From assembly GCF_009192735.1 (NCBI RefSeq), contig NZ_VTFU01000003.1:434001-498000 (forward strand): 64,000 nucleotides of DNA, in the 5' to 3' direction. Below, one piece after another: positions 1 through 64,000 of the stretch. Each line of letters begins with the position of its first letter. Within the stretch, counting starts at the first letter, position 1. This DNA comes from Arthrobacter gandavensis (GTDB taxonomy: Bacteria; Actinomycetota; Actinomycetes; Actinomycetales; Micrococcaceae). The notes beneath the pieces are model-generated. The model was not told the origin of the DNA. It searched no databases and saw nothing but the letters and a program-made list of their open reading frames with translations. The position numbers and the translations under genes were made by a program.

Positions 1-1
1 G

Positions 2-733
2 CGGTTGATCAGGGAGGCCGGCGGCGAAATCCGCTTCAACAGCGAGGTCACGGGTGTGCGGTCGGACGCCGCGGGAGTAAGCGTGGAAACGACGTCGGGC
101 ACTCACCGCGCCCACGGTTTCGTCAACTGCGCCGGGCTCCACAGCGACCGCGTCGCCAGGCTCGCCGGACTTAGGCCCGATGTCCGGATCATTCCGTTCC
201 GCGGCGAGTACTTTGAACTGGCGCCTGGCTTGGAGCATCTGGTGAACGGCCTGATCTATCCGGTGCCGGACCCGGCCTTTCCCTTCCTGGGTGTCCATCT
301 CACCAAGATGACCACCGGAGCCGTGCACGCGGGACCGAATGCCATTTTCGCTTTTGCGCGTGAAGGCTACAGCTGGCTGACAATCAATCCCCGGGATGTG
401 GCGGACAGTGCGGCCTGGCCGGGGCTTTGGAAGCTGGGGGCCAAGTTCTGGCGGGTGGGGATGTCGGAAACGGCGCGGTCACTGTCCCGCCCGCGGTTCC
501 TCGCCGGACTGCGGGAGCTGGTCCCGTCGCTTCCGGACGAGAGCCTTGTCCCGGCCCATGCCGGGGTCCGCGCCCAAGCCTTGAGGCGCGACGGAACCTT
601 GGTGGATGACTTTCTTTACGAGCGGGCGCCCCGGCAGGTCCACGTCCTGAACTCGCCGTCTCCGGCGGCCACTGCGGGACTGGAGATCGGCCGCCTGATT
701 GCCGATGAGCTGGAAAAGGAAATTGATAAGTAG
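2..733 (+). CDS. lhgO: L-2-hydroxyglutarate oxidase, 5' truncated by window edge
   Basis: This is the C-terminal 243 codons of a FAD-dependent oxidoreductase of the LhgO/DAO family, which oxidises L-2-hydroxyglutarate to 2-oxoglutarate at the membrane. The N-terminal FAD-binding glycine motif lies outside the window. What remains includes the family-typical 'VNCAGLHSDRVARLAG' segment, an 'RGEYFEL' strand, the 'PVPDPAFPFLGVHLT' substrate-face loop and the C-terminal 'LNSPSPAATAGLEIG' FAD-contacting turn. Full-length relatives have about 400 residues, so roughly 60% is present. The reading frame is open to base 2. No partner gene is visible. Assignment to LhgO rather than another DAO-type oxidase is from motif recognition and is fairly secure. 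Confidence 0.85.
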   Translation, partial: RLIREAGGEIRFNSEVTGVRSDAAGVSVETTSGTHRAHGFVNCAGLHSDRVARLAGLRPDVRIIPFRGEYFELAPGLEHLVNGLIYPVPDPAFPFLGVHLTKMTTGAVHAGPNAIFAFAREGYSWLTINPRDVADSAAWPGLWKLGAKFWRVGMSETARSLSRPRFLAGLRELVPSLPDESLVPAHAGVRAQALRRDGTLVDDFLYERAPRQVHVLNSPSPAATAGLEIGRLIADELEKEIDK

Positions 734-850
734 GCTGATGACTCTTCCCTGGGCAGGGTCAACCGGACTACCTTGGGCGTACGTGCACCGGCTTGCCGGC
801 TCCTGACGGAGGCGCGGAACCGGGTGCTCCAACCCCTCCCGGAGGTACTT

Positions 851-1732
851 ATGTTTTTCCATAAGCAGGAACTTCAGTTCAAGTCCACGCCCGACCAGCC
901 GGACGCCGTCTACGCCCGCAAGCTCCAGGAAGTCCTGGGCGGCCAGTACGGGGAAATCACGGTGGCCCTTCAATACGGGTTCCAGGCCTGGAACTCGCAC
1001 ATTCCCGGCAAGTACCGCGACCTGCTCTTTGGGATCGGTGCCGAGGAAATGGGCCACGTGGAAATGCTGGCCACCATGATTGCCCAGCTGCTGGAAAAGG
1101 CACCGCTGGGCATTACCGATGATGCTGTGCAGAACGATCCCACCGTAGCGGCAGTGGTCGGAGGCATGGATGTGCAGCATGCCATCGTGGCCGGCGCCGG
1201 TGCCCGGGCCGTGGATTCCAACGGCAACCCCTGGCAGGGCAGCTACATCACCGCCAGCGGCAACCTGCTCGCGGACTTTACAGCCAATGCCAACGCTGAG
1301 ATGCAGGGCCGCGTGCAGGTGGCCCGGCTCTACCATATGACCGATGACCACGGTGTCCGGGACCTGCTCTCGTTCCTGCTGGCACGGGACACCATGCACC
1401 AGAATCAATGGACCACAGCCGCACTGGAGCTGCAGGCTGAGGGTGCCGAACAGCTCCCCGTTCCGTCCAACTTCCCGTTGAACAAGGAATACCGCGAAGT
1501 GTCCTACCAGTACCTGAACTTCTCGGACGGCAAGGCGGCATCCGAGGGGTCTTGGGCCGCCGGGCCCACGCCGGACGGACACGGTGAGTTCAGCTATCAC
1601 GACGGGCCGACGACGTCAGCACCCATGCCGCCGCCCACCCGTCCCGATGCCCGGTACTACGGCACCACTGATCTGCCGAACGTGGTGGAAAAGACCGCCG
1701 GGGCAGTCCAGGACAAGCTCAACAAGGAGTAA
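851..1732 (+). CDS. Manganese catalase (copy A)
   Basis: Cytoplasmic non-haem catalase of 293 residues that dismutates hydrogen peroxide at a dimanganese centre. The ferritin-like four-helix fold carries the expected ligands: Glu35 in 'GGQYGEITVAL', the E66-M-G-H69 pair in 'GAEEMGHVEM', then Glu in 'NAEMQGRVQVARL' and His in 'ARDTMHQNQW'. The C-terminal tail 'TPDGHGEFSYHDGPTT' is the usual subunit-contact extension. ATG at 851 is chosen because GGAGGT lies 4 bases upstream at 841-846. The frame stays open further upstream, but no other start there is preceded by a comparable ribosome site. A closely related second copy lies at 4599-5480, with two GAF-ANTAR regulators between them. Confidence 0.96.
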   Translation: MFFHKQELQFKSTPDQPDAVYARKLQEVLGGQYGEITVALQYGFQAWNSHIPGKYRDLLFGIGAEEMGHVEMLATMIAQLLEKAPLGITDDAVQNDPTVAAVVGGMDVQHAIVAGAGARAVDSNGNPWQGSYITASGNLLADFTANANAEMQGRVQVARLYHMTDDHGVRDLLSFLLARDTMHQNQWTTAALELQAEGAEQLPVPSNFPLNKEYREVSYQYLNFSDGKAASEGSWAAGPTPDGHGEFSYHDGPTTSAPMPPPTRPDARYYGTTDLPNVVEKTAGAVQDKLNKE

Positions 1733-1742
1733 GGAGCCGAGT

Positions 1743-1770
1743 CGGCCCGGATCATTCCTGGTCCGGGCCG
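1743..1770. terminator. Rho-independent-like hairpin between convergent genes
   Basis: Perfect 9-bp GC-rich stem (CGGCCCGGA / TCCGGGCCG) with a 10-base loop, 10 bases after the manganese catalase stop. It reaches into the end of the converging gene at 1752-2123. There is no U-tract, as is common for actinobacterial terminators. It probably serves both directions. Confidence 0.6.
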
Positions 1771-2123
1771 GCATCCCTGCGCGGACGCCGGGATTCTTCC
1801 CCGCGCGGCCCGTGCCGGTCCCGGGGTTCACCGGACGGCCGTTCACGGGTGCCCCGGCTGGCCAGATCGTCGTCGTCGCAGTACGGCGCCCGCAGCCGGG
1901 GCGGCAGCTCGTCTATAAGTTCGTTGGCGGCATGGGCCAGGATGTCACGCTGCAGTGGGGGCAGCGAGAATGACCCGTTGAGGTAGGCATCCACTTCATA
2001 TTCGCCTGCCTCCCCGCCAATGCTGAAATACTTCATCCACAGTTGTGAAGTCTCGATGCCCGCCTGGGATAACGCCTCCCTCAGCCGCCTGCGCTGTTCC
2101 GGCTCCACCGCATCAAAGCCCAT
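1752..2123 (-). CDS. Hypothetical protein, acidic/basic tail
   Basis: Small cytoplasmic protein of 123 residues with no recognised domain. The first 75 residues look folded ('LREALSQAGIETSQLWMKYFSIGG' region, then 'YLNGSFSLPPLQRDILAHA'). The last 40 residues are very rich in Arg, Asp and Pro and are probably disordered. It lies 11 bases downstream of the GAF-ANTAR gene at 2135-2854 on the same strand, so the two are probably cotranscribed. Its 3' end overlaps the bidirectional hairpin. It seems a genuine gene because codon use is typical and the ATG is preceded by GGGGA. Function unknown. Confidence 0.6.
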   Translation of the reverse strand: MGFDAVEPEQRRRLREALSQAGIETSQLWMKYFSIGGEAGEYEVDAYLNGSFSLPPLQRDILAHAANELIDELPPRLRAPYCDDDDLASRGTRERPSGEPRDRHGPRGEESRRPRRDAGPDQE

Positions 2124-2134
2124 TGTCCCCGTCC

Positions 2135-2854
2135 TTAGCCCTGGTGCTTTCCGCTGCCCGAGACAACCGAGCCTGCAGCGGCACGGAGCGTCGCCCTGCT
2201 GCTGCGTGCGATCTCGAGAAGCCGTGCCATCGATTCATCCTCGCCCAGTCCTTCGCGCTCCATGAGGATGCCACGGGCGAAAGCGATGTTGTCGCGGCTG
2301 GTGATGGCGTCTTTCAACTGCTGGCTAAGGCGGCGGGGAGCCTGCGCGGACTGGACGTTGGCCAGCAGAGTTGCGGCCGGCCCGGCAAAGAGAGTCAACA
2401 GATGTTCGCTGCGCGCGTCGAAAGCACCGGGAAGGTCCGAATACACCTTGATGGCACCCACCGATTCAGTCCGGAAGAGCAGCGGTGCGCTCAGGACGGA
2501 CCGCAATCCCAAACCGGCTGCCCCGGGGCTCCATCGGCTCCACCGCTCCTCGGCGGCCAAGTCGTTGGTGCGCACCGTCCCGGTTGTTGCCCAGGCCGTG
2601 ATGCAGGGCCCTTCTCCCAGTTCATATTGAAGCGAGTCCGCCTGCGTCACGATCTCGTCGGTGGCCCCCCAGCTGGTGCGCCGGCCCTGCTCGTCCATCA
2701 GCGAAACCCCGGCGCCCAGGGTGCCGGGAATGGATTCCTTTGCCGCGTCCGCCAGAAGGTCCACCGCCTTGCTGACGGTTTCCTCGGTCAGCAGAAGACC
2801 CTGAATGCGGGCAAAAGTGATGGACAGTTCTTCGAGCGGAAGGTCGGCAGTCAT
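2135..2854 (-). CDS. GAF and ANTAR domain regulator (1)
   Basis: 239-residue signalling protein. Residues about 20-165 form a GAF sensor ('ELGEGPCITAWATTGTVRTND', 'SVLSAPLLFRTESVGAIKVY'). Residues about 175-230 form an ANTAR domain ('LKDAITSRDNIAFARGILME' then a second helix pair). ANTAR proteins bind hexaloop RNA hairpins and block transcription termination, so this is a post-initiation regulator. In actinobacteria such stand-alone GAF-ANTAR proteins are common and mostly uncharacterised. It sits between the two Mn-catalases, which makes a role in stress-responsive antitermination plausible but unproven. A second GAF-ANTAR protein is at 3769-4491. Confidence 0.88.
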   Translation of the reverse strand: MTADLPLEELSITFARIQGLLLTEETVSKAVDLLADAAKESIPGTLGAGVSLMDEQGRRTSWGATDEIVTQADSLQYELGEGPCITAWATTGTVRTNDLAAEERWSRWSPGAAGLGLRSVLSAPLLFRTESVGAIKVYSDLPGAFDARSEHLLTLFAGPAATLLANVQSAQAPRRLSQQLKDAITSRDNIAFARGILMEREGLGEDESMARLLEIARSSRATLRAAAGSVVSGSGKHQG

Positions 2855-3020
2855 GCTGGGCCTCGCATTCGTTTCGGGGCCAGTGCATGCCGGTCCAACG
2901 GGGCCGCGCAGGAGGACGGTGCGTACGGAGGAACAGAGTCCTTTCCACGGCTCGGATACATCCGATATTACACATGATGGAGGGCCATGGGGTCAGTTTC
3001 TGCGCCTCGCCGGTCACGGG

Positions 3021-3269
3021 TCAGGCTGGCCTGTCCAAGACCTGCGGAGCGTCCGCGCGTTGGCTCAGGACATCCGTCAGTGCGTTGTACCAGTCAGCGG
3101 CTTCCAGCGACGGATACTCAGTGTCCAGCTGCTCATAAACGCGGTCCACCATCCCCTGCAATGTGGGTGTCGGGAGGGCTGCCAGCCCTGGGATGTCCGT
3201 CGGATCGGTGGGCAGTCCCATCGACCGCAGCTGGTCCGGAAAGAAAGGCTTCAGGTATCTGGTTCTCAC
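3021..3269 (-). CDS. Hypothetical 82-residue protein
   Basis: Small protein without a recognised domain, rich in Leu, Pro and Asp ('SMGLPTDPTDIPGLAALPTP', 'YPSLEAADWYNALTDVLSQR'). It starts with GTG at 3269, overlapping the stop of the upstream STAS-like gene in a 4-base GTGA arrangement. That implies translational coupling and is the main reason to accept it as a gene. It may be a partner of the STAS-like protein. Function unknown. Confidence 0.6.
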   Translation of the reverse strand: MRTRYLKPFFPDQLRSMGLPTDPTDIPGLAALPTPTLQGMVDRVYEQLDTEYPSLEAADWYNALTDVLSQRADAPQVLDRPA

Positions 3270-3625
3270 AGTTCAGCCCCCCGTGTGGCGCTGGAACCCG
3301 TCCCGGCGGACGCATAGCCGCGGGCAGGGCATTCGGGCAGGACTTCCGGCGCCTGGAGCTGCAGGGTCAGAGGGCTGCCGGTCAGCGATTCAGACTTCAT
3401 GGAGCGCAGCCCCCGCAGATAGGCCAACCCTTCGGGATCTATGTGCTTGGCGGCCAATAGGCTGACGGTAACGGAGCGGTGTGCGCCCGGTACGAGGTTC
3501 GCGAGGCGGCGGATCACCGGCAAGAGCGCCTGGGAGCCGCCTAGGGTGAGGCAGCCGGTAATCTCGACAACGGCGGAGGCCGGGTCAAGATCCAGCCGGA
3601 TGAGTGCGTTCAATTTATGTTCCAT
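3266..3625 (-). CDS. STAS-domain-like protein (anti-anti-sigma type)
   Basis: 119 residues with the alternating strand-helix pattern of STAS domains: 'ALIRLDLDPASAVVEITGCL' (first strands), 'SQALLPVIRRLANLVPGAHR' and 'VSLLAAKHIDPEGLAYLRGL' (the loop normally holding the phosphorylated Ser of SpoIIAA, followed by the second helix). The usual D-S-S/T motif is replaced by 'AKHIDPEG', so phosphorylation control may be lost. STAS proteins bind anti-sigma kinases and release stress sigma factors. No kinase or sigma factor gene is nearby. It overlaps the downstream 82-residue gene by 4 bases. The fold assignment is by pattern and is moderately certain. Confidence 0.6.
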   Translation of the reverse strand: MEHKLNALIRLDLDPASAVVEITGCLTLGGSQALLPVIRRLANLVPGAHRSVTVSLLAAKHIDPEGLAYLRGLRSMKSESLTGSPLTLQLQAPEVLPECPARGYASAGTGSSATRGAEL

Positions 3626-3768
3626 AGCTTCCCCGAGCCATCACAAAGCTGGAAGGTCTGGCGCACTTCTGGGCCGTGAAACCACCGTAGCGCCCGGGTT
3701 GCCGTCGTTGCAATCCCTCACGCAAGTTCATATCGGGGTGGGGGCGTTCAAGGGCTCGCCGGCGGAGA

Positions 3769-4491
3769 TTAATTATCGAAATGGGTCGTTGGGGCCCGTT
3801 CGCCCACCGATCCTACGATTTGGGCCGCCAAGTCGCGGAGCTTCGTATTGGTCCGCGCGGACGCTGTCCGAAGGATGGTAAATGCTTCGTGCTGGGAGCA
3901 TCTGTTCTGACCCATGATGATTCCCAGCGCCTGGTCGATCACGGTGCGTGATTGCAGAGCCGCCCTGAGGTCACGCGTCGTTCCAACAAGGCCGAAAAAT
4001 CGGACCGCGAGACGGATCGAGGGCTCAGCCCGACGGGCGAACTCCTCGATGGTGTGCAGGACAGGCCCGTTGAAGTCTCCGGCCCGGGTTGAATGAAGGA
4101 GGAGCCCGGAACCAAGGTCCGGGAAGAGATCCAAAGGAGCAAAGGCCACCGATTCAGCACCGTGCATGAGGGCCGCCTGGGCATGCTCCGGCGCACCCCA
4201 CGCACTGAGCTGCGGCTGACCCAACAGCCGGGCACGGTCGTCGCTGAATCCGCTGGTGGCGGGACGGCGGCCAGATACCACCGTGATACCGCAGCCGATC
4301 TCGCTCCCATCCGCCGCGAAGTGCCCTGCGGCCAGCGTTGCGAATGCCTCAAGGAACTCGCCCAAGTCCGCACTTTCCAGTATCAGGCGGGGCATCTGTT
4401 CGGCTGTGATGCCGTCAAACGCCGCCGCAGATGCCGGCCGCTGACCTGGGTCCGTGAAGGAAACCCCCGGACTGCGTTTCATGGCGTCCAT
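3769..4491 (-). CDS. GAF and ANTAR domain regulator (2)
   Basis: 240-residue protein with a degenerate GAF-like sensor region (about 30-165, 'FATLAAGHFAADGSEIGCGI', 'SVAFAPLDLFPDLGSGLLLH') and a clear C-terminal ANTAR domain (about 175-230, 'AALQSRTVIDQALGIIMGQN', then 'SQHEAFTILRTASARTN'). It is transcribed divergently from the second Mn-catalase across a 107-base gap, the arrangement expected of a local regulator. ANTAR domains act on RNA hairpins, and one hexaloop hairpin lies in the leader of that catalase (4550-4567). The regulatory link is inference. ATG at 4491 and a second ATG at codon 4 are both possible starts. Confidence 0.85.
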   Translation of the reverse strand: MDAMKRSPGVSFTDPGQRPASAAAFDGITAEQMPRLILESADLGEFLEAFATLAAGHFAADGSEIGCGITVVSGRRPATSGFSDDRARLLGQPQLSAWGAPEHAQAALMHGAESVAFAPLDLFPDLGSGLLLHSTRAGDFNGPVLHTIEEFARRAEPSIRLAVRFFGLVGTTRDLRAALQSRTVIDQALGIIMGQNRCSQHEAFTILRTASARTNTKLRDLAAQIVGSVGERAPTTHFDN

Positions 4492-4504
4492 GGTAATAGA
4501 AAGC

Positions 4505-4534
4505 TTGCTTACAAGTCAGCCCATGGGCTACTTT
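4505..4534 (+). promoter_or_regulatory. Candidate sigma-70-type promoter of Mn-catalase B
   Basis: TTGCTT (4505-4510) and TACTTT (4529-4534) with an 18-base spacer that contains the palindrome GCCCATGGGC. It lies about 65 bases upstream of the TTG start at 4599. The match is moderate and is the best seen in this divergent spacer. Confidence 0.3.
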
Positions 4535-4549
4535 TTTGCCATCAGACGA

Positions 4550-4567
4550 GGTCCCCTCAGCGGGACC
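4550..4567 (+). promoter_or_regulatory. 6-bp stem / 6-base loop hairpin in catalase B leader
   Basis: GGTCCC, loop CTCAGC, GGGACC: a perfect six-pair stem closing a six-base loop, 31 bases upstream of the start codon. ANTAR-domain proteins recognise hexaloop hairpins, usually in tandem and with conserved A1 and G4 in the loop. This loop does not show A1/G4 and no second hairpin is obvious, so its link to the adjacent ANTAR protein is speculative. Confidence 0.3.
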
Positions 4568-4598
4568 GTACAGGCACAAACGTCACCGGAGGTGCAGA

Positions 4599-5480
4599 TT
4601 GTTCTTTCACAAACAGGAGCTCCAGTTCAAGGCCACGCCTGAAAAACCCGACGCAGTCTACGCCCGCAAACTCCAGGAAGTCCTGGGCGGCCAGTACGGT
4701 GAAATCACCGTGGCCATGCAGTACGGGTTCCAAGCTTGGAACTCGCACATCCCGGGCAAATACCGAGACCTGTTGTACGGGATCGGCGCGGAGGAAATGG
4801 GCCACGTGGAGATGCTGGCCATCATGATCGCCCAGCTGCTGGAGAAGGCTCCCCTGGGCATTACCGAGGACGCAGTCCAATCCGACCCCACGGTTGCCGC
4901 CGTGGTGGGCGGCATGGATGTCCAGCAGGCCATTGTGGCCGGTGCCGGAGCACGGCCAGTCGACTCCAACGGAAATCCCTGGCAGGGCAGCTACATCACC
5001 GCCAGCGGCAACCTTCTGGCGGACTTCACCGCCAACGCAAACGCGGAAATGCAGGGCCGGCTCCAAGTGGCCCGGCTCTATCACATGACGGACGATCACG
5101 GCGTGCGGGACATGCTCTCGTTCCTGCTGGCACGGGACACCATGCATCAGAACCAATGGCTGGCCGCGGCGAAGGAACTGCAGGCTGAGGGTGCCGAACA
5201 GCTCCCCGTTCCTTCGAACTTCCCGATCAAGAAGGAGGAACGTTCGGTGTCCTACCAGTACCTGAACTTCTCCGACGGCAAGGCGGCATCCGAGGGGTCC
5301 TGGGCTTCCGGGCCCACGCCGGACGGACACGGTGAGTTCAGCTATCACGACGGGCCGACGACGTCGGCGCCCATGCCGGCGCCCACCCGTCCGGATGCCC
5401 GGTACTACGGCACCACTGATCTGCCGAACGTGGTGGAAAAGATGGCCGGAAGCGTCCAGGACAAACTGCATAAGGAGTAG
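4599..5480 (+). CDS. Manganese catalase (copy B)
   Basis: 293-residue dimanganese catalase, the same length as copy A at 851-1732, with the same ligand residues ('GGQYGEITVAM', 'GAEEMGHVEM', 'NAEMQGRLQVARL', 'ARDTMHQNQW'). The start is TTG at 4599: GGAGGT lies 5 bases upstream (4588-4593) and the resulting N-terminus 'FFHKQELQFK' matches copy A. A longer frame from 4536 would add 21 residues unrelated to copy A. The last 270 bases are almost identical to copy A even at silent positions, while the middle has many silent differences, which suggests gene conversion at the 3' end. A strong hairpin follows at 5492-5526. Confidence 0.96.
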   Translation: MFFHKQELQFKATPEKPDAVYARKLQEVLGGQYGEITVAMQYGFQAWNSHIPGKYRDLLYGIGAEEMGHVEMLAIMIAQLLEKAPLGITEDAVQSDPTVAAVVGGMDVQQAIVAGAGARPVDSNGNPWQGSYITASGNLLADFTANANAEMQGRLQVARLYHMTDDHGVRDMLSFLLARDTMHQNQWLAAAKELQAEGAEQLPVPSNFPIKKEERSVSYQYLNFSDGKAASEGSWASGPTPDGHGEFSYHDGPTTSAPMPAPTRPDARYYGTTDLPNVVEKMAGSVQDKLHKE

Positions 5481-5491
5481 CAGGCGGTTAC

Positions 5492-5526
5492 CGGTTCCGC
5501 GGCCCCTGACGGCGGCCGCGGAACCG
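5492..5526 (+). terminator. 13-bp perfect stem terminator after Mn-catalase B
   Basis: CGGTTCCGCGGCC (5492-5504) pairs exactly with GGCCGCGGAACCG (5514-5526) around a 9-base loop, starting 12 bases after the catalase stop and ending 18 bases before the next gene. No U-tract. It should isolate the glycosyltransferase from catalase transcription. Confidence 0.7.
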
Positions 5527-5543
5527 CTGCGGAGGAGCAGCTG

Positions 5544-6740
5544 GTGGAGCAAAGCAGTTGGAGAAGCAGGGGCCGTCATGCCGGGGTGCCCCCGGCTCCA
5601 CCCGGGACCGGCCCGGCGGCCGTACCGCGCCTTTCGGACGCCGCCTACATTCTGCCGCTGAAGTGGAGCGACGACACTGAGCTGAACGGTCTGTGCGCCT
5701 ATCTGGAGGAACTCACCCGGTGGGTCCCGGTCCTCGTTGTTGACGGCTCGCCGCCTGCTCTCTTTGCGGCCCATGCCCGGGCCTTTCCCCGCGCAGTGCG
5801 CCACTGCCGGCCCCGCCGGCTGGGCTGCGCCAATGGAAAGGTGGAGGGCGTCCTCACCGGCGTGGCGCTGAGCGGGCACGAATATCTCGTCATTGCCGAC
5901 GACGACGTCCGCTACACCCGGGAAGGGCTGGAGCGGGCGGTGTCGCTGCTCGCCGGGGCCGACGTCGTCCGGCCCCAGAACTACTTTCCTGCTCCGTTGC
6001 CCTGGCACGCCCGCTGGGACACGGCCCGGACCCTGATCAACCGTGCGTTTGGCTCGGACTATCCGGGAACCCTCGTCCTGCGGCGGTCAACGCTGCTGAG
6101 CGCGGGCGGTTACAGCGGAGACGTGCTGTTTGAAAACCTTGAGCTGCTGCGGACCATCCGTGCCGCGGGAGGCAGGGAGGTCCGGGCAGATGACCTGTTC
6201 GTGGCCCGGATCCCGTGCTCTGCCCGGCACTTTTGGCGCCAGCGGGTGCGGCAGGCCTATGACGATTTTGCACAGCCGGTACGTCTGGCAGCGGAACTGA
6301 TGCTGCTTCCAGCCATCCTGCTGTCGCTGCGGAAGCCGCCACGGGCGGCGGTGCTGGCCGGAGCCGCCGTTCTTGCGGCGGAAGCGGGCCGCCGGCGCTC
6401 CGGCGGATCCCGCGTCTTCAGCACCGGCGCCGCACTCTGGACTCCGTTATGGGTCCTGGAGCGTGCCGTCAGTGTCTGGATTGCAGTGGGCTGGCGGCTG
6501 CGCGGCGGCGTTCCGTACCGGGGACGGCGCCTGCGGACAGCGGGGCACTCGGTGCGCCGGCTCCGCCGTCACCTGCCCGGGCCGGATTACCGGCCACGGG
6601 CAGCGTTTTCCGTCCCGGTTCCTGCCTCTGTTGCCGTCCCGGCAGCGTTCTCCGTCCCGGTTCCTGCCGCCGTCCCGGTCCCGGTCCCCGATGCGGAGAC
6701 GCGGGCCGCCGGAAGGGTTGACTCGTGGGGGCGTGCGTAA
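5544..6740 (+). CDS. Family 2 glycosyltransferase-like membrane protein
   Basis: 398 residues. Residues about 35-230 resemble a GT-A fold glycosyltransferase 2: 'VPVLVVDGSPPALFAAHARA' (nucleotide-binding strand), 'GCANGKVEGVLTGVALSGHE' and the acidic 'VIADDDVRY' motif that would bind the divalent metal and nucleotide-sugar. Later, 'LRRSTLLSAGGYSGDVLFEN' matches the acceptor-side loop. Hydrophobic segments near residues 265-290 and 305-330 suggest membrane attachment. GTG at 5544 has GGAGGAG about 8 bases upstream. The C-terminal 45 residues are an Ala/Val/Pro repeat that overlaps the tail of the converging MFS gene by 154 bases. Sugar donor and product are unknown. Confidence 0.75.
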   Translation: MEQSSWRSRGRHAGVPPAPPGTGPAAVPRLSDAAYILPLKWSDDTELNGLCAYLEELTRWVPVLVVDGSPPALFAAHARAFPRAVRHCRPRRLGCANGKVEGVLTGVALSGHEYLVIADDDVRYTREGLERAVSLLAGADVVRPQNYFPAPLPWHARWDTARTLINRAFGSDYPGTLVLRRSTLLSAGGYSGDVLFENLELLRTIRAAGGREVRADDLFVARIPCSARHFWRQRVRQAYDDFAQPVRLAAELMLLPAILLSLRKPPRAAVLAGAAVLAAEAGRRRSGGSRVFSTGAALWTPLWVLERAVSVWIAVGWRLRGGVPYRGRRLRTAGHSVRRLRRHLPGPDYRPRAAFSVPVPASVAVPAAFSVPVPAAVPVPVPDAETRAAGRVDSWGRA

Positions 6741-8152
6741 AAGAGCGCCGCGGCCAGGCCGATCAGAATCACGGCGCCGGGCAGGTACAGGGACTGGCCC
6801 ATGGCCGTTGCATAACCGGCGGCCAGCGACTCCGGCAGGACGCCGCCGGATGGCTGTCCGCTCTCCACACCCGCACCCAATTGTGCCGAGAGGCGTGACT
6901 GCATCATGGCGGCAATCGCACTGCTGCCAATGACTGCGCCAAACTGGCGCGTGGTGTTGTAGACCCCGGAACCGGCCCCGGCGACGGCGGGAGAAAGATT
7001 GCGGGTGGCGGTCAGGGACACCGGAGACCAGATGCAGGAATTGGCCAGGCCCATCAGCGCGACCGGCAGCATCAGCAGCCAGTATGGCGTGTCCGGTGTC
7101 AGGATGCTCCCCAGCCAGAATAGGGATACTGACAGGGCAGCGAAGCCGGCGATGGCCATGAACTTCGGGTTGCTCCGCTGGGCCATTTTGCCCGCCAGCG
7201 GCGCCAGGACACCTGAAAGCACCGCCATGGGTGTCAACAGCAGGGCCGCCTGAGTGGGGGAGAGGCCGCGGACGGTCTGCGCGTAGAGGATCAGCGGCAG
7301 GGAGAACGCCGTAATGGCGAATCCCATCGCCGTGATGGAAGCGTTGGCGAGGGAGAAGTTGCGGTCCCGGAAAAGACTCAACGGCAGCAGCGGTTCGCTG
7401 CGGTTCACGCGCTGCCACAGAACGAAGAGCGCCAGCAGGACAAGGCCCGTGATGATCAGCGACCATACGGACAACGGACCGGCGATGGTGCCCCAGTTGT
7501 AGGACTCGCCCTCCTGGATGCCGAACACCAGGCAGAACATTCCGGCGGCGCTGAGGAAGACGCCGAGCAGATCGAACCGGTGCACGGCAGTGGGGAGCTT
7601 CGGCACGAGGCGGAAGGCCAGGATGAAACCGACAATTCCCACGGGAACATTGATGAAGAAGATCCATTCCCAGCCCAGGGTATCCACCAGGACACCGCCC
7701 AGGACCGGGCCCACCAAGGTGGCCACACCCGCCGTCGCGCCCCACAATCCCAGAGCGGTCCCGCGGTTCTGCGGCGGGAAGATCCGGGTGATCACCGACA
7801 TCGTCTGCGGAGTCATCAGCGCTGCACCCAGGCCTTGCACCACCCGGGCCAGAATCAGCATGTCCACCGATTCGGCAAAGCCGCACCAGGCGCTGGATCC
7901 GGTGAAGACCACCAGCCCCACCAGATAGATGCGCCGCGGACCGAAACGGTCACCGAGGCGGCCGGTCACCAGCAGCGGCACGGCATAGGCCAGGAGATAG
8001 GCACTGATCACCCAAATGACCTTGTCGATGTCTGCGTTCAGGTCGGCCATGATCGCCGGAGTCGCCACGTTCACGATCGTGGAGTCGACGAGGATCATGA
8101 AAAAACCGATCACGAGCGACCACAGGGCGGGCCAGGGTTTGATGTTGTCCAC
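6587..8152 (-). CDS. DHA2-family MFS drug exporter (EmrB/QacA type)
   Basis: 521-residue inner-membrane proton antiporter with about 14 predicted helices. Motif A is 'GRLGDRFGPRRIYLVGLVVF', and DHA2 motif features are visible in 'ARVVQGLGAALMTPQTMSVI' and 'GATAGVATLVGPVLGGVLVD'. The start 'NIKPWPALWSLVIGFFMILVD' is typical, with the Asp in helix 1. The C-terminal 35 residues are a Gly/Thr/Ala-rich repeat without membrane character. They are encoded on the opposite strand of the glycosyltransferase Val/Pro repeat, so one minisatellite builds both tails. Substrate unknown. A G-rich tract lies just upstream (8167-8213). Confidence 0.9.
   Translation of the reverse strand: MDNIKPWPALWSLVIGFFMILVDSTIVNVATPAIMADLNADIDKVIWVISAYLLAYAVPLLVTGRLGDRFGPRRIYLVGLVVFTGSSAWCGFAESVDMLILARVVQGLGAALMTPQTMSVITRIFPPQNRGTALGLWGATAGVATLVGPVLGGVLVDTLGWEWIFFINVPVGIVGFILAFRLVPKLPTAVHRFDLLGVFLSAAGMFCLVFGIQEGESYNWGTIAGPLSVWSLIITGLVLLALFVLWQRVNRSEPLLPLSLFRDRNFSLANASITAMGFAITAFSLPLILYAQTVRGLSPTQAALLLTPMAVLSGVLAPLAGKMAQRSNPKFMAIAGFAALSVSLFWLGSILTPDTPYWLLMLPVALMGLANSCIWSPVSLTATRNLSPAVAGAGSGVYNTTRQFGAVIGSSAIAAMMQSRLSAQLGAGVESGQPSGGVLPESLAAGYATAMGQSLYLPGAVILIGLAAALFYARPHESTLPAARVSASGTGTGTAAGTGTENAAGTATEAGTGTENAARGR
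6603..6692. repeat. Minisatellite shared by two convergent reading frames
   Basis: Degenerate direct repeats based on a unit near TTCTCCGTCCCGGTTCCTGCC, with shorter GTCCCG sub-repeats. Read on + it gives the 'FSVPVPA' repeat of the glycosyltransferase. Read on - it gives the 'GTGTE(N)AAGTG'-like tail of the DHA2 transporter. Confidence 0.7.
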
Positions 8153-8166
8153 GGGAACCGTTCAGT

Positions 8167-8213
8167 GGGGGGAAGGGGGAAGGGGGATGGGGAAAGGGGA
8201 GGGGGAAGGAGAA
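8167..8213 (+). other. G-rich tract with seven or more G runs
   Basis: Purine-only run of G3-G6 blocks separated by AA, A or AT, in the 261-base spacer between the divergent DHA2 and MHS transporter genes. The geometry would allow a G-quadruplex on the + strand. It starts 14 bases upstream of the DHA2 start codon, so it is C-rich in any DHA2 leader transcript. Confidence 0.5.
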
Positions 8214-8413
8214 AGAGACCGAATCCCATTCTGGACTGCATTTCCCGCCCATCCAACCCTTTTCGTCAGCGTGCCGCACCGCCGTCGGCGCACCGCCTGG
8301 CCGTTGCTGCGCGCCAAGTCCCGTTTCAGCATCTGCGGGTGTTCACCGTGCCGCATCCGGTGTACTTTGTCCGCAGGCAGCATCGGCCTACCTCAGACAA
8401 CAATGGAGTTTTC

Positions 8414-9766
8414 ATGAGCAACTACACTGCCGCGCAGCCTCATGACCGGATGACCCGGGAGGAAAGAAAAGTCCTCGCCGGAACCCTGGTGGGCACCACC
8501 ATCGAGTGGTACGACTTCTTCATTTACGCGCAGGCGGCCGGACTCGTCCTCGCCGCCCTGTATTTCGGCCCGGTCAGCGAAGGGCCGCTGGGTCAGGTGG
8601 TCTCCTTCGCAACCATCGGCATCAGTTTCCTCTTCCGTCCGCTGGGCGCCGTCGTCGCCGGACACCTCGGCGACAGGCTGGGCCGGAAGAAGATGCTGGT
8701 CTTCACCCTGCTGATGATGGGGGCTTCCACGGCCCTGATCGGGCTGGTGCCCACCTATGCCCAGATCGGCGTCGCCGCGCCCATCCTGCTGGTCCTGCTG
8801 CGCATCCTGCAGGGCTTTTCCGCCGGAGGGGAATGGGGCGGCGCGGCCCTGCTGTCAGTGGAACACGCACCGGCGGACAAGCGCGGACTCTTCGGCGCAT
8901 ACCCGCAAATCGGGGTGCCCATCGGGATGATCCTGGCAACCTTCGTGATGTACGTGCTGAGCACGAGCCTCAGCGAGGAACAGTTCCTGTCCTGGGGCTG
9001 GCGGATTCCCTTCCTGCTCTCCGTGGTGCTGATCGGTGTCGGGTACTTTATCCGCCGTTCCGTGGCTGAAAGCCCGGTCTTCAAGGAAATCCAGGAGCGC
9101 AGGAAGGAATCCTCGGCACCGCTGGCCCAGCTGTTCAAGCACAACACCCGGGAGGTGGTCCTGAGCGCCCTGATTTTTGTTGCCAACAACGCGGCCGGGT
9201 ACCTGGTGATCGCCTTTTTTGCCTCCTATGCCACGGGAAAGCCCGACGCCGGCGGGCTGGGAATGGACCGGCCCTCGGTGTTGCTGGCCACCACGCTGGG
9301 ATCGTTCGGCTGGCTGATCTTCACGCTGTACGGCGGGATCCTCTCCGACCGAATCGGCCGGATCCGCACCTTCCAGATCGGTTATGCCTGGGTGTTCCTG
9401 TGGTCGGTCCCGATGTTCCTGCTGATCGACACCACCAACATTGTCCTGTTCGCGGTGGCGATTTTTGTCCTGACCATCGGCCTGGGCCTGTCCTACGGAC
9501 CGCAGTCGGCCATGTACGCGGAGATGTTCCCGGCCCGGGTGCGGTACTCGGGCGTATCCATCGGGTACGCGCTCGGTGCCATCCTGGGCGGGGCGTTCGC
9601 GCCAACCATTGCGCAGGCGCTGTTGAACGAGACCGGCTGGTCTCCGTCCATCGGCATCTACATCATGGTGCTGTGCGTGATTTCCTTTACCGCCGTGACC
9701 ATGGTCAAGGAAACCAAGGGAACGGACCTGCACGTGGAAGCGGTCCAGAAGCAGGAGCACGCCTGA
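8414..9766 (+). CDS. MHS-family MFS metabolite:H+ symporter
   Basis: 450-residue, 12-helix transporter of the metabolite:H+ symporter family (ProP, KgtP, ShiA relatives). The diagnostic N-terminus 'GTTIEWYDFFIYAQAAGLVL' and the cytoplasmic loop 'GHLGDRLGRKKMLVFTLLMM' are both present, as is 'LLRILQGFSAGGEWGGAALL'. ATG at 8414 is chosen because the family N-terminus follows directly. The open frame upstream (from 7580) runs antisense through the DHA2 gene and is not coding. The substrate could be a dicarboxylate, shikimate or betaine and cannot be decided here. A hairpin follows the stop. Confidence 0.92.
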   Translation: MSNYTAAQPHDRMTREERKVLAGTLVGTTIEWYDFFIYAQAAGLVLAALYFGPVSEGPLGQVVSFATIGISFLFRPLGAVVAGHLGDRLGRKKMLVFTLLMMGASTALIGLVPTYAQIGVAAPILLVLLRILQGFSAGGEWGGAALLSVEHAPADKRGLFGAYPQIGVPIGMILATFVMYVLSTSLSEEQFLSWGWRIPFLLSVVLIGVGYFIRRSVAESPVFKEIQERRKESSAPLAQLFKHNTREVVLSALIFVANNAAGYLVIAFFASYATGKPDAGGLGMDRPSVLLATTLGSFGWLIFTLYGGILSDRIGRIRTFQIGYAWVFLWSVPMFLLIDTTNIVLFAVAIFVLTIGLGLSYGPQSAMYAEMFPARVRYSGVSIGYALGAILGGAFAPTIAQALLNETGWSPSIGIYIMVLCVISFTAVTMVKETKGTDLHVEAVQKQEHA

Positions 9767-9773
9767 TTCATCG

Positions 9774-9799
9774 ACCGGCCGGGCTCTCGTCGGGCCGGT
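9774..9799. terminator. Hairpin between convergent MHS and META genes
   Basis: ACCGGCC (9774-9780) pairs with GGCCGGT (9793-9799) around a 12-base loop, placed between the stop codons of two converging genes. Probably bidirectional. Confidence 0.5.
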
Positions 9800-9814
9800 T
9801 AGGGCAGCCGGCGC

Positions 9815-10210
9815 CTAGCGCTGGAGGGTGCCGATCGGATCGCCGTTGCCGTTGAACAGGGCCAGCGTGTCGCCGTCGATTTCGGCGGAGGCGGCAGCGG
9901 ACAGCCAGGTGTCCACGCCCTGGCAGGCCATCAGCGTGGAGGCCATGTCCTTCAGGGTCACTGCCGCGCCGTCCTGGGTCCAAAACCCCATCAGGCGGTT
10001 GCAGCCGTCAGTCCCGCTGACCCGGCCGTCGGAAGCGAAGTCCAGAGAGGGGGCACTGGAATTATCCGTGTCGCCCCAACTGCCCTCCACCGAGGGCGTC
10101 CCGGAGCCCGGGCTGTCAGCGCAGGACGCCAAAGCAGCCACCGCCAGAAGGGCCGCTGCCAGGCGAAGGGTGCCGGGTAACAGCCGGCCCAAAGGTGCCC
10201 CTGAACGCAT
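9815..10210 (-). CDS. META-domain lipoprotein
   Basis: 131-residue exported lipoprotein. The N-terminus 'RLAAALLAVAALASCADS' is a type II signal with lipobox L-A-S-C and cysteine near residue 28. The mature part resembles the META/HslJ domain: 'SLDFASDGRVSGTDGCNRLM' with the family G-x-D-G-C-N turn, and 'TLKDMASTLMACQG' matching the conserved 'STxMAC' strand. Members are envelope proteins linked to heat-inducible or antibiotic-tolerance phenotypes in enterobacteria. In actinobacteria their role is unknown. ATG at 10210 is preferred over longer frames because the signal peptide begins there. It lies just downstream of corA on the same strand. Confidence 0.85.
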   Translation of the reverse strand: MRSGAPLGRLLPGTLRLAAALLAVAALASCADSPGSGTPSVEGSWGDTDNSSAPSLDFASDGRVSGTDGCNRLMGFWTQDGAAVTLKDMASTLMACQGVDTWLSAAASAEIDGDTLALFNGNGDPIGTLQR

Positions 10211-10242
10211 GATGACCGTCCTGTTCTTGTCCCGATGAAAGA

Positions 10243-11238
10243 TTAAAGCCATTTGTTCCGCTTGAACGTGACATACAGTGCCGCGCCCATAACCACCATA
10301 GCCACCAGCGCCAGCGGATATCCCCATTCCCAGGCCAGCTCAGGCATATGTTCAAAGTTCATGCCGTAAATGGTTCCAACCAGGGTGGGGGCAAAAAGAA
10401 TGGCAGCCCAGGAGGAGATCCGTTTGACCTGCTCGTTCTGCTCGATGCTGGTTTCGGCCAGGCGGTTGGAGGCCAGCGTGGAGGCCAGGTTCAGGGCGTT
10501 CTCCAGCAGCGCGCGGTAGGCATTGACCCGGTCGATCAGCCGCAGGACGTGGTCCAGCACGTCGCCGAGGTTGTCCCGCAGCTCGGCGGGAACACCAAAC
10601 TGGTCCGCGTTGCGCTGCAGGGCTCCCACCACGCCCTCCAGTGGAGACAGCGCCCGCTGGAACTGGATAACCTCCCGGGACAGCTCGTAGATGCGGCGTG
10701 ACACCTCCACGTCGCCGCCGAAGAGCTGATCCTCGATTTCGTCAATGTCATTCTCCAGCCCGGCTGCCACCGGCGCATATTCATCCACCACCTGGTCCAG
10801 GACGGCATAGAGCACTGCGTGCGGGCCAAGGGCCAGCAGCTCGGGCTCCTGTTCCAGCCTTTTGCGGACCCGGCCGAGATCCGGAGATTCCGCGTGCCGG
10901 ACAGTGACAACAAAGTTGGGTCCGACAAAGACATGCAGCTCGCCGAACTCCACACGCTCCACGTCGTCGAGATAGCGCGCCGGGCGAAGCACAGCAAACA
11001 GGGTGTCGTCGTAATGCTCCAGCTTGGCCCGTTGATGCCCGGCCAGGGCATCTTCCACCGTCAGCAGGTTCAGGCCGAATTCTTCGGCAACTGCCAGCAG
11101 CTCGACGTCGTCCGGCCGGTACAGCCCAATCCACGCCATCCCGCCGGAGGTACGCGTCAGTTCGAAAGTCTCGTCGAGGTTGTCCGGAGTGTGTTGCCGC
11201 TTGCCGTCCACATACACGCCGTTGTCGATCAAGGTCAT
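10243..11238 (-). CDS. corA: CorA-family magnesium/cobalt transporter
   Basis: 331-residue pentameric divalent-cation channel. The long cytoplasmic N-terminal funnel (about 1-265) is followed by two C-terminal helices with the signature 'YGMNFEHMPELAWEWGYPLA', where GMN ends the first helix and the acidic loop faces outward. The tail 'TFKRNKWL' is the basic sphincter end common to the family. It transports Mg2+ (also Co2+/Ni2+) down the membrane potential. ATG at 11238. It ends 32 bases before the META lipoprotein and may be cotranscribed with it. Confidence 0.95.
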   Translation of the reverse strand: MTLIDNGVYVDGKRQHTPDNLDETFELTRTSGGMAWIGLYRPDDVELLAVAEEFGLNLLTVEDALAGHQRAKLEHYDDTLFAVLRPARYLDDVERVEFGELHVFVGPNFVVTVRHAESPDLGRVRKRLEQEPELLALGPHAVLYAVLDQVVDEYAPVAAGLENDIDEIEDQLFGGDVEVSRRIYELSREVIQFQRALSPLEGVVGALQRNADQFGVPAELRDNLGDVLDHVLRLIDRVNAYRALLENALNLASTLASNRLAETSIEQNEQVKRISSWAAILFAPTLVGTIYGMNFEHMPELAWEWGYPLALVAMVVMGAALYVTFKRNKWL

Positions 11239-11436
11239 GGACGTCCCCTAGCTGATTGTGCTGCTCGCGGCCGCGGCGGTGTCCGGACCGTTGTCCATTA
11301 TCCCTCCCGCCGGCAGCGCGTTGGCGACCCGGCGGGCGCGGAGTGGCCGGGCGGTCCACTTTTGGCGGACCGATGGTCCGCGGGCCTGTAATTTGTGGGC
11401 CTGTTGTTTGTGGGCCTGCGCCGATAGGATCCCGGC

Positions 11437-12438
11437 ATGGAAATTGTGGAATACAGGCCCCGCCGCGACCAGCTGGTTTATACGTTTGGCGGAGCCGCTC
11501 CGGTGCTGCGGATAAAACCGGGAACCGCACTGAAATTGTGGTCCGAGGATGCCTTCAACAATGCCCTGACCTCAATAGAGGACATTTCCAGCGAAAAGGT
11601 GGACCTCAACTTCGTAAATCCGCAAACGGGTCCCTTCTATGTGGAAGGGGCGGAGCCCGGTGACACGCTGGCCCTGCACATCGTGGACCTGACCCCTGCC
11701 CGGAGTTACGGAGCCTCAGCCACGATTCCGTTCTTCGGCGGTCTGACAAGTACCGACCGGACGGCTTTCCTGCAGGATCCGCTGCCGGACACCACCTGGA
11801 TTTACCACGTTGACACCGCCAACCAGACGGTGGGATTCTCCGCCCGCTTCGGCGACTTTGACCTTGCGCTCCCGCTCGAACCGATGCTCGGCACGGTGGG
11901 AGTGGCGCCGCCGGGCGGGGAAGTGCGGTCCTCGCTGGTGCCGGAGCGGTTCGGCGGCAACATGGACTCTCCTGAAGTCAAGGCAGGAACAACCGTGTAT
12001 CTCGGGGTGAACCAGGAAGGTGCCCTGTTCTCGGTTGGGGACGGCCACTACCGCCAGGGCGAAGGGGAAGCGTGCGGCACCGCCGTCGAAGGCGCGCTGA
12101 ATTCCACGATCATCGTGGAACTGATCAAGGGCGGAGCCCCGGCCTGGCCGCGGCTGGAAACCGACTCCGAATGGATGGCGGTGGGCTCCTCCCGTCCCAT
12201 GGAGGACTCCTGGCGGATTGGACAGGTGGAAATGGTCCGCTGGTTTGGCGAACTCTTTGGCCTGCACCAGATGGACGCCTACCAGTTGCTGACCCAGACT
12301 GCCCTTGCCCCCATCGCCAATGCGGTTGACGCCAACTACAGCGTGGTGGTCAAGGCACGAAAGGCACTGTTTCCCGCGGCCGACGCGTACGCCGGTCTCC
12401 ACGCCGACCTCCGCCGGCGCAGCGCCGAACTGATCTAA
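11437..12438 (+). CDS. Acetamidase/formamidase family protein
   Basis: 333-residue zinc-type amidase fold that hydrolyses short-chain amides such as formamide or acetamide to ammonia and the acid. Recognisable blocks are 'NPQTGPFYVEGAEPGDTLAL', 'PLEPMLGTVGVAPPGG', 'ERFGGNMDSPEVKAGTTVYL' and 'FSVGDGHYRQGEGEACGTAV'. The last two carry the conserved Asn-Met-Asp and the D-x-H...G-E-G metal/substrate loops. ATG at 11437. It is followed after 21 bases by an SDR gene on the same strand, so the two form a likely operon. The physiological substrate is unknown. Confidence 0.9.
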   Translation: MEIVEYRPRRDQLVYTFGGAAPVLRIKPGTALKLWSEDAFNNALTSIEDISSEKVDLNFVNPQTGPFYVEGAEPGDTLALHIVDLTPARSYGASATIPFFGGLTSTDRTAFLQDPLPDTTWIYHVDTANQTVGFSARFGDFDLALPLEPMLGTVGVAPPGGEVRSSLVPERFGGNMDSPEVKAGTTVYLGVNQEGALFSVGDGHYRQGEGEACGTAVEGALNSTIIVELIKGGAPAWPRLETDSEWMAVGSSRPMEDSWRIGQVEMVRWFGELFGLHQMDAYQLLTQTALAPIANAVDANYSVVVKARKALFPAADAYAGLHADLRRRSAELI

Positions 12439-12459
12439 CACCCAACCGGAAGGTACGTC

Positions 12460-13221
12460 ATGGACCTGCAGCTGACTGGAAAAACCGCCCTTGTTACCGG
12501 AGGCACGCGGGGGATTGGCCGGGCCATCGTGGAAACGTTCCTGGCCGAAGGCGCCAACGTCGCCTTCTGCGCCCGCAGCGCTGAGCAGGTGGCGGAGGCC
12601 GAGGAGTTCCTTTCGGCTGTGGGGCCGCGGGTGGAGGGGACGGCGGTGGACATGGGAGACGCCGTTGCCGTGGCACGGTGGGTGGACGGGGTGGCCGAAC
12701 GCTTTACCGGGATCGACGCCGTGGTCAGCAATGTCAGCGCCCTCGCCATCGACGATTCCGATGCGGGGTGGCAGGCCTCCCTCGAAGTGGATCTGCTGGG
12801 AACCGTCCGCCTGATGAAGGCGGCGCTTCCGCATGTTCGGGGCAGTTCCTCTCCCTCCCTGGTGGCCATATCCAGTGTTTCCGGCCGGGAAGTGGACTTC
12901 ACCTCCGGACCCTACGGAACGGTGAAGTCAGCGCTCATTGCGTACATGGCCGGCCTGGCTTTCCAGCTGGCGGATCAGGGCATCCGGGCCAATACCGTGT
13001 CGCCAGGGAACACCTATCACGACGGCGGAGTGTGGCAGAGCATCGAGGCCAACAACCCTGAGCTCTTCACCGCGTCGATGGCGCTGAATCCCACCGGGCG
13101 GATGGGGGTGCCGCAGGAAGTGGCCGACGCCGTAGTCTTCCTCTCCAGCCCTGTTTCCAGCCGGACAACCGGCGCGAATCTTCTGGTGGACGGCGGGCTT
13201 TCCCGCGGCATTCAGTTCTAG
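12460..13221 (+). CDS. SDR-family NAD(P)-dependent oxidoreductase
   Basis: 253-residue classical short-chain dehydrogenase/reductase. The cofactor motif is T-G-G-T-R-G-I-G at residues about 12-19, and the catalytic triad is seen as Ser in 'VAISSVSG' and 'Y-G-T-V-K' about 13 residues later. The C-terminus 'TTGANLLVDGGLSRGIQF' is typical of FabG-like members. The start is ATG at 12460, with GGAAGG about 8 bases upstream. Cotranscription with the acetamidase suggests a shared catabolic role, but the substrate cannot be inferred. Confidence 0.9.
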   Translation: MDLQLTGKTALVTGGTRGIGRAIVETFLAEGANVAFCARSAEQVAEAEEFLSAVGPRVEGTAVDMGDAVAVARWVDGVAERFTGIDAVVSNVSALAIDDSDAGWQASLEVDLLGTVRLMKAALPHVRGSSSPSLVAISSVSGREVDFTSGPYGTVKSALIAYMAGLAFQLADQGIRANTVSPGNTYHDGGVWQSIEANNPELFTASMALNPTGRMGVPQEVADAVVFLSSPVSSRTTGANLLVDGGLSRGIQF

Positions 13222-13272
13222 GGAAGCATTCTGTGAGCTTGACCTCGACCCCTTCATGCGAGGAGACACGCA

Positions 13273-13503
13273 TTGTTTGAGCCGGCGGTCCATCCGAACC
13301 ACAGACGCGCCCGGTTCCTCAGCATCGCGGGTCTACTTGCAGCAATTGCCATCACCGGCGGAGGCATATATCTCGTCGTAGCAAAAGGTATGTGGATAGT
13401 TCTGGGACTGGGTATTGTCGCGGTACTTTCCGCGATCCTGAGATATGTGAGCACCGAACGGTGGTTCAAGAAACAACTTGAGCAACTCCCACAAGACGAA
13501 TAA
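13273..13503 (+). CDS. Small membrane protein, two helices
   Basis: 76 residues with two hydrophobic segments (about 14-38 and 42-58) and a charged C-terminus 'ERWFKKQLEQLPQDE'. TTG at 13273 is preceded by GAGGAGA about 8 bases away, a good ribosome site, so TTG initiation is likely. No domain is recognised. It lies 51 bases after the SDR gene. Function unknown. Confidence 0.5.
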   Translation: MFEPAVHPNHRRARFLSIAGLLAAIAITGGGIYLVVAKGMWIVLGLGIVAVLSAILRYVSTERWFKKQLEQLPQDE

Positions 13504-13667
13504 ACCGGGTAACCGGATCCGCAAGCTCATGCTGGTGGCCACAGACCATGACCGAAGGGGCATCCAGGCGTCCTCCAACGGGATCCATTAGGGGCAGGCT
13601 GGAATCCTCAGTGGGCGGAGTACGATCACGGGTATGAATGCTTGCGTTGTCCTGCGAAACCGCCACC

Positions 13668-13847
13668 ATGAATAATGATGTCGCTGATTTATTCGCCATC
13701 TTGATTCCGATTGTCGTAGTTCTTCTGATAATCATGTTCGTGCTTCGGAGAAACCGAAACAGAAGAATAGGGCGGAAGGCGGGCGAGCCTTGGATTCGAA
13801 TAATCCGAGATAAACCTGACGAGGATCCAAACACACGTCCCCGGTAG
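13668..13847 (+). CDS. Possible small membrane protein
   Basis: 59 residues with one strong membrane segment near residues 8-26 ('AILIPIVVVLLIIMFVL') followed by a very basic stretch and a hydrophilic tail. The local DNA is less GC-rich than its surroundings. Another ATG in frame at 13638 would add ten residues. No ribosome site is convincing, so this is a tentative gene. Confidence 0.35.
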   Translation: MNNDVADLFAILIPIVVVLLIIMFVLRRNRNRRIGRKAGEPWIRIIRDKPDEDPNTRPR

Positions 13848-13923
13848 TATCTGGCTGCCTGACGAGGTTCCTGGGGCACCGGCCGGGCTTCGCTTGGTCC
13901 TCTGGTCACCGGCATTCCGGTGA

Positions 13924-16473
13924 CTAGGCCTCGCGTTCGGCGTCGAGCAGGGCTTGGGCGCGCCAGGCAACATCGGCATCGCGCACCGAAAGCACCGAGA
14001 CCAGGTATTCGAACCTGCGGATCTGATCCGTGTAGTCCGGGCCGAGACGCTGGGCCAACGGACGGGACGCCAGTTCCTCGGCCATCCGCCAAGCCACGGC
14101 CAGGGCAGTTTCGAAGAGCCGCTGGTCCCTGTCGGCCGCCGCCGGCACTGAACTCCGATCGGCCATGAACACCGCGTTGAGCCGCGAATCATCCAGGCCC
14201 ATGGTCAACGCCTCCAGGTCCCTGCGGACGCTGCGCAACCTGGCAGCGTCCCTGCCGAACCGGCCGAGGCGCATGGACATGCTGCCTCCGTAGCGCAGCA
14301 CCTGGTAACCGATGAACAGGACAATCCCCGTGATCGGGAACAGGAGCAGCAACAGGGGGTCCGAGTCACGAACCTGCCAGGTGCGGCCGTTCCACTGCTG
14401 TGCAGCGGAGAGTTCCTCCAGAGGATAAGCCACCGCTTCCTCGGGATCACTAACAGCCACGTAGAAACTGGTATCCCAGTTGAATCCGCTCATCCGGCGC
14501 GCTTTTCCGGAGTACACGTCCGAGGTCATCCACGCGGGCACCGTCATGGACCCGTCATCGAAGAAATACACCGGCACCACCGCCTGGCCTGGGAGCAGCT
14601 CCCCCGTGCTCTCGTCAACCAAGTGGGGGTATTGTGCCTTGAGCTTCCACATGGTTTTCAGCAGTTGGCTGGCGTCGACGCGCCGGTCCGCGAAGGGGTC
14701 CGTGCGGTCGTACCTCTGGTAGTTCACCTCATAGTCCCTGCTGAGCAGCAGGTCATCCTCAGCATCCCGAGCGACCACCGTCACTTCCAGGTCTTCAATG
14801 AAGGTGTCCTCTACGTTGCGGCGGATTTCTTCCTCGTCGAACCTGTCAGCGTCCGGCTCGAAGCGCAACGCCTCCAGAGGCCGGTTTCCCGTAGGCAAGG
14901 TTCCGGAAGCATCATCGATGGCGAACATGGCCGTCACGCTCAGGAAGAGCGCAACAAACGCCGCCGCGAACCCGGCCAGCACCATGGCACCCAGGCGGAG
15001 GCGTTTGCGACGTTTCGGATTCACCGGGACCTTGCGCCGTGCCGGATCCGGGTCATCGTCGAAGTCGGGAAGTTTGCCGAAAACTTCGCGGGCCATCGCG
15101 TTCGCCGCATCCAGCGCGTCCAGGGAACGGCGGGAACCCTGGGGAGCCAGTCCGAGGCTCGTGCGCAACACGCTCAGGTCTTCGGTGGGCCGCAGGGTCG
15201 GTGCGGAACGTCCCTCAGGCATGCGGCGCAGCTTCCGCCGCGGCAGCGCGCGGCGCAGTTGCCGGGAGAGGGCATCCGCCTGGCGCTTGAGGCCGCGCTC
15301 TGCGCGCTCCCACGTGCGCACGTTTGCTTCAGCTTCGTCCGTCGTGCCGGCGCTGGCCTCCAGCAGCGAGTCCAATGCGGATTCGAGGCCGGTAATGACC
15401 TGAGGTTCGACGACGCCGGCCGGTGCGGCGCGCAGGCGCGCCAACAGTTCCCTGGCGGCGAAAGTCAGTGGTGCGGTCAGCCGTTGAAAGGTGTTTCCGC
15501 CACTGTCGAATTGTCCGATGACGGCCCCGGCACCCATCACTGCGTCAGCTGCTGCCGCCAAGTCCGACACCTGTGTTTCGAACCTTTCCACTTCCTTGGC
15601 GGTCCCCGGTGTCATGCCGGTGTCGCGTGCATGCACCGCTGCCATGACTTTTTTCTCAGCGCGCGCCAGGTCCAGGGACGCATCATGTACTTTGGTCCAA
15701 GCCTCGGTGAACCCCGGGGGGCGTTGCTCCGGATCGGTGGCCAGGTAGGTGACCTCCAGAGCCTCAAGATCCAAAACCACCCCGGCCAGACGGCGTTGAG
15801 CGGCGGACAACCGGTGGAAGCGGGCCTCCCACGCCGAGCGGCGCTTCAAATCCTTTGACATGGCAAACGCCGTCAGCAGCAATCCCAGGACGGTACCCAG
15901 GAGCCATGGCCAGAGTGACTGCGCGGGCCCCTCGGAGAGTTGCAGGGAGGCTTCCTGTGCTGCGGCGACCACGGCCAACGGCCCGTGGCCCAGCCCTGCG
16001 TTGATCTGATAAGCATCGTGGATGTCCTGGCCAGCGACGGGGTTTTGGGCCGGATCATCGAAGACCGGGCGGACTCCCACCTTGCCGACAGCCTGGATCT
16101 GCCTGATCGTGTCATAGCGCGCAGGCTCCCTGCTGGGATCCGGAAGCTGGGTGCTGAGCAGGATATCGGTGCCCGGATCAAGGTTCCCCTGCTGTTCCTC
16201 AAGACTCAAGCTCCGGTCGGTGACCACGAGGGTCAGCGGCCGCCAGGAAGCAACCGGTTCATCAAGCGCGGCCTCAACCGTTTCCTGGGAGATGTTCCAC
16301 GGTTGCTGGCCCTCGACAACGATCTTGACTTCGGAAGTCGGTTGCATCGTGGTGACCACGAGTCCGGAGGTTCCGACGACCAAGGTGGCAGCCCCGAGAA
16401 GGATCGGAATCCACGGCAGACCGAAGTCCGGCCTGATACGGGAACGGACCAGCTGTTTACTTTTGCGGCTCAT
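13924..16473 (-). CDS. Large multi-pass membrane protein of unknown function
   Basis: 849 residues. It starts with a basic N-terminus and a first helix at about 22-42, then an extracytoplasmic domain (about 45-185). A second helix follows at about 186-206, then a long cytoplasmic region rich in coiled-coil-like Leu/Arg/Ala heptads (about 210-490). A third helix lies at about 500-525, followed by a second extracytoplasmic domain (about 530-690), a fourth helix near 700-722 and a basic cytoplasmic tail. The layout repeats 'external domain - helix - coiled region' twice. It recalls large DUF5129-type proteins of Micrococcaceae, but this is recollection, not a match I can test. No catalytic motif is visible. 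It stands alone. Confidence 0.75.
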   Translation of the reverse strand: MSRKSKQLVRSRIRPDFGLPWIPILLGAATLVVGTSGLVVTTMQPTSEVKIVVEGQQPWNISQETVEAALDEPVASWRPLTLVVTDRSLSLEEQQGNLDPGTDILLSTQLPDPSREPARYDTIRQIQAVGKVGVRPVFDDPAQNPVAGQDIHDAYQINAGLGHGPLAVVAAAQEASLQLSEGPAQSLWPWLLGTVLGLLLTAFAMSKDLKRRSAWEARFHRLSAAQRRLAGVVLDLEALEVTYLATDPEQRPPGFTEAWTKVHDASLDLARAEKKVMAAVHARDTGMTPGTAKEVERFETQVSDLAAAADAVMGAGAVIGQFDSGGNTFQRLTAPLTFAARELLARLRAAPAGVVEPQVITGLESALDSLLEASAGTTDEAEANVRTWERAERGLKRQADALSRQLRRALPRRKLRRMPEGRSAPTLRPTEDLSVLRTSLGLAPQGSRRSLDALDAANAMAREVFGKLPDFDDDPDPARRKVPVNPKRRKRLRLGAMVLAGFAAAFVALFLSVTAMFAIDDASGTLPTGNRPLEALRFEPDADRFDEEEIRRNVEDTFIEDLEVTVVARDAEDDLLLSRDYEVNYQRYDRTDPFADRRVDASQLLKTMWKLKAQYPHLVDESTGELLPGQAVVPVYFFDDGSMTVPAWMTSDVYSGKARRMSGFNWDTSFYVAVSDPEEAVAYPLEELSAAQQWNGRTWQVRDSDPLLLLLFPITGIVLFIGYQVLRYGGSMSMRLGRFGRDAARLRSVRRDLEALTMGLDDSRLNAVFMADRSSVPAAADRDQRLFETALAVAWRMAEELASRPLAQRLGPDYTDQIRRFEYLVSVLSVRDADVAWRAQALLDAEREA

Positions 16474-16691
16474 GGACTCAATCCGGAGTACTTGGATGGG
16501 AACCAGCCAATCCTAACGACACTTCATTAATTGCCGGACGAGAATTATCCGCGCCCAGCTTTTGGAAACCTCAGAACTGTTGCTGTATCTCTGTTTCAAC
16601 GCTTGACCGCTCCAAAATGGGAGCAATAGGGGGCGCATCTTTGCCATTGAATTGGGAGATGCGAGCATCGGGCTGCAAAGCGGCAGCTTCC

Positions 16692-18578
16692 CTAGGTGCT
16701 GGGTTCGGGGACTTTGCGGGATTCGGGCGGAACAGCGGCAGCGGGGGCAGCACTTCGTCCGCCACCCAGCGCCCGCAGGGCGTTCAGGATGGCGGCCAGA
16801 TCCACCAGCTCCTGGGTCAGGGCGCCGGCAACGGCGGGAATGAACCCGAAAGCCGCGGTGAGCATCAGCGCGACGCTGAGGCTGATGCCCAGCCAGATGC
16901 TGCCCAGGGCCACACGCATGGTCCGCCTGCCGATGTCGACGGCGTCCGCAACCTTCGAGATGTCATCGGCAACAATCACGGCGTCGGCCGATTCTCCGGC
17001 CGCTGTGGATCCGCGGGCTCCCATGGCAATGCCGACGTCGGCGGCCGCCAGCACCGGCGCGTCGTTCACGCCGTCGCCCACCATGATCACCGGCCGCTGC
17101 GGCATGGCTGCCACCAGCCGGACCTTGTCCTCCGGCAGCAGCTCGGCGTGGACGGTCCCGATGCCCAGCTTGGCGGCCGTGCCTTCCGCTGACGCCCGCC
17201 CGTCGCCGGTGAGCATGACGGGCTGGGCCAGCCCCAGTGCGGCCAAGCGGTCCAGCGTGGCACGGGCATTTTCCCGCGGGGTATCGCTGAGGACCAGGGT
17301 GCCCGCAAAGCGCCCGTCAATTCCGACGTACACCATGAGCTGCCCGGCAGCCGGTGCGCTCACCGTGCCGGAAACCGCCTCCGCCACGAACCGCTGCTTG
17401 CCCACCAGCACGGTGTGGCCGTTGATCTCGGCCCGCACCCCGTTGGTGGCCACCTCGGAAGCCGTGGCGGCCGGGCTAAGGACCAGTCCGCGGTCCTGGG
17501 CTGAACTTTGCACGGCGGCTGCGAGCACATGGGAAGAATACTGTTCGGCCGAGGCGGCAAGCTGCAGCACCTCATCGGCGGTGAACGGCGGCTCGGGGTT
17601 CACGGCCACAAGCTGTGGCCTGCCGTAGGTCAGGGTGCCGGTCTTGTCGAAGGCAACACTGCGGGCCCGGGCCAGCTGCTGCAGGGTGGCCCCGCCCTTG
17701 ACGATGATGCCGTTACGCGCGGACCGGCTCATGCCGCCCATAAAGGCCACCGGTGCTGCAATCAGCAGCGGGCAGGGGGTGGCCAGCACGAGCACCTCGG
17801 CGAAACGCACCGGATCACCGCTGATGATCCAGGCGGCGCCGGCGATCACCAGCGACACTGCGGTAAACGGAACCGCAAACCGGTCCGCCAGGCGCACCAC
17901 GGGCGCCTTCGACTCCGATGCTTCGCGGACCAGAGCCACAATCCGCTGGTACTGGCTGTCCTCCGTCGTCGCCGTGGCCCGGATGCGCACCGCATGGGAT
18001 CCGTTCACGGACCCACTCATCACGCTGTCCCCCGCGCTGCGGGTGACCGGCAGGGATTCTCCGGTCAGTGACGACTCGTCAAAGGATGCTTCGGCGCTGA
18101 GCAGCACACCGTCCACGGGAACCAGCTCGGCGGGCTTGACCAGTAGGACGTCTCCAGCCATGACATCGGCGGCGGGAATGTCGGTGGGTGTCCCGCTCCC
18201 GGCATCCAGCCGGTGCGCCGTCTGCGGAGCCCGTTCCAGCAGGGCGTCGAGTTCGCTGCGGGCGCGCCGGCCCGCATAGTCTTCCAGCGCCTGTCCGCCG
18301 GAGAGCATCAGCACAATGATCAGGGCGGCAACGTATTCTCCCACCGCCACTGTGGCGAGGATGGCGAGCACGGCCAGGACATCGAGCCCCCAGTGGCCCT
18401 GCCGGATGTCGCGGACCATTCCAACGGCTGTGCGGGCGGCGATGACCAGGGCATATCCGGAGGCAGTCCATGCGGCGGCGGCGGGAAAGCCGGTTCCCAG
18501 CAGCACGGCAACCGCGATCCCGACGACGACGGTCGCGGCCACCTCCGGATACGTCCGCACCAACGAGAGCCTCTTCAT
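16692..18578 (-). CDS. P1B-type heavy-metal ATPase with TPCP motif
   Basis: 628-residue metal-transporting P-type ATPase. Visible motifs are the dephosphorylation motif TGES (172-175), phosphorylation motif D311-K-T-G-T-L-T, and the hinge 'GDGVNDAPVLAAADVGIAMG'. The metal-binding helix reads T-P-C-P (267-270) instead of the common C-P-C or S-P-C. The N-terminal HMA domain is absent: the protein opens directly with membrane helices. TPCP-type pumps are found in actinobacteria and their metal is mostly unassigned, so Zn, Co, Mn or Cd are all possible. A cysteine-rich putative copper-binding protein lies 1 kb away (19596-20015). A small membrane protein gene sits just upstream on the same strand. 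Confidence 0.92.
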   Translation of the reverse strand: MKRLSLVRTYPEVAATVVVGIAVAVLLGTGFPAAAAWTASGYALVIAARTAVGMVRDIRQGHWGLDVLAVLAILATVAVGEYVAALIIVLMLSGGQALEDYAGRRARSELDALLERAPQTAHRLDAGSGTPTDIPAADVMAGDVLLVKPAELVPVDGVLLSAEASFDESSLTGESLPVTRSAGDSVMSGSVNGSHAVRIRATATTEDSQYQRIVALVREASESKAPVVRLADRFAVPFTAVSLVIAGAAWIISGDPVRFAEVLVLATPCPLLIAAPVAFMGGMSRSARNGIIVKGGATLQQLARARSVAFDKTGTLTYGRPQLVAVNPEPPFTADEVLQLAASAEQYSSHVLAAAVQSSAQDRGLVLSPAATASEVATNGVRAEINGHTVLVGKQRFVAEAVSGTVSAPAAGQLMVYVGIDGRFAGTLVLSDTPRENARATLDRLAALGLAQPVMLTGDGRASAEGTAAKLGIGTVHAELLPEDKVRLVAAMPQRPVIMVGDGVNDAPVLAAADVGIAMGARGSTAAGESADAVIVADDISKVADAVDIGRRTMRVALGSIWLGISLSVALMLTAAFGFIPAVAGALTQELVDLAAILNALRALGGGRSAAPAAAVPPESRKVPEPST

Positions 18579-18644
18579 GCTTTTGTTATAGGCCTGTCAG
18601 GAGGCCTTTTCCAGCAAGTGAAAGCTTGCCTAACTCCGGGTTGC

Positions 18645-18869
18645 TTACGGCATCCGCCGCCGGCTGAGCAGGCCGGACATGAGGAATGCCAGCCCGATGG
18701 CCAGCGGCCACCAGCTGTACATGCTGAGCGTCTCACCCAGGAACGCGACCACCAGCACGCCGAGCATGACGCTGATAACCAGGATCATGCCCACGACAAT
18801 CCGAACCCTCCCGCGGTGGGGTGACGGCAGGGGTGGAAGCCAGGGAGGACGCTCGTCGGTCCAGCTCAT
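18645..18869 (-). CDS. Small two-helix membrane protein
   Basis: 74 residues with a Pro-rich N-terminus ('ERPPWLPPLPSPHRGRVRI') and two membrane segments (about 24-44 and 50-67) ending in 'SRRRMP'. It lies 66 bases upstream of the metal ATPase on the same strand and could be cotranscribed with it. No domain recognised. Confidence 0.5.
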   Translation of the reverse strand: MSWTDERPPWLPPLPSPHRGRVRIVVGMILVISVMLGVLVVAFLGETLSMYSWWPLAIGLAFLMSGLLSRRRMP

Positions 18870-19039
18870 CTGGCAATTTTAGGGCCGCAGGCCACGGATG
18901 GAACCCGGCGGCGGGTGGATTTTTTCAGCTGGAACCGAGTCGGAGCCTCCGCCCTTTCCCGGTGGTGCGGAGCGTGAAAGGATAACGGCGATCCCGTCCG
19001 CAATGCGGCGCCGGAACGCGACCTACGGAGATAACCAGC

Positions 19040-19555
19040 ATGGAACAGAGTGACCTGCTTATTGATGCCTTTGGCCGTCTGCCCCAGGCGGTGCGCGGGG
19101 CTGTGCACGGGTTGGATGCTGCAGCCCTGAACCACCGTCCTTATCCGGCGGGGAATTCCATTTCCTGGCTGATCTGGCACCTGGCCCGGAGCGAGGATGC
19201 CCAGGTTGCGCCCCTGGCCGGGCACGAACAGGCATGGACCGCGGAAGGTTGGTACAAGCGGGTCGGCTTGCCGTTCGCGGTGGATGACACCGGGTACGGG
19301 CACGATTCGGAGCAGGTCGCCCTCGTCCAGGTGCAGTCGGCCGAGGTGCTGCTGGGCTATTACGAGGCGGTGCATTCGCGGAGTGCTGCCTTCGTGTCCG
19401 GGGTGAGCGGCAGCGATTTGGATCAGGTGGTGGACACGGCTTGGGATCCGCCCGTCACCCTGGGCGTGCGGCTCATCAGCATTTTGGCTGACGGGCTGGA
19501 GCATGCGGGCCAGGCGGCCTACCTGCGCGGCATGGTTCTGGCCACCGGGACGTAG
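19040..19555 (+). CDS. DinB-like / mycothiol-transferase family protein (DUF664)
   Basis: 171-residue four-helix DinB-fold protein. The three expected metal-site histidines can be seen in 'SWLIWHLARSEDAQ', 'DDTGYGHDSEQVAL' and 'DGLEHAGQAAYLRGM'. In actinobacteria this family includes mycothiol-dependent S-transferases that detoxify electrophiles. The reaction of this member is unknown. ATG at 19040 follows ACGGAGATAACC, a usable ribosome site. It stands alone between the metal ATPase block and the DUF326 gene, which converges on it. Confidence 0.82.
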   Translation: MEQSDLLIDAFGRLPQAVRGAVHGLDAAALNHRPYPAGNSISWLIWHLARSEDAQVAPLAGHEQAWTAEGWYKRVGLPFAVDDTGYGHDSEQVALVQVQSAEVLLGYYEAVHSRSAAFVSGVSGSDLDQVVDTAWDPPVTLGVRLISILADGLEHAGQAAYLRGMVLATGT

Positions 19556-19595
19556 CCGTCCCGCCGTCGTCGTTGTCGGGCGGTCCCGAACCGGT

Positions 19596-20015
19596 TCAGC
19601 CGCGTTCCAGGACCACCAGCAGTTCCTCGCACATGGCGGCGCAGCGGCGGCAGGTCTCTGCACAGATCCGGCAGTGCCCGTGCGCGACGGCATGCTGCTC
19701 GCACTCTTCAGCGCACCGGTGGCATGCAGCGGCGCAGGCGCGCAGCAGGGCCGCAGTGCTTCCGTCATATCCGCCGTACCGGGTCCCGGTGCGTGCCACG
19801 GTGGCGCCGGTGGCTGCACAGATGTCCGCGCAGTTCAGGTCTTTGCGGATGCACTCGACCATGTCGCCGAGCATGTCTTCGCTCAGGCACGCATCGGCGC
19901 AGGCGTTGCAGACCTGCACGCAGTCAAAACATGCGATAACGCAGGTGGACACGGCCAACAGATCCGTTCCGGCGCCGTCGGGCCGTTCACTGATCACATC
20001 TTCGATGAGGGACAT
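19596..20015 (-). CDS. Cysteine-rich four-helix copper-binding protein (DUF326)
   Basis: 139 residues containing 18 cysteines in the spaced C-x2-C / C-x3-C pattern of DUF326 and copper-storage-like four-helix bundles ('STCVIACFDCVQVCNACADA', 'CRICAETCRRCAAMCEELL'). Such proteins line the bundle core with Cys that coordinate many Cu(I) ions. It is probably cytosolic, as no signal peptide is seen. ATG at 20015 is preferred because AAAAGGAGCAGTGCC lies immediately upstream. An in-frame ATG six codons earlier has no comparable site. Proximity to a P1B ATPase suggests metal homeostasis. Confidence 0.85.
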   Translation of the reverse strand: MSLIEDVISERPDGAGTDLLAVSTCVIACFDCVQVCNACADACLSEDMLGDMVECIRKDLNCADICAATGATVARTGTRYGGYDGSTAALLRACAAACHRCAEECEQHAVAHGHCRICAETCRRCAAMCEELLVVLERG

Positions 20016-20239
20016 GGCACTGCTCCTTTTCACTTGCGGAATAGAGGTGCTGTTTCTGCCGGCGGCGTCACCGACGGCCGGGCTGTCAGGATAGCCCGGG
20101 GTGCGGTTCCGGAGGCAGGGTCGGGAGCCGGTTCCAGGGTTGAGTGCGCAGGTTTGGCAGCTGCGATTTGCGCCTGGGCATGGGCGCGGGTCTAGAATCG
20201 GGGTTAGCTCTCCGGAGCCGCCCGGCTGGTGCCGGGGAA

Positions 20240-20312
20240 GGGGCTTTAGCTCAGTTGGTAGAGCGTTTCGTTCGCAATGAAAAGGTCAGGGGTTCGATTC
20301 CCCTAAGCTCCA
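20240..20312 (+). tRNA. tRNA-Ala (anticodon CGC)
   Basis: Complete 73-base cloverleaf: acceptor GGGGCTT / AAGCTCC, D-arm GCTC...GAGC, anticodon loop TTCGCAA giving CGC, and T-arm AGGGG TTCGATT CCCCT. The G3:U70 wobble pair in the acceptor stem is the alanine identity element. CCA is not fully encoded. It reads the GCG codon, common in this genome. Integrative elements often use tRNA 3' ends, and an isolated XRE regulator follows. Confidence 0.97.
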
Positions 20313-20467
20313 CTATAAAAAGCCTAGTCAGACGGTGGTCTGGTAGGGCCTACGGACAAGAACCGAAAATGTACGGACACGCGAGCCGTATTGGCGAGCC
20401 GGACTAGAGTTCAGGAAAACTTCCGGTACTTCTTTATTGTTGCGTACTTACTGCGTACTCTTGTCCT

Positions 20468-20947
20468 ATGACAACTACCGATAACAAGAAGCGCCTCGGC
20501 GAACTCGTGACCGAGGCATACAAGGCGGTCGGCAACACCAGGCAAGGGATGGCGCCACTCGTGGGGGTGTCAGAGCGATCCATGTACATGATTGAGAACG
20601 GTCTCTCCATCCCTCGGGCACACACTCAGAGGAAGCTTGAGGAAGTCCTCGGGTGGAGGCGTGGTGCCATTGCGGACGTGCTCGGCTTAGGCCCGGACGC
20701 GGAGTTATCAAAGGTGCCGCTGTCCTTCATGCAGGAGTCGAAGAACAGTGCGTGGGCCGACCTGCCTAACGAGTCTGCGGCGGACGTAATCCAGCGCCTC
20801 ACATCGGCGGCTACGGATGCGGCTCTCATGCTGCGGGAGAAGGAGCGGCAGGAGCAGGAGCACCTGCGCCGCATCCACGAACTGGAACAACAAGTCGCAG
20901 CGTTGCAGTCAGGTTTCGGCTTGGCGGCCGATGATTCACCGAACTAG
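20468..20947 (+). CDS. XRE-family helix-turn-helix protein
   Basis: 159 residues. The N-terminal domain (about 8-65) fits a Cro/CI helix-turn-helix: 'GNTRQGMAPLVGVSERSMYM' followed by 'IENGLSIPRAHTQRKLEEVL'. The C-terminal part has an acidic/basic coiled-coil-like helix ('LREKERQEQEHLRRIHELEQ') that could mediate dimerisation. It lies 155 bases after tRNA-Ala, with codon use less GC-biased than its neighbours, and no integrase is present. This looks like the surviving regulator of a phage or integrative element. ATG at 20468. Confidence 0.8.
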   Translation: MTTTDNKKRLGELVTEAYKAVGNTRQGMAPLVGVSERSMYMIENGLSIPRAHTQRKLEEVLGWRRGAIADVLGLGPDAELSKVPLSFMQESKNSAWADLPNESAADVIQRLTSAATDAALMLREKERQEQEHLRRIHELEQQVAALQSGFGLAADDSPN

Positions 20948-21060
20948 GGACGCGGGTTGCGGGAGATGCTGGACGGTTTCGAGGGGCGTAACAGTCACGT
21001 TTCGGATCCGAGTTAGTCTTGATTAACCGGGGGTTTTTTGTTTTCCGTTTTCTTTGGCGG

Positions 21061-21483
21061 CTAGTCCGCCGGCGGCCGCCGGCGCTGCTGTTTAGTCGCC
21101 GACCGCTGCTTTTTGGCATCGAGCCGCCGAAAATTCGAGCCGCGCGTCCGTTTGGTCTTCCTGCGTTTTGCGGCTTCGGGAGCCAGACCATCCGCCACCA
21201 GCTCAGCGAGCTTGGTCAGGGCTATCTCCCGGTTGCGCAGCTGTGAGCGTTGTTCAGAGGCCGTCACCGTCACCACGCCGTCGATCAGGCGCCGTTGCAG
21301 GCGGGTGAGCAGCAGCTCCCGCTGGCTCTCCGACAGCACTGCCGATTCGGCGATGTTCCAGGACACCGAGGCACGGCTGTCCGAGGTGTTCACATGCTGG
21401 CCGCCCGGCCCGGAGGAGCGGGAGAACCGCCAGCTCAATTCCGACGCCGGGATCGTGAGCGCGGGCGAGACCAACAAATCCAT
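21061..21483 (-). CDS. arfB: Alternative ribosome-rescue factor / peptidyl-tRNA hydrolase ArfB
   Basis: 140-residue class I release-factor-like hydrolase that frees stalled ribosomes lacking a stop codon. The catalytic 'SSGPGGQHVN' loop holds the GGQ motif, and 'SDSRASVSWNI' follows as in YaeJ/ArfB. The very basic C-terminal tail ('KRRKTKRTRG', 'KKQRSATKQQRRR') is the part that inserts into the empty mRNA channel. ATG at 21483 gives the family-typical start 'MDLLVSPALTIP'. A start 13 codons upstream is possible but less likely. Confidence 0.94.
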   Translation of the reverse strand: MDLLVSPALTIPASELSWRFSRSSGPGGQHVNTSDSRASVSWNIAESAVLSESQRELLLTRLQRRLIDGVVTVTASEQRSQLRNREIALTKLAELVADGLAPEAAKRRKTKRTRGSNFRRLDAKKQRSATKQQRRRPPAD

Positions 21484-21548
21484 GGTCCCAGCGTCCCACG
21501 GTTGGGCTGCCAGCCCCTCCAAGAAGCAGTTATGGCTTGAGAGTCAGT

Positions 21549-21689
21549 TCATTTCCTGCGGCGTGCCGTGCGCCTGGCAACGCGCTGCGGCACACCCTTA
21601 CGTGCGACGTAGACGATCCCGAAGACCACCGCGGCAATCAGGAGAATCATGAGGAACACGGTCAATGTCCAGCCTGTGATAACACTCAT
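21549..21689 (-). CDS. 46-residue single-helix membrane protein
   Basis: Short gene beginning ATG at 21689 with GGAAGGA about 4-10 bases upstream. The product has one membrane helix (about residues 8-29, 'TLTVFLMILLIAAVVFGIVY') followed by a strongly basic cytoplasmic tail 'ARRTARRK'. The good ribosome site, membrane character and codon use support a real gene. Function unknown. Confidence 0.5.
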   Translation of the reverse strand: MSVITGWTLTVFLMILLIAAVVFGIVYVARKGVPQRVARRTARRRK

Positions 21690-21870
21690 TTCATTTGTCC
21701 TTCCGTCGAGCCTGGAGCTATTCGGAGTAGGTCATGTGTGCCCCACCGTAGCCCACAATGAGCTGCACCCAGAATGCTAACGAGACCGGGAGAACCATGG
21801 GGAGGTGGTGGGTGGGGCGCCACCGACATGCGCTGAAGCTTGGCTGCCAGGCCCTCCACCGGAGGCACAA

Positions 21871-23190
21871 CTAGACCGCCTTTACCACCGGCAAATCCGA
21901 CCATTCGGTGGTGAAGCGCGGCGAGGCGAACTTCCGGGCCATGGTCCAGTCGGGTTTCGCCGAGGCCATTCCAGCCAGGCCCAGGCCGATGCTGGCAGCA
22001 CCGTACTTGTCAGTAACCTGCGCCAGCAGCGGGCCGATGTCCGGCTGCTCCGGTCCGGCATCAAAGAGGTCGAACACCGGCTCCGCCCCCGCAGGGGACA
22101 GGCCGGTGAGCATAATGCCGGCCTTGGCGTAGGGGGCGCCCTCCACCACCTGCGGGTCCATGGCGGTGATGGCTGCCCGGGTGAGCAGCAGGGGATCGGC
22201 GGTGGGCCGCTCCAGCCGGACCGTAGCCGAGGGGGAGGACGCCGCCGTCGTATTGAACCGGGAGGTGGCGGCGAAAACCGTCATCACGGTGGCGAGCTGC
22301 TCCTCCTTTGCCAGCCGGATGGCTGCTTTCTGCGCGTAGAGGCTCATGACCTGCCGCATGGAGTCGCGGGTGGTCACCGGCGTCGCGAAGCTGCGCGAAA
22401 AGAGCACCTGCTGCTTGTCCGCGGATTCGGTCTCCATCGGGATGCACGCGGTGCCGTTCAGCTCCAGCACCGTCCGCTGCAGGACCACCGAGAATTTGGC
22501 GCGGATGACGGCGGGATCGGCGTCGCGCAGGTCCGCGATGGTGTGGATGCCCAGCGCGTTCAGCCGGGTGCCGTTGCGCGCGCCCACACCCCACAGCCCG
22601 GTGACCGGGACCCGGGACATGATGGTGTCGACGGCGGCGGGACCGAGGGTGTCCAGGTTGCAGACCCCGCCCAGGTGGGGATTCTGCTTGGCAATCCGGT
22701 TGGCGAACTTGGCCAGGGTTTTAGTGCTGCCGATGCCCACGCAGACCGGCAGCCCAATGTTCCGGGCCACCGCCGCCCGAATCTCGGTTCCGCGGCTGCG
22801 CAGCTGTTCGTCGGTGCCGAACAGGTGCAGGAAGCACTCATCGATGGAGTAGATTTCCTGCTCCGAGGAGAACCGGGCCAGCAACTGCATCACCCGCGAA
22901 CTCAGGTCCCCATACAGTTCATAGTTGCTGGAGCGCTGCACCAGGCCCAGCTTCGGCGCAGCTTCGGCCAGCTTGAACCACGGTTCTCCGGTCTTGATGC
23001 CCAGGGCCTTGGCTTCGTCGGAGCGGGCCACCACGCAGCCGTCATTGTTGGAGAGCACCACCACGGGAATGCCCGCCAGTTTTGGATCGAACACGCGCTC
23101 GCAGGAGACATAGAAGCTGTTCACATCCACCAGGGCGAAACGCTGCTGTTCAGCTAAACGTGGTGCAGGCACCGGGTCACCACGCCCCAC
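21871..23190 (-). CDS. umuC: Translesion DNA polymerase V catalytic subunit (UmuC-type)
   Basis: 439-residue Y-family polymerase. The catalytic carboxylates are seen in '[13 protein letters not shown]' and '[10 protein letters not shown]', with '[20 protein letters not shown]' between. The HhH '[20 protein letters not shown]', the little-finger domain and a UmuC-type C-terminal extension follow. It performs error-prone synthesis past lesions when loaded with UmuD'2 in E. coli. The start is GTG at 23190 (or GTG at 23172), inside the end of the upstream umuD-like gene, so the two are translationally coupled. Expression should be SOS-controlled from the box at 23590-23605. Confidence 0.93.
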
Positions 23191-23576
23191 ACGGACAGCT
23201 CGGCCGGATCCGGCACGCGAATGTCCGTGGACCCGGGGCTGTCGGCATGCAGGAAGATGCCGTGTCCGGTAAGCAGCAGCCTCCGGATGGTCAGTTCACC
23301 GTTCAGGACGGCGACGACGACGGATCCGTCCTTGGGCGTCAGGGAACGGTCCACGATAATCTCGTCACCGTCACTGATGCCGGCGCCGTCCATGGCGTCA
23401 CCGGAGACCCGCATGATGAAGGTGGACGTGGCGTCCCGAATCAGATGCCGGTTCAGGTCGATTCCGGCGTCGTAATAGTCCTGGGCCGGAGAGGCGAAGC
23501 CGGCCGGCAGGGTGGACCGGCTTGCTCCGGTTTCGCCGCCGGAACGCGGCGAAGGGTTCGCTGAGAAGACCGCCAT
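23154..23576 (-). CDS. umuD: UmuD-like S24-family protein lacking catalytic Ser and Lys
   Basis: 140 residues aligned along E. coli UmuD: the cleavage region A25-G26 in '[20 protein letters not shown]' matches UmuD C24-G25 FPSPAxDY, and the core reads '[20 protein letters not shown]'. In UmuD the corresponding box is SGDSM with catalytic Ser60. Here that position is Ala61. The general base Lys97 in 'TVKKL' is Arg98 in 'TIRRL'. Both catalytic residues are therefore replaced, while the cleavage site is kept, so self-cleavage is not expected. It may act as an uncleavable partner of UmuC or be cleaved in trans. First gene of an SOS operon. Confidence 0.9.
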
Positions 23577-23589
23577 GACCCGCCTCTCC

Positions 23590-23605
23590 TAGAACACACT
23601 TTCGA
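23590..23605 (-). promoter_or_regulatory. LexA (SOS) box of the umuDC operon
   Basis: TAGAAC-acac-TTTCGA matches the Gram-positive/actinobacterial SOS consensus TCGAAC-N4-GTTCGA at 10 of 12 positions, and is centred about 21 bases upstream of the umuD-like start. This predicts LexA repression and DNA-damage induction. Confidence 0.75.
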
Positions 23606-23627
23606 ATGCCTTCAGGTTAGCACCGCG

Positions 23628-23643
23628 CCCCCGCCGGCGGGGG
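23628..23643. terminator. Perfect GC palindrome after the MacB-type operon
   Basis: CCCCCGCCGGCGGGGG, a 16-base perfect inverted repeat, 37 bases beyond the stop of the ABC permease and before the SOS box. It probably ends transcription of the upstream ABC operon before the umuDC promoter. Confidence 0.5.
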
Positions 23644-23679
23644 ACTACCAGCGGGGGACTTCCGCAGCCGGCGGCGGTT

Positions 23680-24996
23680 CTATGAGCCGCGCAGGGCGGC
23701 AACGGGTTCGATCCGGGTGGCCCTCCGCGCCGGGAAGCTGCCGGCGGCCAACCCCACCAGCGCTCCCAGCAGCGCCCCGCCGCAGGCCACCAGCGGATTA
23801 ACGACGGGGATCCACTGCTGGGACACCGAGATCGCGATGACGGCGAAAACTCCCGCGGCCGCGCCGAGGATCCCTCCGAGCAGGCCGACGATGACGGACT
23901 CGGTGACAAACTGCGCGGCAATTTGGCGGCCGGTCGCTCCGATGGCCCGCCGCAGCCCAATTTCACCGGTCCGCTCCATGACGGAGAGCATGGTGACGTT
24001 CGCGATCCCCACACCACCGGCAAGAAGGACCACGACGGAGAGAACGACAAAAATAAGATTGACGTCGGCTTGGACATTGTCCGCGAGTTGGGACCGTCCC
24101 TGGGGTGCCGCAATGTCGATCTGCTCGGGCGCATCAGGGGACAGGGCAAGGGCAGCCTGGTCCGCAATCTGGGGACCCGCACCGATGACGATGCGGCTCT
24201 GGAGCTCTCCCGGTGCGCTGAGGCCAAAATCAGCACGCGCCGCCCCGGTGGAAATGACGACGCTGTCGAGAAGCTCCGGCCGCTGCTGGACATCGCCGAA
24301 GACGCCGACGACGGCGTAGGGCAGGCCGTCGATAAAGATGGAGGGCTGCGAATCAACGCGGGTGATGCCCAGCCGGTCGGCGAGCCTGTCGCCCAGAACA
24401 GCCACACGGTCGCGCCTCTGGTCATGTCCCTTGTCAAAGAGGCGGCCGTGGCGGACCGTGCCCTCGAGCGTCTCGACGAGTCCGGACGAAGCGGCAAATA
24501 CCCGCGGGGGCGCGCTGATGGGTGCCGACGGATCGTTGACGGGCACCGCGGTTACCGTACCTTCGCGGAGTTTTACTTCAGTGACCAGTGCCGCCTGCTC
24601 AATTCCGGCGAGGCGCTCCATCCGGTCCACGGCGTCCCAGGGGAGCGACGCCGTGGCAACACTGTTGCCGTCGGAGTTCCGGGCCTCCGCAGGGGAAGCG
24701 ATTATCTGGGTGGCAGCGAAGGAATCGAACTGCCTGGCCAGCTGGCCCGCAGTTGTTTGGGCGAACCCCAGCGTTGCAACCAGTGCGCCGATGCCCAGGA
24801 CGGTCCCCGCCAGGGTCATCAGGAGCCGTCCGGGCCTGGTGCCGAAATCAGACGTCGCTTCGATCAGCAGGTCCATAAAGCTGAACCGGTCGGAGGCCGG
24901 CACGGAGCGGAGGAGCTCCGGGTACTCCCCGCTGGACCGGTCATCGGGGGAAGGGGCGCCTGCGGGGGCCGGGCGGCGTCGTCTCAGTCCTCTCAT
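23680..24996 (-). CDS. MacB/FtsX-type ABC transporter permease
   Basis: 438-residue permease. One N-terminal helix (about 57-79) precedes a large extracytoplasmic MacB periplasmic core-like domain (about 85-310). Three C-terminal helices follow with the FtsX-domain signature 'NVTMLSVMERTGEIGLRRAI' and 'PARRATRIEPVAALRGS'. The first 45 residues are a Pro/Arg-rich cytoplasmic extension. It overlaps the ATPase gene by 4 bases (ATGA). With the ATPase, adaptor and lipoprotein genes upstream it makes a MacAB-like mechanotransmission exporter. Substrate unknown. Confidence 0.92.
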   Translation of the reverse strand: MRGLRRRRPAPAGAPSPDDRSSGEYPELLRSVPASDRFSFMDLLIEATSDFGTRPGRLLMTLAGTVLGIGALVATLGFAQTTAGQLARQFDSFAATQIIASPAEARNSDGNSVATASLPWDAVDRMERLAGIEQAALVTEVKLREGTVTAVPVNDPSAPISAPPRVFAASSGLVETLEGTVRHGRLFDKGHDQRRDRVAVLGDRLADRLGITRVDSQPSIFIDGLPYAVVGVFGDVQQRPELLDSVVISTGAARADFGLSAPGELQSRIVIGAGPQIADQAALALSPDAPEQIDIAAPQGRSQLADNVQADVNLIFVVLSVVVLLAGGVGIANVTMLSVMERTGEIGLRRAIGATGRQIAAQFVTESVIVGLLGGILGAAAGVFAVIAISVSQQWIPVVNPLVACGGALLGALVGLAAGSFPARRATRIEPVAALRGS

Positions 24997-25670
24997 GCGG
25001 GCACGCCCACCCGTCCGTCTGCAATGCGGACGCAGTGGGCGGCGCGCTGTGCCACGGCTTGGTCGTGGGTGATGATGACCAGCGCGAGACCGTCGGTGAC
25101 GAGGTCTTCGAACAATTCCATGACGTCCTGGGTGGTGCCCCCGTCGAGGTTGCCGGTGGGCTCGTCCGCCAGCAGCACGCTGGGACGGGTGACGACGGCG
25201 CGGGCCACGGCCACCCGCTGGCGCTCGCCGCCGGAGAGTGTCCCGGGCAGGAAATCGATGCGGTGGCCCAGGCCCACGCGGAGGAGCGCTTCCCGTGCCC
25301 TCTCCACGCGCTCACCACGAGGGGTTCCGCTGTAGAGCATGGGCATCATGACGTTCTCCAGGACCGACCGCCGCGGCAGGAGGTGAAAGGCCTGGAAAAC
25401 GAATCCGATGCGCTGGGCCCGGACGGCGGCACGGGTGTCCTCGTCGAGGTCGCCGGTGAGATGTCCGTCAAACCGGTATTCGCCCACGCTGGGCCGGTCC
25501 AGCAGTCCCAGGATATTGAGCATCGTGGACTTGCCCGACCCGCTTGGTCCGACAATGGACACATAGTCGCCCTGCTGCACCGCGAGGTTGATGCCCTTTA
25601 GCGCCTGCACTTCGGGCGGACCCGGAAATGACCGGGTGACATCACGCAGTTCCAGGAGGGGGTGGTTCAC
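24993..25670 (-). CDS. MacB/LolD-type ABC transporter ATPase
   Basis: 225-residue ATP-binding subunit. Walker A 'GPSGSGKST', Q-loop in 'IGFVFQAFHLLPRRSVLENV', signature 'LSGGERQRV', Walker B 'VLLADEPTGNLDGGTTQDV' and H-loop 'IITHD' are all present. The 'DEPTGNLD' variant is typical of the LolD/MacB/FtsE group that partners FtsX-fold permeases. It overlaps both neighbours by 4 bases, so the operon is translationally coupled. Confidence 0.95.
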   Translation of the reverse strand: MNHPLLELRDVTRSFPGPPEVQALKGINLAVQQGDYVSIVGPSGSGKSTMLNILGLLDRPSVGEYRFDGHLTGDLDEDTRAAVRAQRIGFVFQAFHLLPRRSVLENVMMPMLYSGTPRGERVERAREALLRVGLGHRIDFLPGTLSGGERQRVAVARAVVTRPSVLLADEPTGNLDGGTTQDVMELFEDLVTDGLALVIITHDQAVAQRAAHCVRIADGRVGVPA

Positions 25671-27265
25671 TTACCCACCACCACCAGATCGCCTTCGGCC
25701 AGCTCCCCTTCAACCGGCGTCACTTCCACCGCGCCCGGTGTGGCCAGGCCGCTGCGGACGACGACGAGCCGGGTGGCTGCCGCTTCGCCGTCACGGGGAT
25801 CGCCTTCAGCAACTTCCACGCGGGTCTCGCCGCCCGGACCGGCGGTGAGGGCCGCATACGGAACGGACAACACCTCGCCGTCCGAGGCTCCGACGGCGAT
25901 CGACACCCGAACGTTGGAGCCCTGCAGCTCCTGGATCTGCTCCGGGGACAACGGATCCGGCTGCAGCTGAACCTTCCAGCGCTGGGAATCCCCTTCACCC
26001 TGCGTCACTGCCGTGATGGTCGCTGAATGAGAGGTGCCGTCCGGCAGGTCAAAGGTCGCCTTGTCGCCGGCTTTGAGCAGTCGGGCATCCGCTTCAGCGG
26101 CGGAGCCCGACAACCCCAGAGTGGCTCCTGACACGGTCATGGCGGAACCTTCGAGGATGGAACCCCGCTGAGTGGTGATGGCGTCAACGCGCCGGGGAAG
26201 ATCGCCCAGGTACAGCACCTCGCCGGCCGGCAGAACAGGCAGGGCAGCCTGTTCAGCCAGGACCAAGTCCTCCTGCGCCCGTGCAAGCTGCGCTGCTGCT
26301 GCGTCAACGGCCGCGCGCTGGGGAGAATCGGTGCGGTCCGCTCCGACCTGCTGCCGGCGTAGTTTCGCCAGCTCAACGGCGTCAACCAGGTTGGCGATCT
26401 GAAGCTGGTCCTTGGGGACGGCCTGCTGGGCCGCGGACAGCTCACGCTGGGCGCTGCTCACGGCATTGTCGGCTTCGCGGATTTCCACCGGGGTTGCACC
26501 AACCGGTGTGGCCGCAAGCTCGCTTTGCGCTGACAAGAGTCCCTGCTCAGCCGCCCGGACCGACTCCTGCGCCCCGCGGAGCATGTCCGTGCTGCCGTCC
26601 TCGGCTGCGGGGACGGAGTATCCCGCTGCGGCATACAGAGTCGATACGGCTGCGGCCGCGTCCAGGCCAAAGACAGGGTCCGCGGGGTCTCCGGCATCAA
26701 TTCCCACGGTTCGGACTGCTGTCTTGAACTGGGCAACATCGGGGCCGGAAACACCAAAGTAAAGGGTGCGGTAGGCGGGCAGCTCGCCGGGCAGGACAAT
26801 GACCGGCCGGCCGGCAACCTCCAGGGCTATGGAAAGGCCCGTGAGTTCCGTGCCCGCTTCCGGCACCTGGCCGGTGACCACGGCAGGACCGGAAATCGAG
26901 GTGGTGTCGATGCGTACTTCGACGGGATCGGCGTAGGCAACCTCGCCGCGGATGGTCACGTCGTTGCTGAGCTGCCCGTATTGGACGGGGACCGTCACCA
27001 GCCCGGGGGCCGGTGGTGCCGTGGCGCCGGCTGCATCGGCAGGGGAGAACAGGAACCTCCCGACCAGGAGGCCGGCCACCAGGCTCAGGACCGCAGCGGC
27101 CGCCACGATCCACAGGGTCCGGTTGCGCTGGAAAAGTGCACCGGCCGCTGTCCGCAGCGACGGCCCGGCTGCAGCTTCCCGGGGCTCCTGCCCATCTGTT
27201 TCCTCCAGGAGCAGGCCCAAATCGACGGCATCATCCGGTGGCGCGGAGCGGTTACGTCCAGGCAT
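25667..27265 (-). CDS. Membrane-fusion/adaptor protein with peptidoglycan-binding-like domain
   Basis: 532 residues. A cytoplasmic N-terminus (about 1-45) is followed by one helix (about 50-72, 'IVAAAAVLSLVAGLLVGRFL') and a beta-rich external part. A PG_binding-like segment is seen at 'LYFGVSGPDVAQFKTAVRTV', then an extended helical hairpin ('SVRAAEQGLLSAQSELAATP' to 'QAVPKDQLQIANLVDAVELA') and HlyD-like beta-barrel strands ('LLKAGDKATFDLPDG'). This is the adaptor type paired with MacB transporters in Gram-positives. ATG at 27265 is preferred to the TTG one codon earlier. It lies 3 bases downstream of the lipoprotein gene. Confidence 0.85.
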   Translation of the reverse strand: MPGRNRSAPPDDAVDLGLLLEETDGQEPREAAAGPSLRTAAGALFQRNRTLWIVAAAAVLSLVAGLLVGRFLFSPADAAGATAPPAPGLVTVPVQYGQLSNDVTIRGEVAYADPVEVRIDTTSISGPAVVTGQVPEAGTELTGLSIALEVAGRPVIVLPGELPAYRTLYFGVSGPDVAQFKTAVRTVGIDAGDPADPVFGLDAAAAVSTLYAAAGYSVPAAEDGSTDMLRGAQESVRAAEQGLLSAQSELAATPVGATPVEIREADNAVSSAQRELSAAQQAVPKDQLQIANLVDAVELAKLRRQQVGADRTDSPQRAAVDAAAAQLARAQEDLVLAEQAALPVLPAGEVLYLGDLPRRVDAITTQRGSILEGSAMTVSGATLGLSGSAAEADARLLKAGDKATFDLPDGTSHSATITAVTQGEGDSQRWKVQLQPDPLSPEQIQELQGSNVRVSIAVGASDGEVLSVPYAALTAGPGGETRVEVAEGDPRDGEAAATRLVVVRSGLATPGAVEVTPVEGELAEGDLVVVGK

Positions 27266-27268
27266 CAA

Positions 27269-28246
27269 TCAGTTTCCCTGCTCAGCATCAGCCCGGAATG
27301 CTTCCAGTTCCGCCTTGTGATCATCGATGAACTGCTGCTCAAGCTTGAACTGCACGCTTTCCATGGTGTCCTGGTAATCGGTCTCTTCGCGGCAGTCGAG
27401 ATCAACGAGGGCGAGTTCGATTTCTTCCTCTGCCACAGCGTCCATCGCCGCCTCGTCCGCGGAACCGGAATCGTCGTACATGGTATTCATCTTGTCGCTG
27501 ATACTGCTCCGCGCGTCATTCTGCACCGAGAACCCCGGATGCCCGGCGTCGGCCATGCAGGCGGACCACTCGGCATCAACATCGACGAGTTCCGGAGCGG
27601 CCATCATGTCTTCATACAGGGTGTTCATGGCATCGATGAGGGGCTGGTGTTCCTCCGAGGAGTAGGGGTCTTCTCCGCTGATTTCATGCTCAGACCAGCC
27701 GTAACACCCGGCGGTGGTCCAATCCCACTCGATGACTTCGCCCTCGGCCGGCATGTCCGCTTCATCGGGCATCGGGCCGTTCAAAGCCTCGTAAAAAGCC
27801 GTTTGTTCCGATTCGGACAGGCTCGCAACGTAATCGGCGTTGAGATCCACGTATTCGGTGGCTTCAGCACTCGGCTCATCGTTCTGGCCCGGGTAGTTGA
27901 GCATTCCGTATCCGTACTGCGCGACCCATTCCCGGGAATCAGGCTTATAGTCGTCAACCGACCCCATGGAAAAGGAGACTTCCTGCACGTTGGGCGTGTA
28001 TTCGAATCCCTCCTCGGACATGCACTGAGCCACCAGGTCTTCGCGTTTCCGCTCCCGCTCCGCGTACTCCTTCTCCTGCTCCTCGGGACTCATATCGCTG
28101 CCGTATACCGAGGACATGAATTCCGTCAGGGGCGAGTCTTTTGCTGCCGGTTCAGCAGCGTCATCAGCTTGGCTGCAGCCGCCCAGCAGGAAGGCGGCAG
28201 CAACAGAAGCGGCAAGGAGCGCTGAGGCGCGCTGGGAATATGGCAC
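27269..28246 (-). CDS. Acidic lipoprotein leading the MacB-type operon
   Basis: 325-residue exported lipoprotein: the type II signal 'LAASVAAAFLLGGCSQADDA' places the lipid cysteine near residue 24. The mature domain is very acidic and contains four further cysteines ('VAQCMSEEGFEY', 'TTAGCYGWSEHE', 'EWSACMADAGHPGF', 'LVDLDCREETDY') that could form two disulfides. The C-D-M-x-x-G-like spacing recurs twice and may reflect an internal duplication. No family is recognised. It is first in the operon with the adaptor, ATPase and permease, so it is probably an accessory or substrate-capture protein of that exporter. Confidence 0.8.
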   Translation of the reverse strand: MPYSQRASALLAASVAAAFLLGGCSQADDAAEPAAKDSPLTEFMSSVYGSDMSPEEQEKEYAERERKREDLVAQCMSEEGFEYTPNVQEVSFSMGSVDDYKPDSREWVAQYGYGMLNYPGQNDEPSAEATEYVDLNADYVASLSESEQTAFYEALNGPMPDEADMPAEGEVIEWDWTTAGCYGWSEHEISGEDPYSSEEHQPLIDAMNTLYEDMMAAPELVDVDAEWSACMADAGHPGFSVQNDARSSISDKMNTMYDDSGSADEAAMDAVAEEEIELALVDLDCREETDYQDTMESVQFKLEQQFIDDHKAELEAFRADAEQGN

Positions 28247-28434
28247 GGAGAACCTCTTTTTAAGGGGCGGGCGTTTTTAGGGGCGGGTTGTGAGCCTTCC
28301 GGGCCACGTATGTCAAAGAATGCCCTACCCCGACTCGAAATAGGCAGTGGGCCTATAACATTTCAATTTCATCTGGTGCCCGGGCGGCACCTCCTCGAGG
28401 ATGTTCTCGGAAGGTAATGCACCTCAAGGTCTCC

Positions 28435-28456
28435 CGATGTACCGTCTGGTACATCG
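28435..28456. promoter_or_regulatory. 22-base perfect inverted repeat (operator-like)
   Basis: CGATGTACC-GTCT-GGTACATCG: two exact 9-base arms around a 4-base centre, 36 bases upstream of the ABC ATPase start. The size and symmetry are those of a TetR-family operator. No TetR gene is adjacent. It could alternatively be a leader hairpin. Confidence 0.55.
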
Positions 28457-28491
28457 ACACCTGTTGTGCCCCCACCACCCGGAGCCCTGCG

Positions 28492-29433
28492 ATGACCCAG
28501 CTCGCCATCGAAACCGTCAACCTCGATAAGACGTTCGGCAGCACCCGCGCCCTGGCCGGCTTCTCCCTGTCTGTGGAGACCGGGCGGGTGGCCGGTTTCC
28601 TGGGACCGAACGGGGCCGGGAAGTCCACGGCCATCCGCGTGCTCCTCGGAGTCCTGCACGCTGACGGCGGCACGGCACGCGTCCTCGGCGCCGATCCCTG
28701 GGCCGACGCCGTCGGCATTCATCGGCGGATCGCCTACGTTCCCGGGGACACCAGCCTCTGGCCCAACCTCACCGGCGGCGAAGCGATCGACATCTTCACC
28801 CGCCTGCACAACGGAGGCCGCCGCGGCGGCAGGGGGAAGGGCCCCGGCAGCATCCGGCGGGCTGAACTGCTGGAGCGTTTCGAACTGGATCCCACCAAAA
28901 AGGCCCGCACCTATTCCAAGGGCAACCGGCAAAAGGTTGCGCTGGTGGCGGCGCTGGCGTCCGACGCCGAACTGTTCCTCCTCGACGAGCCCACCTCCGG
29001 ACTGGACCCGCTCATGGAGGCCGTGTTCACCGACGAGATCCGTGCCCTCCGGGAGCAGGGCCGGACCGTCCTGCTTTCGAGCCACATCCTCGCCGAGGTG
29101 GAAAAACTTTGCGACACGGTGACCATCATCCGCGCCGGACGCGACGTCGAAACCGGCACCCTTTCGCAGCTGCGGCACCTGACCCGTTCAACGGTTACGG
29201 CAACGACGACGACGGCGGATCCCGCGGCGCTCTCGGCCGCGGAGGGCGTCCACAACCTCAGCGCCGAGGACGGCTACCTGCGCTTCGACGTCGACAATGC
29301 CCGCGTCAATGAGGTGCTGCTGCTCCTGGCCGGGGCCGGCGTCGAGAACCTGACCATCACCCCGCCGTCGCTGGAGGAACTGTTCCTGCGCCACTACGGC
29401 GACGCGGAAGCGGTGGAAGAGACGGCACCATGA
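28492..29433 (+). CDS. ABC-2-type exporter ATPase
   Basis: 313-residue ATPase. Walker A 'GPNGAGKST', Walker B '[13 protein letters not shown]' and H-loop 'LLSSHIL' are intact. The signature is degenerate ('YSKGNRQKV' for LSGGQ-R/Q), as in many drug/polyketide exporter ATPases. The C-terminal 100 residues form the usual accessory domain. ATG at 28492 has CCCGGAG 7 bases upstream. The frame upstream of it contains the palindrome, so earlier starts are unlikely. It overlaps the permease gene by 4 bases (ATGA). Confidence 0.93.
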
Positions 29434-31073
29434 GCACCGCCGTGGCACGCCGCCGCGCCGTCGAGCAAAATGCGACCGCCCCCTGGGCCGCCGCCGGCGG
29501 GCTGCTGCGCCTGAACCTGCGCCTGGACCGGATCCGCATCCTGGTGTGGACCGCCGCCGTGGGTATCGGCGTCGCCGGTTCCATGGCGACTTTTGAGGCC
29601 ACCTATACGACGCCGGAATCGCTGCAGGCCCGGGCCAATCTGCTGGCCAACCCGGCAACCGTCATGATGACCGGACCGGCTTTCGGGCTTGAAAACTACA
29701 CCTTCGGTGCCATGGTGGCCAATGAACTGTCGCTGTACCTCTTCTTGGCCGCTGCCATTATGAGCATTCTGCTGGTGGTGCGGCACACGCGCGGAGAAGA
29801 GGAATCGGGGCGGATGGAAATGCTGCGCGCCCAGCCGGTGGGACGCTTTGCCCCGGCTGCAGCCGCTGTCCTGACCGTCGCCATTGCCAATGCCGCGGTG
29901 GGAGCCGCAACGGCAGCCGCCCTTGCGGGTTCGGGACTGGAGGCTGCCGGTTCCCTGGCTCTCGGCTTGGGCACGGCGCTCACCGGCCTGGTGTTCGCGG
30001 GTGTCGCCGCTGTGGCCGCGCAGCTGACCGAACATGCCCGAGGGGCGGTGGGCATGGCCATTGCGGTGCTGGCCGCGGCCTTCCTGGTCCGCGGAATCGG
30101 TGACGTCATCAACAATCAGGGTTCCTGGCTGTCCTGGTTCTCGCCCTTCGCCTGGGCGCAGCAGACCCGCCTGTATGTTGACCTGCGCTGGTGGCCGCTC
30201 GCGGTCTCCGCGGTGGTGACGGCCGGGCTCCTGCTGCTGGCCGTGCTGCTGGCCGGACGGCGGGACCTGGGCGCCGGACTGCGCGCACCGCGGCCCGGCC
30301 CCGCCGCAGCTCCCCGGTCCCTGCTTTCCCCGGCCGGGTTGGCGAACCGGCTGCTGCGCGGTTCCTTCACCGTCTGGACGGCGTCGGCGTTTCTGTTCGC
30401 CGCGGCCTTCGGCACGCTGGCCAACTCGCTGGAGGATTCCTTTGCGGACATTCCTGAACTGGCGGAGTGGATCGCCGTGGACCTGGCGAACCTGACCACC
30501 AGCTTCGCGTCCGCGATTCTCTCCTTCCTGATGGTGGCGCCGCTGGTTTTCAGCGTCACCGCTGTACTTCGGCTCCGCGCCGAGGAGGATGCCGGGCGCA
30601 CTGAACAGATGCTGGTGACCGGCAGCTCGCGCTCCGGGCTGTTCGCCGGCTGGCTGGCCGTGGTTGCGCTGCAGACCGCCGCCATGACGGTGCTGGTTGG
30701 GCTTGGCACAGGGCTGGGGGTGGCTGCCGGCACCGGTGATGTACGTTGGGCCGGGGAGCTGGCCGTGGCCGCGCTTGCCTACCTGCCGGCAGTTGCCCTG
30801 GTGGCGGCCATCGCCGTCGCACTCTTCGGGCTTGCTCCGCGGATTACGGCGCTGGCGTGGGCCGTGGTGGTGTGGGCGGCGATCGTCCTGTTCCTGGGCC
30901 CGCTGCTCGGTCTGCCCGAGTGGGCCATGGACCTGTCCCCGTTGACGCATGTGTCGCTGGTTCCCAGCGCCGTACCGGAGGCTGCCCCGCTGGTGATCAT
31001 GAGCGGTTTTGCCGCAGCGCTGGTGGCGGCCGGATTTGCGGGTTTCCGGAGCCGGGACATTGGCTCGGCCTGA
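29430..31073 (+). CDS. ABC-2-type exporter permease, fused double-length
   Basis: 547-residue membrane protein with about 12 helices arranged as two similar six-helix halves, like the polyketide-antibiotic (tetronasin-type) exporter permeases of actinobacteria. The repeated 'R-x-E-E-x-x-G-R-x-E/Q-M-L' cytoplasmic motif is visible twice ('[20 protein letters not shown]' and '[20 protein letters not shown]'), supporting internal duplication. It works with the ATPase at 28492-29433. Substrate unknown, with antibiotic or lipid export likely for the family. Confidence 0.9.
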
Positions 31074-31223
31074 GGATCACCTGCGTGCGGCGGCCCCGCG
31101 GCTGCAGTCTTCGGCGTCCCGGGCTCCAGCCCGCGGGACCCTAGCCGTTCTCCGGCACCGCCGCCTACGCTGAAGTCCGGCGGCACTGCAGCCGTCCCCC
31201 CCAATGTGGACCAGGAGCTCATG

Positions 31224-32369
31224 ATGAAGCAGGCACCAGTTCGTACCGTGATCAGTCCCGGCCGCTACGTCCAGGGGGCGGGTGCAATACACCGCCTGGG
31301 CGAGTTCCTGGCGCAGATTGGCAAGAAGCCGTTGCTGGTGGCCGACGACGTCGTGTGGGGTTTCGTGGGCCACGACGTAACCCGCTCGCTGCAGCTGCAG
31401 GAACTGCCAGTCACCCGGGAAGTCTTTAACGGCACCCCGACCGCCGCAGAGATCGACCGGTTGACCCAGGCCATCCGCACAGCGGAAGCCGATGTTGTGG
31501 TGGGTGTTGGCGGCGGCAGCACCATTGATGCGTGCAAGGCCGCCGGGGATGAGGCCGGGATCCGCTGGGCATCGGTGCCGACGGTTGCCTCAACCGATGC
31601 GCCCACCTCCGCGCTCGCTGTCGTGTACACCGCGGACGGAGCGTTCGAGGAGTACCGGTTCTTTTCCCGGAATCCGGATTTGGTGCTGGTGGACTCACAA
31701 ATTGTGGCCAATGCCCCGGCGTCGTTCCTCGCCTACGGGGTGGGGGATGCGCTGGCCACCTGGCTTGAAGCGCGGGCCACTGCGGCCTCCTTCTCACTGA
31801 CCATGGCGGGAGGCCTTCCGACCGAGACCGGTACCGCCCTGGCCCGTTTGAGCTGGGACGTCCTGTGGGAATTCGCGCTGCCGGCGCTGGATGCGGCCCG
31901 GGACCACGTGGTGACGCCGGCTTTGGAGAAGGTCATCGAGGCCAACACCCTGCTCTCGGGCCTCGGTTTTGAATCCGGGGGACTGGCGGCAGCGCACGCC
32001 ATCCACAACGGCCTGACTGCGGCGCCGCAGACGCACGGACTTGCCCACGGGCAGAAGGTGAACATCGGGTCCTTGACGCAGCTGGTGCTTGAAGGCGCTC
32101 CGACCGCGGAGATCCGGGACTTTGTCGAGTTCACCACCCGGGTCGGCCTGCCGAACACGCTGACCGAAGTGGGCCTGTCAGTGGACGACGCGCGGGAGCT
32201 GGATGTGGTGGCGGAGGCCTCCACCGTGCCGGGCGAAACCATGAAGTCCATGCCGTTCGACGTCGGTCCCGCCGACGTGGTGGCGGCCCTGAAGTCCATC
32301 GAGCGCTTTTCCCGGCGGGTGCGGCGCGAGGCGGGCCTTCCCGAGCCTGTCCCGTACAAGGCGCATTAA
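31224..32369 (+). CDS. gldA: Glycerol dehydrogenase
   Basis: 381-residue iron-type alcohol dehydrogenase family enzyme that oxidises glycerol to dihydroxyacetone with NAD+. Family marks are 'ISPGRYVQGAGAIHRLGEFL', the NAD-binding 'VVVGVGGGSTIDACKAAGDE', 'PTVASTDAPTSALAVVYT', and the metal ligands in 'GVGDALATWLEARAT' (Asp), 'AAAHAIHNGLT' (His) and 'TAAPQTHGLAHGQKVNIGSL' (His). ATG at 31224 has CAGGAG 6 bases upstream, and an adjacent ATG at 31221 is equally possible in frame. It stands alone with a 150-base upstream spacer. Confidence 0.93.
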   Translation: MKQAPVRTVISPGRYVQGAGAIHRLGEFLAQIGKKPLLVADDVVWGFVGHDVTRSLQLQELPVTREVFNGTPTAAEIDRLTQAIRTAEADVVVGVGGGSTIDACKAAGDEAGIRWASVPTVASTDAPTSALAVVYTADGAFEEYRFFSRNPDLVLVDSQIVANAPASFLAYGVGDALATWLEARATAASFSLTMAGGLPTETGTALARLSWDVLWEFALPALDAARDHVVTPALEKVIEANTLLSGLGFESGGLAAAHAIHNGLTAAPQTHGLAHGQKVNIGSLTQLVLEGAPTAEIRDFVEFTTRVGLPNTLTEVGLSVDDARELDVVAEASTVPGETMKSMPFDVGPADVVAALKSIERFSRRVRREAGLPEPVPYKAH

Positions 32370-32563
32370 GGCAGTTGCTTTTTGATGCCCCGGGCCCAGC
32401 ACCTTCATATCTCCCTGGGCATTCGTCAATAGTCCATCCGTCATTGGTCCACCCGTGAATGGATCCCTCCCTCAACGGGCCGAGTTGGAGTTGCGCTCGA
32501 TTTTGATCCGTGTTTACGGTTGATGGCGCGCAGAAGGCAGATAGGAAAGGGAGACGACACACG

Positions 32564-32932
32564 ATGAACCGGCTTGGATTTCTCGGACTTTCAACCGGGA
32601 CAACCATCCTGGTAGCTGCCCTTTTCTCAATGGGTGCTGTCTTTGTGGGAGCGAACGGCCTAATTCCCTTGTCGATTTTTGCGGCGGCTGCTTCTTTGGT
32701 CGCCGGCACCATCGGTGTTGCTGCGCTTGCCACGTCGGAAAACCCCAATAACCTTCCTGCAGCTGCTGGCCTGTTGGCGTTAACGCTCTCGCTGCTGGTT
32801 CCGCTCTTTACCTGGACGGCAAGTGCCACCATTCCCTTGGCCGCCGTTTCGGTGATGGCCCTGGTGCCTGCTGTGTTTTGGGCAGCAACCTGGATGGTCT
32901 CGCCAAGGCGGAGCGGCCGAAGCGCGGTTTAG
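32564..32932 (+). CDS. Four-helix membrane protein, unknown
   Basis: 122 residues made almost entirely of four hydrophobic segments (about 6-28, 31-50, 60-80, 84-106) with a basic C-terminus. ATG at 32564 is preceded by GGAAAGGGAG. The upstream in-frame codons are hydrophilic and look untranslated. It converges on the gene at 32941-33342 with 8 bases between stops. No family recognised. Confidence 0.55.
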   Translation: MNRLGFLGLSTGTTILVAALFSMGAVFVGANGLIPLSIFAAAASLVAGTIGVAALATSENPNNLPAAAGLLALTLSLLVPLFTWTASATIPLAAVSVMALVPAVFWAATWMVSPRRSGRSAV

Positions 32933-32940
32933 GTCATTTC

Positions 32941-33342
32941 CTAAGGCTGGCCGGCGGGAGCTGAAGCGGGCACCGATGTGACCGCTGGGTTGGGCAAACC
33001 TGGCTCGGAGGTGGACCCGGACTCTCCCATCGAAAAAAGCGCCAGCGTGGCCAGGATTCCGATGACCAGGACGACCACCAGCAGGACCCCGCTAATAATC
33101 GTCACCACCCAGGCGCAGCGCGGGCGGGGACGCCGCCGGACCAGGGCAACAACGCCCAGGACGAAGGCCAGCCCGGCCAGCGGAAAAAACAGGGGCGGCA
33201 GGACAACTGAGAGGACCAGGGCAACCAGCGCCACAACGCCCGACGGCGTACTCAGCCATGGGCCGTCGGGCTGCGGTGCCGCTGCAAAAGGATGCGCAGC
33301 GACGTGCTCCGGCCCGGAATGGGTGTCGGCGTTCGCGTTCAT
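32941..33342 (-). CDS. DUF4190-like small membrane protein
   Basis: 133 residues. A Pro/Ala-rich N-terminus is followed by hydrophobic stretches at about 34-75 ('GVVALVALVLSVVLPPLFFP', 'LAGLAFVLGVVALVRRR') and a helix at about 80-104, then a Ser/Pro/Ala-rich external tail. The layout of paired helices after a disordered tail resembles DUF4190-type proteins of actinobacteria. Function unknown. Confidence 0.6.
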   Translation of the reverse strand: MNANADTHSGPEHVAAHPFAAAPQPDGPWLSTPSGVVALVALVLSVVLPPLFFPLAGLAFVLGVVALVRRRPRPRCAWVVTIISGVLLVVVLVIGILATLALFSMGESGSTSEPGLPNPAVTSVPASAPAGQP

Positions 33343-33392
33343 TTAAGTTCCTTCTGCAGTTGAGTGGTGCCGGTCGGCAGGCACCCGTAGTT

Positions 33393-34073
33393 TCAAGTTT
33401 CGAGGTCCTCGGCCTGCGGCTCGAAACCCTGCCGCTTGCCGTGCATCCACAGTACGATGTCCAGCTCCCGCAGGTCCGTGATGGGCTCAGTGATCCCGGA
33501 TTGCGCCCGAATTTCGGCCAGCCGCTCGGCCAGCACGCCGTCGGCATAGGAACTGTGCCAGTACAGCCACTGATCCTTGGGGCCGGGGACGGCGGTCACC
33601 CGCCGGATGATGGAGTCATACACGGGGATTAGCCGAGGCCTCTTCCTGGCCATGATCTTGCTGGTGGTGCTCGGACCGACTCCCCACCCGGCGTCGTCAG
33701 CCTTGCCGCGAAGCAGGTTCCACAACTGGCGGGCGGGGCTGTCGGCACCCAGGTCCCGCACCGGATCGGCGTCGGGCAGGTCCACGTCGGCGGGGATCTG
33801 CGCCAGGAGATCCGAGATTTCCTTCGCCCGGGTCTCCAGCACGGCGATGGCGGTCCGCGGCGGAATCTTGACCGATCGGAAGGAGGCGGCCACCAGGTCA
33901 TCGGCGGTAATCCGGTTCACCGTTTCGGGGGCATCTCCGCCGCCGGCCCAGGAATCAAACCGTGAGCTGCTGCGGACCAAACCCGTGCGCGGCATAATCT
34001 CAGTGAAGAAGTCCCGCAGATTCTGCGCCGCCGTATCAACGGTGATTTCGCCCGTCGAAATAACGCGTTTCAT
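33393..34073 (-). CDS. DUF6308-like hypothetical protein
   Basis: 226-residue soluble protein. Recognisable blocks: 'ENLRDFF'-like N-terminus ('AAQNLRDFFTEIMPRTGLVR'), 'ADDLVAASFRSVKIPPRTAI', 'GVGPSTTSKIMARKRPRLIP' followed by 'VYDSIIRRV', and 'LRELDIVLWMHGKRQG'. The K-x-R-P-x-L-I-P-V-Y-D motif is typical of a family I recall as DUF6308, whose function is not known. It recalls HhH-type DNA glycosylase-like folds, but no catalytic residue is evident. The start at 34073 has GGGGGAA 5 bases upstream, while the longer start at 34103 has none. Confidence 0.7.
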   Translation of the reverse strand: MKRVISTGEITVDTAAQNLRDFFTEIMPRTGLVRSSSRFDSWAGGGDAPETVNRITADDLVAASFRSVKIPPRTAIAVLETRAKEISDLLAQIPADVDLPDADPVRDLGADSPARQLWNLLRGKADDAGWGVGPSTTSKIMARKRPRLIPVYDSIIRRVTAVPGPKDQWLYWHSSYADGVLAERLAEIRAQSGITEPITDLRELDIVLWMHGKRQGFEPQAEDLET

Positions 34074-34152
34074 GGTTCCCCCGTCGGTGGGTTGGAAAGT
34101 CATAAAGCAGGTGTTGTTTCCACACCCTACTGTTGTTCCCTAGAGTTCGACC

Positions 34153-34698
34153 ATGTCCATAACCTTCACGCCCATGGCCAATTCCGAGCACGATACCCGT
34201 GACCCGGTGGAGTTCCTGACAACCAACCGGTTTCCGTTCCATGTGCGGCCCGGGCATTCGGAGGAATCGGCGCGTGCGTCGGTGGCCAGCGGCCGTTTCT
34301 GGTCCGCTGAATCCCTCGGTTATTGGGTTAACGACGGCGGCTCCCGGATTGGACTGGTGGTCCTGGAGGACCTCGAGGATGACACCCCCATGTTTGATTT
34401 ACGGCTGGCCGAGGAGTTCCGCGGCAAGGGCCTCGGGCCGGAGGTGCTCACTGCTCTCTGCGCCAAGGTGTTTGATCAGTTCCCCGAGCCGGTGCGGTTT
34501 GAGGGCCAAACGAGGGAGGACAACATAGCGATGCGCAAGACTTTCCTCCGGGCTGGGTTCCTGAAGGAAGCCCACTACCGTCTGGGCTGGCCCACGGCAG
34601 AAGGGACCAGGGTGGCATCAGTTGCCTATGCGATCCTGCGCCAGGACTGGGAGAACAACGCCACCACGTATTTTGACTGGGACGATCTGCCGGTCTGA
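34153..34698 (+). CDS. GNAT-family N-acetyltransferase (RimJ/L-like)
   Basis: 181 residues. The acetyl-CoA site is 'RLAEEFRGKGLGPEVLTALC' with the R/Q-x-x-G-x-G/A pattern (R-G-K-G-L-G). 'REDNIAMRKTFLRAGFLKEA' is the C-terminal RimJ/RimL-like motif, and the tail 'ILRQDWENNATT' is the usual end. It transfers acetyl from acetyl-CoA to an unknown amine or N-terminus. Divergent from the DUF6308-like gene. Confidence 0.88.
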   Translation: MSITFTPMANSEHDTRDPVEFLTTNRFPFHVRPGHSEESARASVASGRFWSAESLGYWVNDGGSRIGLVVLEDLEDDTPMFDLRLAEEFRGKGLGPEVLTALCAKVFDQFPEPVRFEGQTREDNIAMRKTFLRAGFLKEAHYRLGWPTAEGTRVASVAYAILRQDWENNATTYFDWDDLPV

Positions 34699-34746
34699 AA
34701 AGCAGGGGCCAAACGCGGTTCAGGACCGGGCGGAGACTGGCGGGGC

Positions 34747-35844
34747 CTATCCTGCTTCAACCGTGGCGCCCAGGGCGGCGATGATCGCGTCGGTGACTTC
34801 GGCTGTGTTGGACTCCCCGCCAATATCGCGGGTGAGATGGCCGGCCGCCGTTGCAGTCTCGATAGCCGCCTCCACCCGGCGGGCCTCTTCGGGGAGCCCG
34901 AAGTGGTCCAGCATCAGGGCGGCGCTGGCGATCGCGCCGATGGGATTGCAGATGCCCCTTCCCGCGATGTCCGGCGCCGTGCCGTGAACCGGCTCGAACA
35001 TGCTGGGGAACCGGCGCTCGGGATTCAGGTTGGCGCTGGCCGCCAGGCCCAGGCTTCCGGCCAGGGCCGAGCCGAGGTCCGAGAGGATGTCGGCGTTCAG
35101 GTTTGAGGCCACGACGACGGACAGATCCTCGGGCTTCAGCACAAATTTGGCGCTCATGGCGTCCACCAGGACGCTTTCGGTTTGCACATCGGGGTAGTCG
35201 GCGGCGACCCGCTGGAAAACTTCGTCCCACAGCACCATGCCGTACTGCTGGGCGTTGGACTTGGTCACCGAGGACACTTTCCTGACGGTGCGGGTCCGGG
35301 CCAGATCGAAGGCGAACCGCATAATGCGTTCGCAGCCCTTCTCCGTGAAGAGGGCGGTCTGCAGGGCAACTTCATTACCCGGTCCCCGGCCGCTCAGGTT
35401 CCGGCCGCCGATCCCCGCGTATTCGCCCTCGCTGTTTTCCCGCACCACAATCCAGTCGAGTTGGGTGTCATCGGCCTTGCGCAGCGGGGAGTGGATCCCC
35501 GGCAGGAACTTCACCGGGCGAATATTGGCCCACTGGTCAAAGTTTTGGGTGATGTTCAGGCGCAGGCCCCACAGGCTGACGTGGTCCGGGACGTTTTCCC
35601 ATCCCACAGCGCCGAAATAGATGGCGTCGAAGTCCTGCAGGATCTCCAGCCCTTTCGGATCCATCATGACCCCGTGCTCGGCGTAGTACTCGCATCCCCA
35701 GGGGAATTCACTCCAGCTGAAGGCAAATTTGCCGCCGGACTGCTCGGCGACACTTTCCAGGACGCGTCGTCCGGCGGCGACCACCTCCTTGCCCACGCCG
35801 TCGGCCGGAATCGATGCGATCCGAAAAACCTGGGTTTCGCTCAT
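34747..35844 (-). CDS. Tartrate / D-malate dehydrogenase (isocitrate-IPM dehydrogenase family)
   Basis: 365-residue beta-decarboxylating dehydrogenase, NAD- and Mn/Mg-dependent. It shows 'IPADGVGKEVVAAGRRVLES', the substrate loop 'RLNITQNFDQWANIRPVKFL', 'VVRENSEGEYAGIGGR', the metal site 'VDAMSAKFVLKPEDLSVVVA...DILSDLGSALAGSLGL' and 'FEPVHGTAPDIAGRGICNPI'. The 'W-G-C-x-Y-Y' and 'SLWGLRLNI' segments point to the TtuC/DmlA branch (tartrate, D-malate) rather than isopropylmalate dehydrogenase. ATG at 35844 has GAGGAG 8 bases upstream. Confidence 0.9.
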   Translation of the reverse strand: MSETQVFRIASIPADGVGKEVVAAGRRVLESVAEQSGGKFAFSWSEFPWGCEYYAEHGVMMDPKGLEILQDFDAIYFGAVGWENVPDHVSLWGLRLNITQNFDQWANIRPVKFLPGIHSPLRKADDTQLDWIVVRENSEGEYAGIGGRNLSGRGPGNEVALQTALFTEKGCERIMRFAFDLARTRTVRKVSSVTKSNAQQYGMVLWDEVFQRVAADYPDVQTESVLVDAMSAKFVLKPEDLSVVVASNLNADILSDLGSALAGSLGLAASANLNPERRFPSMFEPVHGTAPDIAGRGICNPIGAIASAALMLDHFGLPEEARRVEAAIETATAAGHLTRDIGGESNTAEVTDAIIAALGATVEAG

Positions 35845-36091
35845 GCGGCTGTCTCCTCACATAATTGTCTGCACGCTGCGGTCTTGACTCAATTACACCG
35901 GCCGGTCAATGGGCTGTCCAAGGCTTGTTGTGGATTGGCTCAATAGGCAAGAGCTATGGATTCCAGTCCTCAGAGGTGTCCACATTGCTTCTGCCTACGT
36001 GGGCCGGGGTGTCTGCTGCCGTCTGCGGAACCGCGCCGATAGACTCGCCCCAACTAACCCGGCCACGCAGGCCGAGAAAATCGGGGCAATC

Positions 36092-37027
36092 TTGAGTGTG
36101 AGCACGGGAACGGCCATCTCTGTCCGGGGACTGACCAAAAAATACGGTGCCACGACCGCCGTTGACGACCTGTCTTTTGACGTTCAGTCCGGCAGCGTTT
36201 TCGCCTTCCTGGGGACCAATGGCGCCGGCAAATCCACCACGATTTCCTGCCTGACCACCGTCATTCCGTTCAATTCCGGTGAAGCCTCAGTTGACGGCGA
36301 CGACGTCCGGACCGCCGGCGGAGCGGTTCGGAAGAACATTGGGGTCGTCTTCCAGGATTCGGTGCTGGACCCGCTGCTCACCGGCCGGGAAAATCTGCGG
36401 ACGCGTGCCCGCTTTTACTCGGCGGATGGCCAGGCCAACGAGGCCCGCATTACCGAGCTGAGCGCCCTGATCGGTCTTGATGAGTTTGTGGACCGGCCCT
36501 ACGGCACGTATTCCGGCGGCCAGCGCCGGCGCGTGGATATTGCCCGCGCACTGCTGCATTCGCCGTCGATCCTTTTCCTGGATGAACCCACCGCCGGTCT
36601 GGATCCCGCCAGCCGGGCCCTGGTCTGGTCCACCATCCGCGAGCTGCGGGACCGCCACGGCCTCACCGTCTTCCTGACCACGCACTACATGGAGGAAACC
36701 GAGGAGGCGGACCGGGTCTGCATCATTGAACGCGGGCGCATCATTGCCGACGGCACGCCGGCACAGCTGCGCGCCCAGCACAGCAGCTCGGTCCTGAGCA
36801 TCACCACCGATGACCGCCCGGCCCTGCTGGCGCTGGCGGCGGAGGAGGGGGCCGGGGTCCGGGATGAGGACGACGGCGGTGTGGTCCGGCTGGTGGCCGG
36901 CGACGCCTCCGCGGCCCTGCGGATCCTGAACCGGCACGGCGGCCACGTCCAGGACTTCGAATTCCGCCACGGCACCATGGACGACGTCTTCCTCGCCCTG
37001 ACCGGCCGCGAGGGGGAAGCGGCATGA
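36092..37027 (+). CDS. DrrA-like ABC exporter ATPase
   Basis: 311 residues. Walker A is G-T-N-G-A-G-K-S-T, signature 'YSGGQRRRV', Walker B 'ILFLDEPTAGLDP' and H-loop 'TTHY'. The C-terminal accessory domain ends in 'FRHGTMDDVFLALTGREGE', common in daunorubicin-resistance-type ATPases. The start is uncertain: TTG 36092 (GGGG 5 bases upstream) or GTG 36098. The longer frame to 35909 lacks family similarity. Overlaps the permease by 4 bases. Confidence 0.92.
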   Translation: MSVSTGTAISVRGLTKKYGATTAVDDLSFDVQSGSVFAFLGTNGAGKSTTISCLTTVIPFNSGEASVDGDDVRTAGGAVRKNIGVVFQDSVLDPLLTGRENLRTRARFYSADGQANEARITELSALIGLDEFVDRPYGTYSGGQRRRVDIARALLHSPSILFLDEPTAGLDPASRALVWSTIRELRDRHGLTVFLTTHYMEETEEADRVCIIERGRIIADGTPAQLRAQHSSSVLSITTDDRPALLALAAEEGAGVRDEDDGGVVRLVAGDASAALRILNRHGGHVQDFEFRHGTMDDVFLALTGREGEAA

Positions 37028-37902
37028 GCGTGGTCCTCACCCTGATGTCACGCAACCTCCGCCTGTTTTTCCGCGACCGGCTGGGGGTGTTCTTTTCGCT
37101 GCTGTCAGCGTTGGTCCTGTTTCTGCTCTACACCCTCTTCCTCGGCAGCGGGCAGGTGGATGACCTGCAGGAATCCTTCCCCGGTGCCACCGAAGAAGAG
37201 GTCAAAGGCTTTGTGGACACCTGGATGTTCGCCGGCATTGTCGGCATCACCTCCATCACCACCGGCCTGGGCGCCATGAACGTCTTTGTGGAGGATTCGG
37301 CGTCGGGCCGCTTCCGGGACTTCCTGGTATCGCCGATCCGCCGCGAAAAACTGATCCTCGGCTACCTGCTGTCCGCCGGCGTCGTTGCCCTGATCATGAC
37401 CACAGTGGTGCTGATCATCAGCCTCGTGTACCTCTATCTGGTGGACGGGGTCAGCTTCGAGCCGGGGCAGATCGCCACCGTCTACGGCTTTTTGGCCCTG
37501 AGCTGTCTGGCGTTCGCAGCGCTGAGTGCCTTTGTGGTGTCCTTTGTCCGCACCGCCGGGGCCTATTCCGCGCTGTCCACCATTGTGGGAACGATCCTGG
37601 GCTTCCTGGCCGGCGCCTATATTCCGGTCGGCGCGTTGCCTGACGGCGTCCGGACGGTCATTAACGCGCTGCCGTTCATGCAGGCGTCGGTGCCGGTCCG
37701 GCAGGAAATGACGGCTGATTCGCTGCAGGCCATGGCCGGCGACCAGCCCGGCGCCGTGGCCGAACTGCAGGAGATTTTCGGCATCACCGCGTCCATGGGG
37801 GACTGGGAAATCACCAACGGCTACGTGGTGGCTGTCCTGACCATCATGGCCGTGGTGTTCACCCTGCTGGCTGCCCTGCAGATCCGCCGCCGCATCGCTT
37901 AG
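37024..37902 (+). CDS. ABC-2-type exporter permease
   Basis: 292-residue permease with about six helices: helix 1 after 'MSRNLRLFFRDRLGVFFSLL', then a large external loop (about 45-70) and the core of the ABC-2 domain, with the typical 'FLVSPIRREKLILGYLLSAG' and 'LGFLAGAYIPVGALPDGVRT' segments. It works with the preceding ATPase. The stop overlaps the stop region of the converging acetyltransferase by 4 bases. Substrate unknown. Confidence 0.92.
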   Translation: MSVVLTLMSRNLRLFFRDRLGVFFSLLSALVLFLLYTLFLGSGQVDDLQESFPGATEEEVKGFVDTWMFAGIVGITSITTGLGAMNVFVEDSASGRFRDFLVSPIRREKLILGYLLSAGVVALIMTTVVLIISLVYLYLVDGVSFEPGQIATVYGFLALSCLAFAALSAFVVSFVRTAGAYSALSTIVGTILGFLAGAYIPVGALPDGVRTVINALPFMQASVPVRQEMTADSLQAMAGDQPGAVAELQEIFGITASMGDWEITNGYVVAVLTIMAVVFTLLAALQIRRRIA

Positions 37903-38525
37903 GGCCGCGGGTCAGTTGCGAGGATGGCCATGCTGACGGCATCCACCCATTCGCCGTCCCACCGCAGGGCGTCGCGCTGGCGGCCCTCGACGGTGAACCC
38001 GGCCTTCTCGTAGGCCCGCTGGGCCCGCGGATTGAAGGCGAAAACCTCCAGTGCCACCCGGTGCAGGCCCAGATCATCAAACGCGTGCGCGACGACGGCG
38101 CGGGTCGCCTCAGTGCCGTACCCCTGGCCCAGCACTTCAGCCGGCGCCAGCGCGATCCGGAAGCCGACCGACGCGTTGTCCGGGTCCAAATCGTTCAGGA
38201 CCACTTCGCCCAGGTACCGCTCTTTCCGGTGGTGTTGCTCCCGGGGCTGGTCGTGCTGGTCGTTCGGGCTCCGGTCTTCCGGGTGCTGGTCGTCGGCGAG
38301 CCGGATAACAGCCCAGTCGGCGCGGTCGTGGTGTCCGGACAGTCCGGCAAGCCAGGCGCGGATCTGGTCTGGCGTGAATTCCGCGTGGGTGCCGGTCAGG
38401 CGCCGGGCCTCCGGATCGTGCAGCGACGCCCAGACGCCGTCGAAATGTTCTGGCCCCAGCGGTTCCAGGCGTAGCCGCGCGGTGGTCAGAGTGGCCTGGC
38501 TGGCGAAGAGGTTTTCGGAAATCAC
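37899..38525 (-). CDS. GNAT-family N-acetyltransferase with hydrophilic insertion
   Basis: 208 residues of RimJ/L type: 'LTTARLRLEPLGPEHFDGVW' N-terminus, the acetyl-CoA loop 'PAEVLGQGYGTEATRAVVAH' and 'HRVALEVFAFNPRAQRAYEK' with 'AGFTVEGR'. Between strands 3 and 4 there is a charged stretch of about 24 residues rich in His, Gln, Asp and Arg (roughly 77-100) that normal family members lack. It could be an expanded repeat. Substrate unknown. It ends by a 4-base overlap with the converging ABC permease. Confidence 0.87.
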   Translation of the reverse strand: MISENLFASQATLTTARLRLEPLGPEHFDGVWASLHDPEARRLTGTHAEFTPDQIRAWLAGLSGHHDRADWAVIRLADDQHPEDRSPNDQHDQPREQHHRKERYLGEVVLNDLDPDNASVGFRIALAPAEVLGQGYGTEATRAVVAHAFDDLGLHRVALEVFAFNPRAQRAYEKAGFTVEGRQRDALRWDGEWVDAVSMAILATDPRP

Positions 38526-38529
38526 CGGG

Positions 38530-39057
38530 TCAGCCTAGCTGCAGGTCCAGTTCATAGACGATTTCCAGGCCGTCGTCGTCATCCCACTGCGTGCCGGTTT
38601 CCACGAATCCGTACTGCAGCACGAGGTTCAGGGACGCTGCATTGTCTGGACTGATGGTGGCCCGCACGGTGCTGACTGCCGGTTCACTCGCTGCCCGGGC
38701 GAGCAGCAGCTCCAGAGCTGCACGGGCATACCCGCGGCGGCGCAGTGCCGGATCCACCGAGTAGCCCAGCTCAACCATTCCGCCGGCATCCGGGGGACCG
38801 TGGAATCCGGCGCAGCCCACAGCCTGCCCGCTGGCAGAGTCCACAATTGCTCCGGTAATCCAGCCGGCGTCGTCGGGCGCTGTGGCCAGCTGCAGGCTGC
38901 GGATTTTCCATACCGCCCGCCGGTCCGAGGATAAATGGGGTGTGAGGGGCACGGGCGAGTGCCGGTTGGCGGTGTCCAGTTCTCCGGCGGCGAGGGCATC
39001 AATGGCGGCCAAGGGCAGCTGCACCAGCTCGACGGCGGGAAGGGGGAGGGTAGTCAC
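38530..39057 (-). CDS. GNAT-family N-acetyltransferase
   Basis: 175 residues with the acetyl-CoA-binding 'YSVDPALRRRGYARAALELL' (R-R-R-G-Y-A) and 'ATISPDNAASLNLVLQYGFV' C-terminal helix. The N-terminal third is a substrate-side region without recognised motif. It lies 4 bases upstream of the previous acetyltransferase gene on the same strand, so the two are probably cotranscribed. Substrate unknown. Confidence 0.85.
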   Translation of the reverse strand: MTTLPLPAVELVQLPLAAIDALAAGELDTANRHSPVPLTPHLSSDRRAVWKIRSLQLATAPDDAGWITGAIVDSASGQAVGCAGFHGPPDAGGMVELGYSVDPALRRRGYARAALELLLARAASEPAVSTVRATISPDNAASLNLVLQYGFVETGTQWDDDDGLEIVYELDLQLG

Positions 39058-39105
39058 CGCTCCAGTATGCCCTCACACTGGAAACCAACCGGAAGGAGCG
39101 CTTTT

Positions 39106-40083
39106 ATGGGCACTGATCAGGTCATCATTATCGGCTCCGGTCCGGCCGGCTATACGGCAGCGGTTTATGCCGCCCGGGCCGGGCTCACGCCGCGCGTCCT
39201 GGCCGGATCGGTAACCGCCGGTGGGGCGCTGATGAACACCACCGAAGTGGAGAATTTCCCGGGTTTCCCGGACGGAATCCAGGGTCCGGATCTGATGGAT
39301 AACCTCCGCCGGCAGGCAGAAAAGTTCGGCGCGGTCGTCCAATACGACGACGTCGTATCAGTGGAGCTGGGTGGGCACACCAAGCGGGTGGAGACCGGCG
39401 GCGGCGGCAAATACAAGGCCCGCAGCGTCATTCTGGCAACCGGCTCCGCCTACAAAGAACTGGGGCTGCCGGAGGAGAAACGGCTCAACGGCCGCGGGAT
39501 CTCGTGGTGTGCCACCTGCGACGGATTCTTCTTCCGCAACCAGGACGTTCTTGTGGTGGGTGGCGGGGATTCGGCCATGGAGGAAGCGCTGTTCCTGAGC
39601 CGGTTCGGCAAAACGGTCACGGTGATTGTGCGCCGCGGCGAGCTGCGTGCCTCCCGCATCATGGCAATGCGGGCCAAGAGCCACGAGAAAATCCGGTTTG
39701 AGTGGAACAGCGAGGTGACCGCCGTGCATGGCACTGACAAGGTCACGGGCGTGACCCTCACCGATACGGTCACGGGAGAAAAACGGGAGCTGCATGCTGA
39801 CGGGATCTTTGTTGCCATTGGACATGTTCCACGTACTGAACTGCTGCACGGGCAGGTGGATCTGGACGCTGAAGGGTATATTTCGGTAGCCGCACCCACC
39901 ACCGCCACGTCCGCTGACGGCGTCTTCGCCTGCGGGGATGCCGTTGACCACCGCTATCGGCAGGCCATCACCGCCGCCGGCACCGGCTGTGCCGCAGCCC
40001 TCGATGCCGAGCGCTACCTTGCGGCACTGCAGGATGCGGACAGCATTGCAACGGCACTCGTTGAAGGATCCCTGTCGGACTAA
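39106..40083 (+). CDS. trxB: Thioredoxin-reductase-like FAD/NADPH oxidoreductase
   Basis: 325 residues. FAD site 'VIIIGSGPAGYTAAVYAARA', redox-active pair W-C-A-T-C-D near residue 140, NADPH site 'VLVVGGGDSAMEEALFLSRF', and C-terminal FAD motif 'GVFACGDAVDHRYRQAITAA' are all in the order of low-molecular-weight thioredoxin reductases. No thioredoxin gene is adjacent, which is unusual. The protein could also reduce another small redox partner. ATG at 39106 has GGAAGGA 8 bases upstream. MntH converges on it. Confidence 0.9.
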   Translation: MGTDQVIIIGSGPAGYTAAVYAARAGLTPRVLAGSVTAGGALMNTTEVENFPGFPDGIQGPDLMDNLRRQAEKFGAVVQYDDVVSVELGGHTKRVETGGGGKYKARSVILATGSAYKELGLPEEKRLNGRGISWCATCDGFFFRNQDVLVVGGGDSAMEEALFLSRFGKTVTVIVRRGELRASRIMAMRAKSHEKIRFEWNSEVTAVHGTDKVTGVTLTDTVTGEKRELHADGIFVAIGHVPRTELLHGQVDLDAEGYISVAAPTTATSADGVFACGDAVDHRYRQAITAAGTGCAAALDAERYLAALQDADSIATALVEGSLSD

Positions 40084-40108
40084 CCCGGGCTATTTGGAAG
40101 CGGGGCAG

Positions 40109-41377
40109 TTAGGCCGCCCCGGTGAAGGTCAGCACCAGCAGCGTGATGTTCAGGCCCACCAGAAGCAGCGCGACCACCACGCCCAGCGTCGTCGTCCACC
40201 AGCGGTTGCAGTGCACCCCCATGAGGTCTTTGCGGGAGGTGAGCCAGACCAGCGGAATCAGGGCAAACGGGATGCCGAAGGACAGGATGACCTGGCTCAG
40301 GACCAGCGCCCAGGTGGGGTCGAGCCCGGCAGCAAGGATCAGCAGCGCCGGAATCAGGGTGATCAGCCGGCGCAGGAGCATCGGAATCCGAATCTTCAGC
40401 AGCCCGTGCATGATTTCGGCTCCGGCATAGGCGCCCACCGACGTCGACGCCAGACCTGAAGCGAGGAGCCCCACAGCAAACAGGGTTGCGACGGCGGCGC
40501 CCAACGAGGCGGCAATCGCGGCGTGGGCGCCCTCAAGGGTATCGGTGCCGTCCACCCCCTGCAGGGAACTGGCAGCCAGCAGCAGAATGGCCAGGTTCAC
40601 CGTTCCGGCGACGGCCAGCGCAATGGTCACGTCCCAGCGGGTGGCGCGGATCAGCATGGGAGTGGTTAGGCTGACGGTTCGGTCAGGGAACCGGTCCCGG
40701 GTCAGGGCGGAATGCGCGTAGATGGCATGGGGCATGACGGTGGCGCCGAGAATGGATGCGGCCAACAGCACGGATTCGCTGCCCTCGAAGCGCGGGACCA
40801 GCCCACCTGCCAGGGCACCGGCGTCGGGCGGTGAAATGACGACGCCGGCAGTGAAACCGATGGCGATGATCGCCATCATGGACACGATCACGTATTCGAA
40901 AGTCCGGTGCCGGCCGCTGCCCTGCAGACCCAGAACGGCAAGGGAAACCACGCCGGTGATAACTCCGCCGAGCAACAGGGGCAGGTCAAACAACAACCAG
41001 AGGGCTACGGCCCCGCCGATGACTTCAGCAACGTCCGTGGCCATGGCCACGAGTTCTGCTTGGAGCCAGTACAGCCGTCGAGCCGACTTGCGGCCGATCC
41101 GCTCTCCCAGGAGTTGGGGCAGGGACTTTCCAGTGACCAGTCCCAGCTTTGCGGAGAGGTACTGGATGAGCCAAGCCATGGTGTTTGCGGCGACCACAAC
41201 CCATACCAGCAGGTAGCCAAAGCGGGCACCTGCAGTCATGTTGCTGGCAACATTTCCCGGATCCAAGTAGGCGACTCCGGCCACCAGCGCCGGTCCGAGC
41301 ATCCATAGCAGCCGTTTGGGCGCAGGGGTGTTTGGAGCGGATCCTGCGGACTCCAAGACGGTCGTATCGCGGCTCAT
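40109..41377 (-). CDS. mntH: Nramp-family Mn2+(Fe2+)/H+ symporter
   Basis: 422 residues with 11 predicted helices. The Nramp fingerprint in helix 1 is 'AYLDPGNVASNMTAGARFGY' (DPGN metal site) and in helix 6 'ATVMPHAIYAHSAL' (A-x-M-P-H, the Met-Pro-His pair). It imports manganese with protons. Together with the two Mn-catalases in this window it fits a manganese-centred oxidative-stress strategy. ATG at 41377. The 16-base palindrome 21 bases upstream is a likely operator. Confidence 0.95.
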   Translation of the reverse strand: MSRDTTVLESAGSAPNTPAPKRLLWMLGPALVAGVAYLDPGNVASNMTAGARFGYLLVWVVVAANTMAWLIQYLSAKLGLVTGKSLPQLLGERIGRKSARRLYWLQAELVAMATDVAEVIGGAVALWLLFDLPLLLGGVITGVVSLAVLGLQGSGRHRTFEYVIVSMMAIIAIGFTAGVVISPPDAGALAGGLVPRFEGSESVLLAASILGATVMPHAIYAHSALTRDRFPDRTVSLTTPMLIRATRWDVTIALAVAGTVNLAILLLAASSLQGVDGTDTLEGAHAAIAASLGAAVATLFAVGLLASGLASTSVGAYAGAEIMHGLLKIRIPMLLRRLITLIPALLILAAGLDPTWALVLSQVILSFGIPFALIPLVWLTSRKDLMGVHCNRWWTTTLGVVVALLLVGLNITLLVLTFTGAA

Positions 41378-41397
41378 AACAGCAACGTAACACGAAA

Positions 41398-41413
41398 GTT
41401 CGGGCACCCGAAC
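41398..41413. promoter_or_regulatory. Palindromic operator-like site upstream of mntH
   Basis: GTTCGGG-CA-CCCGAAC, exact 7-base arms, centred 28 bases before the mntH start. Size and position fit a metal-responsive repressor of the DtxR/MntR type, though the sequence alone does not identify the protein. Confidence 0.55.
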
Positions 41414-41575
41414 ATCTGAGGCAGGGCTGGCGAACAGGGCGGGCAAAATAGCTTCAGGGCGTTGTTTGCTCTGCTGTCAGCGTGGGGTTCGCGTGCCGCG
41501 ATGAGGGTTTGGGTTGGCCGGCGCGAAAGGCGGGTAGCGGGGCTTGTGCTGGGGATGGGCTAGGGGTGTGGTGAG

Positions 41576-41704
41576 GCTCGCTCGTGGTGCGGGCGGGGTC
41601 TGTGTCCGCGGGGCGTGGGCTCGCTCGTGGTGCGGGCGGGGTCTGTGTCCGCGGGGCGTGGGGTGGCTCGTGGTGCGGGCGGGGCCTGTGTCCGCGGGGC
41701 GTGG
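41576..41704. repeat. Three tandem copies of a 43-bp unit
   Basis: Exact period of 43 bases (copies near 41576-41618, 41619-41661, 41662-41704). The first two are identical and the third differs at a few positions. Each carries GTGGTGCGGGCGGGG and TGTGTCCGCGGGGCGTGG. It fills the 447-base spacer between mntH and the DUF222 gene. The rest of that spacer shows only the mntH operator and a T/A-rich stretch (41713-41770) that may hold the promoter of the DUF222 gene. Confidence 0.9.
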
Positions 41705-41824
41705 GCTGTATAGGTATTCGGCTGAAAAAGTAGGGTATTTCTATCACCCGCAAAGGGCCGTTTTAGGCCTGTTTTGGGCTGTTGTTGGGCTGGAAATGTC
41801 AGTGCCGGGTGAAAGCCTGAAGAC

Positions 41825-43513
41825 ATGGATCAGAACGGATCTCTTCCCGGCAAGGTTGCCGGCAGCGGACAGGCGGGAGTTGCCGGCAGCGGGCAGGTGG
41901 CACCAGTCAGCCTGTCGGTTTACGCTGCCGCCCCGGCTCCTGCCTGTGTGGATCCTGCCGTTCCATCACAGGCCGCCCTCACCGGGTCCCTGGCCTTACA
42001 CGCGGTGGAGTCCCTGAACCAGGACGAAGCCGGCGCCGTGCTCTCCCGCCTGGATCACCTGATCCGGTGGGCTCAGGCCCAGCAAGCCAAAACCCTCACC
42101 CGCATGCAGGTCCTGTTCCGGGACGAATACCTCAACGACACCGGCCTGCTCGATCCCGGTCTCGCGTTCAGCCTCGCCGCGGAGGAAGCAGCGACCATCC
42201 TGCATGTGCCCACGAACACGGCGATGATGCTCATGAGTGAAGCCGGAACCCTCTGCACCACCCACACCGCCACCCTGAAGGCCCTGGAAACCGGGGACAT
42301 CAGTTACGGGCACGTCCAGACCCTGGTTGATCAGTCCCAGAACATCCCGCCCGCGGACCTGCCCGGCTTCGAAGCCCAATTGCTGGGGTTGGCCCCGGAG
42401 CAAACCCATCCCCAGTTCCGGGTCCGGGCACGGCGGCTGCGGGAGAACACGTATCCCGAAACCATCGTCGTCCGTCAGCGCAGTGCCTTTGACCGGCGCC
42501 GGGTGTCCCTGCAGCCCGAGTGCGACGGGATGTCCTGGCTCTCGGCCCTGCTGCCGGCCCAGAAAGCGCAGGCGTTCTTCAACCAACTCAGCACTGCCGC
42601 CCGAGGTGAGCAGGCCGCCGGCGATCCACGCACTGTGGATCAGCTCCGGACAGACATCATGGCCAGCCTGCTCGAGGGCCACGATGGCCACGATGGCCAG
42701 GACGACCCGGAAGCGACGGACGGCCACACAGAAGCGGAGGGCCAGGCAAAAACGGACGGCCACACAGAAGCGGAGGGCCAGGCAGAAACGGACGGCCAAG
42801 CAGAGACGGGCGGGAAAGCAGAGGCGGGCGGGAAAGCAGAGGCCGGTGTCCGCGGGAAGCACCGGACGGACGGCCACGGACGTGCCCGGGCCCGGGCGCG
42901 GGCCCGGACGGAGATCCTGGTCCTGATCAGCGCCGAGACCCTCTTCGGCGCCGACGACCAACCCGCCGAACTGCACGGCTACGGACCGATCAGCCCGGTC
43001 ACAGCCCGAAGAATGGCCCGGGACGCGGCGAAATGGACACCGGTGGAACGGGACCCGAAAACCGAGGAATTCCTGAGGATCGGCCGGAAACGGAAAGTAC
43101 CGGACCGGCTGAAGCAGGTGCTGCGGGTCCGCGACGGAACCTGCCGGTTCCCCGGCTGCCGGACCAACGCTGTGATCTCCGAAATCGACCACACCACACC
43201 CTGGGCGCAGGGCGGCGCCACCGATCACGACAACCTGGAGCATCTATGCCGGCGGCACCACATGTTCAAAACCAAAGGCTTCTGGAAAGCCTGCCAACCC
43301 AGTCCGGGAATCATTGAATGGACCTCACCCGGGGGACGCAAGTACCGCACCGAACCCCACCTCACCCTTGCTGCAGGAGCATCGGCAAAGTTCTCCGTTG
43401 CCGGGGATCCAGCGGTTGAGGGAGAGACGGGCGGACTGGGTCGGGTATCCGATGTGGGTGTCGCGGCGAGCAGCGACCCTGATGGTTACGGGGATGCCCC
43501 GCCGCCTTTCTAG
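41825..43513 (+). CDS. DUF222 / 13E12-repeat HNH endonuclease-like protein
   Basis: 562 residues. The N-terminal DUF222 region (about 50-290, 'AVLSRLDHLIRWAQAQQAKT', 'DISYGHVQTLVDQSQNIPPA') is typical of the 13E12 family in actinobacteria. The C-terminal HNH domain has 'CRFPGCRTNAVISEIDHTTP' and 'NLEHLCRRHHMFKT', with zinc cysteines and the HNH His residues. In between lies a hydrophilic stretch (about 290-350) of 12-residue repeats 'GHTEAEGQAKTD' then 'GGKAEA'-type repeats, encoded by tandem DNA repeats. The family is multi-copy in mycobacteria and arthrobacters and its role is unclear. Confidence 0.92.
   Translation: MDQNGSLPGKVAGSGQAGVAGSGQVAPVSLSVYAAAPAPACVDPAVPSQAALTGSLALHAVESLNQDEAGAVLSRLDHLIRWAQAQQAKTLTRMQVLFRDEYLNDTGLLDPGLAFSLAAEEAATILHVPTNTAMMLMSEAGTLCTTHTATLKALETGDISYGHVQTLVDQSQNIPPADLPGFEAQLLGLAPEQTHPQFRVRARRLRENTYPETIVVRQRSAFDRRRVSLQPECDGMSWLSALLPAQKAQAFFNQLSTAARGEQAAGDPRTVDQLRTDIMASLLEGHDGHDGQDDPEATDGHTEAEGQAKTDGHTEAEGQAETDGQAETGGKAEAGGKAEAGVRGKHRTDGHGRARARARARTEILVLISAETLFGADDQPAELHGYGPISPVTARRMARDAAKWTPVERDPKTEEFLRIGRKRKVPDRLKQVLRVRDGTCRFPGCRTNAVISEIDHTTPWAQGGATDHDNLEHLCRRHHMFKTKGFWKACQPSPGIIEWTSPGGRKYRTEPHLTLAAGASAKFSVAGDPAVEGETGGLGRVSDVGVAASSDPDGYGDAPPPF
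42721..42850. repeat. In-frame coding repeats inside the HNH gene
   Basis: CGGCCACACAGAAGC-type unit of 36 bases at 42721, 42757 and a degenerate third copy at 42793, followed by 15-base CGGGAAAGCAGAGG(CG) units. The period is a multiple of three, so copy-number change would lengthen or shorten the linker without frameshift. A 9-base repeat (CACGATGGC) precedes it. Confidence 0.85.
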
Positions 43514-43521
43514 GACGCTCA

Positions 43522-43630
43522 AGAAGCGGTCCCTCAAAATGCGGGTCCTCAAGAATGCGGGTCCGCCTAAATGCGGGCGGGTCGGCCTGAATGCGGGTCC
43601 TTGTGAACATACGGTCCGTTCTGAACACCT
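43522..43630. repeat. Degenerate ~16-bp tandem array between convergent genes
   Basis: ATGCGGGTCC-containing units begin at 43539, 43555, 43571 and 43591, with weaker relatives at about 43522 and 43608. Spacing is 16-20 bases. Several units carry TAA or TGA on the + strand just before ATGCGGG. It follows the HNH stop (43513) and precedes the stop of the converging gene at 43669. Confidence 0.7.
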
Positions 43631-43668
43631 GACCCCATCCAAATACCCGGCTTTCCCACCTGGTCTTC

Positions 43669-44073
43669 CTAGATGCCTCCGCCTCTGCGCACACGCCGAA
43701 CAGACGGGAGCGGCCCTGAGTTCTCGGCGGCAGCCGCCGTGCCGTTTGCCCCTGTGCTGTCTGGGCCGCGTGTGCCTGCCGGGCCTGAGGTACCCCCGGT
43801 GTCCCCGGTGCCCGCGGCGCCAGCTTCAGTCTGCGGTTGCGCGCCCGTACCGCCGTCGTCGCGATGGGCTGTGTTGTACCGATGGGAAGCAGCCAGCCAC
43901 AATACGGCGCCAGCAATCGGCAGCAGAATCACCACCGCAGCCCAGAACCACCGGGAAGAACCGGAAACCCAGCTGGAATTGGCAACACTGAAGAGCGCAC
44001 CGAGCGCCAAGGTGATGTACAAGACCACGGACGTACAGACCAGGGGAGCCCACATCAGGTATTCGATCGGCAT
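43669..44073 (-). CDS. PLD-nuclease N-terminal-like membrane protein
   Basis: 134 residues. Two helices (about 8-30 and 40-62) resemble the PLDc_N domain: 'SRWFWAAVVILLPIAGAVLW', where the P-I-x-G-x-x-x-W/Y pattern is diagnostic. The remaining 65 residues are a low-complexity Gly/Ala/Thr tail with a final basic stretch. No phospholipase domain follows, as is usual for stand-alone members, which are of unknown function. Confidence 0.7.
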   Translation of the reverse strand: MPIEYLMWAPLVCTSVVLYITLALGALFSVANSSWVSGSSRWFWAAVVILLPIAGAVLWLAASHRYNTAHRDDGGTGAQPQTEAGAAGTGDTGGTSGPAGTRGPDSTGANGTAAAAENSGPLPSVRRVRRGGGI

Positions 44074-44299
44074 AGGGAAAACCTTGCTCCTTCTTCATGA
44101 ACAGAGACCAAACAAGCGATGAAGGACAACCACATCCCCAGCTGCTGCACCCCATGTTTGTGCTTCAGCCCGCCAGTCCAGAATAGGATCTACTGCCGCC
44201 CCAGCACCTCATACCCAGTGATGACATCCAGAGTCCGTGTCTCCACCTTCCGCAGGGTGCGATGTCGGGAGAAACTGGGCCAAACCTTAAGGTGTAGGC

Positions 44300-44776
44300 A
44301 TGAGCACCATTGCACCGCCACCTGCCCGACTTCGCCCCAGCACACTCTTTCAAGGGCTGGCGGCAGCCCTAAGCATTCCCCTGGCGCTGGTCGTTCCCCT
44401 GTGGATTACGGCGGGGCGCACCCTCTTTGGCGTTGAGGGGCCGATGGTAGTGATCTTCACCGCCACTGTGGGACCACTTTTGGCTATCCTCCTCCTGGTA
44501 TCGGCGGTTCGCATCACGGTCTCGGCAACCCGTCGCCCAACCTTTGGGGCACCGCTGCGCACATCCTTCCTGCTGCTGGCTGTCTGGGTGGCGGGAGGCG
44601 CGCTGGGATTCCTGGTGCCCGACGTCGGTGGGCCGCCCGACAGCCAAGGTTCGGTTATGTCCGTGCTGCTCGGCGACGAGCTTGTGGGCATTTCCGCGGC
44701 GTTGGCCAATCCGATGGGCATCCTCACCCTTGGTCTGAGCATCTCCCTGATAGTCGTGTCCCGGCGACAGGAATGA
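44300..44776 (+). CDS. Four-helix membrane protein, unknown
   Basis: 158 residues with hydrophobic segments near 18-38, 46-70, 88-108 and 132-153. ATG at 44300 follows TAAGGTGTAGGC, a usable ribosome site. No domain is recognised. It lies 103 bases from the stop of the converging DUF1622 gene. Function unknown. Confidence 0.6.
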   Translation: MSTIAPPPARLRPSTLFQGLAAALSIPLALVVPLWITAGRTLFGVEGPMVVIFTATVGPLLAILLLVSAVRITVSATRRPTFGAPLRTSFLLLAVWVAGGALGFLVPDVGGPPDSQGSVMSVLLGDELVGISAALANPMGILTLGLSISLIVVSRRQE

Positions 44777-44879
44777 TGCTGGACAAAAGCTCACACTGCT
44801 GCAGCGTCATATGACTGTTCGTCATTGCGCACGTGTTTTCGCTCCGGTGCTGCGGCTGACGGCTGCCTTGCCCGGATCC

Positions 44880-45245
44880 TCAACTGCTTGGAGGAGCAGC
44901 AGCGGGTCCTCGTGACTGCCAGGGCAGCCTGCCCGTGACCTCGAGCTGGAGGGTGTAGCTGAGGAAGGTCCGAATGAGCACGATGAGGGCCAGCACACCA
45001 AGCGACTCGAACGTCGGAGTAACGGCAACCGTGCGGATGATGTCCGCGGCCACCAGCAGCTCCAGGCCGAGGAGGATGGATCTGCCCAACTGCTGCCGGT
45101 ATGCCTCATACACCGGCCGTCCGGTGCGGCGCAGGAGAGTGCCGACAACGGACACCGTGGCAATCACGGCACCGACAATGATCACCGCCACTCCGGCCAG
45201 ATCCACAATTTGTCCGGCGGCCTCGATGATGCCCTTGAATTCCAT
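44880..45245 (-). CDS. DUF1622 family membrane protein
   Basis: 121 residues with three helices, matching DUF1622: 'DLAGVAVIIVGAVIATVSVV' (helix 1), the basic 'YEAYRQQLGRSILLGLELLV' loop into helix 2 with 'AADIIRTVAVTPTFESLGVL', and 'IVLIRTFLSYTLQLEVTGRL' (helix 3). The family R-T-x-L-S-x-x-L-x-x-E-x-x-G-x-x-P-W motif is intact. Function unknown. Start at ATG 45245. Confidence 0.85.
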   Translation of the reverse strand: MEFKGIIEAAGQIVDLAGVAVIIVGAVIATVSVVGTLLRRTGRPVYEAYRQQLGRSILLGLELLVAADIIRTVAVTPTFESLGVLALIVLIRTFLSYTLQLEVTGRLPWQSRGPAAAPPSS

Positions 45246-45601
45246 TCCGCTCCGCTCCCCGCTTTAGCTGCCGGATGCCGGTTGTCCTGCTGGATGCCGG
45301 ATATGACTGGTGGATCCTGACGGCAGTTGGCGGATCCCGCATGGCTCTCCGCCCTTCCTCCATAAGCGCGCCCGGAAAGCGTCATGTCAAGGAAATGGCG
45401 TGGTGCGAGGCTGGGCCACCGCAATTCCCAAAATTCAGGCCGGGAAAGTCCAAGCTGCGATACCCCAGGCTCCACTCCTCAAGCTCGCCCCCCAGGCTGC
45501 GGCACCCCCAGGTTGCAGAGGGGCAAGCTGTGGAATTCCGGGCGGTGCATTTTCAGCGCCTGTTGAATTTTCATCGGGGGTGGGTTTTCCACGACGGGGG
45601 T
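45246..45601. other. 356-base stretch without a supported gene
   Basis: Open frames here overlap each other and the neighbouring minus-strand gene and have no ribosome site or recognisable product. Several loose CAGGCTGCGG / CCAGGTTGC-type near-repeats lie at about 45470-45530. It probably holds the promoter of the DUF1622 gene. Confidence 0.5.
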
Positions 45602-45919
45602 TTAGGCAGCGGCAGCGAGGGCTGTGGCGCTGTCCGGGTAGTAGAAGGACCAGTCGTCATAGGGGTCCTGCCATGCCGAATCGTCCCGGCTCACGCGCTG
45701 CACCGCCGCCGCCGGAACCCAGCGGTTGTGTGCACGTCCGACGTCGTCGATCCAGTGGAGAAGGACCGCTGTGCGGGTCCAAGCTGCCGCCTTTCCATCA
45801 ATAGTCGACGACGGCGTGCGGCACCGGATGTACGGCTCACGGCGGTACGGGGCATGCGTGATCGCCCCGGGCGGACGGGTTAGCGAAGAAGTGGACGATG
45901 AAGGATCCGCGGGAGGCAT
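45602..45919 (-). CDS. Hypothetical protein, 105 residues
   Basis: Soluble protein with no recognised family. The central region has real-protein composition ('AVLLHWIDDVGRAHNRWVPA', 'SWQDPYDDWSFYYPDSATAL'-like with several Trp and Tyr). The first 25 residues are low complexity, so translation may begin further in. ATG at 45919 lacks a strong ribosome site. Accepted on composition only. Confidence 0.45.
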   Translation of the reverse strand: MPPADPSSSTSSLTRPPGAITHAPYRREPYIRCRTPSSTIDGKAAAWTRTAVLLHWIDDVGRAHNRWVPAAAVQRVSRDDSAWQDPYDDWSFYYPDSATALAAAA

Positions 45920-45999
45920 GGGATAACCATGCCGTGCGGCTCTGACACTTTGAGACTTCCCGGAAGGGAGGTCAGATCAGGCCCGAAGGGAGGGCAAGA

Positions 46000-46407
46000 T
46001 CAGGAGGCCAGGTCCCGCCATTTCGCGGCAGCCTTGTTGGACAGAGCGACGCTGTGGTCGGCAACCCGGCGCGGGACAAGACGGATGACGGGCGCCAGCT
46101 CGGAGAAGGTTGGTCGAGCGGATTCGCCCTCGGAAAGCTTGGTGTGGGAGGGGCGGTTAGCCACAAGATAGAAAACGGCCATCGTGGCGACCAGCAGGGA
46201 AATGAGCGTTAGGACACCCAGCCCGTACAAAGCCAGCAGGGCATAAACAGGGGATTCAAAGAGGCTGGCGATGAAATTGGCACTGCCCAGCAGCAGCCAC
46301 AGCCAGAACGCCGCCACGAGCACCAGCATGGTGCGACCGCGACGGAAAAGCATTGCGGATTTTTTCCGCGCAAAAGGCACTTCTTGAGACTCTCCGCCCA
46401 TTTCCAT
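46000..46407 (-). CDS. Two-helix membrane protein, unknown
   Basis: 135 residues. A basic N-terminus ('FARKKSAMLFRRGRT') precedes two hydrophobic helices (about 27-50 and 55-82, 'YALLALYGLGVLTLISLLVA'). A soluble C-terminal tail follows. The positive-inside rule puts both ends in the cytoplasm. No domain recognised. Confidence 0.6.
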   Translation of the reverse strand: MEMGGESQEVPFARKKSAMLFRRGRTMLVLVAAFWLWLLLGSANFIASLFESPVYALLALYGLGVLTLISLLVATMAVFYLVANRPSHTKLSEGESARPTFSELAPVIRLVPRRVADHSVALSNKAAAKWRDLAS

Positions 46408-46545
46408 TCCCCCAGCTACCGGACCGGCCCAGCAGGTCCTAAGCAGATAATAGCTCCTTTATACGGGCATCCTACTCATCGGTGTGCCTGAATTTACTGT
46501 GTCGTTGCAGGAACGATATATCTGGAAGGTTCGGTTCGGCGCCCG

Positions 46546-47496
46546 TCATCCGCTGAAGACCTGCCCCGCGGTGTTCACAATCAAAACGACACCCAGAATT
46601 CCCGTTACCCAAGACAGCGTATTGGTGGATGTTCGGGTCAAGAAGCCATCCAGTTTCCTCAGGACAGGATCCACCAGCCGGGCGGCGGCCAGGCGCGCAA
46701 TCAGCAGCACCAACGCAGGAGCCACCATAAGCGTGCAGTAGGCGGCGAGGATGAGCCCGGGAAGCGGCCAGGTCAGCTCGGCGGTGCTGATCAAACCAAT
46801 GGCGCCCAGATAAGGCAGCATGGTGGCGAGTTCAAGGGTGGTGGCTGCCAGGGCTAGGCCGACCAGAGCTGCGGCACCGCCCCGCTGGGAATCAGTGCCC
46901 ACCGCCCGGTGGCGCCATCTGGCAAGCCTGCCTGAAGGAAGCGCAGCGGCGGAGGTCTCGCCGGCACTTGGACCGCCACCGGCACTTGGGCCGCCACCGG
47001 CACTTGGGCCGATGCCGACGCTTGGACCGACACCAGCACTTGGGCCGGTGCCGCCGCCGGGAAGACCGAAGCTGGAAAGACTTGCCCCGGCGCCTCCGCC
47101 GCCAGCTGAAGAACCAGCACCATATCCATCGGCCACTCGCTGGTCAGCAGGGGTTTGAGTCTGGGACGGAACCCGCGCGGCCTTCTCCCGTTTCGCCTTG
47201 GCTTCGAGCTGGAAACTCCAGGCCAGGAGGGCGATGCCGGCACCAAGCAGTAGCACAGCGAACCCGCGTGAGGCAAAGAAGGCGCCGTAGTTTTCGAGCA
47301 CAAAGCCGGCGCCAAAGAGAATGGCCAGTCCAGCAGCAAAGTAGAAAACCGCCACTGTTGTCAGGAACAGCAGGATTCGGCCGGGACGCAGCCTGCCCGG
47401 AGCGAGCAGTAACCAGACCGGAATGAGCAGCGTGCCAAAACTGGTGGAGTCCACAAGTGCGAGGACGGCCAAGGCACCAAAGTGAGTAAGTTCCAT
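46546..47496 (-). CDS. GAP-family (LysE-like/Sap) transporter with repeat linker
   Basis: 316 residues and six predicted helices of the GAP/Sap family (relatives of the mycobacterial sulfolipid and glycopeptidolipid addressing proteins). It opens with 'LAVLALVDSTSFGTLLIPVW' and later shows 'LVGLALAATTLELATMLPYL' and 'PALVLLIARLAAARL'. The cytoplasmic loop between helices 3 and 4 is expanded by a Gly/Ser/Ala/Pro repeat ('GPSAGGGPSAGGGPSAG'), encoded by tandem DNA at about 46960-47050. ATG at 47496 is preferred, since the 9 codons upstream do not belong to the family N-terminus. Likely lipid- or small-molecule-export accessory. Substrate unknown. Confidence 0.75.
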   Translation of the reverse strand: MELTHFGALAVLALVDSTSFGTLLIPVWLLLAPGRLRPGRILLFLTTVAVFYFAAGLAILFGAGFVLENYGAFFASRGFAVLLLGAGIALLAWSFQLEAKAKREKAARVPSQTQTPADQRVADGYGAGSSAGGGGAGASLSSFGLPGGGTGPSAGVGPSVGIGPSAGGGPSAGGGPSAGETSAAALPSGRLARWRHRAVGTDSQRGGAAALVGLALAATTLELATMLPYLGAIGLISTAELTWPLPGLILAAYCTLMVAPALVLLIARLAAARLVDPVLRKLDGFLTRTSTNTLSWVTGILGVVLIVNTAGQVFSG

Positions 47497-47650
47497 GGCA
47501 GCAACAGTAAAAGGCCGCCGCACCGCCGTCGTCCGTCAAAAGGAGGACTCAGGATGGGCACGGACCTCCGAACGGACCACTGTAATGCCAAGGGTCAAGC
47601 CTGCTGCACTGCCGCTGCTGCCCCTGGCTGATACCCCTTGATCGCTCGCC

Positions 47651-47692
47651 CCTGACTGATACACACCCTGACTGATACACACCCTGACTGAC
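47651..47692. repeat. 16-bp tandem repeat next to the APC permease stop
   Basis: CCTGACTGATACACAC begins at 47651, 47667 and 47683 (third partial), just beyond the 3' end of the amino-acid permease gene. Each copy has two TGA trinucleotides on the + strand. Confidence 0.8.
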
Positions 47693-47718
47693 CCCCCCCT
47701 GAAGCACTTCCCGCGGCG

Positions 47719-49182
47719 CTACGCCGTCCCCGGCGCGGGTGGCTGGGCCAGCCGAGGACTTCCGGGATTGAGCAGTGAATGCCGCCGCCCGTAGAACCAG
47801 TAGATCAAGAGCCCAATGACCAGCCAAACCCCGAAACGCAGCCAGGTTTCCCAGTGCAGCTGCAGCATCAGAAACCCGGAGGAGAGCACACCAAAGGCCG
47901 GAATCCACGGCATCAGGGGCAGGCGGAACTCACGGGGCGCATCGGGCTGGCGGCGGCGCAGGACGATGACGGCAACGCTCACCACTACGAAGGCCGCGAG
48001 GATGCCGATGTTCGTGAGGTCGGCGACGGCCCGGATGGGAAAGACACCGGCGAGCAGGGCTGAGGCAATGCCCGCTATCCAGGTCACCCGCTGCGGGGTG
48101 TCACGCCGGTCGGTGCCGGAGAACCAGCCGGGCAGCAGCCCGTCGCGGCTCATCGAGAACCACACCCGGGTGACGCCCAGCAGGAACGTCAGCATAACGG
48201 TGAGGATGGACAGCACGGCAAAGGCCGAAATCACAGTGGCAATGACCGGCAGTCCAACGGATTGGAAAGCTGAGGCAAACCCGGCGGTGGGGCTGATGTC
48301 GGTGTATTTCTGCATGCCGGTCAGGACCAGCGTGGCCAGGATGTACAGCACCATGGCCACACCGAGCGACAGTAGGATCGCCTTGGGCATGTGCTTCTTG
48401 CCGTCGGTGGCCTCCTCCGCGGCCGTACTCATGGCGTCGTATCCAAACACCGCAAAAAACACAGTGGCAGCGCCGGTGAACACCGCACCGAAGCCATTGG
48501 GCAGGAACGGCGAGTAGTTCTCCGGGTTGATATAGAAGAAGCCAAGACCCACGATGAACAGGATCAGCACCACTTTGATGGCCACCGCCACGAGCTCGAA
48601 CCGGCCAAAGGTCTTGGTGCCGCGGCTGAGGATCCAGGTGATGAACAGGCAGACCACCAGGGCTGGAACATTGATGACGCCGCCCTCCACGGTGTCTCCC
48701 GTGCCCTGCATCCAGGCCGGAACATCGATGCCGATGCCGGCCATGAACTCAGTGAAATAGCCGGAAATGCCGATGGCGACCACCGCCACAATGGCCGTGT
48801 ATTCCAGCAGCAGATCCCAGCCGATAAACCAGCCAATAATCTCGCCCAGGGCCACGTACCCATAGGTGTAGGCCGAGCCGGCGCGTGGAACCATACCGGC
48901 AAACTCGGCGTAGGACATGGCGGCCGCGGCGCTGGCAAGGCCTGCGATCAGGAAGGAAATCAGTACGGCAGGCCCGACGCCGGGGGCGTCAGGCCCGCCG
49001 TTGGCCACCAGGCCGGCGAGGGTAAAGATGCCGATGCCGATAATGCCGCCGACGCCGATGGCCGTCAGCTGCCACAGGCCAAGGCTTTTGAAGAGCTTGT
49101 TGCCGGTTGTTTCGTCTTCCACCTCGTCGATGGGCTTGCGCCGGAAAAGGGACGAGGAGGACGAGCTTTCTGCCGTGGCCAT
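47719..49182 (-). CDS. APC-superfamily amino-acid permease (cationic amino-acid type)
   Basis: 487 residues with 12-13 helices. The APC hallmark 'AIGVGGIIGIGIFTLAGLVA' (helix 1) and the consensus amphipathic 'AAAMSYAEFAGMVPRAGSAY' are present, then 'GEIIGWFIGWDLLLEYTAIV'. The N-terminal 'KSLGLWQLTAIGVG' resembles the YfnA/CAT subgroup (cationic amino acids). Proton- or sodium-coupled uptake is expected. Substrate is inferred from subfamily only. Tandem repeats follow the stop. Confidence 0.92.
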   Translation of the reverse strand: MATAESSSSSSLFRRKPIDEVEDETTGNKLFKSLGLWQLTAIGVGGIIGIGIFTLAGLVANGGPDAPGVGPAVLISFLIAGLASAAAAMSYAEFAGMVPRAGSAYTYGYVALGEIIGWFIGWDLLLEYTAIVAVVAIGISGYFTEFMAGIGIDVPAWMQGTGDTVEGGVINVPALVVCLFITWILSRGTKTFGRFELVAVAIKVVLILFIVGLGFFYINPENYSPFLPNGFGAVFTGAATVFFAVFGYDAMSTAAEEATDGKKHMPKAILLSLGVAMVLYILATLVLTGMQKYTDISPTAGFASAFQSVGLPVIATVISAFAVLSILTVMLTFLLGVTRVWFSMSRDGLLPGWFSGTDRRDTPQRVTWIAGIASALLAGVFPIRAVADLTNIGILAAFVVVSVAVIVLRRRQPDAPREFRLPLMPWIPAFGVLSSGFLMLQLHWETWLRFGVWLVIGLLIYWFYGRRHSLLNPGSPRLAQPPAPGTA

Positions 49183-49316
49183 GGGAGGCTCCGATCATCG
49201 CTGCCGGTATCTGGCTGGGGCCACCGGAGCGTCTTTCCGGCGACCCCAGCAGTATCGTCCCGGCTAAACCGCCTTGGAAAGAGCAGACGGGCAAAAAATG
49301 CCGGCGCCGGAGGCCG

Positions 49317-49709
49317 CTACTGCCCCGTTCCGGGTTTCCTCTCCACCGGGGCAGGCCCGTTGCCGGACTCTTTTTCTTCCTGCCCGTGGGCGGGGGAATC
49401 GACGAACTTCAGTCCAACCACGCAGCCGATGATCCCGGCAAGGAAAAGGATCTTCAGCAGGCCGGGCTGTTCATTGCCGAAGATCATGGCATAGGCCACG
49501 GTCAGGACCGCGCCGAGGCCGGTCCATACTGCATAGGCGGTGGAGATCGGAATGAAGTTCATGGCGTAGGAAAGACCCACCATGGAAAGAACGCCGGCGG
49601 CGAGGAAAATCAAGGACGGCAGGAGGATGGTGAAGCCCGCCGACGCATCAAGGGCGGTTGCCCAGACGGCTTCCAGGACGGCGCTGAGGAGCAGAACGAT
49701 CCACGGCAT
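49317..49709 (-). CDS. SMR-family transporter subunit 2 (guanidinium exporter type)
   Basis: 130 residues with four helices of the small multidrug resistance family. The essential helix-1 Glu is in 'SAVLEAVWATALDAS', and 'YAMNFIPISTAYAVWTGLGA' and 'VGLKFVDS' are conserved. It carries a 25-residue charged C-terminal tail absent from the partner. It starts 2 bases after the stop of the first SMR gene, so the pair is coupled and likely forms a heterodimer. The riboswitch in front of the operon points to guanidinium export rather than multidrug efflux. Confidence 0.93.
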   Translation of the reverse strand: MPWIVLLLSAVLEAVWATALDASAGFTILLPSLIFLAAGVLSMVGLSYAMNFIPISTAYAVWTGLGAVLTVAYAMIFGNEQPGLLKILFLAGIIGCVVGLKFVDSPAHGQEEKESGNGPAPVERKPGTGQ

Positions 49710-49711
49710 GC

Positions 49712-50026
49712 TTAGCCCACCACCTTCAGGCCGACGACGCAGCCCACCACGCCGAGCAGCAGCAGGACCTTGATGACCGTGGCTTTCTCGCCGCCGAACA
49801 CCATGGCGTACGCAGCGGTCAGGACGGCGCCGATGCCCACCCATACGGCATATGCCGTGCCCACGGGAATGGACTGCATGGCGACGGCCAGACCGGCCAT
49901 GCTGAGAATGATGCCCGCGGCAAAGATGATGGTCGGCCACAGGCGCCGGAAGTTCTGTGACTTCCCGAGCGCCGTTGCCCAAACGGCCTCCAGCATGCCG
50001 GAGAGAACAAGAATGACCCATGCCAT
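49712..50026 (-). CDS. SMR-family transporter subunit 1 (guanidinium exporter type)
   Basis: 104 residues, four helices. Helix 1 'LSGMLEAVWATALGKSQNFR' carries the proton-coupling Glu13 in a W-A-T-A-L context. 'AMQSIPVGTAYAVWVGIGAV' and 'GVVGCVVGLKVVG' complete the fold. First gene of a two-gene operon, preceded after 15 bases by a guanidine-III riboswitch, so its transporter should expel guanidinium with protons as EmrE/Gdx relatives do. Paired SMR genes usually make antiparallel heterodimers. Confidence 0.94.
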   Translation of the reverse strand: MAWVILVLSGMLEAVWATALGKSQNFRRLWPTIIFAAGIILSMAGLAVAMQSIPVGTAYAVWVGIGAVLTAAYAMVFGGEKATVIKVLLLLGVVGCVVGLKVVG

Positions 50027-50041
50027 GATGAATTCCTTTGG

Positions 50042-50080
50042 CCAGTCTTGTCGCTGTCCGGGTACTGAACCGTCGTCCGG
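50042..50080 (-). promoter_or_regulatory. Guanidine-III (ykkC-III) riboswitch
   Basis: Read on the minus strand, the 39-base element begins CCGGACGA, has TACCCGGACAG in the middle and ends CGACAAGACTGG. It keeps the blocks CCGGACGA, GUACCCGG and GACAAGAC of the ykkC-III class, while stem bases covary (GUUCAGU with ACUGGCC). It sits 15 bases upstream of the first SMR gene, overlapping the distance to the ribosome site (GGAATTC). Guanidine binding to this class forms a pseudoknot that frees expression of the downstream exporter. Recognised from memory of the consensus, which it matches closely. Confidence 0.85.
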
Positions 50081-50135
50081 AGACCGGGATGCGGTCTTGG
50101 CCTCCTACGGTAGCAAATCCGAAACGGGGCTGCTG

Positions 50136-51452
50136 TTACCGCTGGATCATCCCTTCCACTTCCTTCTTGAAGGCCTCGGCCGCGTCCTGGGGGCTCATGC
50201 TTCCGGCAAGAACTTCGCTGGTGTACCGCACAATGACGTTTTGCACATCGCTGGCCCCAACCGGCGGCACCGGCGGAGCGCTGTCGACGTCGGGCTCGAT
50301 CTCGGCAAGGAAATCCAGCACCTCAACGTTGGCGGGTGACAATGCGTCGGTGATGGACTCCTTGACCTCCGAGTTGGTGGGAACGCCCCGGTCGGTCAGA
50401 AGGGCCTCGCCCGCGGCTTTGTCATTGATCAGGAAGTTGATGAATTCCGCGGTTTCTTCCGGATGTTCCGTCCGGGACGAGGCGGACCAGAACATGGTGG
50501 GTTTGAAGTACATCCCGTTGCTCGAGACGCTGCCTTCGGAGCTGGGCGGCCGCAGCATTTTGATGTCGGTGCCGGTGGTGGCTTCAAGCGATCCCAGCTG
50601 GTTGGTCCACCACCAGCTCATGGCCATCTTGTTGGTTCCGAACATGCTGCTCTCCATGGACGCGCTGTTGTCCTCGGTGAAGATGGTGACGGGAGGGCTG
50701 GCCTGTTCATCCAGCTGGCTCTTGAGCTGTTCCCAGTAACCGGCAGCCGTAGCGGTTTCGAAGCCGAGCTCGCCGTCGTCGGTGTAGAGCTGTTCACCGT
50801 GCTGCCGCAGCCAAATGATGAAGTTTCCCTCGTTGGAGCCGTAGGAGGCGCCGTAGCTGTCGCCGTTGCCAGCGGCAGTCAGTGCGGCAGCGGTTTGCCG
50901 GTAGTCCTCCCACGTCCAGGTTTTATCGTCCGGCAGGGGGACGCCCGCGGCGTCGAAGAGGGCGGTGTTGGCCATGATGACGTAGGCATTGAAACCCGTG
51001 CTCAGTCCGTACTGGCTGCCTTCGTACTGGCCTGACGCCAGATCGTCCTCACCGATGTTGGAAGTGTCGATGCCGTCCTGTGCCGCAAGGTCCAGGAGCG
51101 CTCCGCGTCCGCCGTATTCCGCGATGTACTTCTGGTCCATCTGGATAATGTCCGGGGTGTCGCCGCCGGCGGTCACGGTGGCGAGCTTGTCCCAGTAGCT
51201 GCTCCATTCGCCGGGCTGCGGCTTGATGGTGATGTTGGGATGGCTGTCCTCGAATGAGTCGATGGCCGCCTGGGTCTGCTTATTGAGGAACTCGTTTCCC
51301 CACCAGGTGAACGTCAGTTCCACGGGAGCATCGGGGTCAGCGGCTGACTCGTCGGATCCACAGCTTGTCAGGAGCAAACCGGCCACGGCTGCGAGCGACA
51401 GGAGCTTGGTGCGGGTGTTGGAGCGGTTGGCATTTCGTTTCATGATCGTCAT
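50136..51452 (-). CDS. ABC sugar-transporter solute-binding lipoprotein
   Basis: 438-residue family 1 extracellular binding protein. The type II signal 'LLSLAAVAGLLLTSCGSDES' gives a lipidated Cys near residue 30. The mature domain has 'ELTFTWWGNEFLNKQTQAAI', 'GGDTPDIIQMDQKYIAEYGG', 'FGTNKMAMSWWWTNQLGSLE' and the hinge pattern of sugar binders. No permease or ATPase gene is adjacent, so this is an orphan or cooperates with genes elsewhere. ATG 51452 (GGAAGG 3 bases upstream) or ATG 51443 are possible starts. A perfect AAAACGTTTT operator lies 22 bases upstream. Confidence 0.92.
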   Translation of the reverse strand: MTIMKRNANRSNTRTKLLSLAAVAGLLLTSCGSDESAADPDAPVELTFTWWGNEFLNKQTQAAIDSFEDSHPNITIKPQPGEWSSYWDKLATVTAGGDTPDIIQMDQKYIAEYGGRGALLDLAAQDGIDTSNIGEDDLASGQYEGSQYGLSTGFNAYVIMANTALFDAAGVPLPDDKTWTWEDYRQTAAALTAAGNGDSYGASYGSNEGNFIIWLRQHGEQLYTDDGELGFETATAAGYWEQLKSQLDEQASPPVTIFTEDNSASMESSMFGTNKMAMSWWWTNQLGSLEATTGTDIKMLRPPSSEGSVSSNGMYFKPTMFWSASSRTEHPEETAEFINFLINDKAAGEALLTDRGVPTNSEVKESITDALSPANVEVLDFLAEIEPDVDSAPPVPPVGASDVQNVIVRYTSEVLAGSMSPQDAAEAFKKEVEGMIQR

Positions 51453-51473
51453 CGACCTTCCGTAGCGGAATAA

Positions 51474-51485
51474 GAAAACGTTTTC
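51474..51485. promoter_or_regulatory. LacI-type operator (binding-protein promoter)
   Basis: GAAAACGTTTTC, a perfect 12-base palindrome centred on CG, as bound by LacI/GalR regulators. It lies 22 bases before the start of the solute-binding protein and shares its core with sites at 51595, 57007 and 63833. Confidence 0.75.
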
Positions 51486-51594
51486 CCGAGCTGCGGGTGA
51501 GTATTCCAACGCCGTTCCGCTGCTGTCAATAGTGTCTGGAAAGGAAGAGCTCAGGCGGGGCGTTGGGGCCGGAGTCTAAAAGCCCTTGACCCCG

Positions 51595-51608
51595 AGAAAA
51601 CGCTTTCT
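51595..51608. promoter_or_regulatory. LacI-type operator (pectate lyase promoter)
   Basis: AGAAAACGCTTTCT, near-perfect palindrome about 100 bases upstream of the pectate lyase start. Preceded at 51586 by TTGACC, a possible -35 element. Confidence 0.7.
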
Positions 51609-51709
51609 TACGATGGGCCGTTCAGGCCGGACATCGGGCACCCGCCGGCGGGGCGAAGTGCCGCCGCCGCGGAGGCTCGGAACGGTACGCACTCTCAATG
51701 AGGAGAATC

Positions 51710-53068
51710 ATGGCGGGAAAGTCTTCACGGCTGGCATCGGGATTGGCCCTAAGCGTGGCGGCGGCGTTGCTTGCCGCACCTGGAGCAGCTGCGGCACCAC
51801 CGCAGGACAAGGGACAGGCTAAAGTCCCGCTTGAGCGGCAGGTTCTGCCTGCGGGTGACGGATTCGCATCCTTCAACGGCGGAACCACAGGCGGTGCCGG
51901 CGCCGGCCAGGATCGGGTGTACGACGTCGAAACCCGCTTCCAGCTGCAGGCGGCACTTGCGGAGGCCGGGCAGGAGCCGAAAATCATCCGCGTCCACGGC
52001 GAAGTGCTCGGAAACGCAGACGCGGCAGGCAACCCGCTGACCTGTGAAGACTATGCAGAGGGAACCGGTTACACCTTGGAGGGTTACCTGGCGGCCTATG
52101 ACCCGGCCGTCTACGGGTGGGACCGCGAGCCGGAGGGAGAGCTGGAAGATGCACGCCTGAGGGCCGCCGCCCGGCAGAAGCAAACCATGCTGACGTCAGT
52201 GCCCAGCAACACGACTATCGTGGGCGCAACCCCTCAGGCAACGCTGCGGGGGCTGTCCCTGCAGGTCAACGGGTCCTCGAACGTGATAATCCGGAACCTC
52301 AATCACGCTGCCGTCAGTGACTGCTTTCCGCAGTGGGATCCCACGGATGGTGCCGCTGGAAACTGGAACAGCGAGTACGACATGGTGCAGATCATCAATC
52401 GGGCCGAAAATGTCTGGGTGGACCACAACCACTACACCGATGCTCCGGGGTTCGATGATCTGGCTCCGGAGTACTTTGGCTGTCCGTTTCGGCAGCATGA
52501 CGGTTCCGTGGACATCACCAACGGATCCGATCTCGTCACGGTGTCCTACAACCGGTTCGAGGACCGCGACAAGCTGATGCTGATCGGCTCCACCGATTCC
52601 ACCAACCGCGGCGACGTCGGACGGTTGCGGGTGACGATGCATCACAATGAATTCGTCAACATCGGCCAGCGGGCGCCGCGCGTGCGCTTCGGACAGGTGG
52701 ACGTCTACAACAACCACTTTGTCATTGCCGAAAACGCGCGGGTGCCCTTCGTGTACAGCCTGGGTGCGGGGTTCGAATCGCACCTTTGGGCCGAAGCGAA
52801 TGCCTTTACGGTTCCGGCCGGTTTTGATCCGGCCCGGATCATCGGGCATTACAAGGGAACGCGGATCACCACGACGGCGAATACCGTCAACGGCCACAAG
52901 GCTGACCTGCGGTCGCTCTACAATGCTGCGGCGCCGGCCGACAAGCAGTTGACCGCGGACACCAGCTGGCAGCCGACCGCGCGCACCAAGGTGTCGCCGG
53001 CGCAGGCCATCCCGTCCCTGTTGAAGAAGAACACCGGGCCGATCTTCACGTCGTCCTCTTCCCGCTAG
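51710..53068 (+). CDS. Secreted pectate lyase, polysaccharide lyase family 1
   Basis: 452 residues. A Sec signal peptide (about 1-28, 'LSVAAALLAAPGAAAAPPQD') precedes a parallel beta-helix. PL1 marks: 'NVIIRNLNHAAVSDCFPQWD', 'VWVDHNHYTDAPGFDDLAPE', 'DITNGSDLVTVSYNRFEDRD' and 'VTMHHNEFVNIGQRAPRVRF'. The calcium-coordinating Asp residues and the basic catalytic region (R-A-P-R-V-R) are present. It cleaves polygalacturonate by beta-elimination outside the cell. ATG 51710 has AGGAG 4 bases upstream. It is divergent from the binding-protein gene and shares its operator type. Its stop opens a 14-bp repeat array. Confidence 0.92.
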   Translation: MAGKSSRLASGLALSVAAALLAAPGAAAAPPQDKGQAKVPLERQVLPAGDGFASFNGGTTGGAGAGQDRVYDVETRFQLQAALAEAGQEPKIIRVHGEVLGNADAAGNPLTCEDYAEGTGYTLEGYLAAYDPAVYGWDREPEGELEDARLRAAARQKQTMLTSVPSNTTIVGATPQATLRGLSLQVNGSSNVIIRNLNHAAVSDCFPQWDPTDGAAGNWNSEYDMVQIINRAENVWVDHNHYTDAPGFDDLAPEYFGCPFRQHDGSVDITNGSDLVTVSYNRFEDRDKLMLIGSTDSTNRGDVGRLRVTMHHNEFVNIGQRAPRVRFGQVDVYNNHFVIAENARVPFVYSLGAGFESHLWAEANAFTVPAGFDPARIIGHYKGTRITTTANTVNGHKADLRSLYNAAAPADKQLTADTSWQPTARTKVSPAQAIPSLLKKNTGPIFTSSSSR

Positions 53069-53191
53069 CTGGGTTCTCTTAGCCGGGTTCCTTTAGCCGG
53101 TCCATTAACCCGGGCCCCGCTAGCCCTTTCCCGCTAGCCCTTTCCTGTTAGCCCAGCCGGGTTAGCCCAGCCGGGTTAGCCCAGCCGGGCG
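53067..53191. repeat. 14-bp degenerate tandem array between convergent genes
   Basis: Nine consecutive units of mostly 14 bases (AGCTGGGTTCTCTT, AGCCGGGTTCCTTT, two AGCCCTTTCC(C/T)G(C/T)T, three AGCCCAGCCGGG) fill the gap between the pectate lyase stop (53066-53068) and the MFS stop (53176-53178), both of which lie in the array. Almost every unit carries TAG or TAA on the + strand. Confidence 0.85.
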
Positions 53192-54885
53192 CGGGAATTG
53201 GAGGATTTGGGGCCGCCCCGGGGTCGAGGCTTGGAGGACTTGGGGTGGTCCCGGAGCTGGGACTTGGCCGAGCTCTGGGACGAGGAGGAATTCGGCCTGT
53301 CCTGAAGCGCGGATTGGGGTGAGCTTTGGGGCTTGGGTGAGCTTTGGGACGAGCTTTGGCGCTTGGACGAGCTTTGGGGCGAGTTTTGGGGCTTGGTCGA
53401 GCTTTGGGGCTTGGGCGAGTTTTGGGCCGAGCTTCGGGACTTGGTCGAGCTTCGGAGCTTGGCCCAGCTTCGGGTCCCGACCCAGGCCCGGGTCTTGGCC
53501 ACGGTCCGCAGCAGGGGTCTGGACAAGTTCCCGGGCCGGACCCGGATCTGGCGTGCCAGGATCAGGCCGATGCATGCCGCGGCCAACGCCGGCACGGCAC
53601 CGGCAACAAAGATGGCTGCCTGCGGGCCAAGGACTTCGGCCAGCCAGCCGGTGAGGGGTCCGCCCACGGCCTGTCCGCCAATGAGCACCATAATGTACAG
53701 GCTCATCACCCGGCCGCGGATCTGCACCGGAGTGGTGGACTGCACCAGCTGGTTGGCGCTGGTGATGAACTGCATGGAGCAGAATCCGGCCACGATCATC
53801 GCTGCACCAAAAACCGCAAGTGACGGCGAAAAGGCGGATACCGCCAGTGCACAGCCGTAGCCGGCCGCGCTGACAATGACGGTTCGCAGCCGCAGCGTCC
53901 GGCGCCGGGTCGATGCGACGGCGCCGGCGAGTGCGCCGGTGGCCACCAAGGTGTTCAGGAGCCCGAAACCATTGGCGCCGCTGCGGAATACCTGGTCTGC
54001 GAAGGCGGCCATGAGCACCGGAGTGCTCAGGGCAAAAACCGACACAAAAGCACACACGGCCATGGGCCAGAACACGGTGGGAGTGGTGCGTGCATACCGC
54101 GCCCCTTCCCGGAGCATGCCCTTGGTGCGGGGCGCAGGTTCGGTCTTGAAAAGCTGGTCGGTACGCAAGCGTCCCAGCATGAACACGGTATAGGCGCATG
54201 CTCCGGCGTTGATGGCGAAGGCCCAGCCGCCACCAACTGCGCCGATCAGCACCCCGGCGATCGCTGGTCCCACCATGGCACCGAGCTGGAAGACGGAGGA
54301 GCTCACGCTCAGGGCGTTGCGCAGGTGCTGAGGCCCCACCATTTCGTGGACAAACACCTGGCGTGCGGGTTGGTCAATAACGGTCACCATGCCAAGTGCC
54401 AGTGCCACGATGTAGACGTGCCACACCTGGACCGCACCTGTCAGGGCCAATGCCGCCAAACCCAGGGCAAGGACAGCGGCGGCGGACTGGCTCACCATCA
54501 GCAGGATGCGTTTGGAATACCGGTCGGCCACCATTCCGCCCAGCGGTCCGAGCAGCAGCGTGGGAAGGAACTGGAACGCGGTGGTGACTCCAACAGCGGT
54601 AACGCTCCCGGACAGCTCGAGTACCAGCCAGTCCTGCGCAATGCGCTGCATCCAGATGGCCACCACGGCCACGAGATGGGCGGCTGTGAAGAGCCGGAAG
54701 TTGAGGATGCGCAGGGAAGCGAAGGTGTCGCGCCAAGGCAGGGGATCGGATCGGGTTGGTGTGTGGCCGGAAGAGTCCTGAGGGGAAGGGTGCTGGGGTG
54801 CGCGGTGTGCCAAGGGACGTCCTGTAAGCGAAGAAGCGGGTGCAGTGCTGGGTGCGCTGGTGCGACTCAGCCTAGTGGGGGACAA
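53176..54885 (-). CDS. MFS transporter (EntS/MFS_3 type) with repetitive C-terminal tail
   Basis: 569 residues: about 12 helices (about 55-440) of the MFS_3 type, with 'AQDWLVLELSGSVTAVGVTT', 'LGPLGGMVADRYSKRILLMV' (motif A) and 'DQPARQVFVHEMVGPQHLRN'. Members export siderophores or drugs. The last 120 residues are an unusual Ser/Lys/Gln/Pro repeat ('SSAQNSPKPQSSTKPQNSPQ' pattern) encoded by 18-21-base DNA repeats at about 53250-53480. The N-terminal 45 residues are also Ser/Pro-rich. It is divergent from a LysR-type gene, probably its regulator. Substrate unknown. Confidence 0.88.
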   Translation of the reverse strand: MSPTRLSRTSAPSTAPASSLTGRPLAHRAPQHPSPQDSSGHTPTRSDPLPWRDTFASLRILNFRLFTAAHLVAVVAIWMQRIAQDWLVLELSGSVTAVGVTTAFQFLPTLLLGPLGGMVADRYSKRILLMVSQSAAAVLALGLAALALTGAVQVWHVYIVALALGMVTVIDQPARQVFVHEMVGPQHLRNALSVSSSVFQLGAMVGPAIAGVLIGAVGGGWAFAINAGACAYTVFMLGRLRTDQLFKTEPAPRTKGMLREGARYARTTPTVFWPMAVCAFVSVFALSTPVLMAAFADQVFRSGANGFGLLNTLVATGALAGAVASTRRRTLRLRTVIVSAAGYGCALAVSAFSPSLAVFGAAMIVAGFCSMQFITSANQLVQSTTPVQIRGRVMSLYIMVLIGGQAVGGPLTGWLAEVLGPQAAIFVAGAVPALAAACIGLILARQIRVRPGNLSRPLLRTVAKTRAWVGTRSWAKLRSSTKSRSSAQNSPKPQSSTKPQNSPQSSSKRQSSSQSSPKPQSSPQSALQDRPNSSSSQSSAKSQLRDHPKSSKPRPRGGPKSSNSRARLG

Positions 54886-54997
54886 GCGGGAGTGGGCCGG
54901 GTAGGCTCCCTATCAATCCCATTGCGGTTTGTTATAGGAGGGCCCATGCTTGCTGCGATCGGATATAGCGAGCTACCGAGCAACCGGAGGAAACACA

Positions 54998-55885
54998 ATG
55001 TATGAGCCCGCACAGCTGCTGAGTTTCCTCACCGTGGCGGAAACGCTGAGCTTCACGGGAGCGGCGGCGCGGCTGAACCTGGCCCAGCCCACCGTCAGCC
55101 AGCATGTCCGCAAGCTCGAAGCAGCGTGCGGCCGGATCCTCCTGGAGCGCGACACCCAGACGGTTCGCCTGACCGACAACGGTGATGCCATGGCGGGTTT
55201 TGCCCGGAACATCCTGGCCGCGCATCACAGTGCTGAGTCATATTTCTCCGGTTCCGCGATGCGGGGCCGGATCCGCTTCGGCAGTGCCGATGATCTGTCC
55301 CTGACCCGTTTGCCGGATATCCTTCGCCGCTTCCGCCGGCTCTATCCGCAGATCAACCTTGAGCTGACAGTGAGCCAGAGCGACCGCCTGCACCGGCGGC
55401 TGCAGGCCGGGCAGCTCGATCTGGTGTTCATTAAGACCGCCGCCAACACGGAGCAGGTAACGGGCACCGGCCAGGGAGCTAATCCCGGCCAGGGGACTGA
55501 TGTCCGCCGCGACCGGTTTGTGTGGGTTGGGCTCAAGGAGACAGTCCTGGAGCAGGGTGCGCCGGTTCCCCTTGTGGCCTATCCGCATCCGAGCCTGAGT
55601 CGGCGTTTTGCCATTGAGGCGCTGGAAGCCGCCGGGCGAACATGGCGGGTCACCTGCAACACCCGGGAGGTCAATGGGATCCTGGCCGCAACTCGGGCCG
55701 GGATCGGGCTGTCGGTGCTGCCTTCGTCCCTTGTTCCCGCCGATCTGGAAAAAGTGGGCAGGAGGCTGGACCTGCCGCCGCTCGGTGAGGTGGACTTCAC
55801 CCTGATGACCAACCCGCTGGCCAACCGTGACGTCGTCGACGTGCTCGCCGCTGCCATCGCCGACAACGTGGTGGCCGGCGTCTAA
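54998..55885 (+). CDS. LysR-type transcriptional regulator
   Basis: 295 residues. The N-terminal winged helix-turn-helix is 'LSFLTVAETLSFTGAAARLN' then 'LAQPTVSQHVRKLEAACGRI', and the effector domain (about 88-290) is of the LysR substrate-binding fold ('GRIRFGSADDLSLTRLPDIL', 'GLSVLPSSLVP'). ATG at 54998 has CCGGAGGAAA 6 bases upstream and gives the typical 'MYEPAQLLSFL' start. Divergent from the MFS exporter, so it likely controls that promoter. The 112-base spacer contains an ATCAATCCCATTGCGGTTTG stretch with possible T-N11-A sites. Confidence 0.93.
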   Translation: MYEPAQLLSFLTVAETLSFTGAAARLNLAQPTVSQHVRKLEAACGRILLERDTQTVRLTDNGDAMAGFARNILAAHHSAESYFSGSAMRGRIRFGSADDLSLTRLPDILRRFRRLYPQINLELTVSQSDRLHRRLQAGQLDLVFIKTAANTEQVTGTGQGANPGQGTDVRRDRFVWVGLKETVLEQGAPVPLVAYPHPSLSRRFAIEALEAAGRTWRVTCNTREVNGILAATRAGIGLSVLPSSLVPADLEKVGRRLDLPPLGEVDFTLMTNPLANRDVVDVLAAAIADNVVAGV

Positions 55886-55913
55886 AGCGGGACGCGTCTG
55901 GGGCCGAGGCGGC

Positions 55914-56939
55914 TTAAGCTTCGGGAACCGGCCCGGTGCTGCCCCTCACCTGCAGGGTGGTGGTAAAAACGGTTCCGGCGGCACCCTCATCACCGGCCGA
56001 GCGTTCCGGAGCGGGATGCAGCAGGTCGTGGAGCCGCTGCCATGCCTGCTCTCCGAGCTGGTTCAACGGCACGGTGGCCGTGGTCAGCGGGGGAGAGGTG
56101 TAGGAGGAGAACTCAATGTCATCGAACCCCGTGACTGACATTTCCGCGGGCACCGAAACTCCATGCTCGTGCAGCCCGCTGAGCAAACCCATCGCCACCA
56201 GGTCATTGAAGGCCAGAATGCCGGTGGCCTTGGTTGCCACCACGGCGGGAGCGGCATCGTGGCCGGATGCAAAGCTGACGCCCCCGGGCAGGATCTGCAT
56301 GTTGACCTCCGGATGCGCCGCGGTGAATCGCTCCAGTCCCTGCAGGCGCAGACGGTTGGAAGCACTGCTCTCCGGCCCGGAGAGGAAAGCCATCCTGCGG
56401 TGTCCCAGGGCGAACAGGTGCTCGGCGAGATTCAAGATGCCGTCGGCATAATCCACAGTCAGGGTGGGGGTGGTGCCGGACAGAGTCCGGTTGATCAGCA
56501 CCATGGGCTGCAGGCTCGGCGCCAAAGCCTCGAGTTCCTGGTCACTCATTCGCGGGGCACAGAGGACGACGCCGTCGCCCCGGCGCCGCGCATCGGAGGC
56601 CAGGACATGCTCCTCGCTTGAGGTCTCCGAAGAATCCGCAATCAGCACGCGGTACCCATCCCGGGCGGCAGCCATGCTCACGCCGCGGAGTACGGCTTGG
56701 AACATTGGGTTGGCCAAGTCGGGAACCAGGACGCCGATCGTCTCACTTTTGCCCAGCGCCAGGCTTCGGCCCAGGGGATTGGGGTGGTACTGCAGTTCCT
56801 CCGCCGCTGCCCGGACCCGGGCGGCGATGCCGCTGTCAACGGTAAAGCTGCCGTTCATGACGCGCGAAACCGTGGCGAGGGAAACACCGGCTCGGTTGGC
56901 GACATCGGCAATTCCAATGCGGCGGGGCTGCTTAGTCAT
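55914..56939 (-). CDS. LacI/GalR-family regulator of the sugar regulon
   Basis: 341 residues. HTH 'GIADVANRAGVSLATVSRVM' with the family hinge 'ELQYHPNPLGRSLALGKSET', then the periplasmic-binding-protein-like effector domain ('IGVLVPDLANPMFQAVLRGV', 'VTGFDDIEFSSYTSPPLTTA'). Divergent from the Gfo/epimerase/enolase operon. The near-palindromic site at 57007-57028 lies in the shared spacer, and similar sites stand before the pectate lyase, the binding protein and the operon ending at 61751. It is therefore the candidate regulator of all four. The inducer is probably an oligogalacturonide or uronate, by inference. Confidence 0.93.
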   Translation of the reverse strand: MTKQPRRIGIADVANRAGVSLATVSRVMNGSFTVDSGIAARVRAAAEELQYHPNPLGRSLALGKSETIGVLVPDLANPMFQAVLRGVSMAAARDGYRVLIADSSETSSEEHVLASDARRRGDGVVLCAPRMSDQELEALAPSLQPMVLINRTLSGTTPTLTVDYADGILNLAEHLFALGHRRMAFLSGPESSASNRLRLQGLERFTAAHPEVNMQILPGGVSFASGHDAAPAVVATKATGILAFNDLVAMGLLSGLHEHGVSVPAEMSVTGFDDIEFSSYTSPPLTTATVPLNQLGEQAWQRLHDLLHPAPERSAGDEGAAGTVFTTTLQVRGSTGPVPEA

Positions 56940-57006
56940 CTCTGCGGCTATCTCTCGAAGGCGGATGGATCATTGACGCGCTGTCTGCGGTTTGATAAGC
57001 ATATGC

Positions 57007-57028
57007 CATGAGAAAGCGTTTTCTCATG
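57007..57028. promoter_or_regulatory. LacI-type operator between regulator and catabolic operon
   Basis: CATGAGAAAGC-GTTTTCTCATG: 11-base arms with one mismatch, in the divergent spacer between the LacI gene and the Gfo operon. The longest and most symmetric of the four sites. Confidence 0.8.
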
Positions 57029-57098
57029 CAGTCCGCCTGCAGTGTCAGGGCACTGCCCCGCGGTGCGGAGACTCCCGCCGCCCTCGAAAGGAACAGTC

Positions 57099-58523
57099 AT
57101 GCCTCCCGCAGTTAGCAGCGCCGCTACCTCAGCCGCCGAGTCCGCCTCCGGAACCGCCTCTGAAGGAGGGGCAGCCAAAGCCCGGCTGGCACTGGTGGGC
57201 ACGGGTGCGCGGTCGGAAATGTACATCCGCGCCGTCCTGACCGATCACGCGGATTCCGCTGAACTGGCGGGCCTGAGCGACGTCAACCCGGGCCGGGTGG
57301 AGTATTACCAGCGGCTCGTGAAAGAGGTGGGGGCAGGCTCGGTGCCGGCGCCCCAGGTCTTTGACCCCGCCGACCTCACCGCGTTTATCCAGGGCAACGG
57401 CATCACCCGCGTCATCATCACAACCCCCGATTACACCCATGCCGACTACGTGGTCGAAGCGCTGCATGCCGGCGCCGACGTGGTGGTGGAAAAGCCGCTG
57501 ACGATCGATGCCGAGGGTTGCCGGCGCATCAACGAGGCCGTTGCCGAAACCGGCCGCAGCGTGGTGGTGACCTTCAATTACCGCTATTCCCCGCGCAACA
57601 GCGCCCTGAAGGAGATCGTTTCCAGCGGCGTCATTGGAACCGTCACCTCCGTGGACTTCACCTGGGTCCTGGACACGGTTCACGGCGCGGACTACTTCCG
57701 CCGCTGGCACCGCCAAAAGGAGAACTCCGGCGGCCTGCTGGTGCACAAGGCCTCCCACCACTTTGACCTGGTGAACTGGTGGATCAATGATTCACCGGCG
57801 CGCGTCTATGCCTCCGGCGGGCTGCGGTTCTACGGGGCCGAGAACGCCTCAAACCGGGGACTGGGAGAGCGCCCGGAACGCGGCACCTTTGACGCCGAAA
57901 CGAAGGATCCCTTTGCCTTGGACCTGCGCGACGATCCCCGGCTGCGAGAGCTGTACCTGGATACGGAGCACCTGGACGGCTACCGCCGTGACCTGGATGT
58001 CTTTTCCGAGGGCATCACCATCGAGGACAACCTGGCGCTGGTGGTTGATTACGACGGCGGCCCCACGCTCAGCTACTCGCTCAACGCCCACAGCCCCTGG
58101 GAAGGCTACCGCGTGGCCATCAACGGCACGGAAGGCCGGGCCGAACTCGAAGTGGTGGAGCGCGCCGCAGTCACGGGCAGCACCGACACCAAGAACGTCC
58201 TTGACCCCTCCGCCACACCGGTCACCGAGGATGACGCGGTGCGCGTGAACGGCGAACGGCTGGTGGTGCAGCGGCACTGGGAGCCCGCCTACGAAGTGCC
58301 GATCCTGAACGGCGCCGGCAGCCACGGCGGCGGCGACGCCCTGCTGCTCTCGGATCTGTTCAACGGACCGGGCGAGGACCCGCTGGGCCGGCCATCCGGC
58401 TACCTGGACGGACTCCGCGCGGTGGCCGTGGGAATCGCCGGCAACGAATCCCTGGCCACGGGACTGCCGGTGCGCATCACTGAACTGGGCCTTGGCGCAG
58501 AGCTCCGCCGGGACGCACAGTAA
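57099..58523 (+). CDS. Gfo/Idh/MocA-family oxidoreductase
   Basis: 474 residues. NAD(P)-binding N-terminal Rossmann domain ('ARLALVGTGARSEMYIRAVL', 'ITTPDYTHADYVVEALHAGA', catalytic-region E-K-P in 'DVVVEKPLTID') and a C-terminal alpha/beta domain ('SGGLLVHKASHHFDLVNWWI', with the conserved K-x-x-H-x-x-D). A 25-residue Ala/Ser-rich N-terminal extension precedes it. It oxidises or reduces a sugar or polyol of unknown identity. First gene of a three-gene coupled operon. ATG 57099 has AAAGGAAC upstream. Under the operator at 57007. Confidence 0.92.
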   Translation: MPPAVSSAATSAAESASGTASEGGAAKARLALVGTGARSEMYIRAVLTDHADSAELAGLSDVNPGRVEYYQRLVKEVGAGSVPAPQVFDPADLTAFIQGNGITRVIITTPDYTHADYVVEALHAGADVVVEKPLTIDAEGCRRINEAVAETGRSVVVTFNYRYSPRNSALKEIVSSGVIGTVTSVDFTWVLDTVHGADYFRRWHRQKENSGGLLVHKASHHFDLVNWWINDSPARVYASGGLRFYGAENASNRGLGERPERGTFDAETKDPFALDLRDDPRLRELYLDTEHLDGYRRDLDVFSEGITIEDNLALVVDYDGGPTLSYSLNAHSPWEGYRVAINGTEGRAELEVVERAAVTGSTDTKNVLDPSATPVTEDDAVRVNGERLVVQRHWEPAYEVPILNGAGSHGGGDALLLSDLFNGPGEDPLGRPSGYLDGLRAVAVGIAGNESLATGLPVRITELGLGAELRRDAQ

Positions 58524-59497
58524 TGCGCGCCGAGACCGGCCGGCAGCAGGAACAGACCGGCCTGGCGGGAGAGCGGGCCCGGGACAAGGAAGTTGTGCTG
58601 GTCACCGGAGGTTCGGGACGCTTGGGCCGCAGCGTGGTTGCCGGACTCGCCGCTGCGGGTTACGCAGTGGTTTCAGCGGACCGGGAGGCGATCGCTCACG
58701 TGCCCGACGGCGTCGTGCAGGAAGCGGTTGACCTGACGGCTCCGGGCGAGGCGGCCCGCTTGATGGCCGCTCACAGCCCCGACGCCGTGATCCACTTGGC
58801 CGCCATCGCTGTTCCCTTCAGCGCGCCCGAGAATGTCATCTTGGAGACGAATGCCAAGCTGGCGTTCGCTGTGCTCGAAGCGGCCACCAACGCCGGCGTG
58901 GAGCGCATCATCACGGCCAGCAGCCCCACGGTGCTTGGTTACGGCAACCCGGCGGGCTGGCTGCCCGAAGCCCTGCCGCTGGACGAGAACACCACTCCCC
59001 GGCCATGGAATGCCTACGCCCTGTCCAAACTGCTCGCGGAGCAGACCATGCAGATGTTCGCGGCAGCCAACGGCGAGCGGATCCGGTATGCGGCCTTCCG
59101 GCCGTGTTTCGTCATCTCTCCCGAGGAATGGGACGGCGCACCCACGCAGCAGGGACACACGCTGTCCGAGCGGCTGCAGGATCCAGAACTGTCCGCGCCC
59201 GCCCTGTTCAACTACCTGGACGCACGGGATGCGGCCGATTTCCTGGTTGTCCTGCTGCGGAAGCTTCCGGAAATCCCGAACGCGCAGGTCTTTTTCGTGG
59301 GGGCCGCCGATGCCCTGGCGGATGCTCCGCTGGCTGATCTGATGCCGCGGTTTGTCCCCGGCAGCGAGGACCTTGCCGCCGGCCTGACCGGTTCCTCGCC
59401 GGCCTTCTCCATTGCCAAAGCCCGGGAAATGCTGGGCTGGGAGCCGCGCCGGTCATGGCGGTCGGAGCTGCGGCTGTCCACGGAGAGCGCACAGTGA
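58523..59497 (+). CDS. NAD-dependent epimerase/dehydratase family protein
   Basis: 324-residue extended SDR: 'VVLVTGGSGRLGRSVVAGLA' (G-x-x-G-x-x-G cofactor site), 'DAVIHLAAIAVPF', catalytic 'ASSPTVLGYGNP' (Ser) and Y-A-L-S-K in 'WNAYALSKLLAEQTMQMFAA'. Relatives include uronate dehydrogenase and UDP-sugar epimerases. In a pectin/uronate context uronate dehydrogenase is attractive but not proven. A 20-residue N-terminal extension precedes the Rossmann fold. Starts inside the stop of the Gfo gene (TAATG). Confidence 0.88.
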   Translation: MRAETGRQQEQTGLAGERARDKEVVLVTGGSGRLGRSVVAGLAAAGYAVVSADREAIAHVPDGVVQEAVDLTAPGEAARLMAAHSPDAVIHLAAIAVPFSAPENVILETNAKLAFAVLEAATNAGVERIITASSPTVLGYGNPAGWLPEALPLDENTTPRPWNAYALSKLLAEQTMQMFAAANGERIRYAAFRPCFVISPEEWDGAPTQQGHTLSERLQDPELSAPALFNYLDARDAADFLVVLLRKLPEIPNAQVFFVGAADALADAPLADLMPRFVPGSEDLAAGLTGSSPAFSIAKAREMLGWEPRRSWRSELRLSTESAQ

Positions 59498-60576
59498 CCG
59501 CCCCGAAGATCACCGGGCTGAGCACGCGCCTGTTAACGCTTCCGCTGCACCGGCCTTGGGGGGCCGGTGCAGCGGAGAACCATGTCATAGTCACTAAAAT
59601 CGCCACCGAAGCCGGCACCGGATCCGGCTTCTCGTGGACCCCAACCATTGGACCGCACGCCGTGCAGGCGCTGCTGGACCATGACGTCAGGGATTTTGTG
59701 CTCGGCCGCCCGGCCGAGCCCGAGGTGCTGTGGGACCTCCTCTGGAAGCACCTGCATGAAGCCGGGGGCGGCGGACTGACCACCATCGCCATGGCCGGCG
59801 TCGACCTGGCTCTGTGGGACCTGCAGGCGCGGACCGCCGGGCGTTCCGTGGCGGACCATCTGGGCCGGCGGCACGAAAGCGCCGCCGTCTACGGGTCAGG
59901 CGTGAACCTGCACTATTCCCAGGCGGAGCTGGTGGAACAGGTTCAGCGCTGGGTTGCCGAAGGCAAACAGGCCGTCAAGATCAAGGTGGGGAAACCCGAC
60001 CTGGCCGAGGACGTCGACCGGGTGTCCGCGGTCCGTGACGTCCTGGGGCCGCACCGCAGGCTCATGATCGACGCCAACCAGCGCTGGGACCTGCCCGCCG
60101 CCCTGCAGGCCGTGGACGCACTGTCACCCTTCGGGCTGGAATGGCTCGAGGAGCCGCTCCGTGCCGATGATCTGTGGGCCTACAAGCAGCTGCGCCGCAG
60201 CACCTCGGTGCCGATAGCCCTGGGCGAGAACGTGCACAACATCTACCGGTTCCGCGATTTCATCACCGCGGGCGCCGTCGATATCGTGCAGCCCAATATC
60301 GTGCGGGTGGGTGGAATTACCCCGTTCCGGCGGATCGTGGAACTCGCGCGGACACACAGCCTCCGGGTTGCTCCGCACCTGCTGCCGGAGCTGTCCGGCC
60401 AGCTTGCGCTCACCTTGGCGGAACCGGTGTGGGTGGAAGACGTGGAGGACGCTTCCTTCGGCCAGCTGGGCGCGCTCAGTGGAGACGCGCCGGTGCGGAT
60501 TGCCGGCGGCGTTTTGACGGCGTCCGGAACTCCGGGGCTGGGCCTGGACTTCGTCCACACCCTGCCCCGGAGCTAG
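59494..60576 (+). CDS. Enolase-superfamily (mandelate racemase/muconate lactonizing) protein
   Basis: 360 residues. The barrel residues of the superfamily are visible: 'QAVKIKVGKPDL' (Lys-x-Lys), 'LMIDANQRWD' (metal Asp), 'WLEEPLRADDLWAYKQL' (metal Glu), 'IALGENVHN' (metal Glu) and 'RVAPHLLPEL' (His). This is the racemase/dehydratase branch, and sugar-acid dehydratases such as galactarate or gluconate dehydratase are in it. With an epimerase/dehydrogenase and Gfo protein it fits a uronate or aldonate oxidative route. Starts at GTG 59494 overlapping the previous stop (GTGA). Its stop opens a 14-bp array. Confidence 0.9.
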   Translation: MTAPKITGLSTRLLTLPLHRPWGAGAAENHVIVTKIATEAGTGSGFSWTPTIGPHAVQALLDHDVRDFVLGRPAEPEVLWDLLWKHLHEAGGGGLTTIAMAGVDLALWDLQARTAGRSVADHLGRRHESAAVYGSGVNLHYSQAELVEQVQRWVAEGKQAVKIKVGKPDLAEDVDRVSAVRDVLGPHRRLMIDANQRWDLPAALQAVDALSPFGLEWLEEPLRADDLWAYKQLRRSTSVPIALGENVHNIYRFRDFITAGAVDIVQPNIVRVGGITPFRRIVELARTHSLRVAPHLLPELSGQLALTLAEPVWVEDVEDASFGQLGALSGDAPVRIAGGVLTASGTPGLGLDFVHTLPRS

Positions 60577-60650
60577 AACCCCGGAGCTAGGGCTCCGGGA
60601 GTAGGGCTCCGGAGCTGGAACCCCGGGGCTGGAATCCCGGAGCGCTAGAG
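60565..60650. repeat. 14-bp tandem array between convergent catabolic genes
   Basis: Five 14-base units (two CCCCGGAGCTAG-type, CTCCGGGAGTAGGG, CTCCGGAGCTGGAA, CCCCGGGGCTGGAA) from 60565 plus a partial sixth to 60650. The stop codons of both flanking genes (60574-60576 and 60645-60647) are inside. TAG occurs in three frames on + (60574, 60588, 60602). CCGGAGC-TAGG-GCTCCGG can form a hairpin. Confidence 0.88.
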
Positions 60651-61754
60651 CTCCAAGGTGGCCGGCCGCAGCCGGCCGGCCACCGTCACGGCGGGCCAGC
60701 GCTCATCGATGCTCAGGGCCCTGACGCCGTCCTCGGCCAGCAGGACGGTGTCCTCGAGTTTCACCCCGGGACCGGACGGATTCCAGGCAAAGGCCTGATG
60801 CGGAACGATGACGTCGTCCGTGGCATCCGTTGCCCTCGGATCCCGGCCGGCATAGCCTGCGGCGCCACCCTGATGGTGCAGCCGCCACTGGTCCGGACCG
60901 AATCCGTGCGTCTCATACCCCGTGCGCAGCGCCTGCAGGACATCGGAGAGCCGGGCGCCGGGAACGGTGGCGGCGAAGGCCGCAGCTTCCACCTCGGCGA
61001 TGCGGGCCTCGGCGTCGGCCTCCGCCGCATCGGCGGGACCAAAACGCACCCAGCGGGTGACGTTGGCGATCAGACCGTCGCGCCGTGCGCAGACAACGGC
61101 CATGGCGCGGCGTCCCAGCGGAGCCTCGGTGGGCAGCGGATGCCGGTAGCCGGCGCGGGCGGAGCCGCTGCACAGCAGCACCACCGGGTCCGCTCCGATC
61201 TCGACCAGCCGCGCGGCCAGTCCGGCGGCGACCTGCCGCTCGGTCATCTGCGGTTCCGCAACGGCGAGGACGTCCGTCAGGACCGCGGCCGCATCCCGTG
61301 ACAGCGCCTCATACCGCGCGGTTTCAGCCGGCAGCAGGGACCGTCGCGCGTCCCGCAGCTCCCGGGCCAGATCAGCCTCCGCAACCGGCGGGCCGTCCCC
61401 TTCGAACCAGTCCTCGGTTTGGTGGAGGTTGGCGTACCAGGGCAGCTCCAACAGGGCCATGCCCTCGGGGACCTCTTCGGCCGCCAGCCGTTCAGCCTCG
61501 TTGTTGTAGGTGACCATGTGGTCGCCGTCGCGCTCCACGAGCACGGCGGCCACCGGATCTCCGGCGAGGCTGATGTGCACGCGGCTGCCGTCCAGGTACC
61601 AGGACAGCGCTGCCTGTGAGGTCAGCAGCACTGACTCGGCTTCCGCGCGGTCCAGGATGTCCAGGACGCGGCGGCGCTTGATCCGCCGGTCAGCGGCCGA
61701 CGACGGCGGGACGCGGCGGGCAGCCGTGGCAGCCTCCGGAAGAAGGCCGGTCAT
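60645..61754 (-). CDS. M24-fold (creatinase/aminopeptidase-like) protein lacking metal ligands
   Basis: 369 residues. An N-terminal creatinase-like domain (about 1-140, 'LTSQAALSWYLDGSRVHISL') precedes an M24 'pita-bread' domain. Active M24 enzymes use five ligands (Asp, Asp, His, Glu, Glu). Here 'AVVCARRDGLIANVTRWVRF' has Asn in place of the second Asp, 'WRLHHQGGAAGYAGRD' keeps a His, the E-P-G motif reads N-P-S in 'AFAWNPSGPGVKLEDTVLL', and only the last Glu (L-E-D) remains. Peptidase activity is therefore doubtful. A 4-base overlap with the upstream fusion gene makes it part of the regulon. Confidence 0.85.
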   Translation of the reverse strand: MTGLLPEAATAARRVPPSSAADRRIKRRRVLDILDRAEAESVLLTSQAALSWYLDGSRVHISLAGDPVAAVLVERDGDHMVTYNNEAERLAAEEVPEGMALLELPWYANLHQTEDWFEGDGPPVAEADLARELRDARRSLLPAETARYEALSRDAAAVLTDVLAVAEPQMTERQVAAGLAARLVEIGADPVVLLCSGSARAGYRHPLPTEAPLGRRAMAVVCARRDGLIANVTRWVRFGPADAAEADAEARIAEVEAAAFAATVPGARLSDVLQALRTGYETHGFGPDQWRLHHQGGAAGYAGRDPRATDATDDVIVPHQAFAWNPSGPGVKLEDTVLLAEDGVRALSIDERWPAVTVAGRLRPATLEL

Positions 61755-63787
61755 CGGACGGCTCCCTGGGCCTGGAGGCCTGCCACCAACCGGGCCACGC
61801 CGTCGTCGTCCACCCGTCCGTCCATGACCACCACGCTCACCGAGCGGGAGATTGGAGCGGACGAAGTGGTTCGGACCGGGGCATCCCAGGCCAGGGACAG
61901 GCCCACCCCGGGATAACCGCTGCAGCGGACAAACCACGGGTCGTCTTCCTGCGGATCCGGCACGAACACCAAGGTTGCCGGTCCGTCGGGGAACTGCGCG
62001 GTCCAGGCCAGCCACGGGGCTGTGCTGCCGTGCACCGCATCCTCGCCCTCGGCGTCCGCCGTGCGCACCCGCACGTCCGTGCAGGCGGGAAGGCGCCAGA
62101 AGAACCCGCCGTACCCGCCGCCCTCACGCCCGTTCGAACCGGGGCTTCCCAGCAGGACCGGATCCGCGGCCGCCGTCAGCGTGAAGTTCAGGTCAAGCAG
62201 CCAGCTGTCCCCGTCCAGTTCCGTGAAGTGCCAGTTCCGCTGTTCCGTCAGCAGAACGGTGCCGTCCGGTCCGCACCATTCCAGGGCCTGGGTCAGGGCG
62301 TTGGGCGAAGCATTGGTTTCACGGTCCCTGATGTGCCCGTGGTCATCGCGCCACACGTATCCCGCGGCGTCCCGGCGGTAAGTGCGGCCGCCCCAGAAGT
62401 TGACGCCGTTCACATCCTGCAGGGCAACCCCGGCACCGAGGTGCCACACGTGGTCGGCCGGCAGATGGTCTGTGACCCGCACTCCGGACAGGGTGGTGAC
62501 AGGGTGCAGGTAGGGGCGCGGCGACGCGTCCTTTCGGATGCCGGCCCCGGAGCGAAGCTCGGCCACCGTGCTGCCGTCCACGGCAAACTGTCCGGCCGGA
62601 GGAAGGGGCCGCGCCCAGGGGACCAGCAGTTCGCTGAAGGTTGATTGGGACCGGGCGGCCCGCAGGACGAGGTCTTCGATGCCGTTGATTACCGGATGGG
62701 CTGCACCGCCGGTTCCCACCCAAGTGACATGCCGGTCACTGATCGGGTGGACCGGGCCGGCGCTGCGCACCGCCTCCAGCACGGCCATGAAAGCGCCCGA
62801 GTCGGCAAGCGAGCTCAGCAGCGGCGTGCCGTTCCTCCGGTGGTCGAGGAGGTTCTCCAGCAGGTCGGTCCGGGAGTGGGTGGTCCGCGACGTGCCTCCG
62901 GCTGTGGTCAGTTCCAACTCGTCGGTGGTGTAGGAAAGGACGGCCTGGCCCTCGGTGCCGTGCACCGTGACCAGCGGTTCCTGCTGCTCGGGGGCGCAGA
63001 CTGTCAGCGCGCACATGATGGTTGCGCCGGCGGCGGTGCGGAGCCGGACCACCGAGGTGTCATCGCCTTCGATGTCGTGGGCGCGGTAGGCATCCACTTC
63101 CACGCTGCCGACGTCGGCGGTGCCGCGGGCGCCGCCGATCCGCAGCGCGGTGGCAACGGCGTGGGCAAGGGGATTGGTGATAACGCCGTCCACCACGTCC
63201 ACGCCGTCCAGGATCCGTTTCCCGGCCCAGCGGGAGCGGTTGAAATAGTCCCGGTCCCGTACCCACAGCCCCGTGGCCGAGATGCCGCGCACGGTGCCCA
63301 GCGCGCCGCTGCTGACCGCTTCGGCGATGGCGTCCAGGGCTTCGGATCCCAGGCTTTGAAAGCCCACCTGGACCGCGCGCCCGGTCCGTTCCGCCGCTGC
63401 CATGATGCGGTGGTACTGCTCCATGGAAGCCGCTGCCGGTTTCTCCAAATAAACGTCAGCCCCGGCTTCGATGGCGGTCACGGCAAGGTCGGCATGCGTA
63501 TGGATGGGGGTGGCGATGATGACGACGTCGGGTGCGGTCCCGGCCGACAGCAGTTCCTGCGCGGTGGCGAACACGGCCACTGACGGATCGAGTTCGCCAG
63601 GTTCCGGAGGGCGCGGGTCGGCGACGGCGGCCAGGGTCAACAGTCCCGAAGCCTCCAGGCGGCGCAGCCGCTCCAGATGGCGTGCGCCGAAGCCGTGGAC
63701 TCCCACCAGGGCGATGCGGGGAATGGTGCCCGAAGCCGGGGAATCGACCGGGGCGTGGGACAGGTGCTGCTCAGGATCGGGCGTCAA
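61751..63787 (-). CDS. Gfo/Idh/MocA oxidoreductase fused to DUF6807 (PmoA-like) domain
   Basis: 678 residues. Residues about 20-375 are a Gfo/Idh/MocA oxidoreductase ('IPRIALVGVHGFGARHLERL', 'VIIATPIHTHADLAVTAIEA', E-K-P in 'VYLEKPAAAS', 'GVITNPLAHAVATALRIGGA'). Residues about 400-670 match DUF6807/PmoA, a beta-sandwich often found in sugar-utilisation loci ('RPYLHPVTTLSGVRVTDHLP', 'HVWHLGAGVALQDVNGVNFW', 'GYGGFFWRLPA'). The two are usually separate proteins encoded close together, and here they are joined. The start is TTG at 63787 (no in-frame ATG nearby). Coupled to the M24-like gene. An operator lies 46 bases upstream. Confidence 0.9.
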   Translation of the reverse strand: MTPDPEQHLSHAPVDSPASGTIPRIALVGVHGFGARHLERLRRLEASGLLTLAAVADPRPPEPGELDPSVAVFATAQELLSAGTAPDVVIIATPIHTHADLAVTAIEAGADVYLEKPAAASMEQYHRIMAAAERTGRAVQVGFQSLGSEALDAIAEAVSSGALGTVRGISATGLWVRDRDYFNRSRWAGKRILDGVDVVDGVITNPLAHAVATALRIGGARGTADVGSVEVDAYRAHDIEGDDTSVVRLRTAAGATIMCALTVCAPEQQEPLVTVHGTEGQAVLSYTTDELELTTAGGTSRTTHSRTDLLENLLDHRRNGTPLLSSLADSGAFMAVLEAVRSAGPVHPISDRHVTWVGTGGAAHPVINGIEDLVLRAARSQSTFSELLVPWARPLPPAGQFAVDGSTVAELRSGAGIRKDASPRPYLHPVTTLSGVRVTDHLPADHVWHLGAGVALQDVNGVNFWGGRTYRRDAAGYVWRDDHGHIRDRETNASPNALTQALEWCGPDGTVLLTEQRNWHFTELDGDSWLLDLNFTLTAAADPVLLGSPGSNGREGGGYGGFFWRLPACTDVRVRTADAEGEDAVHGSTAPWLAWTAQFPDGPATLVFVPDPQEDDPWFVRCSGYPGVGLSLAWDAPVRTTSSAPISRSVSVVVMDGRVDDDGVARLVAGLQAQGAVR

Positions 63788-63819
63788 AGCATTTTCCGTT
63801 CTTGGTCTTGTGAGATGGG

Positions 63820-63999
63820 TTACACTCTAGGCGAGAAAGCGGTTTCCGGCGAGGTTCTGCGGGCCGGGTCTGCACCTGTGGCCCTGGACCGCCCTGCTGG
63901 CGGCCGCAGGATTTCAAGGAGATGGGACCGCGCCGAGTCCAGCAGCACGCGGTCGAAAACGTGACCGCTGTCGTGCCACTGGGCACGGTATTGGCCGGG
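63820..63999 (-). CDS. Possible 3' end of a minus-strand gene running off the window
   Basis: An open frame enters from the right edge on the minus strand and ends with TAA at 63820-63822. Its first 35 codons have the high third-position GC of a real gene and give 'YRAQWHDSGHVFDRVLLDSA', plausible protein. The last 25 codons look like random tail. If genuine, it is the upstream neighbour of the Gfo-DUF6807 gene and the operator at 63833 lies within its end. A + strand alternative (ATG 63922 after AAGGA) is also open to the edge, so this call is tentative. Confidence 0.35.
   Translation of the reverse strand, partial: PGQYRAQWHDSGHVFDRVLLDSARSHLLEILRPPAGRSRATGADPARRTSPETAFSPRV
63833..63847. 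promoter_or_regulatory. LacI-type operator (Gfo-DUF6807 operon)
   Basis: GAGAAAGCGGTTTCC, sharing GAAAgCGgTTTC with the three other sites. It is centred about 53 bases upstream of the TTG start at 63787, and the least symmetric of the four. Confidence 0.6.
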
Positions 64000-64000
64000 A

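Follow-up and report, generated by a model that had tools for sequence, protein, structure and literature searches.

A UmuD homolog of Arthrobacter gandavensis with both catalytic residues replaced, and the probable loss of autoproteolysis in its lineage

The umuD-umuC locus and the missing dyad

The window analyzed here, a stretch of 64,000 nucleotides from Arthrobacter gandavensis (contig NZ_VTFU01000003.1, positions 434,001 to 498,000), carries a umuD-like gene and umuC, with the following features (window positions, all on the minus strand):

23154..23576, minus strand: umuD-like gene, 140 aa from an ATG start, S24 fold, with Ala61 in place of the catalytic Ser and Arg98 in place of the catalytic Lys
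23502..23576, minus strand: N-terminal arm, residues 1-25, ending in L-P-A, with Gly26 next; hydrophilic, and of very low confidence in the predicted model
23394..23396, minus strand: Ala61 codon, position of the catalytic Ser60 of E. coli UmuD (by alignment, counted from the ATG at 23576)
23283..23285, minus strand: Arg98 codon, position of the catalytic Lys97 of E. coli UmuD (by alignment, counted from the same ATG)
23590..23605, minus strand: SOS (LexA) box TCGAAAGTGTGTTCTA, just 5' of the umuD start
21871..23190, minus strand: umuC, Y-family polymerase; Pfam IMS, IMS_C, IMS_HHH and DUF4113, with NF002955 below its cut-off

The product of the umuD-like gene scores 135.4 bits against NF007621 ("translesion error-prone DNA polymerase V autoproteolytic subunit"; cut-off 110) and 78.1 bits against the Peptidase_S24 domain PF00717 (Pfam cut-off 23.3). 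A Foldseek search with its predicted model returned 1ay9 (E 2.3e-8) and 1umu (E 3.5e-8) as the top matches; the nearest solved relatives are E. coli UmuD and UmuD', and the core of the predicted model has the UmuD' fold. At its 3' end umuD is overlapped by the umuC frame, in which the SIDE motif is kept. The SOS box deviates from TCGAAC-N4-GTTCGA at two of 12 positions, a match that none of 20 shuffled sequences equalled, and it closely resembles TCGAAACTGTGTTCGA, the box found at this genome's lexA locus. The original prediction of an intact gene, coupled to umuC and placed behind an SOS box, is borne out by this frame, overlap and box.

In the phmmer alignment to the E. coli UmuD and UmuD' chains, which is ungapped from the cleavage site to past the Lys, Ala61 falls at Ser60 and Arg98 at Lys97, exactly as predicted, and the Ser-Lys dyad of autoproteolytic S24 peptidases is absent. 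The prediction had allowed for other Ser and Lys residues taking over the active site; such an alternative dyad is implausible, because K82, the sole Lys of the protein, lies outside that site. A sequencing error, also allowed for, is very unlikely, because the Ala/Arg pair recurs in eight genomes and also in L033 and L034, two named loci with UmuD cores that match two of these eight exactly. By sequence and predicted fold the protein is thus a member of the UmuD family, and, judging from its residues, not an autoproteolytic one.

A UmuD match of at least 178 bits was found in all 29 genomes of the genus searched, and two of them carry a second, Ser/Lys copy. Whether Ala and Arg are fixed, as the prediction had asked, can be answered by halves: Arg is present in all 29, while the Ser position holds Ala in eight and Ser in 21. 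The eight Ala/Arg genomes form the window clade, with 86-100% identity to the window protein; one of them has a second, short UmuD-like match (G018:C1:433030-433155, residues 17-58, in a 75-codon frame) that ends before the Ser position. The cleavage region FASPAQDY, which the prediction had described as kept, is indeed present; however, it belongs to the product of cleavage, and both classes of UmuD described below conserve it, so it has little bearing on cleavage. Residues P3-P1 are the informative ones, and in the window clade they read L-P-A, followed by Gly at P1' in all eight distinct cores (LPA-G), which, as a sequence, comes close to the site of UmuDs with an intact dyad.

Two classes of UmuD and the origins of Arg

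In all, 223 loci were collected, of which 221 had a UmuD match at the threshold (the exceptions were L001, a LexA, and L092, a weak match), giving 192 distinct cores; 191 were classified by the residue at the Lys position, and L091, whose core ends before it, was left out. The resulting split into 111 Lys and 80 Arg cores is no population frequency, because the genomes had been picked by similarity to the window protein. In the Lys class the Ser position holds Ser in 110 cores and Ala in one, whereas in the Arg class it holds Ser in 52, Ala in 24 and Gly in four, so that Ser is lost in 28 of 80. The one Lys-class core without Ser is a UmuD of Propionibacteriaceae (L055), which has kept Lys and has Thr at P1.

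The classes differ equally at the cleavage site. P3 is Val or Ile in 108 of 110 Lys/Ser cores, but in only one of 80 Arg cores, and P1 is Ala or Cys in 109/110 (Ala 106, Cys 3; the remaining core has Val) compared with 17/80 (all Ala; the rest have Ser, Met, Thr, Arg, His, Phe or Ile). Nearly all Lys cores accordingly carry a V/I-x-A/C site before Gly, while the Arg class as a whole lacks the V/I-x-A context. Three further positions, chosen after the class comparison had been seen, behave similarly: Asn113 is found in 108/111 Lys cores vs 6/80 Arg cores (lost in 74), Thr96 in 110/111 vs 18/80, and Tyr or Phe at 116 in 109/111 vs 21/80, with 113 and 116 lying in an indel region where the alignment is less sure. 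Even those Arg cores that keep Ser have P3 Val/Ile in none of 52 cases and have lost Asn113 in 46. Among 24 loci fetched later, several of them from genomes already in the survey, 20 belong to the Lys class, all with Ser and Asn (L246 has an internal stop), and four to the Arg class, all without Asn and with Ser, Ser, Ala and Gly at the Ser position. In the titles and the openings of abstracts listed by searches of one open-access library, we found no report of a dyad-less UmuD in Micrococcaceae.

Two oddities of the collection deserve mention. A Micrococcaceae-type umuD occurs in a record titled Sporosarcina (Bacillota; L039), on a contig that is probably contamination. UmuDs of another family of the order (L237-L245 and L247) lie in frames that run 219-259 aa from stop to stop and exceed most others in length, with Ser and Lys intact.

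On UmuD trees the Lys/Arg state changes three times, irrespective of whether the dyad columns are included or masked, and on a joint tree of UmuD and UmuC four times; the Ser position changes state 11 times on the UmuD tree. The joint tree comprises 81 rows with a full-length UmuC (41 of 65 such Arg rows and 40 of 79 Lys rows). On it, the hypothesis of a single clade is rejected for the Arg rows as a whole (p 8.9e-5), for the main Arg class joined with the group g32 (p 4.6e-5), for the main class with L040 of Pseudoclavibacter (p 5.2e-5) and for g32 with L040 (p 5.2e-4), but not for the main class by itself (p 0.32); apart from "all Arg rows", these groups were named after the tree had been seen, the trees are quick ones, and L040 sits on a long branch. 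Because each pairwise union is rejected (p 5e-4 or less), we favour at least three origins of Arg from Lys: in the main class of Micrococcaceae, in g32, which is nested in Lys-class relatives, and in L040. On the UmuD-only tree with the dyad columns masked, the well-supported branches would by themselves still allow a single origin. Ala replaces Ser, and Asn is absent, in L040 and in each of the five g32 cores.

N-terminal arms, UmuC partners and SOS boxes

The arm preceding the cleavage site is hydrophobic in the Lys/Ser class (median hydropathy 0.54; 99 of 110 cores used) and hydrophilic in the Arg class, with medians of -0.23 in Arg/Ser, -0.30 in Arg/Ala and -0.71 in Arg/Gly cores (77 of 80 used); a rank test of this difference is not counted as evidence, since distinct cores share ancestry. 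The predicted confidence of the arm is about 41 in the window protein, vs about 60 in one Lys-class relative. Relaxation of the arm as a sign of lost cleavage was considered and ruled out: the arm of the window clade has a dN/dS of 0.311, but arms outpace cores in the Lys class as well, with arm/core pN ratios of 1.5-5.4 in five Lys groups and 1.2-2.7 in five Arg groups. In the window clade the core of UmuD evolves with a dN/dS of 0.050, i.e. under strong purifying selection, and umuC with 0.078.

Most Arg-class members have an arm; two have lost it. L040 is an Ala/Arg member whose frame starts with a GTG at 3067, at the P3 position; GGAGG and an SOS box with one mismatch precede it. From the in-frame stop upstream to the core there is no other ATG, GTG or TTG. 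The product, MVAGFPSPAQDY..., is 118 aa long, and the gene is followed by a umuC frame. Read in this way, L040 encodes a protein of UmuD' size directly, with its start at the cleavage site. The frame of L051 begins with Met-Phe immediately 5' of the core, and no SOS box is recognizable there. A known counterpart is HumD of phage P1, a UmuD'-like protein made without cleavage, which begins Met-Gly-Phe-Pro-Ser, at the end of UmuD'. L040 shares such a start, whereas the window protein retains its arm, with 25 residues before Gly26, and scores 68.5 bits against the HumD model, below its cut-off of 120. HumD has an annotated LexA site upstream; it is a phage gene, with no umuC in the stretch read, and by eye a Lys (IKR) is kept, as is a Ser close to the position of the active site.

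Glutamicibacter-type members have a Met immediately before the Gly, which might suggest direct synthesis of UmuD'. As a general explanation this was dropped: the preceding residues are conserved (QGPVQAVSAM, QGPVGAVEAM), there are possible starts further upstream, and no Shine-Dalgarno sequence was seen before this Met. In four proteobacterial Ser/Lys UmuDs (L061, L062, L070 and L072) a possible start would leave a seven-residue arm before Gly (MSHCIPA, MSHGVPA, MAHTIPA and MSHRVPA, respectively); longer starts are present too. Many Arg-class arms open with MFGMDLP or VFGMDLP (L044:2983-3387 and related loci), and those of the window genus with MAVFS or MPVFS. By analogy with clamp motifs, this conserved tip might bind a partner, e.g. 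the sliding clamp.

Both classes usually have umuC at hand. It lies directly behind 61 of the 80 Arg cores and 100 of the 111 Lys cores; within the stretches read, the UmuC frame is full-length in 65, short in four (L042, L082, L086 and L130) and not found in 11 for the Arg class, and full-length in 79, short in 22 and not found in 10, some of them at contig ends, for the Lys class. The SIDE motif is present in 65/65 full-length UmuCs of the Arg class and 75/79 of the Lys class, the C-terminal tails of twelve UmuCs follow a like pattern in both (L104 excepted), and no UmuC position is fixed at 90% or more in Lys-class partners while being kept in at most half of those of the main Arg class. 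A solitary UmuD was rejected for six of the 11 cases: there a whole-genome search (L038 in G252, L088 in G079, L129 in G210, L136 in G052, L139 in G245 and L156 in G208) found a umuC match about 4-12 kb away, and since it is on the same contig, these umuDs are separated rather than orphaned. In three of 19 Arg-class genomes searched with UmuC (G079 with L134, G137 with L141 and G215 with L130), umuC looks split, broken or interrupted by stops while umuD is open; the match in G079 lacks the first 28 residues, a remnant of which adjoins umuD, and looks split.

In the Arg class 59 of 80 cores follow an SOS box with at most two mismatches, compared with 48 of the 109 Lys/Ser cores, which include proteobacteria; shuffled sequences average about 4.7 mismatches. 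The best match has four or five mismatches in g32, L161 and L166. Seven loci with an Ala/Arg umuD (L111, L112, L124, L143, L151, L161 and L166) show no recognizable box in the 200 bases 5' of the core.

An uncleaved UmuD'-like subunit and its alternatives

In E. coli, UmuD undergoes self-cleavage on RecA filaments; once cleaved, it releases UmuC and forms Pol V. This self-cleavage is the textbook delay that holds the error-prone polymerase off until damage persists. UmuD K97A blocks cleavage and UmuC release and strongly inhibits mutagenesis (PMC4552617), UmuC is retained at the membrane by this non-cleavable variant (PMC3901139, PMC4552617), and S60A lowers mutagenesis (PMC3901139). Because these single changes impair mutagenesis, an Ala/Arg UmuD would be expected to be inactive unless its arm had ceased to inhibit. 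The uncleaved truncation UmuD 18 supports low but detectable mutagenesis, above that of other non-cleavable UmuDs though well below that of UmuD and without UV resistance; its authors explain the remaining mutagenesis by freer arms that partly mimic UmuD'. UmuD 3A is termed a UmuD' mimic in the same text (PMC5342242), and a 2026 survey describes the arm of UmuD' as inserted into UmuC (PMC12926913).

The window protein resembles E. coli UmuD and UmuD' in its fold, its score above the NF007621 cut-off, its SOS box and its overlap with umuC, but unlike UmuD it has both catalytic residues replaced and a hydrophilic arm, and the Arg class at large has lost the cleavage-site consensus and the conserved Asn. 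With LexA it shares the S24 domain; however, its 140 aa hold no DNA-binding domain, it scores below the LexA model cut-off, and the dyad of this genome's own LexA is intact. UmuDAb of Acinetobacter is likewise a UmuD relative outside the E. coli role, but it is reported to be a repressor that needs its N-terminal domain, and Pfam finds no such domain in the window protein.

We consider it probable that the window UmuD belongs to an Arg-class lineage that gave up S24 autoproteolysis and acts as an uncleaved UmuD'-like subunit of Pol V, controlled mainly at transcription. What can be read from the sequences is a changed dyad, the class-wide loss of the cleavage consensus and of Asn, a core under strong purifying selection, and an SOS box and UmuC that are mostly kept. 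Beyond this, the Arg-class protein would stay uncleaved, its arm would no longer dock on the globular domain, and the full-length form would, as soon as it is translated, take the part of UmuD' towards UmuC; LexA would then control Pol V through transcription, perhaps together with RecA and the turnover of Pol V components, and the switch from UmuD to UmuD' would be absent. The hydrophilic arms of the class, the low-confidence arm of the predicted window model and the two arm-less members point to an arm that may no longer inhibit, while the activity of the full-length protein is inferred, uncleaved E. coli UmuD yielding little mutagenesis or none. Several observations count against this reading: non-cleavable UmuD is impaired in E. 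coli, even the free-armed UmuD 18 falls well short of UmuD, 52 of 80 Arg cores keep Ser, the LPA-G site of the window clade resembles that of the Lys class, UmuC is not found or looks broken in some genomes, and two Arg groups have no recognizable SOS box.

The original prediction had offered two roles, a constitutively uncleaved regulator and a substrate cleaved in trans. The former is supported at the level of the lineage, where Lys-to-Arg goes together with the losses at the site, of Ser and of Asn, but the hydrophilic arms and the arm-less members lead us to picture an activator like UmuD' rather than a restraining regulator. An uncleavable full-length form that checks Pol V or the replisome after damage, as uncleaved E. 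coli UmuD does, is an improbable alternative: non-cleavable E. coli UmuD acts so (PMC3901139, PMC4552617, PMC5342242), most Arg-class members retain arms, and umuD persists in some genomes whose umuC looks split or broken. However, the UmuC of the window clade, itself under strong purifying selection, would then have no activating subunit, and Arg-class arms lack the hydrophobic make-up of the Lys class and are gone altogether in L040 and L051.

Removal of the arm by LexA or another S24 protein acting on a dead substrate, which would again yield UmuD', we regard as unlikely, though ahead of the restraining role. The LPA-G site of the window clade would suit such cleavage, E. coli UmuD S60A is cut in trans within heterodimers (PMC5342242), the LexA of the window genome has an intact dyad (SGDSM/TVK) with an IAA-G site of its own, and the second UmuD in two genomes of the genus is of the Ser/Lys type. 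Yet in the window genome and the other seven of the clade, Pfam finds a single LexA-like match as the only S24 protein besides the UmuD-like one, the decay of P3 and P1 over the whole lineage argues against conserved cleavage, and arm-less members need none. Least probable of all seems a slow self-cleavage of the Ser/Arg members with Arg as the general base, for which the change of Ser to Ala would represent secondary losses of little functional weight. Since 52 of 80 Arg cores keep Ser, weak self-cleavage is conceivable in them, and a Lys-to-Arg variant of LexA reportedly still cleaves at high pH; against this, the same cores lack Val or Ile at P3 without exception and mostly lack Asn113.

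Returning to the uncleaved UmuD'-like subunit, its wider form, to which we would give about equal credence either way, is that Micrococcaceae and at least two other lineages independently removed the post-translational switch of Pol V, with UmuD made active, the arm lost or freed for some other use and transcription left as the main switch. The change of Lys to Arg, the loss of the site and of Asn, and the change of Ser to Ala or Gly would then be a repeatable path from a protease to a structural subunit.

Taken together, the results suggest that Arthrobacter and its relatives control their mutagenic polymerase without the self-cleavage step of UmuD. If this is true, the name "autoproteolytic subunit" of NF007621 is wrong for part of its matches, a large lineage without UmuD self-cleavage shows that this step is dispensable, and its purpose could be tested by comparing sister species with and without it.
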